A stretch of 39,850 nt of DNA, from contig JALVEW010000056.1 in assembly GCA_027030425.1 (NCBI GenBank), forward strand, positions 1 to 39,850, read 5' to 3'. Position 1 is the first letter of the stretch; every line of letters begins with the position of its first letter. The position numbers were made by a program, and so were the translations under genes. The notes under the pieces are model-generated. The model ran no database searches, had not been told where the DNA came from, and worked only from the letters and a program-made list of their open reading frames with translations. This document shows, piece after piece, positions 1 through 39,850 of this stretch. Source of the stretch: Sedimenticola sp. (GTDB lineage: Bacteria > Pseudomonadota > Gammaproteobacteria > Chromatiales > Chromatiaceae).

Positions 1-300
1 GTCATCGCCGAATCCTACGAGCGCATCCACCGCACCAACCTGGTGTGCATGGGCATCCTGCCCCTGCAGTTCAAGGACGGCGAAACGCCGAAGACCCTGG
101 GCCTGTCCGGCAAGGAACTCTATTCCATCACCGGTCTGGCGCAAGGCAATCCGAAAGAAGTGGTAGTCACCGCCACGGCAGAAGGCGGTCATCAGACCAT
201 CTTCAACGCGCGGGTGCGCATCGACACCCCCAACGAGTGGGAGTACTACCGTCACGGGGGGATTTTGCCCTACGTATTGAGGGCTCTGGCCGCCAGCTGA
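1..300 (+). CDS. acnA: Aconitate hydratase, C-terminal fragment (5' end outside window)
   Basis: The reading frame is open from base 1 to a TGA at 298-300, giving the last 99 residues of a larger protein. It contains SYERIHRTNLVCMGILPLQF and ends with RIDTPNEWEYYRHGGILPYVLRAL, which match the C-terminal swivel domain of AcnA-type aconitases; the SYERIHR arginine segment belongs to the substrate-binding part of that domain. Aconitase interconverts citrate and isocitrate in the cytoplasm (TCA cycle) with a 4Fe-4S cluster whose cysteines lie upstream of the window. A related paralogue such as AcnD (2-methylcitrate pathway) cannot be excluded from this fragment. The gene is followed by an inverted repeat (315-386) and then by an unrelated operon on the same strand. 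Confidence 0.85.
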   Translation, partial: VIAESYERIHRTNLVCMGILPLQFKDGETPKTLGLSGKELYSITGLAQGNPKEVVVTATAEGGHQTIFNARVRIDTPNEWEYYRHGGILPYVLRALAAS

Positions 301-314
301 TTCACCTCCTCGGT

Positions 315-386
315 TCGGGGTCGGAGTCAAATCTCCACAGATTGCAGAATACACGTAACATCACCATGATTTGACTCCGACCCCGA
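315..386. repeat. Inverted repeat, 18-bp perfect arms (family a, copy 1)
   Basis: The left arm TCGGGGTCGGAGTCAAAT (315-332) is the exact reverse complement of the right arm at 369-386, with a 36-bp AT-richer loop. The same 16-bp arm core recurs at 14032-14134 around a different loop. Arms of this type are familiar as REP-like elements next to REP-associated tyrosine transposases (Y1_Tnp/RAYT) in gammaproteobacteria, but no such gene is present here, so this link is inference. It may also act as a transcript end for the aconitase gene. Confidence 0.8.
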
Positions 387-428
387 CCAAGCTGCTTGGG
401 GAAAACAGTTTTTTGTTATGCTTTCCCC

Positions 429-1169
429 ATGAATAAGACCCGCTGGGCCAAGCAATTCCAACCCCTGCTGGCAAGCCTCAGGGATTTGCTGCCCGTCATC
501 CTGGTGGTTAGTGCCTTTCAGTTGCTGGTGATTCGGCAGCCCCTGCCCGACCTGGCCAGACTGCTGCTGGGCCTGCTGTTCGTGGTCATTGGCCTGAGCC
601 TGTTCATCAAGGGGCTGGAGATGGGTCTGTTTCCCATCGGCCAGTCCATGGCCCAGTCCTTTGCCCGCAAGGGCAGTCTCCTCTGGCTGCTGCTGTTTGG
701 CTTTGCCCTGGGTTTCGGCACCACCGTGGCGGAGCCAGCCCTCATCGCCATCGCCGACGAAGCCGCCGAAATCGCGGCCGCGGGCCGGTTGATATCAGAC
801 TCCGACCAGGCCAGAGAAAGCTATGCCCGGGGATTGCGCTATACCGTGGCCCTGTCCGTGGGACTGGCCATCGTGCTTGGCGTGATCCGCATCATTCGCG
901 GCTGGCCCATCCACTGGCTCATCGTGGGGGGCTATGTCTGTATCATCGTCATCACCGAATTTGCACCCCGGGAGATCATCGGCATTGCCTATGATTCCGG
1001 CGGCGTGACCACCTCCACCATTACCGTGCCCCTGGTGACGGCCCTGGGCGTGGGCCTGGCCTCGGCCATACGCGGACGCAACCCCATGATCGACGGTTTC
1101 GGTCTTATTGCCCTGGCGTCCCTGACACCCATCATGTTCGTAATGATCTACGGGATGGTCATCCATTGA
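429..1169 (+). CDS. DUF1538 family integral membrane protein, first paralogue
   Basis: This 246-residue protein is very hydrophobic, with about six predicted membrane segments. It matches the DUF1538 family by its two signature stretches: [10 protein letters not shown] (residues 96-105) and DSGGVTTST (189-197), followed by a DGFGLIAL segment. No transport substrate is known to me for this family; the strictly kept polar residues inside hydrophobic stretches (T, E, D, S) look like a transport or ion path, which is inference. I chose ATG 429; a TTG at 396 would add 11 residues but crowds the preceding inverted repeat, and neither start has a good ribosome binding site. The stop codon overlaps the TTG start of the next gene. 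It is the first gene of a four-gene operon with a second DUF1538 protein, a PII-like protein and a CBS-pair protein. Confidence 0.85.
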
Positions 1170-1945
1170 AGGTTCTGGAGGGCTTGTGGCATACCGGCTT
1201 GGGCACCATTGTGGATGTCCTGCCCATCCTGCTCATCATCTTCGGCTTCCAGTTCCTGTATCTCAAGCGCCCTGTGCCCAATCTGAAAAAGGTAGTGGTA
1301 GGGTTTATCTACGTGTTGGCTGGCCTGGCTTTTTTTCTAGAAGGACTGGAACTGGCGCTGTTTCCCCTGGGAAAAACCATGGCCGCGCAGCTTACCGACC
1401 CTGAATTCCTGGGCATCGCTCATCCCCAGAATATCCACTGGTCCGACTACTATTGGGTTTACATCTTTGCCTTTGCCGTGGGCTTTTCCACCACCGTGGC
1501 AGAACCGGCCCTGCTGGCCGTGGCCATCAAGGCCAACGAGGTGTCCGGCGGGGCCATTGGCGTGTGGGGCCTGCGCACCGCCGTGGCTCTGGGCGTGGCC
1601 CTAGGATTGGTGCTGGGCACCTGGCGCATCGTCACAGGCTATCCCCTGCACTGGTTCATTATCGGCGGCTACGCCATTGTGGTGGCACAGACCATTTTCG
1701 CGCCACGCATGATAATCGCCCTGGCCTATGACTCCGGCGGTGTCACCACCTCCACAGTCACCGTGCCCCTGGTGACAGCCCTGGGCTTGGGACTGGCCCA
1801 TCATATTCCCGGCCGCAGCCCCCTCATCGACGGCTTTGGCCTTATCGCCTTTGCCAGCCTGTTCCCCATGATGACCGTCCTGGCCCATGCCCAGATCGCC
1901 CAGTGGCGGGCGGGCCGCCCCTCATCCCTCTCTCAGGAGAACTGA
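1166..1945 (+). CDS. DUF1538 family integral membrane protein, second paralogue
   Basis: This 259-residue membrane protein is clearly paralogous to its upstream neighbour: [10 protein letters not shown] (107-116) and [19 protein letters not shown] (from 189) align with the same motifs there, and the trailing DGFGLIAF segment is also shared. It carries an extra segment (about residues 76-95, [16 protein letters not shown]) that the first paralogue lacks, probably a loop. The start is TTG at 1166, overlapping the upstream TGA, so translation is probably coupled. Two similar half-size proteins encoded back to back suggest a heterodimer that equals a two-repeat transporter-like fold (inference). 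The stop is one base before the ATG of the PII-like gene. Confidence 0.85.
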
Positions 1946-1946
1946 C

Positions 1947-2297
1947 ATGCACTTCAAACTTATTGTCGCCTTTGTCGAGGACCACAAGACCGACGCGGTC
2001 ATGAATGCCGCACGGGAGGCCGGCGCCACCGGCGCCACCATCATCAATAACGCCAGAGGGGAAGGCCTCACCAGCAGCAAGACCTTCTTCGGCCTGTCCC
2101 TGGAAACCCAGCGGGACGTGCTCATGTTTCTGGTGGAGGAGCACATGGCCCGGGAGATCCTGGAAACCATCGCGGAGGTAGGTGAATTCGAAGCCAAGCC
2201 CGGCACCGGCATCGCTTTTCAGATTGACGTGGAGGATGCCGTGGGTATCAGCCAGCAACTGAATGTCCTGAAGGAAAAAGTAAGGGAGGAAGTCTGA
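1947..2297 (+). CDS. PII-like (GlnB-fold) signalling protein
   Basis: This 116-residue protein has the size and outline of a PII family subunit: an N-terminal beta strand (FKLIVAFV), a helix, a loop region at residues 37-53 (ARGEGLTSSKTFFGLSL) where the PII T-loop sits, and a C-terminal KPGTGIAFQIDV stretch (84-95) where classical PII proteins carry the TGKIGDGKIF nucleotide-binding segment. It lacks the classical T-loop tyrosine and uridylylation context, so it is a PII-like protein rather than GlnB/GlnK. The start ATG 1947 has an AGGAGA ribosome binding site seven bases upstream. Its stop overlaps the ATG of the CBS gene (TGATG). The position between two membrane proteins and a CBS protein suggests it gates the membrane pair in response to a small ligand, as GlnK does for AmtB (inference). 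Confidence 0.8.
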   Translation: MHFKLIVAFVEDHKTDAVMNAAREAGATGATIINNARGEGLTSSKTFFGLSLETQRDVLMFLVEEHMAREILETIAEVGEFEAKPGTGIAFQIDVEDAVGISQQLNVLKEKVREEV

Positions 2298-2701
2298 TGA
2301 AAGACCGCAAGCTCATTCGGGTGCGGGAAGTGATGAAAACCCGTTTCGACATGGTCAACGGCATGGCCACGGTGGCGGAAGCCCTGGAGCAGATGAAACA
2401 TGTGGAAACCAAGTCCCTCATCGTGGACAAGCGCACTGACGATGATGAATACGGCATGGTCATGCTTTCGGACATTTCCCGGGAAGTCCTGGCCCTGGAC
2501 CGCTCACCCGAGCGGGTAAACATCTACGAAATCATGAGCAAACCTGTCATCAGTGTAGACCCGGAAATGGATATCCGCTACTGCGCACGGCTGTTCGAGC
2601 GCTTCGGCATCAGCCGCGCGCCGGTGGTGGAAAACAGAAAAGTCATCGGTATCGTGAGCCATACGGACATGGTTTTACATGGCTTGACCCGGCAGGTTTG
2701 A
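2297..2701 (+). CDS. CBS-pair domain protein
   Basis: The 134-residue protein consists of two CBS motifs (about residues 10-65 and 77-131) and nothing else. The first has REVMKTRFDMVNGMATVAEALEQM; the second has YEIMSKPVISVDPEMDIRYCARLF and ends KVIGIVSHTDMV. CBS pairs bind adenine nucleotides or related ligands and regulate attached or partner proteins. Here it is the last gene of the DUF1538-PII operon, overlapping the PII-like stop by one base, so it is probably a second sensory subunit of the same membrane system. A short gap and a minus-strand terminator hairpin follow. Confidence 0.88.
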   Translation: MKDRKLIRVREVMKTRFDMVNGMATVAEALEQMKHVETKSLIVDKRTDDDEYGMVMLSDISREVLALDRSPERVNIYEIMSKPVISVDPEMDIRYCARLFERFGISRAPVVENRKVIGIVSHTDMVLHGLTRQV

Positions 2702-2744
2702 CGAACTGAACAGGGTGTTCAGGCCCAGCATTTGTTGTGGGGAT

Positions 2745-2777
2745 AAAAAAAGCGCCTTGAAACACTGTTCAAGGCGC
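2745..2777 (-). terminator. Rho-independent terminator of the multicopper oxidase genes
   Basis: Read on the minus strand, a perfect 10-bp stem (GCGCCTTGAA with TTCAAGGCGC, loop of 6) is followed by seven T residues. It lies just beyond the stop codon of the minus-strand oxidase gene at 2810. The plus-strand side has no T-run, so it serves the minus strand mainly. Confidence 0.85.
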
Positions 2778-2809
2778 AAGCCCAGCGATAATCCCGTCCA
2801 AAAAAACGC

Positions 2810-3871
2810 TTACAATACAGTAATGCGGGTTCGAGCCGTGCCCAAAACCTCTCCGGTCACCCAGTGCAATATATCGGCCGAAATAATGTACTCACCCGGC
2901 TGTGTAGGCTCAAAAATGATGTCGTAACGTTCGGCAGAATGCGCGCGCAACCCTTTGACTTGCACCGGCCTGGGCAAGGCGCGGCCATCAGACATATGGA
3001 TGGTTCCAGTAAGTCCTCCAAAATCAAGCCGCTGAGGATGATATCCAGCGCAGATGTAACGTGCCAGCAGCTTTTCACCCACATTCAACGTTGCCGCGAT
3101 ACCAGGAGCATTCAAGGCGGATTGCGCGCCATCCACGCCAGTAATGATGAAATAATCCGGATTCAGATCATTCAAACCAACATCGGCCCCACAGGTCCCT
3201 GCTGTCCAATCCAGGGTGTGCCAGTACGAATCAATCTCGTCCACTGCCCATATCACCTCCTGATCATAAACCGGGCCACCGGAAAAGAGCGTACCCATCC
3301 CTTCAGGTGGATCAATGATGAGTGCTCCATACATACCCATTTCCGCATGCAGCACGGTGTTTGTATGACAATGGTAAAAATAGGTTCCAGCGTGGCTGGC
3401 CTTCCATTGATAGGTATAAGTACGTGAACTCACATCCCAGGTGATGTGCCCAACGCCATCACTGTATTTGTCTGGCTCGATGCCATGATGATGAATGGTA
3501 TGTGCGCAACACATGGGAACCGACAGATTGGTATGCACTATCTGTCCCTGGTTTACCCGAATCGCTGGTGAAGGGAAACTTCCTCCCATGCCCATGCCCC
3601 CACCACCTTCGGTAAAGCCCCAGATACGAACACTATTGCCATCATCCATGGTCATACTGCCATTCATGTAAATGCCTCGGTCAAAACTGACATCCGCACT
3701 CACCAGGCGTGGATTGGCCTGCTGGTTCTCGTCATATATATAGCAGCCACCTCCCATGCCACCGCCAGAACCACCACCAGACATACCTCCAGAGCCACCC
3801 CCACTGGTGCTTCCGCCCCCAAAACCACCACCACGCCGCATGGCATTTACCGATGTTCTTCTATCTGACAT
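2810..3871 (-). CDS. Multicopper oxidase-like protein with glycine-rich N-terminus, no signal peptide
   Basis: This 353-residue protein has cupredoxin-type copper motifs: HTIHHHG (124-130) and YHCH...LHAEMGM (166-180), the latter offering Cys168, His175 and Met178/180 as a type 1 copper site with a somewhat longer spacing than the textbook HCHxxxHxxxGM. Further cupredoxin sequence follows (residues 190-353). Residues 14-42 are almost only Gly, Ser and Met, an unusual low-complexity leader. There is no visible Sec, Tat or lipoprotein signal although copper oxidases of this kind normally act in the periplasm. It is translated from ATG 3871 with a strong GAGGAGG site, 12 bases after the Tat-bearing partner gene at 3884. 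I infer an oxidase subunit exported together with that partner; substrate unknown. Confidence 0.8.
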   Translation of the reverse strand: MSDRRTSVNAMRRGGGFGGGSTSGGGSGGMSGGGSGGGMGGGCYIYDENQQANPRLVSADVSFDRGIYMNGSMTMDDGNSVRIWGFTEGGGGMGMGGSFPSPAIRVNQGQIVHTNLSVPMCCAHTIHHHGIEPDKYSDGVGHITWDVSSRTYTYQWKASHAGTYFYHCHTNTVLHAEMGMYGALIIDPPEGMGTLFSGGPVYDQEVIWAVDEIDSYWHTLDWTAGTCGADVGLNDLNPDYFIITGVDGAQSALNAPGIAATLNVGEKLLARYICAGYHPQRLDFGGLTGTIHMSDGRALPRPVQVKGLRAHSAERYDIIFEPTQPGEYIISADILHWVTGEVLGTARTRITVL

Positions 3872-3883
3872 TACGCCACCTCC

Positions 3884-4885
3884 TCACTCAAAAAATATAT
3901 CGGTCAATGCGCCGAACATGTAGTAACCGCCCGCCGCTGTCTGGGACATCTCGGAATGCAAATGCATCGGGTATTCACCGACATCTGTCGGTGGCCATGC
4001 ATCCGGCGGCGTCTCGAAAGGATAGATGACATCGAGCGCTCCCTTGTTACCATCAAGATAAAGACAGTCTTTCTTCCACACATCCGCACGAACCTCTCCG
4101 TTCTGGGTAAGCCATTCCATGTGATTGCCGTGCGTGTGGACAGACTGAGAACACATACCTGCATTGAGAATGCGTACAAGCGTTCTGTCTCCCACCTTTC
4201 CATGCAATGCCGTGCGGGGATCATGCATAGCGTCCGTCGCTGGATCCCCGTTTCCAGGCGCGCCAGGTGGCCGCGCCCCTAATCCATTTATGGTGAAAAA
4301 TCTTGGAACATACTCCGTGTTTGGCGTCAATCCTCTGCTCAGGCGATCATGCCATGCGGGATCAATGTCGTGAAAAATCCAGAAATACTGTTGCACGAAA
4401 GTCGGACTGCCTGGATACAATTCATTGTCCGAGCCAGCAGGCATAACGGCCATTCCCCCATGCAGCCCCAGCAGCCGATTATGGGGGGCATCCAAGGCAT
4501 CGTAATACATGTAGGTACCAGGCTTTTCCACGCTGAAACGCACGGTGCGCGTTTGCCCAGGGGCAATACTGCCACTGTCAACAACCCCGTCGATCACAAA
4601 ACTGTGACTGCTGCTCAATGTGTTGACCAATGTTATCTCAACCGTATCACCAGCCTGTACCACAAGGGCTTCTCCCGGGACATCCAGGGAATCACTGCTG
4701 GAACTGAAGCCCCTGAAATAGATGGAAGTCCCATCGATCTGATCGATAAAACCTTCGGTGATGTAGAAAGTCCGCTGGATCAACTCAGCATGGCTGCGCG
4801 CGGACCAACTCAGTAGCCCCAGGCCGCTCAGCATGGTGCTCACACAACCAGCCCCTCCCAATCTCAAAAAATCACGACGTTTCAA
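3884..4885 (-). CDS. Tat-exported multicopper oxidase-like protein lacking the type 1 copper cysteine
   Basis: The 333-residue product starts with a twin-arginine signal (KRRDFLRLGG, then a hydrophobic stretch to about residue 33). The rest has cupredoxin folds: a degenerate first domain (about 55-155, ending HNRLLGLHGGMAVMP) and a second with VHTHGNHMEW and, at the C-terminus, GEYPMHLHSEMSQTAAGG. In active multicopper oxidases that last motif is normally HCH; here Leu309 replaces the cysteine between His308 and His310, so this subunit probably has no type 1 copper. The start is TTG at 4883-4885, set by an AGGAGG nine bases upstream. It is the first gene of the two-gene operon and divergent from a Crp/Fnr-type regulator. 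It may be the export partner of the signal-less neighbour (inference). Confidence 0.8.
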   Translation of the reverse strand: MKRRDFLRLGGAGCVSTMLSGLGLLSWSARSHAELIQRTFYITEGFIDQIDGTSIYFRGFSSSSDSLDVPGEALVVQAGDTVEITLVNTLSSSHSFVIDGVVDSGSIAPGQTRTVRFSVEKPGTYMYYDALDAPHNRLLGLHGGMAVMPAGSDNELYPGSPTFVQQYFWIFHDIDPAWHDRLSRGLTPNTEYVPRFFTINGLGARPPGAPGNGDPATDAMHDPRTALHGKVGDRTLVRILNAGMCSQSVHTHGNHMEWLTQNGEVRADVWKKDCLYLDGNKGALDVIYPFETPPDAWPPTDVGEYPMHLHSEMSQTAAGGYYMFGALTDIFFE

Positions 4886-5193
4886 TGATTGAATCCTCCT
4901 AGTGAAATAGTTTCATGTGTGTTTCCCAGGATATTGTTTTTCCCTACGCCTGATTTCCGTCTTCCCGACACAGGATCACTATACTGAGTCCGGATCACCT
5001 GCCTCAGTGACCCGAATTACGTGCGGACGGTGACCTTGATTACACGGGCTGCGTGACTAAAGTCACACTGGGACAATCCGCGTCACTTTATCTCCCAACG
5101 GAATTCGTTATACTTATCTGCAAAATATAGAGCTGGCCCAAACCAGCCGGGGGATTGGTTTCGGCGATTGAATCGAGGAACCACATCAAAGCA
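4886..5193. promoter_or_regulatory. Divergent control region between oxidase genes and Crp/Fnr regulator
   Basis: This 308-bp gap holds no gene. It carries a palindrome GTGACTAAAGTCAC at 5053-5066 and several further GTGAC or GTCAC half-sites (about 5007, 5030, 5082), plus a lone FNR-like TTGAT at about 5035. A TATACT at 5109-5114 could be the -10 of the regulator gene with no good -35, as expected for an activated promoter; a minus-strand TATAGT (4978-4983) could serve the oxidase genes. The regulator next door is the natural candidate to bind the palindrome. These are pattern calls only. Confidence 0.5.
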
Positions 5194-5958
5194 ATGCTCG
5201 GGATTTCGGGCAACACTTGCACCAGAATTGACATTGATTTCATGAATCATTCAACAGACGACGCTGCTGTCTGCAGGAGACTGTCACCAGGCGTTCAAAT
5301 GCTGTTCCGCGCCTACCCGGAACTGAAACAACCCAATAATCTGCCCTGGGTGGAGTTGCTGGAACGGGCGACACTCATCGATCTCCCGCCACAAAACATC
5401 CTTGTTCGCCAGGGAAGCCATTGCAACAATTTCCTGTTCCTTCTGGATGGCACCGTGCGGGTTTACCAGATGGCCGAAGACGGGCGTGAACTGACCCTTT
5501 ATCGGATCAATCCAGGCGATGTATGTCTGATGAGTCTGAGCAGCCTGTTGAATGACAAGCCTTTCAAGGCAAATGCCAGAACAGACACACCCATCAAGGC
5601 ACTCGTGCTTGGCGTCCGGGATTTCCATCTGGCCATGAAGGTCAGCGACAATTTCCGCAACCAGGTTTTGCGCAGTCTTGTAAACAGCGTGTGTGAAATC
5701 ATGCACAGTTTCTACGATACGGCATTCGAGCCCCTGGAACTGCGTCTTGCCTGCCTGCTTGGACAAATGTTCGAACGCACCCATTCCAATACCCTGGACG
5801 TTACTCACCAACAACTGGCCATGGAGCTGGGCACCTCACGGGAAGTGATCAGCCGAATACTCAAACGGCTGGAAAATCAGCAATGTATTACCCTTTCCAG
5901 GGCTCAAATCAAGGTTGGCCCATCGCAAACACTTCCTTGGCAATCGTCACGTACATGA
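5194..5958 (+). CDS. Crp/Fnr family transcriptional regulator
   Basis: The protein has an N-terminal cyclic-nucleotide-binding-type beta roll (QNILVRQGSHCNNFLFLLDGTVRVYQMAEDGRELTLYRINPGDVCLMSLSSLL), a dimerisation helix, and a C-terminal winged helix with the recognition segment THQQLAMELGTSREVISRILKRLE (about residues 203-226). It lacks the N-terminal cysteine cluster of FNR, so an iron-sulfur sensor is unlikely; the ligand is unknown. Three starts are possible: TTG 5155, ATG 5194 (GAGGAA 13 bases upstream) and ATG 5242; I show 5194, which gives 254 residues. It is transcribed away from the copper oxidase pair and probably controls it or itself through the palindrome at 5053-5066. Confidence 0.85.
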   Translation: MLGISGNTCTRIDIDFMNHSTDDAAVCRRLSPGVQMLFRAYPELKQPNNLPWVELLERATLIDLPPQNILVRQGSHCNNFLFLLDGTVRVYQMAEDGRELTLYRINPGDVCLMSLSSLLNDKPFKANARTDTPIKALVLGVRDFHLAMKVSDNFRNQVLRSLVNSVCEIMHSFYDTAFEPLELRLACLLGQMFERTHSNTLDVTHQQLAMELGTSREVISRILKRLENQQCITLSRAQIKVGPSQTLPWQSSRT

Positions 5959-6087
5959 GGCGATTGTCGCAGCTAGATCCCAGTCGTTTCAGGCAGGCAC
6001 TGTAGAGCAGTTTTGTATCCCCAAACCATCTTCTGAGCAGAACAAACAGAGCCTCTGCGACCTCAGGATACAATTTTCATTTGGCTA

Positions 6088-6116
6088 TTGACCTTTCCAG
6101 ACAAGCCCATTAACAT
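6088..6116 (+). promoter_or_regulatory. Sigma-70 promoter of tRNA-Asn
   Basis: TTGACC (6088-6093), a 17-bp spacer and TAACAT (6111-6116), followed by a GC-rich discriminator typical of stable RNA promoters. The tRNA begins 15 bases after the -10 box. Confidence 0.75.
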
Positions 6117-6131
6117 ACGCGCCTCGACTAT

Positions 6132-6207
6132 TCCGCCATAGCTCAGTTGGTAGAGCAACGGACTGTTAATCCGTTTGTCGCTGGTTCGAGCCCAGCTGGC
6201 GGAGCCA
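6132..6207 (+). tRNA. tRNA-Asn (anticodon GTT), CCA encoded
   Basis: The 7-bp acceptor stem TCCGCCA pairs with TGGCGGA (6197-6203), followed by discriminator G and an encoded CCA. The D arm (GCTCAGTTGGTAGAGC), anticodon loop CTGTTAA with GTT at 6165-6167 and TTCGAGC T loop are all in place. Confidence 0.97.
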
Positions 6208-6218
6208 TCTTCAAAAAA

Positions 6219-6251
6219 GGCTTGCATCTTCCATGGATGCGGGCCTTTTTT
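6219..6251 (+). terminator. Rho-independent terminator after tRNA-Asn
   Basis: A 10-bp stem with two G-U pairs (GGCTTGCATC / GATGCGGGCC) and a 7-base loop is followed by six T residues. It separates the tRNA from tex, which starts 16 bases later. Confidence 0.85.
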
Positions 6252-6266
6252 CTGTTCGAGGGCCGG

Positions 6267-8561
6267 ATGAACATCCAGAAACGCATTGCCGAAGAACTTG
6301 GCGTGTCACCCCAGCAGGTGGCCGCTGCAATAGACCTGCTGGACGAAGGCGCCACGGTTCCCTTCATCGCCCGCTACCGCAAGGAAGCCACCCAGGGACT
6401 GGACGATGCCCAGCTGCGCCAGCTCGAGGAGCGCCTGGTCTATCTGCGCGAGCTGGAAGAACGGCGGGCTGCCGTCATCAAATCCATCGAGGAACAGGAC
6501 AAGATGACACCGGAGCTGGAGCAGGCCCTGCGGGAGGCCGACACCAAAGCCCGGCTGGAAGACCTCTACCTGCCCTACAAGCCCAAACGCCGCACCAAGG
6601 CCCAGATTGCCCGGGAGGCCGGCCTGGAACCCCTGGCCTCCGCGCTGCTGGAGAACCCGGATCTGCTCCCCGAGGAAGCAGCCAAGGCCTACCTAAACCC
6701 CGACAAGGGCGTAGCGGATGTTGCCGCCGCTCTGGACGGCGCCAGGCAGATACTCATGGAGCGCTTTGCCGAGGATGCCGAGCTGCTGGGCGAGCTGCGC
6801 GAATACCTGTGGGAGCACGGCCTGCTGCGCAGCCGGGTTATGACCGGCAAGGCGCAGGAGGCGGAGAAATTCCGGGACTATTTCGAATATGAAGAACCCC
6901 TGAAAAAGATCCCATCCCATCGCGCCCTGGCCCTGTTTCGCGGACAAAGCCTGGGACTGCTGTCCCTGGAGCTGGTGGTAGACGAAGACAGCCCGGCACC
7001 CTCACCGGCGGAATCCCGCATCGCGGCCCGTTTCGACATCCGTCATGCTGGCCGCCCGGCGGACGACTGGCTGGCGCTGGCAGTGCGCTGGGCGTGGAAA
7101 ATCAAGATATTCACCCGTCTGGACCTGGACCTGAAGATGCGCCTGCGGGAAATGGCCGAGGAAGCCGCCATCGGCGTATTCGCCGCCAACCTCAAGGATC
7201 TGCTGCTGGCGGCCCCGGCAGGCTTTCACGCCATCATGGGGCTGGATCCTGGCATACGCACGGGCGTGAAGGTGGCCCTCATCGACGCCACGGGCAAAGT
7301 GCTGGCCACCGACACCATCTATCCCCACCCGCCCCGCAATCAGTGGGACGAATCCATCGAGCGCCTGGCCAGGCTGGCCCGGGAGCACCGCATTTCCCTG
7401 GTGAGCATCGGCAATGGCACGGCCTCCCGGGAGACGGAAAAGCTGGTCAGGGAGCTGGCCCGGCGCCACCCGGAACTGGGCCTGCGCCAGCTGGTGGTGA
7501 GCGAAGCCGGCGCCTCGGTTTATTCCGCCTCGGAACTGGCCGGCGCGGAGCTGCCGGAGCTGGATGTTTCCCTGCGTGGCGCCGTGTCCATCGCCCGGCG
7601 CCTGCAGGATCCTCTGGCGGAGCTGGTGAAAATCGACCCCAAGTCCATCGGCGTGGGCCAGTACCAGCATGACGTGAACCAGAACCGCCTGGCCCGCACC
7701 CTGAACGCCGTGGTGGAAGACTGCGTGAACGCCGTGGGGGTGGATGTGAACACCGCCTCCCCCGCCCTGCTGGAGCAGGTTTCCGGCCTGAGCCGGGCCG
7801 TGGCGGACAACATCGTGGCCTTCCGCAACGAAAACGGCCCCTACCGCAGCCGCAAGGAACTGCTGAAAGTGCCCAGGCTGGGGGCCAAGACCTATGAGCA
7901 GGCCGCCGGTTTTTTGCGCATACCCGAGGCGGACAATCCTCTGGACAGCTCCGCCGTGCATCCGGAAGCTTATGAAGTGGCCGAGCGCATCGCCCAACAC
8001 AATGGCAGGAAGGTAAGGGATCTCATCGGCGACACGGCCTTCCTGCGCAAGCTGAATCCCCGGGACTATGTGGATGAGCGTTTCGGCCTGCCCACGGTGG
8101 TTGACATCCTGGCGGAGCTGGAAAAGCCGGGGCGTGACCCCCGCCCGGAATTCAAGACCGCCAGTTTCAGCGAGGGCGTGGAAAAGATTACGGACCTGGA
8201 ACCCGGAATGATCCTGGAAGGCGTGGTGAGCAACGTGGCGGATTTTGGCGCCTTCGTGGACATTGGCGTGCATCAGGACGGCCTGGTGCACATCTCCGCC
8301 ATGTCCAAGCGTTTCGTAAAACATCCCCGGGACGTGGTGAAGACGGGTGAGGTCGTCAAGGTCAAGGTCATGGCCGTGGATGCCGAGCGCAAGCGCATCT
8401 CCCTGAGCATGCGTCTGGACGATGACCCCCACCGGGTAGCCACACCGGCCAAACCAGCACACAAGCCGCGCGGAAAGTCCGGCAATACGTCTCAGCCCTC
8501 CAAGGGAACCATGGCCGGCGCTTTTCGGCAGGCCATGAAAAAAAACGCGGGCGCAGACTGA
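6267..8561 (+). CDS. tex: Tex family RNA-binding transcription accessory protein
   Basis: The 764-residue protein has the usual Tex length and order: an N-terminal helical domain ([40 protein letters not shown]), a YqgF-like RNase H fold around [21 protein letters not shown], helix-hairpin-helix repeats ([20 protein letters not shown] and the following [21 protein letters not shown]), and a C-terminal S1 RNA-binding domain from about residue 645 ([21 protein letters not shown]). The basic tail is Lys-rich. Tex is a cytoplasmic nucleic-acid-binding factor related to eukaryotic Spt6. ATG 6267 fits the family N-terminus; upstream in-frame codons run back through the terminator and the tRNA gene and are not real. 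It converges with the clsC-type gene. Confidence 0.96.
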
Positions 8562-8601
8562 GAAGAACAGGCGGAACGGCTGCCGAACCCTCCCAACCTG
8601 C

Positions 8602-10161
8602 TCAAATCTGGGATTCGATGGGCAGCCAGCGCATGAACGAAATACCAAGGCGGCGCCAGAAACCGGTCATGGGCTCGCTGGTCCAGGTGACGGGTTTTCC
8701 ATCCACATAGCCGTGCCACAACAGCTGCTCACGGCCATCCTCCGTGGGCAACAATTCCAGCCGGAAGGCGGCCCTGTCGATTTTCCGGTCATATTCCCCG
8801 GCAATTTTCCGCGCCAGCTCCGGGGATTGGATCAATACACCGATTTCCGTGTTCTGACTGACCGAACGCGGATCCAGATTCATGGAGCCGATGAACACCA
8901 GCTCTCTGTCCACCACGAAGGCCTTGGCATGCAGACTGGACTTGGAACTGCCAATACGGTCTTTCTTTTTCGCCTCGCGTTCTTCCGGCGTGGTCAGTTT
9001 ATTCAGTTCCCGCAAGTCTACACCCGCCCTCAGCAGGGCCTTGCGGTAACGGACATATCCCGCATGGACGATACTCACGTCCGTGGAAGCCAGAGAATTG
9101 GTCAGTATCTTCACCTCCACGCCTTTCTCCCGAAGTTTTCGCAGGAAGGCTACTCCTGCTTTCCCCGGAACGAAATAAGGTGACAGGATAATCACCTCCT
9201 TCCTTGCATCGGCCATATAAGGCCTGATTTTTGGAAGCATTTGAAAGGCCGCATCACCCACGGGGCGCAACAGTTTTTCCGGTGGATCGGCGATGACCCG
9301 GGCCGGCGCCCAGGCCCAGCGAACCGCACGGGTAGCGATGTCTTTTGCCAGCGTGGAATTCTTCAGGCGACGCAAATAGGCCGAGTCGCTCATCTTCGCG
9401 TATTTTTCCTCCAGCGCCTCCCTGAACCCGGAAAGATCGCCTTCGGCAGGGGCCCCGTCCACCAGGGCCGATATGGGATAGGCCAGCTCGCTGTTCCAAT
9501 AACTGTCGAAAGACCGGGAAACCTCCCCGGCCACAGGCCCCAGACCCAGGACGTCCATATCCTGAAAGTCCAGCTCGGGGTCGCGGCTGAAGTATTCATC
9601 GCCGATATTCCTGCCGCCGAGAATGGTGGCCTGTCCGTCCACGGTAAAGGACTTGTTGTGGGCCCGTCGGGTTTGCCGGCCGAAGCCTGTCACATACTGC
9701 CAGAGGCGCCCGACATTTCTTCCGAAGGGATTGAACAGGCGCACCTCGATATTGGGATGGGCATCGAAACGGGCAATATCCAGATCCCGCCTTCCCTCAT
9801 TGATGTCATCCAGCAGGATGCGCACCCGAACCCCTCTTTCAGCAGCTTTCCACAGCTCATGGACAAACAGCGTTCCCACATGATCGCCATGAATCATGTA
9901 GTACTGAACATCGATAGTTTTCTCCGCAAGGCGCGCCAACACAGCCCGGGCGACGAAGGCATCCAAACCCTTGTCCAACAGGAGGAAGGCGGATTCTCCG
10001 GGCTGTCTTCCCGGGTCACTGCGCCAGACCTTTCCCAGAATGGTCCGGTCTCCATCTGATATGGCATGAGATACCGGCTTGTCTACCTGCTCCGGCAGGA
10101 CGGCGCAAGCCGACAGGACGAACGACAGCAACAGAGCGAAGGGAAAGACGAGACAGCGCAT
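8602..10161 (-). CDS. clsC: Phospholipase D family lipoprotein, ClsC-type cardiolipin synthase
   Basis: The 519-residue protein has a lipoprotein signal with cleavage before Cys19 (FVLSAC) and two HKD motifs of the PLD superfamily: His168-Asn-Lys170-(x4)-Asp175 and His411-Ala-Lys413-(x4)-Asp418, each followed by the expected G(G/S)xN segment. The overall pattern is that of ClsC (YmdC), which in E. coli makes cardiolipin from phosphatidylglycerol and phosphatidylethanolamine. A lipid anchor fits an enzyme acting at the membrane. It is the last gene of the mscS-patatin-clsA-clsC operon, starting 19 bases after the clsA-type stop. A different phosphatidyl-transfer specificity is possible; the symbol is by resemblance. 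Confidence 0.85.
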   Translation of the reverse strand: MRCLVFPFALLLSFVLSACAVLPEQVDKPVSHAISDGDRTILGKVWRSDPGRQPGESAFLLLDKGLDAFVARAVLARLAEKTIDVQYYMIHGDHVGTLFVHELWKAAERGVRVRILLDDINEGRRDLDIARFDAHPNIEVRLFNPFGRNVGRLWQYVTGFGRQTRRAHNKSFTVDGQATILGGRNIGDEYFSRDPELDFQDMDVLGLGPVAGEVSRSFDSYWNSELAYPISALVDGAPAEGDLSGFREALEEKYAKMSDSAYLRRLKNSTLAKDIATRAVRWAWAPARVIADPPEKLLRPVGDAAFQMLPKIRPYMADARKEVIILSPYFVPGKAGVAFLRKLREKGVEVKILTNSLASTDVSIVHAGYVRYRKALLRAGVDLRELNKLTTPEEREAKKKDRIGSSKSSLHAKAFVVDRELVFIGSMNLDPRSVSQNTEIGVLIQSPELARKIAGEYDRKIDRAAFRLELLPTEDGREQLLWHGYVDGKPVTWTSEPMTGFWRRLGISFMRWLPIESQI

Positions 10162-10180
10162 ATCGATTTCTCCTGGGCCG

Positions 10181-11611
10181 CTACAGCACCGGGGACAAGA
10201 GCGCGCTTCCCCTGGCTTTCAGGCGTTCCCAGAAATTCTCTCCTGCGAGATCATAATCCGTCAATTCCGTGGAATGCGCCAGGTCCCGCTGCAACATTTC
10301 CTCCACCCTGGCGGCGAAAGCCTTGTCGGCAATGGCGCCAGTTACTTCAAAATTCAGGCGGAAGGAGCGGTTGTCGAAATTCACCGTGCCAATCAGCGAG
10401 ATGCCATCATCAATCAGAATGGTCTTCTGGTGCATGAAGCCCTTTTCGTAGTAGTAGATTCGAGCACCCATGCCCGCCAGGCTGCTCAGGTAGACATTGG
10501 CGGCATGGCGCACGAACCAGTTGTCATTGATTCGTGGGGTAATGATGCGCACGTCCACGCCTCGCAGCAGAGCCAGTTCCAGGGCCACGGTGGTGGCTTC
10601 ATCGGGAATGAAATAGGGCGTGGCAATCCAGATGCGCTTTCTGGCGGCATTGAGGGCCGTGGTAAAGAACAGGCTTGCGGTTTCCAAATCATCGGCGGGA
10701 CCGGAACCCAGGACGAGAACGTCCATGCCTTCACCAGGCTTCAGCCCCGGCGCGGGCGCCGGCTTCCAGTTCAGCTGCTGGAGCAGTTTCTTGTCCGCCC
10801 AATACCAATCCGACCAAAACACGGACTGGGCGACCAGGGACACCGGACCCTGTATATGGAGATGGGTGTCCCGCCAGGGGCTGAGTTTTGGATCCCGCCC
10901 CAGGTATTCATCCCCGATATTCAAGCCTCCTATCCAGGCTTCCCGCCCATCGACGACCAGAATCTTGCGGTGATTCCGGAAATTGATCTGGAAACGGTTC
11001 CACTTCCCCTGAGTGGTGTTGAACGGAATGATGGGTATGCCTGCCGCGCGAAAATCCCCCAACCAGGCATCTGGTAGATTGCCGCTGCCCAGCTCATCGT
11101 AAAGCACATGCACCCGCACACCCTCGGCGGCTTTTTCCATGAGCAATTTCTTGAAACGATCACCACTTCCATCGGCGCGCAGAATATAGAACTGGAACAA
11201 GACATAATCCCGGGCACGCCTGATGCCCTCCTCCATGCTGGCATAGGTTTCCGCGCCATCGATGAGCAGTGCCACCTGATTGCCCGACATGAAGGATGAC
11301 CGGGACAAGGTACGGATAGCACGGTAGGCTGGAAAATCGTCCGGCTCATGAACGACATGGCGGTCGAAGGCTTCATGCACTTTTTCCTGAATCTCAGCCA
11401 TGTCCAGATTGCAATCCTTCATGGCATTCACATATCCGACAAACTTGCTGCGCCCCAATACCCAGTAGGCCGGCACGGCAATCACCGACAGGGTATTGAG
11501 ACTCACCACCCAGGCGATGGCCCCCTGGGCGGTGCGGGTATTGAGAATGGCATGAAGGGAACTGGCCAGTCCGGCAAGCTGAAAGAACAGAAAGAAAAGG
11601 GATAACATCAT
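10181..11611 (-). CDS. cls: Cardiolipin synthase (ClsA type)
   Basis: This 476-residue protein has the ClsA plan: two N-terminal membrane segments (about residues 2-20 and 30-52), then two PLD domains with HKD motifs at His214-Lys216-Asp221 (NHRKILVVDGREAWIGGLN) and His394-Lys396-Asp401 (MHQKTILIDDGISLIGTVN). It condenses two phosphatidylglycerol molecules, or a related pair, to cardiolipin at the inner membrane. The ATG overlaps the stop of the patatin gene (TCATCAT read on the plus strand, i.e. ATGATGA), so the two are translationally coupled. Having two cardiolipin synthases of different type in one operon is notable. Confidence 0.92.
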   Translation of the reverse strand: MMLSLFFLFFQLAGLASSLHAILNTRTAQGAIAWVVSLNTLSVIAVPAYWVLGRSKFVGYVNAMKDCNLDMAEIQEKVHEAFDRHVVHEPDDFPAYRAIRTLSRSSFMSGNQVALLIDGAETYASMEEGIRRARDYVLFQFYILRADGSGDRFKKLLMEKAAEGVRVHVLYDELGSGNLPDAWLGDFRAAGIPIIPFNTTQGKWNRFQINFRNHRKILVVDGREAWIGGLNIGDEYLGRDPKLSPWRDTHLHIQGPVSLVAQSVFWSDWYWADKKLLQQLNWKPAPAPGLKPGEGMDVLVLGSGPADDLETASLFFTTALNAARKRIWIATPYFIPDEATTVALELALLRGVDVRIITPRINDNWFVRHAANVYLSSLAGMGARIYYYEKGFMHQKTILIDDGISLIGTVNFDNRSFRLNFEVTGAIADKAFAARVEEMLQRDLAHSTELTDYDLAGENFWERLKARGSALLSPVL

Positions 11612-13023
11612 GGTGACGGCGTCACCGGCGTCGCGCCAAGATCACGCAGCAACCGCTTGAACTCCGGGTTATTGCGCAACATGCGCCGGGCCAGGGAAAT
11701 CAGGCGATCGGCCTGTTCCCGCTCCAGCGAAAAGCTGGTGGGAATCTTGTTGAAATACACCCGCTCCTGTTCATCCTGGATGTCCGTCGCATCGATGTCG
11801 ATGTAATAGGATTCCACGGGATATCCCGTGGCCGAGGAAAGCGTTTTTGCCCACTGCATCAACTCTTCCTTGAGCAGTGAATTGGTCTCGGTGTTGTACA
11901 GGTGAAGCTGCATGTCCGTGACCACGGTCAATGTATCTGAAAGGGAAGGCAACACCAGGCTCTTGCCGATATCCGTCACAGAGGTTACCGACGCATTCAC
12001 CACGATAACCACGATACGCTTGGGCGGCGGTTTTGAATGGGATGAGCGTTGATACATCTTGAGAACGCCTCCAGACAAACCAACGTTACGCAGCAGGGTT
12101 CGCAAGCCCAGGTTATCGGTGATGCCGCCGTCCACCAGCGTGGCATAAGGAGGATTGTTCTTGTCGAGATAGAAATTCAGGGAATCCACCGCTTCCATGA
12201 GGCGCTGGTCATCTTTTTTCCGCGCCGTCTCCTCTGCTTCCCGCAGCCACTGCGGCTTGGACAAATTGCAGTCATCATGCCGCTTGATCAGAATGGGCGC
12301 AAACAGCACAGGCACCGCGGACGACGCGGCCACCGCCCGGGCGACCTTGAAATCCGAAAGATCGGAACAGAGGAAATCAAATTGAGGCTGAATGAAAATG
12401 AACTGACTTCTGGAGTTCAAGTCCGAGGCATTGATGAGAATAAAGGGGCCGGGGGAACGGGCCAGGTCAGCAAAGGTCTTGCCCCGGAAAATGTTTTTGT
12501 CATAGTAACGGATGGCTACTTCCGTTCGGCTTTCCGTGGAGAACAGGCGGCGCAGCATGTCCACCAGACCGAGAACCAGATCAGTCAATTCCCCTTGAAC
12601 ATCCTTGTAGAGAAAAATCTCCCGGAAATCCTCAAAAATACGGTCACCGAACAGGCCGTAGTACGCCGAGGTGAAACTGCCGCCGGAAACAGAGCTGATT
12701 CTGTCCACCTCGTCCAGCAACCGGGTCTTGCCCCCGTTCAAGCGGGTATCCCTCAGCTCTTCCAATACACCATAAGACATGGCCGCCGCCCTGGTGCCTC
12801 CTCCGGAAAAGGCCAGCACCACCAGGGTGTCACCCAGGGGGTGGGTTCTGTCATGATGGGAAGCGGAATAACGGGGCTGAACGGAGGCCAAATCCGTCGC
12901 CGGCCGGTTTTCCACCTTGCCGATAGAGGAACAGCCCGACAGCAGCATGGCAAATGCCGCCGCAAGGAGGCCCCATGTGCTTCGACTCGGCGCCGATTTC
13001 CTGTCAGACTGTCTTGTGTTCAT
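11608..13023 (-). CDS. Patatin-like phospholipase lipoprotein
   Basis: The 471-residue product begins with a lipoprotein signal (lipobox LLSGC, Cys31). The patatin domain has the oxyanion-hole stretch FSGGGTRAAAMSYG (72-85), the nucleophile region SSVSGGS with Ser113, and the catalytic Asp298 in LVDGGITDN; AASSAVPVLFAP (232-243) is also typical. Patatins hydrolyse acyl chains from phospholipids. I start at ATG 13023, which gives the lipoprotein signal; an upstream extension would lie inside mscS. It overlaps the 3' end of mscS by 20 bases and the start of clsA by 4, so the three are one transcript. Likely role: releasing fatty acids or reshaping phospholipids next to cardiolipin synthesis (inference). 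Confidence 0.9.
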   Translation of the reverse strand: MNTRQSDRKSAPSRSTWGLLAAAFAMLLSGCSSIGKVENRPATDLASVQPRYSASHHDRTHPLGDTLVVLAFSGGGTRAAAMSYGVLEELRDTRLNGGKTRLLDEVDRISSVSGGSFTSAYYGLFGDRIFEDFREIFLYKDVQGELTDLVLGLVDMLRRLFSTESRTEVAIRYYDKNIFRGKTFADLARSPGPFILINASDLNSRSQFIFIQPQFDFLCSDLSDFKVARAVAASSAVPVLFAPILIKRHDDCNLSKPQWLREAEETARKKDDQRLMEAVDSLNFYLDKNNPPYATLVDGGITDNLGLRTLLRNVGLSGGVLKMYQRSSHSKPPPKRIVVIVVNASVTSVTDIGKSLVLPSLSDTLTVVTDMQLHLYNTETNSLLKEELMQWAKTLSSATGYPVESYYIDIDATDIQDEQERVYFNKIPTSFSLEREQADRLISLARRMLRNNPEFKRLLRDLGATPVTPSP

Positions 13024-13906
13024 ACAGATGAACATCCCGCTGTGGATAAGGTATGCCAATACCGGCTTCATCCAGGCGCAGCTTGACCTTCTCGTTGGCA
13101 TCGTAAAACACGCTCCAGTAATCCGGGGCATTCACCCAGACACGCACGAAGAAATTCACGCTGCTGTCCGCCAGTTCACCTACGACAATCTGCGGTTCCG
13201 GATCCTTGAGCACACGTTCATCCTCATCGACGATGTCCTGGAGTATGGCGCGGGTTTCCTTCAGGTCCGCATCATAGGATACCCCAACCACCAGGTCCAC
13301 ACGCCTGGTCTTCTGGGTGGAATAGTTGATGATATTGTCATTGCCCAGCTTGGCGTTGGGCACGATGATGGTCTTGTTGTCAGGGGTTCTCAGGGTGGTG
13401 GTGAATATCTGGATGGCATCCACCTTGCCGGTAACGCCGGCGGCCTCGATGACATCCCCGACCTTGAACGGGCGAAAGATAATGAGCAGGAACCCGGCGG
13501 CGAAATTGGCCAAGGAGCCTTGCAGCGCCAGGCCGATGGCCAGACCCGCGGCACCCAGAACCGCCAGGAAGGAGGTGGTCTGAATGCCCACCTGCCCCAG
13601 GGCCGTCATGACCACGAAGACCATGAGACCGATATAGACCATGCTGGCGGCAAAGCCCGTCACCATGGGGTCCACATCCGCCCTGTTCATGAGCCGCACC
13701 ACGATGCGCCTCAACCACTTGGCCAGCATCTTTCCGATGAAGAAGATGGCAATGGCGGCGAGCACCCTGGGACCATACTGGATCAGCAACTCCTTGCCCA
13801 TCTCCAGAAGCCGGGCCGCATGTCCCGGTTCCATGAGCTGACCCATTTCCTTCACAACGTCTATTGGAGGAGCTGGCGCGGCTTCTGTTGCGCCTTCTGC
13901 TGCCAT
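13004..13906 (-). CDS. mscS: Small-conductance mechanosensitive channel, MscS family
   Basis: The 300-residue protein has the length and topology of E. coli MscS: a first membrane segment near residues 45-60, a second at about 85-105 and the Gly/Ala-rich pore helix TM3 ([34 protein letters not shown]), then the beta domain (VGDVIEAAGVTGKVDAIQIFTTTLRTPDNKTIIVPNAKL) and C-terminal alpha-beta domain. It releases solutes upon hypo-osmotic shock. A clear AGGAG lies seven bases before ATG 13906. It is the first gene of the operon with a phospholipase and two cardiolipin synthases, linking membrane tension to lipid composition (inference). Confidence 0.93.
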   Translation of the reverse strand: MAAEGATEAAPAPPIDVVKEMGQLMEPGHAARLLEMGKELLIQYGPRVLAAIAIFFIGKMLAKWLRRIVVRLMNRADVDPMVTGFAASMVYIGLMVFVVMTALGQVGIQTTSFLAVLGAAGLAIGLALQGSLANFAAGFLLIIFRPFKVGDVIEAAGVTGKVDAIQIFTTTLRTPDNKTIIVPNAKLGNDNIINYSTQKTRRVDLVVGVSYDADLKETRAILQDIVDEDERVLKDPEPQIVVGELADSSVNFFVRVWVNAPDYWSVFYDANEKVKLRLDEAGIGIPYPQRDVHLYEHKTV

Positions 13907-13961
13907 GATTGTTCTCCTTGATTGTCCCTGGTGGGCAACAGGTTTACCGTTGAGCCGCTAA

Positions 13962-14201
13962 CCCGAACATTTCACCCGGCCGCTTAAATAATATTCTAGC
14001 TTATTGTATTTCACGAAGAATTTTGATGGGCGGGGTCGGAGTCAAATGGGGAGGATGTTGGAAAGATCCCATGGCCATGGAACAGTTTGATCCTGTTCAT
14101 TGTAACAGTTTGGGTGGAATTTGACTCCGACCCCCATTACAAATCCGCACCTGAACGCCGATCCCGGCACGATCATCGCGTTCCCGGGTGAAATATTCGG
14201 G
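13962..14201. mobile_element. MITE-like element with CCCGAA(T/C)ATTTCACCCGG ends (family b, copy 1)
   Basis: The left end CCCGAACATTTCACCCGG (13962-13979) is inverted relative to the right end (14185-14201), which reads CCCGAATATTTCACCCG on the minus strand. The left about 65 bp resembles 37441-37505, and the right about 62 bp (14138-14199, minus strand) is almost identical, with 2 mismatches, to 37553-37614. There is no transposase inside, only a nested inverted repeat (14032-14134). It is best read as an internally deleted insertion sequence or MITE; the parent family cannot be named from the ends alone. Confidence 0.72.
14032..14134. repeat. Inverted repeat, 16-bp perfect arms (family a, copy 2), nested in the MITE
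   Basis: GGGGTCGGAGTCAAAT (14032-14047) and its exact reverse complement (14119-14134) flank a 71-bp loop unrelated to the loop of the copy at 315-386. It splits the family b element into its two ends, so it arrived later. Confidence 0.8.
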
Positions 14202-14234
14202 GTAGGATAGCGGTTTGCCGGCGATTCTGGCAAG

Positions 14235-14263
14235 AAAAAAGGGGGTGGTCATTGACCACCCCC
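14235..14263 (-). terminator. Rho-independent terminator of tRNA-Pro
   Basis: On the minus strand a perfect GGGGGTGGTC / GACCACCCCC stem with a 3-base loop is followed by six T residues, ten bases after the tRNA 3' end. Confidence 0.92.
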
Positions 14264-14272
14264 TCAGCTTGC

Positions 14273-14349
14273 TGGTCGGAGCGAGAGGATTCGAACCTCC
14301 GACCCCCACAACCCCATTGTGGTGCGCTACCAAGCTGCGCTACGCTCCG
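14273..14349 (-). tRNA. tRNA-Pro (anticodon GGG), CCA encoded
   Basis: On the minus strand the acceptor CGGAGCG pairs with CGCTCCG, followed by A and an encoded CCA. The anticodon stem CCACA/TGTGG encloses the loop ATGGGGT, giving anticodon GGG. D and T arms (GGTTCGAATCC) are normal. Confidence 0.97.
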
Positions 14350-14361
14350 TGAAGAGCGGGC

Positions 14362-14390
14362 ATGTTAGGCATGTAACGGCAAATTGTCAA
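14362..14390 (-). promoter_or_regulatory. Sigma-70 promoter of tRNA-Pro
   Basis: On the minus strand TTGACA (14385-14390), a 17-bp spacer and TAACAT (14362-14367). The -35 is a perfect consensus; the tRNA begins 12 bases after the -10. The -10 hexamer is the same as for the tRNA-Asn promoter. Confidence 0.85.
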
Positions 14391-14540
14391 CTCCTGTCGC
14401 CAGCGGAGCCGGGAGCACCTCATCTGAACGCCTCGCCACGGATGGCAAGGCTGGACTTTACGACGGAGAAGGAATTGCGAAGCCGTAAAGCCGCCCCAGA
14501 GTGTACAGAGATGTATTTACAGCGTTTTTCCGAGCAGACA

Positions 14541-15302
14541 TCACCCCTGCTGAGACCTGGATGACGTGCCCCCGCCGGCGGTGCCTTCCTCTTCCACCGA
14601 TTCCCAGCGTTCATCACGAAAATCCGCCATGGGCCGGCGAATCTCATGGGGTCGGAAACGGGACTTGTACGACATCTTTGGGCACTCTGGAATCCAGTAA
14701 CCCAAGTAGAGCCAGTTTTTTCCTTCCCTGATTGCCTGTGCTATCTGCTCCAGGATGGCGAAAGTGCCAAGAGAGCGCCGAGTCAGGTCCGGCCGGAAGA
14801 AAGTGTACACAGCGGACAGGCTATGAGGCATGACGTCGGTATAGGCCGCCGCCACCAGTTCACCGTCAAGGCGCATTTCCAGCAGCTGAACATCATTCCA
14901 GCCAGCGAGGAGAAATCTCCTGGTCTCTTCCCAACTGCTCTGCGCCATGGCGCCGCCGGCATGCCTGCCTTCCTGGTATTCGAGATACAACCGATACTGC
15001 TCGTCGGTCAGCTCCGCGGGCATCCATTCCAGGCGCAGATCACGGTTGCGCTTCATACAGCGGCGCTGACTCCGATCGGGCCTGAAACTTTCCACCGGAA
15101 TGCGCACCGCGTTACAGGAACGGCAGGAAACACACCAGGGGCGGTACACATGATCGCCGCTGCGGCGGTAACCCTGCTGCAGCAAGGCGTCATAAGTCGC
15201 CGGGTTCAGCCGCTCCTCATCCACCACCACGAGAGAGCGCGATTGCCTGCCAGGAAGGTAACTGCAGGAATGTTCCGGGGTAAGGCCCAGGCTCAGGCGC
15301 AT
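14541..15302 (-). CDS. bpt: Aspartate/glutamate leucyltransferase (Bpt, ATE family)
   Basis: The 253-residue protein carries the ATE N-terminal domain with [15 protein letters not shown] and [17 protein letters not shown] (Cys13, 57, 60, 63, the cysteine set of the family) and the C-terminal GNAT-like domain with [22 protein letters not shown] and [20 protein letters not shown]. Bpt transfers leucine from leucyl-tRNA to N-terminal Asp or Glu, producing an N-degron for ClpS/ClpAP. The C-terminal tail is Gly/Ser-rich. It overlaps the end of aat by ten bases, so both N-degron transferases are co-translated. In Pseudomonas-type genomes infA and clpA follow; here a tRNA-Pro follows instead. Confidence 0.95.
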
Positions 15303-15988
15303 ATGGCCTCCGAGGGAAACCGCACGGGTTTATCCAGCAACTTCCCCAGGTTGTCGAGAAAGCGCCGGCGGGGAATCAGGCGCGCACCAAGAGAAGCCAG
15401 GTGATCCGTGTACACTTGGCAATCCACGAGTTCGAAGCCGGCCTGTTCGATACTCCTGGTGAGATACACGAAGGCCACCTTGGAGGCATTGGATTCCCGG
15501 GCAAACATGGATTCACCAAAAAACACCCCCCCGAGAACATTGCCATAGAGACCTCCAACCAGCCTGCCGCCCCGCCAGGCTTCCACGGAATGGGCAATTC
15601 CCTGTTCATGCAGACTTTCCCAGGTCTTTATCATCTCCGCCGTCAACCAGGTGGCCGGGTCACCTTTTCGCGGCGCGGCGCAGGCACGTATCACCTGGCC
15701 GAATGCCTGATCGAAAGTGATGGAGAACCGTTCCTGACGCAACAGTTTACGCAGGCTGCGGCTGACATGCAGCTCACGGGGATAGAGCACCATGCGGGGA
15801 TCCGGGCTCCACCAGAGAATGGGCTGGGATTCGTCATACCAGGGAAAGATCCCCTGGCGGTAGGCCTGGACGACGCGCTCGGGCGACAGATCCCCACCGA
15901 CGGCCAACAGGCCGTCGGGATCCGTCTCCGCCATTTCCGGGTCGGGGAAAGGTTCCTGGGAAGAAGTGCCGTCCAGCAGGAACAGCAA
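15293..15988 (-). CDS. aat: Leucyl/phenylalanyl-tRNA-protein transferase
   Basis: The 231-residue protein matches Aat along its length: [21 protein letters not shown] near the N-terminus, [26 protein letters not shown], and [32 protein letters not shown]. It adds Leu or Phe from charged tRNA to N-terminal Arg or Lys, creating N-degrons. The start is TTG 15988; an in-frame ATG 54 bases later would remove the conserved FPDP part. GGAGAAG overlapping the trxB stop can serve as ribosome binding site, so translation follows from trxB, only three bases upstream. Confidence 0.95.
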
Positions 15989-15991
15989 GCG

Positions 15992-18056
<2,065 letters not shown>

Positions 18057-18058
18057 CC

Positions 18059-18757
18059 ATGTCACGCATTGTCGCCATCGTCGAGGACGAGGAAGACATC
18101 CGCGCCAATTACGCGGAGCTGTTCCAGCGCCAGGGGTATGAAGTCCATACCTACGCCAGCCGCCAGGAGGCCCTCAATGGCTTTGCCCAACGGCTGCCGG
18201 ATCTCGCCATTCTGGACATTGGCCTGGGAGAGGAATTCGACGGCGGCTTCGAGCTGTGCCGGGAGCTGCGCAACCTGTCGCCGGTGCTGCCCATCATTTT
18301 TCTCAGCGCCCGGGACAGTGACATCGACATGGTTTCCGGCCTGCGCCTGGGCGCCGACGACTATCTGACCAAGGACATCAGCCTGCCGCATCTGAGCGCC
18401 CGGGTGGCCGCCCTGTTCCGCCGGGTGGACGCCCTGAGCCGCCACGGGGAAGCTAATCTGCTGGTACAAGGGCAACTGACCCTGGACATGGATCGCCTCA
18501 GCGCCCGCTGGAAAGACCAGCCAGTGGAGCTGACGGTCACCGAGCTGTGGATGCTGCATGCGCTGGCCCAGCACCCCGGCCATGTAAAATCCCGGGAACA
18601 GCTCATGCAGGCTGCCAATATCGTGGTGGAGCCGGGAACCATCACGTCCCATGTGCGCCGCATGCGGGGACGCTTCCTGGACGTGGACCCGCACTTCGAC
18701 CACATCGAATCCGTGTATGGCGTGGGCTACCGCTGGAAGGAGTCCGCCGGCGGATGA
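18059..18757 (+). CDS. OmpR-family response regulator, PdsR-like
   Basis: The 232-residue protein has a receiver domain (phospho-acceptor Asp53 in LAILDIGLG, acidic EDEED at 9-13, Lys105 in DDYLTKD) and a C-terminal winged helix (VTELWMLHALAQHPGHVKSREQLMQAANIVVEPGTITSHVRRMRGRF). IVEDEEDIRANYAELFQRQGYEV resembles the response regulators of the proteobacterial dedicated sortase system (TIGR03787, PdsR). That assignment is from memory of the family. Its stop overlaps the ATG of the kinase gene. No sortase gene is within the window. Confidence 0.85.
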   Translation: MSRIVAIVEDEEDIRANYAELFQRQGYEVHTYASRQEALNGFAQRLPDLAILDIGLGEEFDGGFELCRELRNLSPVLPIIFLSARDSDIDMVSGLRLGADDYLTKDISLPHLSARVAALFRRVDALSRHGEANLLVQGQLTLDMDRLSARWKDQPVELTVTELWMLHALAQHPGHVKSREQLMQAANIVVEPGTITSHVRRMRGRFLDVDPHFDHIESVYGVGYRWKESAGG

Positions 18758-20775
18758 AACGGCGCTTCGGCATCCGCTTCAAGCTGCTGCTGGTTTCCCT
18801 TAGCCTGCTGGCCATTCCCTGGGCCGGCTATCGCTTCATCCAGGAAATGGAAATCTTTCTGCGCCAGGCCCAGGCGCGGAACCTGGAAACCACCAGCCGC
18901 GCCCTGGCCTCCATGGCGCGTAACAGCGCCGCCCTGCCCCCCCTGCCTCACCCGGAACAGGGCCTGTACGCCCATCCCCTGAGCCAGCCGGTGGTGCTGG
19001 ACGGCTATGCCGAGGATTGGCAGCCACTGCTTCCCCTGGCCCAGTCCGTCGGCGGCACAGGGCTGCGGGCCAGGCTGCTGCTTCAGGCCACCCCCCGCTA
19101 CCACTACCTGTTGCTGCAGGTGGCCGACCACAGCCCGGACTATTTCAGCGGCCCGTTCATCAAGTACGGAGGGTCCGACCAGGTGGAGCTCTTTCTCGTG
19201 GATGGCAACGGCCTGGGGCGAAGCTGGCTGATCGCGCCCCGGGCGCCGGGAGACATCAGCGCCCACCGCCTCAACGACGGGCAGCCCGGCCCCATGGATG
19301 GACGCCTGACGGGCGCCTGGGAAGAAACCTCCGGCGGTTACAATCTGGAACTGCGCATTCCCGCGGAACTGTCCGGCGGCGGCTTGGCCCTTCGTATTCT
19401 GAACGAGCCTGAAGGAACACGCCTCGACTGGGGAAGCCCTGGAGACAAGTCGGGAATCATGGCGCTGATACAACCGTCCAACAGGCTACAGGCCCTGCTG
19501 GAGGACAACCTGCTGCCCCACAGCCGCCTGCGGGTGCTGGACAGCCAGGGCTGGGTGCTGGCTGGCGCCGGCGCCCTGGAGCCAGACTACCCCGGCGGCG
19601 ACAGTTCCGTACCCTGGATCATCAGAAAGCTGCTCAACCTGGTGCTGAAACACCGTAGCGACGACCATCAGGCCATCCCGGCACGGGCCATACGCCTGAC
19701 CCTGGAGCCGGTGGCCGCCGCCCTGTCCGGCACGACCGCCAGCCGACGCTATCAGCTACCAGGCAGCGAAACCCTGGTGCTGGCTACTGCCGTGCCCATC
19801 CTTACCGACGGACGGACGGAGGGAGCGGTGCTGGTGGAACAAACCACTGACAATATCCTGTCCCTGCAGAACCAGGCCATGCAGCGTCTGCTGCTCATCA
19901 CTTTCATCCTGTTCGTCCTGGTCTCCGTCGCCCTGCTGGGCTTTGCCAGCCTGCTCACCCGTCGCATCCGCCGCCTGCACCGCCAGATGGAAGAGGCCGT
20001 GGCCGCCGACGGGCGCATCATCGGGCAGATCAGGCCCCCATCCACCGGGGACGAAATCGGCGATCTGGGCAGGGGTTTCGCCAGCGTCCTGGACCGCCTG
20101 CAGGAGTACAACCGCTACCTGCAGGCCATGGCTTCCCGTCTCTCCCACGAATTCCGCACGCCTTTGGCCATCATCCGTCATTCCCTGGAGAACAGCGCCG
20201 AGGTGAACGAGCCCGAAGAAAAACAGGCCTATCTTGAGCGCGCCCTGAAGGGCGTGGACAGGCTGGAGTTGATCCTGCGTCAGCTGCAGGAGGCCACCCG
20301 CCTGGAAAAGGCCCTGGAACAGGTGGAGACACGCCCCTTCAACCTGTGTGAACTTCTGGAGGCCAGCCTTAGGAACTACAAGGCCATCCACCCGGACTTG
20401 GCCTTCCACTTGGACGATTGCACCGGCCTGAGGGCCAACGGGGCGCCCGAGCTGGTCTATCAGGCCCTGGAAAAACTCATGGACAATGCCGTGGACTTTC
20501 ACCGCCCTGGCACGCCCATCACCTTGTCCGTCCGGGAAAGCCCCGAACTTCTGTGGATCTGCGTGGAAAACCTGGGGCCTGCCCTGCCCAGGGACATGGA
20601 TTTGTTCCAGTCCATGATCTCCATACGCGAAAACAGCCGGAAACAGCCCCACCTGGGCCTGGGCTTGTACCTGGTCAGGCTCATCGCTGATTTCCATCGG
20701 GGCGATACCCGGGCGGAGAACCTGCCCGGCGGAGATGGCGTGCGTTTCTGCTTCAGTCTCCGGAGGATGTCGTAA
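18754..20775 (+). CDS. Sensor histidine kinase with large periplasmic domain, PdsS-like
   Basis: This 673-residue kinase has a membrane segment at about residues 9-27, a long periplasmic region, a second membrane segment at about 378-400, a HAMP linker (TRRIRRLHRQMEEAV...GDEIGDLGRGF), the H-box SHEFRTPLAIIRH with His465, an N-box (EKLMDNAVDF) and a G-box (HLGLGLYLVRLI). The periplasmic part has LDGYAEDWQPL and QVELFLVDGNGLGRSW, reminiscent of a carbohydrate-binding-type beta sandwich and of TIGR03785 kinases of the dedicated sortase system. Start ATG 18754 overlaps the regulator stop and has GGAG upstream. The last five codons and the stop lie in a repeat element (20762-20880), so the native C-terminus may have been different. 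Confidence 0.88.
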   Translation: MKRRFGIRFKLLLVSLSLLAIPWAGYRFIQEMEIFLRQAQARNLETTSRALASMARNSAALPPLPHPEQGLYAHPLSQPVVLDGYAEDWQPLLPLAQSVGGTGLRARLLLQATPRYHYLLLQVADHSPDYFSGPFIKYGGSDQVELFLVDGNGLGRSWLIAPRAPGDISAHRLNDGQPGPMDGRLTGAWEETSGGYNLELRIPAELSGGGLALRILNEPEGTRLDWGSPGDKSGIMALIQPSNRLQALLEDNLLPHSRLRVLDSQGWVLAGAGALEPDYPGGDSSVPWIIRKLLNLVLKHRSDDHQAIPARAIRLTLEPVAAALSGTTASRRYQLPGSETLVLATAVPILTDGRTEGAVLVEQTTDNILSLQNQAMQRLLLITFILFVLVSVALLGFASLLTRRIRRLHRQMEEAVAADGRIIGQIRPPSTGDEIGDLGRGFASVLDRLQEYNRYLQAMASRLSHEFRTPLAIIRHSLENSAEVNEPEEKQAYLERALKGVDRLELILRQLQEATRLEKALEQVETRPFNLCELLEASLRNYKAIHPDLAFHLDDCTGLRANGAPELVYQALEKLMDNAVDFHRPGTPITLSVRESPELLWICVENLGPALPRDMDLFQSMISIRENSRKQPHLGLGLYLVRLIADFHRGDTRAENLPGGDGVRFCFSLRRMS

Positions 20776-20880
20776 AAGTGCGGTTTTCCGATTCCTCCAT
20801 TTTCACTGGCTTACAGCCATCGAAAATGGCGATGCCTCCCTGCATCGCGGAGGCTGTCGCCTTTTGCAACACTCTCCTCA
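20762..20880. mobile_element. MITE-like repeat filling the gap between kinase gene and glmM (family c, copy 1)
   Basis: The left end GGAGGATGTCGTAAAAG (20762-20778) is loosely inverted relative to the right end (20861-20879). The core 20780-20829 is about 88% identical to the reverse complement of 27412-27461 in the repeat upstream of ftsH. It supplies the TAA stop of the kinase gene and reaches the stop codon of the convergent glmM gene. Internal hairpins (for example CATTTTC/GAAAATG arms around GGCTTACAGCC) could end transcription from both sides. Confidence 0.68.
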
Positions 20881-22230
20881 GGCGGCAGTAACAGACTCCA
20901 CCACTGCCGCGATCTCGCTGGCAAGCTGGGTTACCAGGGTGGCTTCCCGGCCCTCCACCATCACCCGGATCAGGGGTTCAGTGCCGGACGGCCGCAACAG
21001 CACCCGGCCGTTTTCACCCAGGGTCTTTTCGGCAGCGGCCACGGAATCCACAACGGCCTGGTTCTTCATCACCTCCGCCGGCACAGCCTTTCCCAGGCCC
21101 ACGTTGATCAGGGTCTGGGGCATGCGCTGCATGCCCATGCTCAGATCACGCAGATTTGAGCCACTGAGCACCATGGCCGCCAGCACCTGCAGGGCGGCAA
21201 CGATACCGTCACCCGTGGTGGTGCGGTCCCGACAGATGATATGTCCCGACGGCTCACCGCCCAAAGTCCAGTTATTGGCATCAAGCTGAGCAAGGATATA
21301 ACGGTCACCCACATCCGTACGCACAAGATCCACGCCCAGTTCTCTCAGAGCCAGCTCCAACCCAAGGTTGCTCATGGTCGTCCCTACTACGGGCCCCTTC
21401 AGGCCGTCAGGATGCGCCATGCGCGACCGGGCAATGATGTAGAGGATGCCGTCACCATCCACCGTGGCCCCCGTATGATCCACCATGATAAGACGGTCGC
21501 CATCGCCATCCAGGGCGATACCCACGTCCGCCTGCTCCTGGAGGACTGCCTGCTGCAGGGCTTCCGGATGGGTGGAACCCACCTTGCTGTTGATATTGAA
21601 ACCATCAGGATCCGCACCAATGACTGTCACCTGGGCACCCAGTTCCTCGAAGACATGCGGAGCAATATGGTAAGTGGCACCGTTGGCACAATCCACCACG
21701 ATCTTCAGGGAAGACAGGTCGAGATGATGGGGAACCGTGCTCTTGCAGAATTCTATATAACGGCCTGCCGCATCCTCCACCCGCGTTACTTTGCCCAGGC
21801 GAGCCGGATCCACGGTGACCAGGGGCCGATCAATCTCCGCCTCTATGGCCAGCTCCACCTCGTCGGGAAGCTTGGCCCCGGAGGCTGAAAAGAACTTGAT
21901 GCCATTGTCATAGTAGGGATTATGGGAAGCGCTGATGACAATTCCCGTGGAAGCATGCAGGGTGCGGGTCAGATAGGCAATGCCCGGCGTGGGCATGGGA
22001 CCCAACATGAGAATGTCCATCCCGGCGGCCACCAGCCCTGCTTCCAGGGCGGATTCGAACATGTAGCCGGAAATTCGCGTATCCTTGCCAATGAGCACCT
22101 TTCCCGGGTCGCCGTTCCCCAGCACCCGGCCGGCGGCCCAACCCAGCTTGAGCACGAATTCCGGGTTGATCTTTCCCTCCCCGACCTTTCCCCGGATTCC
22201 GTCCGTGCCAAAGTACTTTCTTTTTGTCAT
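20878..22230 (-). CDS. glmM: Phosphoglucosamine mutase
   Basis: The 450-residue protein starts [14 protein letters not shown], has the phosphoserine loop [12 protein letters not shown] with Ser102, the metal loop DGDGDR with Asp241/243/245, the sugar-binding GGEPSGH, and the C-terminal phosphate-binding [15 protein letters not shown]. Positions agree with E. coli GlmM. It converts glucosamine-6-phosphate to glucosamine-1-phosphate for UDP-GlcNAc synthesis. Its ATG overlaps the folP stop by four bases. The gene ends at the border of a repeat element. Confidence 0.97.
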
Positions 22231-23063
22231 CTGTCACTCCCTGTTATTGCATTGACGATGGACAAGGCATCCACCGTTTCCGCCACATCATGAACCCTTA
22301 CCATGACTGCGCCCCGCTCCACCGCCAGGGCAGCTGCGGTAATGCTCGCCGCCAGCCTGTCATGGGCCTCCCGTCCGGTAAGGGCGCCAAGCATGGACTT
22401 GCGGGAAATCCCGGCCAGAACCCCGGCCCCCACGTCCGCAAACTGATGCAGATTACGCAACAAGGCCAGATTGTGCTCCAGGGTCTTGCCAAAACCAAAC
22501 CCCGGATCCACCAGCACGGTATCCTCTGCTATTCCCGCTTCCCGGCAGCATGCCAGCCGCTGGAGCAAAAATGCCCTCACTTCCGCCACCACGTCTGCAT
22601 AGGCAGGGGCCTGCTGCATGGTACGCGGCTCGCCCTGCATGTGCATAAGGCACAGCGGCACCCCAAGTTCCGCGGCAACCTGGACAGCGCCCTGTGCACG
22701 CAAGGCGTTCACGTCGTTGATCATCCCAGCGCCCGCCTTGACGGCTTCCACCATGACTTCAGGTTTGCTGGTATCAACAGACAGAGGAATATCCAGTTCC
22801 CCATGCAAGGCCTCGATCACCGGCACCACTCTTTCTATTTCCTCATCCACGGAAACCGGCTGGGCCCCGGGACGGGTGGATTCCCCACCTATGTCAATGA
22901 TGGCCGCTCCCGCCTGCTGCATGGCAATGGCCCTGGAAACAGCCGCATCCCTGTGGAGAAAACGCCCACCGTCCGAGAAAGAATCCGGCGTGACATTGAG
23001 GATACCCATGACTACCGGAGAATCAAGAGAAAGCATTCTCCCATTGCAGTTCAGCGCTGTCAC
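22227..23063 (-). CDS. folP: Dihydropteroate synthase
   Basis: The 278-residue protein has the DHPS signatures [19 protein letters not shown] (residues 17-35) and [17 protein letters not shown], plus the [10 protein letters not shown] segment near the C-terminus. It condenses p-aminobenzoate with dihydropterin pyrophosphate in folate synthesis. The start is GTG 23063 with an AGAGG eight bases upstream. In most gammaproteobacteria folP follows ftsH directly; here about 2.3 kb with another gene separates them. Confidence 0.96.
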
Positions 23064-23162
23064 CAGGAAAAGCCTCTACGCAGCAAAAACTGGGATTGTA
23101 CACAAGAAGCCGTGCCAAAAGACATTGTTCCCGGGTGTTGAAACCGGCATCACAACAGTCAA

Positions 23163-23178
23163 CCCCGCTCATGCGGGG
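23163..23178 (-). terminator. Possible terminator hairpin after the propeller/SLH gene
   Basis: A perfect CCCCGC-TCAT-GCGGGG hairpin lies nine bases beyond the stop codon at 23187 on the minus strand. There is no T-run (TTGACTG follows), so intrinsic termination would be weak. Confidence 0.4.
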
Positions 23179-23186
23179 CCTTGTGC

Positions 23187-25040
23187 TTAAAGATTGAATG
23201 TCCTTATCAGGAAAGCCGCCATTTCGGCGCGGCTCAGCTGACTGTCCGGGCAGAACTTTCCTGCAGCACAGCCCTCAGTTATGTCCTCGGCAACCAGTTG
23301 CTCGATCCAGGCAGCCGCCCAATAGCCTTGTGATACATCGGCAAACAGGCTGCCGCTTGCCGGCGGAGGAACATAATCCGCGCCATGACGGGAGCGTAGC
23401 AGGAAAACAGACATCTCTGCCCGGGTCACATTTCTGTCCGGACAATAGTTGCTGACATCACACCCACTGGTGATGCCATCCGCGGAAAGCTGCTCAATCC
23501 AAGATGCTGCCCAATAGTCTACGGAAACATCATCAAATACTGTACCCGATGCCGCAGGAGGAACGAAACTGCTGCCATTCATTCCTCTTTCAAGGAAGAT
23601 GGACATCTGAGCGCGTGTCACAGGGTCGTCTGGACAGTAGTTTTCACTATCACAGCCAGACGTCAGGCCGCTTTCCCCCAGAAGCTGTATTGCGTCATAG
23701 GCCCAGTGGACCACGGGAACGTCCTTGAACATATAGGGACGGTACTGATGCTCGTACACATCTTTCCATTCCCCGGTTCCACCAGGAACGAGGGTTGCGG
23801 AATCAGAGCGGAAAGCCACGAAACGACCATCGGCACTGATTGCCGGGCTACTGGCGCCATTGTCTGCTTCATCGCCCGCGGAACTGACGCTGACGCGTAC
23901 TGTGCTGCCCGTGTCCCGGTCATGTACGAAAATATCCGGATTGGAGTTGCTGTCTCCCGGCACAAGATTGGTGGCGAGAGAAGTGAATACCACATATCGT
24001 CCATCTGCAGAGACATGTGCTTCACTGCTCCCTACATCGGCCAGACTTCCCGAACTGTCGACACTGACCAGAAAAGTCTGACCCTGCTGTATATCCCTCA
24101 CGTAGATGTCCGGCATGCCGTTGGTGTCTGCTGCAACCAGGCTGGCATAAGAGGTAAAGGCCACAATGCGCCCATCACCGGACAGAGAAGGATATTCACT
24201 TGAGCCCGATCCTTCCACGCCTCCTTCATCAAGGCTGGCTCTGGTGGTCTCTCCCGTATCCATGTTGTGCAGAAACACGTCCCTCGTGACATTCGTATCA
24301 TCGGCTACGAGATTGTCGGCCCAAGAAGAAAAAGCCACGAAGCTCCCGTCCGCCGATATCGCAGGCATGTCACTGGCAGCATTTGCTTCCTGTCCCAGGG
24401 AATCCACACTAACCCGTGTGGTGGTTCCTGTCTGCCGATCATGCACAAACACGTCGGCGACCCCATTCGAATCGCCATCAACAAGATTACTGGCTTCGGA
24501 ATAGAAAACCACCAATCTTCCATCTCCTGATATGGCAGGTGAATCACTGAGGCCGTTGGCCTGCGTACCCTGGCTGGATACGCTTACACGCGTGGTAAGT
24601 CCCAGCAAACGATCCCTGACAAAGATATCCCGATAGCCATTGGTATCGTCATCCACCAGATTGCTGGCTTCCGACGCAAAGGCGACAAAACGACCGCTGG
24701 AAGAAATCGATGATTTTTCACTGACACCATTCCCTTCCGTTCCTGTCGAGCTGACACTTACGCGCGTGGTTACGGCACCACTCAAATCGTGCACAAACAC
24801 ATCACCAACCTGATTGACATCCCCATTAACCAGGTTGGACGCCGAGGAAGTGAAAGAAACGATGCGTCCGTTGGAGGAAAGAGATATGTAGTCACTATCA
24901 CCCTTGGCCGGAATACCGGAGGAACTTACGCTTACCCGAAAGGTATCACCCGCTGCCGCGTGCAGAGGAGAATGCCCCAATGCCAGAAGCCCTGCCGACA
25001 TCAGGCTGACAACCATTGATTTAAAATACTTCACCAACAC
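23187..25040 (-). CDS. Secreted beta-propeller protein with three C-terminal SLH-type repeats
   Basis: The 617-residue protein has a Sec signal (about residues 1-29, ending SPLHAAA). Residues about 33-434 hold seven tandem repeats of roughly 57 residues with the pattern TTRVSVSS.G..ANG.S..P.IS.DGR.VAF.S.ASNLV..DTN...DIFVHD, a PD40/TolB-like seven-bladed propeller. Residues about 437-617 hold three repeats of F.DV...YWA..WIEQL...GITSGC....YCPD..VTRAEM..FLLR, matching S-layer-homology-type modules that carry an extra cysteine pair. It is likely exposed or attached at the cell surface. GTG 25040 has AGGAG four bases upstream; TTG 25037 and GTG 25034 are alternative starts. It sits between ftsH and folP, where no gene is expected. 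Confidence 0.85.
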   Translation of the reverse strand: MLVKYFKSMVVSLMSAGLLALGHSPLHAAAGDTFRVSVSSSGIPAKGDSDYISLSSNGRIVSFTSSASNLVNGDVNQVGDVFVHDLSGAVTTRVSVSSTGTEGNGVSEKSSISSSGRFVAFASEASNLVDDDTNGYRDIFVRDRLLGLTTRVSVSSQGTQANGLSDSPAISGDGRLVVFYSEASNLVDGDSNGVADVFVHDRQTGTTTRVSVDSLGQEANAASDMPAISADGSFVAFSSWADNLVADDTNVTRDVFLHNMDTGETTRASLDEGGVEGSGSSEYPSLSGDGRIVAFTSYASLVAADTNGMPDIYVRDIQQGQTFLVSVDSSGSLADVGSSEAHVSADGRYVVFTSLATNLVPGDSNSNPDIFVHDRDTGSTVRVSVSSAGDEADNGASSPAISADGRFVAFRSDSATLVPGGTGEWKDVYEHQYRPYMFKDVPVVHWAYDAIQLLGESGLTSGCDSENYCPDDPVTRAQMSIFLERGMNGSSFVPPAASGTVFDDVSVDYWAASWIEQLSADGITSGCDVSNYCPDRNVTRAEMSVFLLRSRHGADYVPPPASGSLFADVSQGYWAAAWIEQLVAEDITEGCAAGKFCPDSQLSRAEMAAFLIRTFNL

Positions 25041-25192
25041 TTTTCTCCTACACAGCTAAAGATTTTCCGCGCCGAAAGACTCCCGGAGTCACCAACATCC
25101 GGGTATATCCAGCTGCATTCCGAAGAACATGGCACAGCCAATGTCCCAACGGGAGCGAAATCCATGCAAATATGCACGCATATCGCATTCGA

Positions 25193-25222
25193 ATTATAAA
25201 CTCGTGCTGGGGGCAAAGCCGC
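25193..25222 (-). promoter_or_regulatory. Possible promoter of the propeller/SLH gene
   Basis: A perfect TATAAT is at 25193-25198 on the minus strand. The -35 region is weak (CGGCTT at 17 bp). It lies downstream of the ftsH terminator and about 150 bases before the start codon. The rest of 25041-25342 shows only this and the terminator. Confidence 0.45.
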
Positions 25223-25244
25223 ATCGACAACGCAACCCAGGTCT

Positions 25245-25276
25245 CAAAAAAAGAGCGGGGCTGCCAATTCAGCCCC
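25245..25276 (-). terminator. Rho-independent terminator of ftsH
   Basis: On the minus strand a GGGGCTG / CAGCCCC stem with a 6-base loop is followed by GCTCTTTTTTT. It lies about 70 bases after the ftsH stop and uncouples ftsH from the genes downstream. Confidence 0.82.
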
Positions 25277-25342
25277 ACTCTGGATCCTGTCCCCGGAGGC
25301 CCCGGAGCACATCGTTACACCAGTAAGACTGAGGAGTGGTCT

Positions 25343-27283
25343 TTAATGCTGCCCGGCAGGATCCGGATCGATGATGGGATCATCCTTTTTCTTCCCGTCT
25401 GGCGCAGCATCATCCGATGAAACGACATTACCCCCGGAACTCGCGGAAGAATCATCATCCCAGTCCTGCGGCGGACGTGGCGTCCGTCCCGCCATAATGT
25501 CCTCAATCTGCTCGATATCGATGGTCTCGTATTTGACCAAGGCATCAGCCATGGCATGCAGCTTGTCGATATTCTCTTTAAGAATCCGGCGCGCCCTATC
25601 ATAGTTGCGATCGATGATATTGCGGATCTCCTCATCGATGATATGGGCGGTTTCATCCGAGACATTCTTGTGCTGGGTCACGGAACGGCCAAGGAATACC
25701 TCTTCCTCTTCCTCGCCATAGGCCAGGGGGCCGAGACGTTCCGACAGCCCCCAGCGGGTCACCATGTTGCGGGCGATTTCCGTGGCGCGCTTGATGTCAT
25801 TGGAGGCGCCGGTGGTGACATGCTCGTCACCAAAAACCAGCTCCTCGGCGATACGGCCGCCATAGAGGCTGGAAATCTGACTTTCCAGCAACTCCCGGCT
25901 CTGGCTGTAGCGGTCCTCCTCGGGCAGGAACATGGTCACACCCAAGGCCCTGCCCCGGGGAATGATGCTCACCTTGTACACGGGATCATGGGAAGGCACC
26001 ATCAGGCCGACGATGGCATGGCCCGCCTCGTGGTAGGCCGTCTGTTTCTTCTCCTCGTCCTTCATGACCATGGAGCGGCGCTCGGCCCCCATCATGATCT
26101 TGTCCTTGGCCGCCTCGAAATGGGCCATGGTGACGCTGCGGCTGTTCTGCCGCGCCGCCATCAGGGCCGCCTCGTTGACCAGGTTCGCCAGATCCGCCCC
26201 GGAAAAGCCCGGGGTGCCGCGCGCGATCAGGGCCGGCTTCACGTCATCGGCCAGGGGCACCTTGCGCATGTGTACCTTGAGAATCTGCTCGCGGCCGCGC
26301 ACGTCCGGCAGGGGCACCACTACCTGCCGGTCGAAACGGCCGGGACGCAGCAGGGCCGGATCCAGCACGTCGGGCCGGTTGGTGGCGGCAATGACGATGA
26401 CGCCTTCCGTGCCCTCGAAACCGTCCATTTCCACCAGAAGCTGGTTCAGGGTCTGCTCACGCTCATCATGTCCGCCCCCCAGTCCCGCGCCGCGGTGACG
26501 GCCCACGGCATCGATCTCGTCGATGAAAATGATACAGGGCGCATGTTTCTTGGCCGTGTCGAACATGTCCCTAACCCGGGACGCGCCCACGCCCACGAAC
26601 ATCTCCACGAAGTCAGAACCCGAGATGGTGAAGAAAGGCACCTTGGCCTCCCCGGCGATGGCCTTGGCCAGCAGGGTCTTGCCCGTGCCGGGCGATCCCA
26701 CCATGAGCACACCCTTGGGAATCTTGCCCCCCAGGCGCTGGAACTTGGAGGGGTCCTTGAGGAACTCCACCACTTCCTGCACTTCCTCCTTGGCCTCTTC
26801 CACGCCAGCCACGTCGGCGAAGGTCACCTTGACCTGATCCTCGCTGAGCATGCGCGCCTTGCTCTTGCCAAAGGACATGGCGCCGCGGCCACCGCCGCCG
26901 CCCTGCATCTGGCGCATGAAAAAAATCCACAGGGCGATGAGAATGATGAGCGGGAACCAGTTGATGAGAATCAGCTTCAGCATGGAGGGCTGCTCAGGCG
27001 GCTTGGCGCGGATATCCACGCCGGCCTTGAGCAGATCGCCGATGAGGCCGGGATCATTGGGACTCTCGGTAATGAAGGTGCTTCCAGACGAGGTCGTGCC
27101 TTCGATCTTGCCGCTTTCGTGAATCACCACGCTGGTGACATTGCCCTGATCCACCTGCTCCAGGAACTGGGAGTAGGAGATGGCCGGCGCACGGTTCTTT
27201 TGTCCATTGAAACTGTTGAAAACCGTCATCAGCACAATAGCGATGACGATCCACAACACGATGTTTTTTGCCATATCGTTCAA
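25343..27283 (-). CDS. ftsH: ATP-dependent zinc metalloprotease FtsH
   Basis: The 646-residue membrane protease has two N-terminal membrane segments (about 7-23 and 103-123), an AAA+ domain with Walker A GSPGTGKT (196-203), Walker [10 protein letters not shown] (251-259) and the second region of homology ([20 protein letters not shown]), and the zinc site HEAGH (418-422). It degrades membrane and short-lived cytoplasmic proteins such as LpxC. The Walker A serine replaces the commoner proline at 197, not a catalytic position. TTG 27283 has AGGA eight bases upstream; ATG 27274 (MAKN, as in E. coli) is the homologous alternative. The tail is acidic and Ser-rich. The gene is separated from rlmE by a repeat element. 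Confidence 0.97.
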
Positions 27284-27351
27284 AACAGGATTCCTCGTCG
27301 ATTTCCCTGGTCAACCTTCAGTTTGGACAGATGCGAAGGCAATACGTTCTT

Positions 27352-27518
27352 TAGCAGGCTGTTGAAAAACACCGTTTTTCGACAGCCTGTGTGTGGCACA
27401 AGGAAGTGCCACCGTTTTCGATGGCTGTAAGCCATTGAAAATGAAGGAAGCGGGAAACCGCGTTTTCCGCTTCCGTAGTTGAAAAAGTCCATGGAAGGAC
27501 TTTTTCAACATCCTGTTA
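27352..27518. mobile_element. MITE-like element between rlmE and ftsH (family c, copy 2)
   Basis: It is bounded by 17-bp imperfect terminal inverted repeats: TAGCAGGCTGTTGAAAA at the left and, read inward on the minus strand, TAACAGGATGTTGAAAA at the right (2 mismatches). The 167-bp body holds nested palindromes (GTTGAAAAA...TTTTTCGACAGCCTG, GTGGCACAAGGAAGTGCCAC, and GTTGAAAAAGTCC...GGACTTTTTCAAC) and no coding potential. Its core 27412-27461 matches 20780-20829 in opposite orientation. No transposase is nearby. Confidence 0.78.
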
Positions 27519-27531
27519 ATGACAGAAACTA

Positions 27532-28152
27532 TCAGGATTTATACCCGGTTGCCACCATGTACACTTCGCGGCTTTTCGGCCGGGAAGATTTCGGCTTGCG
27601 CACCACCACCCGGCTGAAACTGCCGCGGGCATCCCTGATATAGTCGTCAAAGCCCTCGCCCTGGAACAGCTTGGTGACGAAAGCCCCGCCCGGCTTCAGG
27701 GTGGTTCTGGCGAAATCCAGCGCCAGTTCGGCAAGGTACATGGCCCGCGGCTGATCCACCGCCCGTACCCCGCTGGCATTGGGCGCGATGTCGGAAATTA
27801 CCAGATCCACGGCGCGTCCCTCCAGCAGATTTATCAATTGATCCATGACCTCCTGTTCGCGAAAGTCCCCCTGCAGAAAATCCACGCCGGGAATCCCGTC
27901 CATGTCCAGGATGTCCATGGCCAGCACCCTGCCCTTGCCACCCACAATGGAGGCCGCCACCTGGCTCCAGCCACCAGGAGCCGCGCCAAGGTCAACCACC
28001 ACCTGGCCCGGCCTGAGCACTTTGTCCTTGTCCTGGATCTCCAACAGCTTGTAGCTGGCCCGGGAGCGGTAGCCCTCGCGTTTGGCCCGCTGCACGTATT
28101 CGTCATTCACATGACGCTGCATCCAGACATGACTGCTCTTGGAACGTCCCAC
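27532..28152 (-). CDS. rlmE: 23S rRNA (uridine-2'-O-)-methyltransferase RlmE
   Basis: The 206-residue protein matches RlmE/Fts[26 protein letters not shown], the SAM-binding [37 protein letters not shown] and the C-terminal [17 protein letters not shown]...[22 protein letters not shown]. It methylates U2552 of 23S rRNA in late 50S assembly. I start at GTG 28152, which gives the usual length (E. coli 209); a longer frame from 28260 runs through the shared promoter region with yhbY. In many gammaproteobacteria it is followed directly by ftsH; here a repeat lies between. Confidence 0.95.
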
Positions 28153-28186
28153 GCTAGTATTGCCGCCTGACAGGTGAAAGCAGTTG

Positions 28187-28192
28187 ATTATA
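28187..28192 (-). promoter_or_regulatory. Likely -10 box of rlmE
   Basis: A perfect TATAAT lies 35-40 bases before the rlmE start on the minus strand, in the 133-bp divergent gap to yhbY. An upstream TTGATA is 20 bp away, too far for an ideal -35. A TAGAAT at 28239-28244 could be the corresponding yhbY box. Confidence 0.5.
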
Positions 28193-28285
28193 CCGGCTTT
28201 TTCCTGAAAAAATATCAATACAGCGGCTCCGGAAAGAGTAGAATGCCGCCATTCGTTCACAGTTCATTCTTCCTGGAGTCACCTG

Positions 28286-28579
28286 GTGTCCCTGTCCAAC
28301 CCCCAGATCCGCCACCTGCGCAGCATGGCGCATAGCCTCAAGCCCGTGGTCATGATCGGCCAGCATGGTCTTCGCGATTCCGTGCTGGAAGAAATCGGCA
28401 TCGCCCTGGATTTCCACGAACTCATCAAAATCAAGGTCAGCGCCGGCGACCGGGATGAACGTGATGAGATCATTGGCAACATTATCGGCGAAACTGGCGC
28501 GGAACTCATACAACGTATCGGCAACATGGCGGTAATCTTCAGGAGAAATCCCAAGAAACCGAAAATCGTCCTGCCCTGA
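28286..28579 (+). CDS. yhbY: Ribosome assembly RNA-binding protein YhbY
   Basis: The 97-residue protein is a single CRM domain: IRHLRSMAHSLKPVVMIGQHGLRDSVLEEIGIALDFHELIKIKV and the terminal GNMAVIFRRNPKKPKI. YhbY associates with pre-50S particles. GTG 28286 has GGAG eight bases upstream and gives the family N-terminus. It stands divergent from rlmE as in E. coli, so both 50S-assembly genes share one control region. It converges with the TraB-like gene with only ten bases between stops. Confidence 0.95.
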   Translation: MSLSNPQIRHLRSMAHSLKPVVMIGQHGLRDSVLEEIGIALDFHELIKIKVSAGDRDERDEIIGNIIGETGAELIQRIGNMAVIFRRNPKKPKIVLP

Positions 28580-28589
28580 TCCGAACGAG

Positions 28590-29531
28590 TCAGCGCAGAT
28601 TCCAGGCATCCAGCCAGGCAATCTTCACCGGCTTCAAGCCAAGTTCTTTCTCGAGCAGTTCCTGTATGCCCGCCAGGTGGGCCGCGCCATAGAAGATGGC
28701 GATGCGGCGGTGTCCCTTGCGGATTTCCTCACGCAATACCTGCACCGCCTTGCGGTTACGCTCCGTCAACAGTGTACTGCCATTCTTCCCTTCCATGGCC
28801 CGCTGCATGGCGTTCATATCCGCCATTTCACTGGCAAACCAGATCTTGAGCGCTTTGTTGGAATCTCCGGACAATAGATTGCGAAACAGCATCATCTGAT
28901 TGCGTATGGCAGCGGCAGAATGCTGCCTACCCATGCCAGCCAACCAGGCCTTGCCAATCATTCCGCTGATGCTTTCGTTACGCTTTTCCATGCTGGCGCG
29001 AAACTCATCGGGAGACAGGTCGGCATGAACCAGGTTGGGCAAGTGATAGTCCACGTCTTCCAGTTGCAGGCCCAACCCCAGAATCTTGCGCATGCCGTGC
29101 TGCATGCCGCCGATGATGCTGCGGTTCTTTCCCCCGCCCCGGGGGATGCGCGTACCCTTGGGCGCCACCAACTCGTAGAGCACCACGTCGTATTGCCTGA
29201 ACAGGCCGTTGATCCGCTGGTAATAGGCGTGCTCGCCGATATGTACGGCACCAATCAAATCCACGTAATCGATATCCGGGCCGCCCTCCCCCGGCACCAT
29301 GCGCATGATAGCGGTCTGCAAGGCGAGGGGGTTCCCCTGACCGTCTTTTTTCAGACGCGCATATTCAACAGCTCCGGAATCTCCAGCGGAAAAATCCTGG
29401 AATGCCAGGGAAACATCCAGGCTTGGAAGGGAAACGCGCTCCGCCCGCGATGCCGCGCTGGCTATGGCCAGGCCGGCACTCAACGCCAGCAGCAGGACCA
29501 ACCCGCGGCAGATTCGCCAGGCGTCCGGCAT
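28590..29531 (-). CDS. TraB/GumN (TIKI-like) family protein, exported
   Basis: The 313-residue product has a signal sequence (ICRGLVLLLALSAGLAIASAAS). The mature part shows the TraB/GumN superfamily signatures DLIGAVHIGEHAYYQ, VVLYELV, and near the C-terminus RRIAIFYGAAHLAGIQ; the two GxxH histidines and the Glu are the presumed metal-binding residues of this putative metalloprotease fold. The biological role in bacteria is unknown. ATG 29531 lies right at the greA stop; a TTG 30 bases upstream would overlap greA and has its purine-rich site too close, so I prefer the ATG. It is probably the last gene of the carAB-greA transcript. Confidence 0.85.
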   Translation of the reverse strand: MPDAWRICRGLVLLLALSAGLAIASAASRAERVSLPSLDVSLAFQDFSAGDSGAVEYARLKKDGQGNPLALQTAIMRMVPGEGGPDIDYVDLIGAVHIGEHAYYQRINGLFRQYDVVLYELVAPKGTRIPRGGGKNRSIIGGMQHGMRKILGLGLQLEDVDYHLPNLVHADLSPDEFRASMEKRNESISGMIGKAWLAGMGRQHSAAAIRNQMMLFRNLLSGDSNKALKIWFASEMADMNAMQRAMEGKNGSTLLTERNRKAVQVLREEIRKGHRRIAIFYGAAHLAGIQELLEKELGLKPVKIAWLDAWNLR

Positions 29532-29532
29532 T

Positions 29533-30012
29533 TCAGACGTAGCGGACTTCGAGGATTTCAAACTCCCTCATGCCGCCGGGAACCTGTATTTGCACCTCGT
29601 CCCCCTCGGCCTTGCCGATGAGGGCACGGGCAATGGGAGAGGTCACGGAAATGCGCGAATGGCGGATATCCGCTTCATCCTCGCCAACAATCTGGTAGCT
29701 GTGTTCCTCGTCCGTCTCCAGGTCCAACACGTCCACGGTGGCGCCAAACACCACCTTGCCACCTGCATTTAGCTTGGTCACGTCGATGATCTGGGCATTG
29801 GAGAGCTTGGCCTCGATATCCTTGATGCGTCCCTCGATGAAGCTCTGCTGTTCCCGAGCGGCATGATACTCGGCATTCTCCTTGAGGTCGCCATGGGCAC
29901 GGGCCTCTGCAATGGCGGCAATGACCTTGGGTCGCGCCACGGTCTTCAGTTCATTCAGTTCCTGGCGCAGGGCTTCCGCGCCCCTTACGGTCATGGGTGT
30001 CTTGTTACTCAT
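29533..30012 (-). CDS. greA: Transcription elongation factor GreA
   Basis: The 159-residue protein has the N-terminal coiled coil with [38 protein letters not shown], whose DLKENAEY tip carries the acidic residues that enter the RNA polymerase secondary channel, and the C-terminal FKBP-like domain ([31 protein letters not shown]). It stimulates transcript cleavage by backtracked polymerase. The position behind carB (41 bases) is the common carA-carB-greA order. Confidence 0.97.
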
Positions 30013-30053
30013 GATGGCTATTCGATGCTCTCACGGTCTTGTTTTCGACTTGT

Positions 30054-33000
30054 TCAACCCGCGTGCAGTTCCTGCAGGCTGGTGACTATGGGTTCATCCT
30101 TGTGCTGTATGGCCATGACGATGGCCTCCCCCCCGGACATGGTGGTGGTATAGCTGATCTTGTGCTGCAGGGCGGAACGGCGGATGGAGGCCGAATCGAT
30201 CATGGCCTGCTTGCCTTCCGTGGTGTTGATGATCAGGTCGAAATCGTCGTTTTTTATCATGTCCACGATATGCGGCCGCCCTTCCATGACCTTGTTCACC
30301 CGGGTACAGGGCACGCCGGTGGACAACACGGCGTCACAGGTACCGCCGGTGGCATAGAGTTCGAAACCCAGGTCCACCAGATCCCGGGCCACCAGCTTGA
30401 TACGCTCCTTGTCCGCATCGCGCACGGACAGCAGGGCCTTGCCACTGGTGGGCAGCTTGATGCTGCCGCCCTCGCTGGCCTTGCCATAGGCCTCGCCGAA
30501 GGTGCGGCCCACGCCCATGACCTCGCCGGTGGATTTCATCTCCGGGCCGAGCACGGTATCCACGCCGGGAAACTTGACGAAAGGAAACACGGCTTCCTTG
30601 ACGAAATAATGGTCGGGGATGATCTCCCTCGTGGCTCCCTGTTCTTCCAGGGTCTTACCCGCCATGCAGCGTGCCGCGATCTTGGCCAGAGGCCGACCGA
30701 TGGCCTTGGATACAAAAGGAACGGTACGCGAGGCCCGCGGGTTTACCTCAAGGATGTAGATGTCGTTGTCCTTGATGGCAAACTGGGTGTTCATCAGCCC
30801 CACCACACCCAGCTCCAGGGCCATGTCGCGAATGTGGTGGCGCATGCGATCCTGGATCTCCTGGCTCAGGGTGTAGGGCGGCAGGGAGCAGGCGGAATCG
30901 CCAGAATGCACGCCGGCTTCCTCGATATGCTCCATAATGCCACCGATGAGCACGTCCCTGCCGTCACAGATGGCGTCCACGTCCACCTCAATGGCATCGT
31001 TGAGGAAACGATCCAGCAGCACCGGCGAATCATTGGAAACGCTCACCGCCTCGCGCATGTAGCGGGTCAGGTCTTCCTCGTTATAGACGATCTCCATGGC
31101 CCGGCCGCCCAGCACATAGGAGGGCCGCACTACCAGGGGATAGCCGATTTCCTCGGCCAGCTGCACCGCCTTTTCCGGGTCCGTGGCCGTGCGGTTGGGA
31201 GGCTGGAGTATCCCCAGCTTTTCGATCATCTGCTGGAAACGCTCGCGGTCTTCCGCGGCATCGATGGAATCCGGGCTGGTGCCGATGATGGGCGCGCCGG
31301 CCTTCTCCAGGTCCTGGGCCAGCTTCAGAGGCGTTTGGCCGCCATACTGCACGATGACTCCCGAAGGATTCTCCTTGTGAATGATCTCCAGCACGTCTTC
31401 CAGGGTCAGGGGCTCGAAATACAGGCGGTCGGAGGTGTCATAGTCCGTGGACACGGTTTCCGGGTTGCAATTCACCATGATGGTCTCGTACCCGTCCTCG
31501 CGCATGGCGAAGGCCGCGTGTACACAACAGTAATCGAATTCTATGCCCTGACCGATACGGTTGGGGCCGCCCCCCAGCACCATGATCTTGTTATTGTCCG
31601 TGGGCCGCGCCTCGCATTCCTCCTCGTAGGTGGAATACATGTAGGCGGTGCTGGACGCAAATTCCGCCGCGCAGGTGTCTACCCGTTTGTACACGGGACG
31701 CACACCCAGCTTGTAACGCAGCTTGCGGATCTTGCCTTCCTTCTTGCCCAGCAGATCCGCCAGACGCTTGTCGGAAAAGCCCTTGCGCTTGAGCTGCCGC
31801 AGGCGGTCTGCATCCAGGGCGTCCAGGCCTTCTTCCACTACTCGGGCCTCCTCACGGACGATATCCTCGATCTGCACCAGGAACCAGGGGTCGATACCTG
31901 TGGCCTGCTGTATCTCTTCCAGGCTCATGCCATCACGGAAGGCATCCGCCACGTACCAGAGACGGTCCCCCCGGGGCTGGCGAATCTCTGCCAGGATGGT
32001 CTCCCGGGCATCATCGGCGGAAAGATCCACCACGGGATCGAAGCCGGCCTTGCCCGTCTCCAGACCCCGCAGGGCTTTCTGCAGGGATTCCTGCAGGGTG
32101 CGGCCGATGGCCATGACCTCGCCCACGGATTTCATCTGGGTGGTGAGGCGGTCGTCCGCCTGCGGGAATTTCTCGAAGGCGAAACGGGGCACCTTGGTGA
32201 CCACGTAGTCGATGCTGGGCTCAAAGGAAGCCGGGGTCACGCCGCCGGTGATCTCATTGCGCAGTTCGTCCAGGGTGTAGCCCACAGCCAGCTTGGCCGC
32301 CACCTTGGCAATGGGAAAGCCAGTGGCCTTGGAGGCAAGCGCCGAAGAACGGGAAACCCGGGGATTCATCTCGATGATGATCATGCGCCCGTTCTCGGGG
32401 TTGATGGCGAACTGCACGTTGGAACCGCCGGTGTCCACGCCGATCTCCCGCAGCACCGCCAGGGAGGCGTCCCGCATGATCTGGTATTCCTTGTCCGTCA
32501 GGGTCTGGGCCGGCGCCACGGTGATGGAGTCGCCGGTGTGCACCCCCATGGGGTCCAGGTTCTCGATGGAGCAGACGATGATACAGTTGTCCTTGTGATC
32601 CCGCACCACCTCCATCTCGTATTCCTTCCAGCCAAGGATGGATTCCTCGATGAGCAGCTCATTGGTGGGTGACAGATCCAGGCCGCGCTGGCAGATCTCT
32701 TCGAATTCCTCGCGGTTGTAGGCGATGCCGCCACCGGAACCACCCATGGTGAAGGAAGGCCGGATGATGGTGGGGAAACCCACCTGCACCTGCACCTGCA
32801 GGGCTTCTTCCATGGAATGGGCCACAGCGGATTTTGGCATGTCCAGGCCGATCTTCTGCATGGCCTTACGGAACAGATCGCGGTCCTCAGCCTTGTCGAT
32901 GGCTTCCCGGGAGGCGCCGATCATTTCCACGCCAAACTTCTCCAGCACGCCTTCGCGCACCAGGTCCAGGGCGCAGTTCAGGGCCGTCTGGCCGCCCATG

Positions 33001-33266
33001 GTGGGCAGCAGGGCGTCCGGCCGCTCTTTCTCGATGATGCGCGCCACGGTCTGCCAGGTAATGGGCTCGATATACACCACGTCCGCCGTTTCCGGGTCGG
33101 TCATGATGGTGGCGGGGTTGGAGTTCACCAACACCACCTTGTAGCCTTCCTCGCGCAAGGCCTTGCAGGCCTGGGCGCCGGAATAGTCGAACTCGCAGGC
33201 CTGGCCAATGATGATGGGGCCGGCGCCGATGATGAGAATGGTCTGGATATCTGTTCTTTTTGGCAT
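30054..33266 (-). CDS. carB: Carbamoyl-phosphate synthase large subunit
   Basis: The 1070-residue protein has the full duplicated ATP-grasp architecture: [37 protein letters not shown] at the start, the first synthetase domain with [15 protein letters not shown], the oligomerisation region, a second repeat ([48 protein letters not shown]), and the C-terminal allosteric MGS-like domain ([29 protein letters not shown]). It uses ammonia from CarA, bicarbonate and two ATP to make carbamoyl phosphate for arginine and pyrimidines. Length is normal. It follows carA by 36 bases. Confidence 0.98.
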
Positions 33267-33302
33267 CTTGTCTCAGTCTGCGCGAGTGTGATGGAACGGC
33301 GG

Positions 33303-34439
33303 TCAGGCCTCGCGGGCTTTCATCAGTTCGATGAAATGATCGAAAACCGGCGCCACATCATGGGGGCCGGGGCTGGCTTCCGGGTGACCCTGGAATCCAA
33401 AAGCGGGCTTGTCGGTGCGATGGATGCCCTGCAGGGAGCCATCGAACAGGGACTTGTGGGTCGCCTTGAGATTTTCCGGCAGGCTTTCCTCATCCACGGC
33501 AAAGCCATGGTTCTGGCTGGAGATCATCACCGTGCCCTTTTCCAGGTCCTGCACCGGGTGGTTGGCGCCATGGTGACCAAATTTCATCTTCACCGTGCGC
33601 GCGCCGCTGGCCAGGCCCAGAAGCTGGTGGCCCAGGCAGATGCCGAAAGTGGGCACGTCCTGCTCCAGCACTTCCCGGATGGCATCGATGGCGTAGTCAC
33701 AGGGCTCGGGGTCACCAGGGCCGTTGGACAGGAACACCCCGTCAGGGTTCATGGCCAGCACTTCGCTGGCGGGCGTCTGGGCAGGCACCACGGTGATGCG
33801 GCAGCCGCGGTCACGCAGCATGCGCAGGATGTTGGTCTTGATGCCGAAGTCATAGGCCACCACGTGAAAATCATGGTCCCGGTCTTCCCGCACCTGGTGC
33901 CCTTCTCCCAGCTTCCAGGTACCCTCTTTCCATTCGTAGGGCGCATCGACCGTGACCTCCCTGGCCAGATCCATGCCCTTGAGGCCGGGGAAGGTTTCCG
34001 CCGCCGCCCGGGCCACGACTTCATCCAGATGGGAACCGGCCTGGATGCAGCCCGCCTGGGCGCCCTTCTCTCGCAGGATGCGCGTCAGTTTACGGGTATC
34101 AATATCGGCAATGGCCACCACGCCGTTTTCCTTCAGGTACTGGTCCAGAGGCTGCTCACAGCGCCAGTTGCTGGCCACCAGGGGAAGATCACGAATCACC
34201 AGTCCGGCGGCGTGCACGGCGCTGGACTCCCGGTCCTCACTGTTTACCCCGGTGTTGCCGATATGGGGATAGGTCAGGGTCACGATCTGCCGCAGGTAGG
34301 AAGGATCGGTAAGAATCTCCTGGTAGCCGGTCATGGCGGTATTGAAAACCACCTCGCCCACGGTCTGTCCTTCGGCACCAATGGAACGGCCGTGAAACAC
34401 CGTGCCATCTTCCAGTACCAGAATAGCTGAATCAGTCAT
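33303..34439 (-). CDS. carA: Carbamoyl-phosphate synthase small (glutaminase) subunit
   Basis: The 378-residue protein has the CarA-specific N-terminal domain (ALLVLEDGT-like start [17 protein letters not shown], then [19 protein letters not shown]) and a class I glutamine amidotransferase domain with Cys268 in FGICLGHQ, His352 and Glu354 in [12 protein letters not shown]. These match E. coli Cys269/His353/Glu355. It hydrolyses glutamine and channels ammonia to CarB. No good ribosome binding site precedes ATG 34439. A decayed repeat (34452-34523) lies just upstream, in the likely promoter region. Confidence 0.98.
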
Positions 34440-34451
34440 TTACGCGCACAC

Positions 34452-34523
34452 AATAGGGGACCGACCCTGTCTGGAGCCGTCCACGAACGAACACAAGAAA
34501 CGAGATTGGGGCTCTGACCCCTG
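34452..34523. repeat. Decayed GGGG-type inverted repeat upstream of carA
   Basis: AGGGGACCGACCCTG near 34454 and GGGGCTCTGACCCC at 34508-34521 (itself a near palindrome) face each other loosely across about 40 bp. They look like a diverged relative of the family a arms (GGGGTCGGAGTC). Weak evidence. Confidence 0.35.
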
Positions 34524-34661
34524 TTGAGACAGAAATTTTACGGCAGATGCCCGGTACTGTCCATGGAAATCCGCGAGCAAAGAAACAGATTCAAGCCCAG
34601 GAACCGAACGCCGGTGGGAAATGCCCTCACCGGCGGTTCCCGGCTGCCTGAGAAGAGGTTC

Positions 34662-35099
34662 TCAGCCCAATCTGCCCCTGGCCCAGGACACGATGCCTCC
34701 GGCATCCAGGGCACCGGACATGCGATCCACCTCCTGACCGTTACGGAACAGGATCATGGTGGGAATGCTGCGTATGCCCAGCTGCCCGGCGAGCTGCTGG
34801 TACTGCTCGGTATTGAGCTTGAGGAGGCGCACATGAGGCTCCAGCTGACCGGCCGCTTGGGCAAAGGCCGGCGCCATCATCTTGCAGGGCCCGCACCAGG
34901 GCGCCCAGAAATCCACCAACACGGGAATATCACTGCGCTGAATCTGCTTCTGCAGCATGGCATCATCCACGTCGGCGGGATGTCCGTCGAACAGGGGGCG
35001 CTTACACTTCCCACATTTGGGATTCTGTCCCAGGCGGGCCGCGGGAATGCGGTTCACACCGCCACAGTGGCTGCACACGACATGCATGTTGTCTGACAT
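34662..35099 (-). CDS. trxC: Thioredoxin 2 (zinc-containing)
   Basis: The 145-residue protein has an N-terminal zinc ribbon with two CxxC pairs (Cys9/12 and Cys29/32) and a thioredoxin fold with active site WCGPC (Cys69, Cys72) and the cis-proline segment IRSIPTMILFRNG. This is the TrxC plan (E. coli 139 residues), an oxidative-stress thioredoxin reduced by TrxB. It is divergent from the cnoX-like gene; a 26-bp palindrome (35162-35187) lies in the 122-bp gap. Confidence 0.95.
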   Translation of the reverse strand: MSDNMHVVCSHCGGVNRIPAARLGQNPKCGKCKRPLFDGHPADVDDAMLQKQIQRSDIPVLVDFWAPWCGPCKMMAPAFAQAAGQLEPHVRLLKLNTEQYQQLAGQLGIRSIPTMILFRNGQEVDRMSGALDAGGIVSWARGRLG

Positions 35100-35161
35100 T
35101 TTTGCTTCTCCAGATTGTTTCCCCGGAAAATGGGGCGGGAAGTCTGGTTTTCAAGAGCTTG

Positions 35162-35187
35162 CATTTTGGTGTGTTCACCCCAAAATG
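35162..35187. promoter_or_regulatory. Palindrome between divergent trxC and cnoX
   Basis: CATTTTGGTGTG (35162-35173) faces CACCCCAAAATG (35176-35187), a 12-bp inverted repeat with one mismatch and a 2-base centre. The geometry suits a dimeric regulator serving both genes, or an RNA hairpin in the cnoX leader 34 bases before its ATG. Confidence 0.5.
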
Positions 35188-35221
35188 AGGTCCAGGATGT
35201 TAGCAACCGGGAATAAAACAC

Positions 35222-36082
35222 ATGAGCAATTCACCCTATATCATTGAGGTAACAGCAGAAAATTACCAGAGCGCCGTTATCGAGCAATCCAGGCAGGTTC
35301 CCGTGCTGGTGGATTTCTGGGCAAGCTGGTGCCAGCCCTGCCAGATGCTCATGCCCGTACTGGCGAAACTGGCCGACGACTACCAAGGCAAGTTCATCCT
35401 GGCCAAAATCAACACAGAAGAACAACAGGCCCTGGCCGCGCAGTTCGGCATCCGCAGCATTCCCACGGTGAAGCTGTTCAGAAACGGTGAACCCGTAGAC
35501 GAATTCGCCGGCGCCCTGCCCGAGGCCGAGATACGCAAGTTCCTGGACAAGCATATTCCCCGGGAATCTGACGCGCTGGTCGAGCAGGCCCAGCAACTGC
35601 TGTTGCAGGGCAATGCCGAGGGCGCTCTGGCGCTACTGGAACAGGCCAAGGCCTCCGACCCCGCCAACAGCAACATAGACCTCGCCCTGGCCCAGACACA
35701 TGCCGCCGCCGGTGATATCGCGAAAGCCGAGGAGATCCTGGCGCGGCTTCCCGCCGATCTCCGTGACAAGGCCGAAGTCCGGACACTGGAGGGACTGTTG
35801 TTTTTCGAGAGCCTGCTGGCAGGCGCCCCCACGCGGGAGGAGCTGGCCCGGCGCCTGGAGACAAACTCTGACGACGCCGAGGCCCGGTACCTTATGGCAG
35901 CCCATCATGCCGTGAACCAGCATTACGAAGAGGCCATGGATGAGCTGCTGCAGCTCATGAAGAAGAATCGCGACTACGGTGACGACGCGGCCAGAAAAGC
36001 CCTGCTGAAACTGTTCGACATCCTGGGCGACGACCCCCTGGTGCCGCGCTACCGCAGCCGGATGATGAGCCTGATTTACTGA
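35222..36082 (+). CDS. cnoX: Thioredoxin-fold/TPR co-chaperone CnoX (YbbN)
   Basis: The 286-residue protein has an N-terminal thioredoxin domain with the active site WCQPC (Cys37, Cys40) and IRSIPTVKLFRNG, then TPR-like helices (VEQAQQLLLQGNAEGALALLEQAKASDPANSNIDLALAQTHAAAGDIAKAEEIL and beyond). This is the CnoX/YbbN plan: a holdase that passes oxidised clients to GroEL or DnaK. E. coli CnoX lost its cysteine pair; this version keeps CxxC and could be redox-active like the Caulobacter protein. Its stop overlaps the trmO stop region by seven bases (convergent genes). Confidence 0.92.
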   Translation: MSNSPYIIEVTAENYQSAVIEQSRQVPVLVDFWASWCQPCQMLMPVLAKLADDYQGKFILAKINTEEQQALAAQFGIRSIPTVKLFRNGEPVDEFAGALPEAEIRKFLDKHIPRESDALVEQAQQLLLQGNAEGALALLEQAKASDPANSNIDLALAQTHAAAGDIAKAEEILARLPADLRDKAEVRTLEGLLFFESLLAGAPTREELARRLETNSDDAEARYLMAAHHAVNQHYEEAMDELLQLMKKNRDYGDDAARKALLKLFDILGDDPLVPRYRSRMMSLIY

Positions 36083-36813
36083 TTCTCCTGTCCCTGGTCC
36101 ACCACTTCGGTGACCAGGGCCAGCTCATTTTCCACCCTCCAGCGTACATCAAGTCCCGCGTATCGCATGCCCCAGGTGCGTTGCGTATCCTTGTTCTCTT
36201 TGTGATAGGCCGGACGGGGATCCAGGGCGATGAGTTCAACCAACTGAGCCGCCAGCCGTTCGCCATCCGGATGCCGGGCCAGCACCTGTTCCGCCGAAAG
36301 AGTAAAGCTGACCCGCAACCGCCTGTCCGGCGCTTCACCGGCAAAGCCTCCTACCGCCCCCTCCACTGAATCCACATAGGGAACATAAGGTTTGATATCG
36401 ACAATGGGAGTGCCATGGAGAAGGTCGGCGCCCCGCACATGCAGGCGCACCCGGCCATGGGTGATTTCAACATCAGCCAACTCCACCACGGACAAACCCA
36501 GATGATTGGGGCGAAAGGGTGAACGGGTGGCAAACACACCCTTGCTGACATTGCCCCCCAGGCGTGGCGGCCTTACCCTGCTTTTCCAACCCTGCTCCAG
36601 GCAGGCATGAAAGGCGAAAGTGAGCCAGAGATGACTGAAATCCTCCAGGCCCTCGAACATCTCTGGTGAATCGAAAGGCGGCAGCATGACCAGGGTTGCC
36701 GGCACCTTCACCAGCCCCGGCTGGCGGGGGATGCCAAATTTTTCATGGAACGGGCTATGTACGCGGCCGATCACCCGCAAGGTAAAATCTTCTGCAAGAG
36801 GGGTCACCACCAC
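36076..36813 (-). CDS. trmO: tRNA (N6-threonylcarbamoyladenosine(37)-N6)-methyltransferase TrmO
   Basis: The 245-residue protein matches TrmO (YaeB/TsaA family): IGRVHSPFHEKFGIPRQPGLV, FEGLEDFSHLWLTFAFH, and FATRSPFRPNHLGLSVVEL with the SAM-binding RSPFRPN, then GADLLHGTPIVDIKPYVPYVDS and a C-terminal domain with DPRPAYHKE. It methylates t6A37 in threonine tRNAs. The start is uncertain: GTG codons at 36813, 36810 and 36807 with AGG a few bases upstream, or TTG 36828; I show 36813. It converges with cnoX. Confidence 0.93.
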   Translation of the reverse strand: MVVTPLAEDFTLRVIGRVHSPFHEKFGIPRQPGLVKVPATLVMLPPFDSPEMFEGLEDFSHLWLTFAFHACLEQGWKSRVRPPRLGGNVSKGVFATRSPFRPNHLGLSVVELADVEITHGRVRLHVRGADLLHGTPIVDIKPYVPYVDSVEGAVGGFAGEAPDRRLRVSFTLSAEQVLARHPDGERLAAQLVELIALDPRPAYHKENKDTQRTWGMRYAGLDVRWRVENELALVTEVVDQGQENQ

Positions 36814-36891
36814 GCCATGCCTATCCAATCCGGTAGGCGAGCATTATGACAGGCCGGGACAGCAGAAAAAACCGCCCCGCAACGCACGAAG

Positions 36892-36924
36892 AACCCCGCA
36901 GCCGCCAGTTGCCGCGGGGTTTTC
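36892..36924. terminator. GC-rich hairpin with short T-run
   Basis: AACCCCGC (36892-36899) pairs with GCGGGGTT (36914-36921), followed on the plus strand by TTTTCC. No plus-strand gene ends nearby, so it may instead end the minus-strand transcript from 37233. Orientation unclear. Confidence 0.4.
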
Positions 36925-36934
36925 CTGATCTGTA

Positions 36935-36962
36935 GGAGGATGTCGCAAAGTCGACAGCCTCC
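36935..36962. repeat. Compact palindrome of the family c type
   Basis: GGAGGATGTCG (36935-36945) and CGACAGCCTCC (36952-36962) form an 11-bp inverted repeat with one mismatch and a 6-base loop. GGAGGATGTCG is identical to the left end of the element at 20762, so this looks like two element ends joined without a body. It lies 13 bases after the stop of the small secreted protein gene and may end its transcript. Confidence 0.55.
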
Positions 36963-36975
36963 CGTAGGGAAAAGC

Positions 36976-37233
36976 TCAGCCTTTCTTGCTGGAGGACTGC
37001 TTTAGCCGGGATGCCTGGCTTTTCTGACCCGGCAGCTTCCTGCAGTAACCACCAACCTTGACGCCGTCACTCCGCTTGTACGGCTTGACCCAACGACAGG
37101 CCGTGGACTGGGAACAGGCTTTCTGCTCCATTCCCTTGCAAATATTCCCTTCTTCTGCCAGGCCGGTCCCGGAGGTCAGGGACAGAAACAGCGCGGCGCT
37201 CAATGTTGAAATAGGCATGATCATCTTCTTCAT
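36976..37233 (-). CDS. Small secreted cysteine-containing protein of unknown function
   Basis: This 85-residue protein has a Sec signal (MKKMIMPISTLSAALFLSLTSGTGLA) and a mature part of about 59 residues with four cysteines in the order C-x6-C-x5-C-x16-C (CKGMEQKACSQSTACRW and GGYCRK). The tail is rich in Lys and Ser. A GGGAG seven bases before ATG 37233 and the signal peptide make it a convincing gene. I do not recognise the family with certainty; the four cysteines suggest two disulfides in the periplasm or outside. It stands alone between trmO and a repeat-rich gap. Confidence 0.72.
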   Translation of the reverse strand: MKKMIMPISTLSAALFLSLTSGTGLAEEGNICKGMEQKACSQSTACRWVKPYKRSDGVKVGGYCRKLPGQKSQASRLKQSSSKKG

Positions 37234-37374
37234 GTTGAAACTCCCTGTAAGTATATGATTAATCTGCGGATATCCGTTTTCCGCAGGGCAAGTTTAGGCG
37301 CGCTGATCGAGGCTGTATGTAGGAAATATCCTACGTTCCCATAGGGATATTCTGGAATCTTAATTGACCCGACG

Positions 37375-37407
37375 AAAAAACCCCGCAGGACCAGAGGTCA
37401 TGCGGGG
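37375..37407 (-). terminator. Rho-independent terminator
   Basis: On the minus strand CCCCGCATGACC pairs with GGTCCTGCGGGG (one mismatch, 3-base loop), followed by six T residues. The only gene upstream on that strand is the DUF1501 gene ending at 37807, 400 bases away. Confidence 0.65.
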
Positions 37408-37440
37408 TGGAAGGGCTTCCGAAAAAGAATCTATCGCTGG

Positions 37441-37796
37441 CCCGAATATTTCACCCGATCGCTGGAAAAGTATTCTAGCCTACTGTATTTCGAGGAGAAT
37501 TCTGGAATATAAAGTACAAGACATTACCGGACATCACTGAACGCACCCTAGACCGAATATTTCACCCGGGAACGCGATGATCGTGCCGGGATCGGCGGCC
37601 AGGTGCGGATTTGCGATTGAATCAATAGCCCAAGCTATTGATGATTGAGCAAATACCGCAGATGGACGGCGAGACCGGTGCGAGGGCGCGTTCAGCGATG
37701 CCCGGTAACATTTTGCATTTTGCTAATATCCCTAAATTCTTTATGAAATACAATAAGCTAAAACATTATTTCAGCGGCGGGGTGAAAAATTCGGGC
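37441..37796. mobile_element. Cluster of family b element ends (IS/MITE remnants)
   Basis: Three copies of the terminal motif occur: CCCGAATATTTCACCCG at 37441-37457, CCGAATATTTCACCCGGG at 37553-37570, and an inverted, one-base-diverged copy at 37778-37795. The stretch after the first resembles 13962-14027; the stretch after the second (37553-37614) is nearly identical to the minus strand of 14138-14199. 37553-37795 is therefore an inverted-repeat-bounded unit of about 243 bp with no transposase. With the terminator this accounts for most of the gene-free 37234-37806; I see no convincing gene in that gap. Confidence 0.65.
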
Positions 37797-37806
37797 TTGC
37801 ACCAGG

Positions 37807-39066
37807 CTAGTCGAATCCGTTGGCGAATATGGCGTTGGTATCGAACAGGCCGATGGATTTTGGCCCTGTATAGCCAGGGAAGACCGTGGAAAGGTTTGGA
37901 TTGAGCAGGAAGTTACCCACCACGTCACAGAACACCTGCCGGAAATCCGTGGTCATACGCAAATCGGTATTGAGATAGAGATCGGAATCCCTCAGACCAG
38001 GAAAGGAACCATAGATCTGGCCACCCAGCACCTTGCCCCCAACCACCATCATGGGCTGCGCCGTACCATGGTCGGTGCCCTGGTTGCCGTTCTCGCGTAC
38101 ACGGCGGCCAAATTCCGAATGCACCACAAGCACCACGTCATCGATCAGGCCCGCGGATTCCAGATCATCCATGAAGGCCTTGATGGCGGCGGAAAGGTCT
38201 CCCACATGGGTGGCGAAATAGCCGCCTCCGTCGTTACCCTGGCCATTGTGGGTATCCCAACCGCCGTAATCCACCGTGGCCACCTGGAGACCGACGTTCT
38301 CTTTTATCATGCCCGCCACCAGGCCCAGGTCGTCAGCAAGCCCCGTATTGGGATAAGTGTCGGGCACGGTGATGTCGATCTGCTCCAGGAGCTCGATCAT
38401 ATCCAGGGAATTTCGCACTGCGTAATCCAGGCTGGAGTTGCCATCATATATGCTTGCCAGCGCCCTCAGGTGTTCATCACCGTAGCGGCCCGAGTTGGGA
38501 TGGAAGCTGCTGGCATCATCCAGGGACATGGCCCTGAAATCCCCAAGAAGACTGGTGGGCGCCGAGGAGGTGGTCGCCAGGGAGGGAATCGTGGCATAGG
38601 ACGCAATATGTGGAGAAGTATTCATATGCCGGGCCAGCCAGCCGGTGGTGGTCGCCAGATTTCCCGGGGTTCCCAGTTCATACATTTCCTGGGAGTCAAA
38701 ATGGCTGCGGGAGGACTGCCCCTCTGGCATACCCACAGCATGAATGAAGGCAAGTTTGCCACTGTCGTACAGGCTCTTGAGGCCATCACAGGCGCCATGC
38801 AAGCCAAAAGTACCGTTCAGGTCGTGCATCTGGTTGTAGGGCACAGCAATATTGGGGCGCTTGTTCAGATATTCCGTGCGATCACCACCGCTCCTGGGCA
38901 TGACCAGGTTCAGACCATCCATCCCTCCTCTAAGAAACAGGTAAACCAGGGTTCTTTTGCTCGCTGGAGACTTGCTCTGAACGGCCGAAAAGCCCAGGCG
39001 CGTTCCTCCAAGGGTGGCGGTAACGGTGGCCGAGCCGGCCAGAAATCCCCGTCTGCTGATTTTCAT
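37807..39066 (-). CDS. DUF1501 family Tat-exported protein
   Basis: The 419-residue protein starts with a twin-arginine signal (KISRRGFLAGSATVTATLGG). It then shows the DUF1501 (alkaline-phosphatase/sulfatase-like superfamily) pattern: LVYLFLRGGMDGLNLVMP, LHGACDGLKSLYDSGKLAFIHAVG, SRSHFDSQEMYELG, YGGWDTHNGQ and VVLVVHSEFGRRVRENGNQGTDHGTAQPMMVVGG. The Asp, His and Glu residues in these stretches are likely metal ligands. The substrate is unknown. It is 16 bases downstream of the DUF1800 gene; the two families are commonly paired and probably act together in the periplasm. Confidence 0.9.
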   Translation of the reverse strand: MKISRRGFLAGSATVTATLGGTRLGFSAVQSKSPASKRTLVYLFLRGGMDGLNLVMPRSGGDRTEYLNKRPNIAVPYNQMHDLNGTFGLHGACDGLKSLYDSGKLAFIHAVGMPEGQSSRSHFDSQEMYELGTPGNLATTTGWLARHMNTSPHIASYATIPSLATTSSAPTSLLGDFRAMSLDDASSFHPNSGRYGDEHLRALASIYDGNSSLDYAVRNSLDMIELLEQIDITVPDTYPNTGLADDLGLVAGMIKENVGLQVATVDYGGWDTHNGQGNDGGGYFATHVGDLSAAIKAFMDDLESAGLIDDVVLVVHSEFGRRVRENGNQGTDHGTAQPMMVVGGKVLGGQIYGSFPGLRDSDLYLNTDLRMTTDFRQVFCDVVGNFLLNPNLSTVFPGYTGPKSIGLFDTNAIFANGFD

Positions 39067-39082
39067 GATATTTCCCTCCCCC

Positions 39083-39850
39083 TCAACGCTGCATGAATTC
39101 AGGAATGGACAAGACCAGCTTTACCAGGCCACGCAAACGCTCGTTCCAGTAATACGGCCAGGAGTTGTCGGTGATGTCATCGATGGGATAGTCCTCAGGC
39201 CAGGGGGACGGGTCATCATCCGGCCGCTCTCTCATGAAATCGCGCAGGATGCGATGGATCTCCGTGCCGTACCATTCACCGCTGTTTGGCCCCCATTTCA
39301 ATACCTTCTTCAGCCAGAAATTGGCCAGGGTGTTGGGAGTGTGGGTTCCCAGTCCGTTCAGGGTAATATCGGTGATGGGCATGAGATCCGGGTCGCTGTT
39401 GCCCGCGTTCTCATCAATGAGCCAGTCCAGAACCCGCCAGGTATGCACCAGGGAAGCACCGCCTTCCCAGAAAGAACGTTTGTCAGGATAGCCGTCGGGA
39501 GCACGCCAGTTGAAGGGGCGCTGTCCGGTGCGGCTGAAATAGGACATGAAATAATTGCTCTCGTTGTCATCCGGACGGATGGTAAAGTCCGCGTCACATG
39601 CCCGCATGGCCGATACCACCACCTCAAAGGGCCTCTTGAGTTTGCTGCCCCAGGTGCTGACATCCTTGAACTCGGGCGTGTTGAGCAGGAAACGGTAGAC
39701 CCTTTCGAGCTGATCCGGCTGGTGCCGGTTGTCATAGAACACCGTGGCCACCTGATCCACCAGGGACTGGGGCGGCTCGTCACTGATGAAACGCTGGCAA
39801 AGTTTCAGGGCGATGTGTTTTGCCGTTCCCGGATGGAAAGCCAGCAGGTC
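39083..39850 (-). CDS. DUF1800 family protein, C-terminal part (5' end outside window)
   Basis: The frame is open from the window edge (DLLAFHPGTAKHIALKLCQRFISDEPPQSLVDQVA...) to the stop at 39083, giving the last 255 residues. LAFHPGTAKHIALKLCQRFISD and RVYRFLLNTPEFKDVSTWGSKLKRPFEVVVSAMRA are DUF1800 signatures, and VLSIPEFMQR ends the protein as usual for the family. No function is established. It forms an operon with the DUF1501 gene that follows. Confidence 0.9.
   Translation of the reverse strand, partial: DLLAFHPGTAKHIALKLCQRFISDEPPQSLVDQVATVFYDNRHQPDQLERVYRFLLNTPEFKDVSTWGSKLKRPFEVVVSAMRACDADFTIRPDDNESNYFMSYFSRTGQRPFNWRAPDGYPDKRSFWEGGASLVHTWRVLDWLIDENAGNSDPDLMPITDITLNGLGTHTPNTLANFWLKKVLKWGPNSGEWYGTEIHRILRDFMRERPDDDPSPWPEDYPIDDITDNSWPYYWNERLRGLVKLVLSIPEFMQR

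Follow-up and report, generated by a model that had tools for sequence, protein, structure and literature searches.

A branch of the PII family is linked, almost without exception and in both directions, to paired DUF1538 membrane proteins that match the two subunits of the UmpAB cation/proton antiporter. This link to UmpAB is the real finding of the analysis, and it suggests that the exchange of sodium for protons, too, is throttled by a well-known family of metabolic sensors. Nitrogen and carbon uptake are the textbook targets of PII control. As transporters under such control, the accessible text of a 2023 review names carriers of ammonium, nitrate/nitrite, urea and bicarbonate (PMC10710835).

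The window (the whole stretch of 39,850 nucleotides from Sedimenticola sp. that was analysed) contains, at 429–2701, four tightly packed genes: two for DUF1538 membrane proteins, then one for a member of the PII family and one for a CBS pair. The features, with the evidence in brackets, are:

317–384, no strand assigned: inverted pair of the dispersed repeat GGGGTCGGAGTCAAAT, upstream of umpA and outside the system proper
429–1169, forward strand: umpA-like gene, DUF1538 membrane protein, 246 aa (PF07556, NF041627, loop charges)
1166–1945, forward strand: umpB-like gene, DUF1538 membrane protein, 259 aa (PF07556, NF041628, AlphaFold2 model, loop charges)
1947–2297, forward strand: PII-family protein, 116 aa (PF00543, alignment with the genome's own GlnB/GlnK-type proteins, 41-row conservation)
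2297–2701, forward strand: stand-alone CBS domain pair, 134 aa (PF00571, 217-row alignment)
2752–2777, reverse strand: terminator-like hairpin 3' of the operon, possibly serving the convergent ORF 2810–3871

The umpA-like frame runs from ATG 429 to a stop at 1167–1169 and shares the four bases TTGA with the start of the umpB-like frame (TTG 1166, stop 1943–1945). After a one-base gap comes the PII frame (ATG 1947, stop 2295–2297), which overlaps the CBS frame (ATG 2297, stop 2699–2701) by a single base. The four-gene operon, as claimed in an earlier note on this DNA, is confirmed by the frames and the Pfam matches, and the overlapping or one-base junctions described there were found. Chance adjacency of the four genes was considered and rejected, as the same order recurs in most relatives. 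The evidence for the hairpin is weak, because the scanned region holds two such sites against 2.2 expected in shuffles.

Both membrane proteins score above the PF07556 gathering score of 22.6 bits (239.7 bits for the umpA-like and 228 bits for the umpB-like protein). The NCBIfam models NF041627 (UmpA) and NF041628 (UmpB) match them at 378.8 and 341.8 bits, values that lie below the curated equivalog cut-offs of 490 and 500, respectively; the UmpA cut-off was reached by none of the 276 class genomes searched and is therefore very narrow. Judged by sequence, the window pair matches UmpA plus UmpB, the measured antiport being that of the Halomonas pair. The 2017 study, in its available text, established UmpAB of Halomonas zhaodongensis as a heterodimeric Na+(Li+,K+)/H+ antiporter, with activity in E. 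coli obtained from umpA and umpB alone (PMC5484666), so that the pair can no longer be called uncharacterised, as it had been at first. The terms PII and CBS do not occur in the main text of that paper. UmpAB is also named as a salt adaptation in cable bacteria, and PII is absent from the accessible portions of that account (PMC12093952, PMC10030654).

The motifs previously noticed to recur in both membrane proteins are real: each translation holds two 11-residue segments, in which E-P, D and the third-position G are invariant or nearly so among 46 fused relatives. Either protein has seven predicted transmembrane spans, and the loop charges predict N-in/C-out for the umpA-like and N-out/C-in for the umpB-like one; UmpA and UmpB are thus predicted to have opposite orientations in the membrane, with the C-terminus of UmpB in the cytoplasm. 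The count of seven spans per subunit was taken from a model of a natural fusion and from the AlphaFold2 model of the window UmpB (pLDDT 92.6), and two adjacent homologous subunits of seven predicted spans each are the arrangement of UmpAB. Comparisons with Foldseek and VIA-align gave no clear fold relative of the pair. Foldseek returned no match at E ≤ 0.001 for the fused-pair or the UmpB model, and VIA-align gave middling scores without specificity even in its best rows, headed by a cytochrome oxidase (Z 8.3 over 103 residues); a family missing from these lists is not thereby taken to be unrelated. NCX_Mj, of the Na+/Ca2+ exchanger (NCX) fold, aligned with the fused pair at Z 6.9 (rmsd 5.8, 179 residues) and with UmpB alone at Z 3.7.

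Linkage across genomes was scored when PII lay on the same strand within 1.6 kb of DUF1538. By this measure PII stands beside DUF1538 in 145 of 151 sampled genomes, a gene linkage like that of GlnK and AmtB. Within the class sample the count is 88 of 90 genomes, and for the same phylum outside the class it is 57 of 61. The earlier note had named a lack of association between DUF1538 and PII-like or CBS genes in other genomes as a result that would count against it. When this was checked the PII linkage held, PII being a constant companion, but CBS proved not to be universal (see below). Seven further same-class loci (L288–L294), kept out of the 90 and 61, carry PII and CBS in all seven cases. 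Tiny DUF1538 fragments (e.g. G084:C4, G364:C330, G347:C21 and G382:C73) were left out, as were 12 of the 21 genomes in the phylum sample that belong to the window's class.

The association also holds in the other direction. DUF1538 pairs are found in about a third of the sampled class genomes, and the PII profile matches in 76 of the 90 class genomes with DUF1538 versus 2 of the 186 without (Fisher p ~1e-50, uncorrected for kinship); in one of these two the contig ends 99 bases from the PII gene, and in the other PII adjoins an umpB remnant. Among the 80 PII relatives kept of 118 found, CBS adjoins PII in every case and both DUF1538 genes are present in 78 (a few with split frames); the remaining two, one with only the end of umpB and one starting at PII, are both at a contig end. 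With approximate starts, the umpB–PII gap has a median of about 11 bases and is at most 60 in 94 of 101 four-gene loci. On plasmids of Bacillota and Alphaproteobacteria, PII follows DUF1538 in all six records examined of nine matched. The hosts of the PII relatives include Salinivibrio, Colwellia, Moritella, Neptunomonas and Marinospirillum, which we take to be marine or halophilic genera.

Six DUF1538 genomes have no adjoining PII: in two the locus is interrupted by a contig end, and in the other four PII lies elsewhere. In G175 the contig ends 178 bases after umpB, and PII and CBS are on another contig, 330 bases short of its end; in G382 there are 142 bases to the contig end, and a PII match sits beside a DUF1538 fragment on another contig. 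In G030, PII and CBS follow an unrelated gene on a different contig, and G349, G378 and G400 keep PII away from DUF1538 (E ~1e-51). The loci without PII in reach include L134, where umpA stands alone, and L257, an additional DUF1538 pair in a genome with the same PII type on another contig; both lie away from contig ends. Since PII is retained apart from DUF1538 in four genomes, co-transcription is not essential. These four genomes would also suit a reversed flow of signal, in which UmpAB mainly senses or anchors, while PII and CBS are sequestered at the membrane or released from it according to the Na+/H+ state and act on some other target such as an enzyme or transporter; the review cites a paper whose title speaks of GlnK being sequestered at the membrane by AmtB (PMC10710835). 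We regard this as unlikely, as in the class sample the PII subfamily is almost never found without DUF1538 (the 2 of 186 genomes above) and a target independent of UmpAB is therefore improbable as its main task.

The second regulatory position is more variable. The 98 loci of the class sample comprise 81 with CBS, 11 with at least two PII domains instead, three with a single PII and three without PII; the corresponding numbers for the 74 loci outside the class are 29, 23, 17 and five. CBS is thus missing from 17 and 45 loci, respectively, some of them cut by contig ends, and the idea of CBS as a constant partner was discarded on account of the CBS-less loci in both samples. In other branches its place is taken by a further PII gene or by PII domains fused to one another. 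In one branch PII may have become a single chain of three PII domains, a covalent equivalent of a PII trimer, and in Salinivibrio proteolyticus (L042) UmpB and PII are fused in frame.

The PII protein of the window belongs to the family by its PF00543 match (48.3 bits, cut-off 25), and its short T-loop, with the motif KTFFGL, has about five residues fewer than that of the GlnB/GlnK-type proteins encoded in the same genome; F47, G49 and L50 of the loop are found in 41 of 41 rows. We take GFGRQ, the T-loop tyrosine, GDGK and RIR to be the classical GlnB/GlnK residues for ATP, 2-oxoglutarate and uridylylation. At these places the window protein has GEGLT, GTGI and GIS, and tyrosine is absent from residues 36–58. 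All 41 relatives have L, I, M or V at the place of R38, I, V or M at that of K90 and G at that of R101, and none has a T-loop tyrosine. As read from its sequence, the protein lacks the residues classically used, and may therefore sense nothing classical; the description of PII as a nucleotide-type sensor is doubtful for the same reason. No solved chain matched the PII profile at E ≤ 0.001; a solved PII chain, 9p1x_H, came up at E 0.15.

These replacements also bear on the possibility that the true substrate of the DUF1538 pair is tied to carbon or nitrogen (bicarbonate or ammonium, for example), with antiport as a side activity and ordinary PII control. The loss of the presumed 2-oxoglutarate and ATP contacts, and the presence among the hosts of genera that we assume to be marine or halophilic, argue against such a substrate. 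So do the antiport assays for Na+, Li+ and K+ in the available text on UmpAB (PMC5484666), whereas the PII-controlled systems in the accessible part of the review (AmtB, Amt1, NrtABCD, UrtABCDE and SbtA) include no cation/proton antiporter (PMC10710835) and favour it. On balance we consider it improbable.

The CBS protein matches PF00571 in two stretches (71 bits, cut-off 24), as a two-domain pair should, and its nearest solved chain by sequence is CBS-CP12 (5nmu). The motif S/T-x-x-D is presumably the adenosine-nucleotide motif of CBS domains. The second domain has SHTD, with S121 in 137 and D124 in 112 of 191 rows, and the first is without the S/T. That S-x-x-D of the second domain is partly kept in most members, that CBS is exchangeable for a second PII, and that UmpAB is active in E. 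coli without either protein all make it very unlikely that PII and CBS carry no signal and merely build or assemble the antiporter, as structural subunits or assembly factors, a role that would suit their near-obligate linkage and the lost ligand residues of PII. As umpA and umpB alone suffice in E. coli, PII and CBS are not needed for activity and would serve regulation instead.

By analogy with GlnK on AmtB or SbtB on SbtA, a dedicated, non-classical PII and CBS module probably throttles UmpAB. The operon would encode a two-subunit monovalent-cation/proton antiporter, with UmpA and UmpB in their predicted opposite orientations, and two dedicated cytoplasmic regulators. PII, presumably a trimer, would use its short, conserved T-loop to dock on UmpAB from the cytoplasmic side and would restrain or lock transport; the CBS pair (or the second PII of other branches) would add another input by which the restraint is loosened or tightened. 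We infer that PII docks and that its effect is inhibitory, and likewise the identities of the ligands. The wider reading, which we advance tentatively, is that the PII branch tied to DUF1538 pairs could be the dedicated gate of inverted-topology cation/proton antiporters, reading a ligand other than ATP or 2-oxoglutarate through a rebuilt site and sharing its second slot interchangeably with a CBS pair. If true, PII control would extend to Na+/H+ exchange and to salt and pH homeostasis, and many proteins now labelled 'nitrogen regulator' would be explained; two membrane chains, one PII and one CBS protein would form a compact test system.

The closest known system is UmpAB of H. zhaodongensis, which shares with the window the paired homologous DUF1538 genes with overlapping ends and seven predicted spans each. 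It differs in that umpA and umpB are numbered as the last two ORFs of the 4.2-kb clone, in the available text (PMC5484666), and the window proteins score below its equivalog cut-offs. GlnK-AmtB is similar in the linkage of a PII gene to the gene of its membrane partner, but involves another membrane protein and substrate, and the window PII has a shorter T-loop without tyrosine, and its presumed ATP and 2-oxoglutarate contacts are replaced. In SbtB-SbtA, as described in the accessible part of the review, a PII-like protein is likewise dedicated to an ion-coupled (bicarbonate) transporter (PMC10710835); SbtA, however, belongs to another transporter family, and the window PII profile is without a solved-chain match at the threshold given above. 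MgtE and other CBS transporters, in the same portion of the review, also use a CBS pair as regulatory input (PMC10710835), but in the window CBS is a separate protein, and other branches have a second PII where it would stand.

Window positions 429-2701 contain four plus-strand genes: the first two overlap by 4 bases, one base separates the second from the third, and the third and fourth share one base. Their products match Pfam DUF1538 (239.7 and 228 bits), P-II (48.3 bits) and CBS (71 bits in two stretches); the coordinates, junctions and Pfam matches all agree with the tightly packed DUF1538-DUF1538-PII-CBS set recognised in an earlier note. Besides the window PII, the source genome (2.84 Mb, 278 contigs, 99.5% complete) has four more PII matches; three score as classical, and two of these three are identical over the compared stretch. 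Among the matches listed, the closest named relative of the window PII is in a Sedimenticola MAG, identical at 116 of 116 residues. The features of this region are:

Window 317-384 and 14032-14134: palindromic dispersed repeat GGGGTCGGAGTCAAAT, one pair being just upstream of umpA.
Window 429-2701, plus strand: umpA-like and umpB-like genes (both DUF1538), PII gene and CBS-pair gene.
Window 2810-4885, minus strand: two convergent ORFs of 353 and 333 amino acids, putatively of multicopper oxidase type by appearance, the first with a Gly/Ser-rich N-terminus.
Window 5155-5958: ORF for a putative CRP/FNR-type regulator, by resemblance.

The repeat GGGGTCGGAGTCAAAT has 138 plus 138 exact copies genome-wide (reversed control, 0); many of those listed are arranged as inverted pairs with a spacing of about 52 or 86 bases, and the element is REP- or MITE-like.

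The membrane pair had been taken as uncharacterised, which is not the case. The best NCBIfam matches are UmpA (378.8 bits) and UmpB (341.8 bits), in the correct order; both are below the very strict cut-offs of 490 and 500 bits, the former of which is reached in none of the 276 sampled genomes of the class Gammaproteobacteria. According to the original paper, UmpAB of Halomonas zhaodongensis has Na+(Li+,K+)/H+ antiport activity, restores salt and alkali tolerance to antiporter-less E. coli, and is a heterodimer by co-immunoprecipitation (PMC5484666). In the clone described there, umpA and umpB are the last two numbered ORFs (PMC5484666), from which we infer that the gene following umpB was absent from it; the main text of that paper mentions neither PII nor CBS. 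In the main texts of the searched papers that contain 'DUF1538', the string PII occurs only once, inside a sequence motif (PMC7221264), and none of the papers listed pairs 'P-II' or 'P-II family nitrogen regulator' with 'DUF1538'.

The association of PII with DUF1538 is close to universal, and much stronger than could be known when it was first noticed. DUF1538 is carried by 90 of the 276 class genomes and by none of 14 control genomes. When loci (97 fetched stretches and the window's own, 98 in all) were scored with profiles built from them, and clusters defined by a common strand and gaps of at most 1.6 kb, PII was found inside the DUF1538 cluster in 88 of the 90. In both exceptions the contig ends shortly past umpB. 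In G175 it ends after 178 bases, and another contig carries PII and CBS, 330 bases from its end; in G030 it ends after 227 bases, and PII and CBS are on a contig with no DUF1538, behind an opposite-strand gene, and are therefore probably unlinked. In a second sample, from the phylum Pseudomonadota, 82 of 299 genomes have DUF1538, 61 of these being outside the class; PII is in the cluster in 57 of the 61. In one exception, G382, a contig end interrupts the locus, and another contig has a PII match adjoining a DUF1538 fragment. The other three (G349, G378 and G400) belong to a single family, f201, and have no adjacent PII; the same PII subfamily is present elsewhere in them (E ~1e-51), and the DUF1538 of G400 is just a fragment at the end of a contig. 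Since PII is kept where linkage has been lost, these cases point to a functional tie and not simply to neighbours inherited together. Counted by locus, 3 of 98 in the class and 5 of 74 outside it have no PII within reach; those away from contig ends include L134, where umpA stands alone, and L257, a second DUF1538 pair.

The converse search gives the same picture. A profile of 41 PII proteins of the window's subfamily (E <= 1e-22) matches 78 of the 276 class genomes, and 76 of these have DUF1538. In one of the remaining two the match is 99 bases from a contig end; in the other, PII and CBS follow an umpB remnant. Each of the 14 DUF1538 genomes without a match to this strict profile has another PII subtype in the cluster. 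Fisher's test for co-occurrence gives p ~1e-50, with kinship among the genomes ignored. Isolated PII genes of this subfamily, with no DUF1538 nearby, were seen in two fetched loci (L310, 5461-5877; L309, 5741-6073, with an in-frame stop); both genomes have a complete set elsewhere.

The CBS gene is the more variable partner: its association with DUF1538 stands for 81 of the 98 class loci, but it is not universal, being found in only 29 of the 74 outside. Of the other class loci, 11 lack CBS but have at least two PII domains, 3 have one PII only and 3 have no PII; outside the class the corresponding numbers are 23, 17 and 5. CBS and a second PII occur together in one of 184 scored clusters, L291, a composite of two neighbouring systems; L053 and L079, outside the 184, are likewise composites. 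In these two loci, from Marinospirillum and Nitrincola (L053, 7855-10519; L079, 4063-9043), two DUF1538 systems lie side by side, the second of them fused; each system has a PII and a CBS of its own, and there is an extra PII besides.

DUF1538 itself is encoded by two genes or by a single fused gene. Bacillota plasmids have the fused form followed by a two-domain PII, and Alphaproteobacteria plasmids the order DUF1538, DUF1538, PII. In two-PII loci, where checked, the first PII passes the Pfam P-II cut-off of 25 bits (L216, 31.3; L112, 35.3) and the second falls below it (L228, 18.1; no match for that of L112). Four loci (L155, L162, L183 and L201) encode one protein with two matches to our PII profile and a third, C-terminal stretch, which matches PII in a four-sequence profile comparison (probability 94.3 over 95 columns) and scores 2.8e-5 to 0.32 as single sequences; by Pfam these divergent PIIs are weaker, a single stretch clearing the cut-off in L162 and another in L201, but none in L155 (20.2). 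Three PII domains per chain would fit a PII trimer. These apparent three-PII chains adjoin a fused DUF1538 protein. At L188, matches to PII and CBS come after broken DUF1538 frames; the locus looks like a second copy in decay.

Loop charges were taken over 234 relatives of UmpA and 233 of UmpB, together with the window's two proteins, many closely related and some fetched twice, with loop borders set by hand. From N- to C-terminus they are +1.2, -0.4, +0.1, -0.9, +1.9, -1.7, +0.7 and 0.0 for UmpA, and -0.7, +3.4, -3.1, +0.5, +0.7, +1.1, -0.3 and +1.3 for UmpB, alternating in opposite senses. By the positive-inside rule, UmpA is therefore predicted to be N-in/C-out and UmpB N-out/C-in; UmpB loop 4-5 (+0.7) is contrary to this. 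The linker of natural UmpA-UmpB fusions is acidic, as expected of the predicted outside location. One Salinivibrio genome (L042, one assembly) has UmpB and PII in a single frame, a fusion that would place PII in the cytoplasm, in keeping with the predicted topology.

AlphaFold2 gave confident models of a natural UmpA-UmpB fusion, L169 (46 rows; pLDDT 87.8, pTM 0.88), and of the window UmpB alone (pLDDT 92.6). Both models show helix breaks at the E of T-x-A-E-P and directly after D-S-G-G-V, which puts a conserved acidic residue in or close to each break, an arrangement that would suit ion sites. Comparison of these models with solved structures showed no clear relative; the match to the NCX_Mj exchanger fold (Z 6.9, 179 residues, 5.8 angstrom) amounts to a lead at most. 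In a phylogeny of 108 DUF1538 domains, the main-branch A and B types fall into two distinct groups (support 0.98 and 0.93), and some fused forms branch within sets of unfused ones. The A/B division does not hold cleanly across the full tree: at the best split, 22 of the 108 leaves are on the side of the opposite type.

The GFGRQ, GDGK and RIR segments and the T-loop tyrosine of classical PII proteins are the places of ATP and 2-oxoglutarate binding and of uridylylation. Where the GlnB/GlnK-type proteins of the same genome have GFGRQ, GDGK and RIR, the window PII carries GEGLT, GTGI and GIS, respectively; its T-loop lacks the tyrosine and is shorter by about five residues. All 41 aligned relatives have L, I, M or V in place of R38, I, V or M in place of K90, and G in place of R101, and residues 36-58 contain no tyrosine in any of them; the alignment near the T-loop, which carries the KTFFGL motif, is uncertain by one residue. 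Invariant positions include F47, G49, L50, E64, H66, D97 and Q104. In the CBS proteins of four-gene loci, G53 is kept in 191 of 191, D59 in 183, Y77 in 188 and K82 in 190; in the second domain, the S and the D of S-x-x-D are present in 137 and 112 of the 191. Since these residues and much of the S-x-x-D motif are kept, nucleotide binding by CBS is possible.

We propose that UmpAB would move Na+ or K+ out in exchange for protons, and that PII and CBS would tune it rather than be needed for transport, because the Halomonas UmpAB works alone in E. coli. The conserved aromatic T-loop, together with the predicted cytoplasmic C-terminus of UmpB next to the PII gene, suggests that PII may dock from the cytoplasmic side and restrain the carrier, with CBS, or a second PII, as an additional input; we infer the docking, the sign of its effect and the ligands. 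The system may thus work like a PII-gated transporter: GlnK on AmtB and SbtB on SbtA are described as cases in which a PII protein restrains a transporter (PMC10710835), and the same is proposed here for PII on UmpAB.
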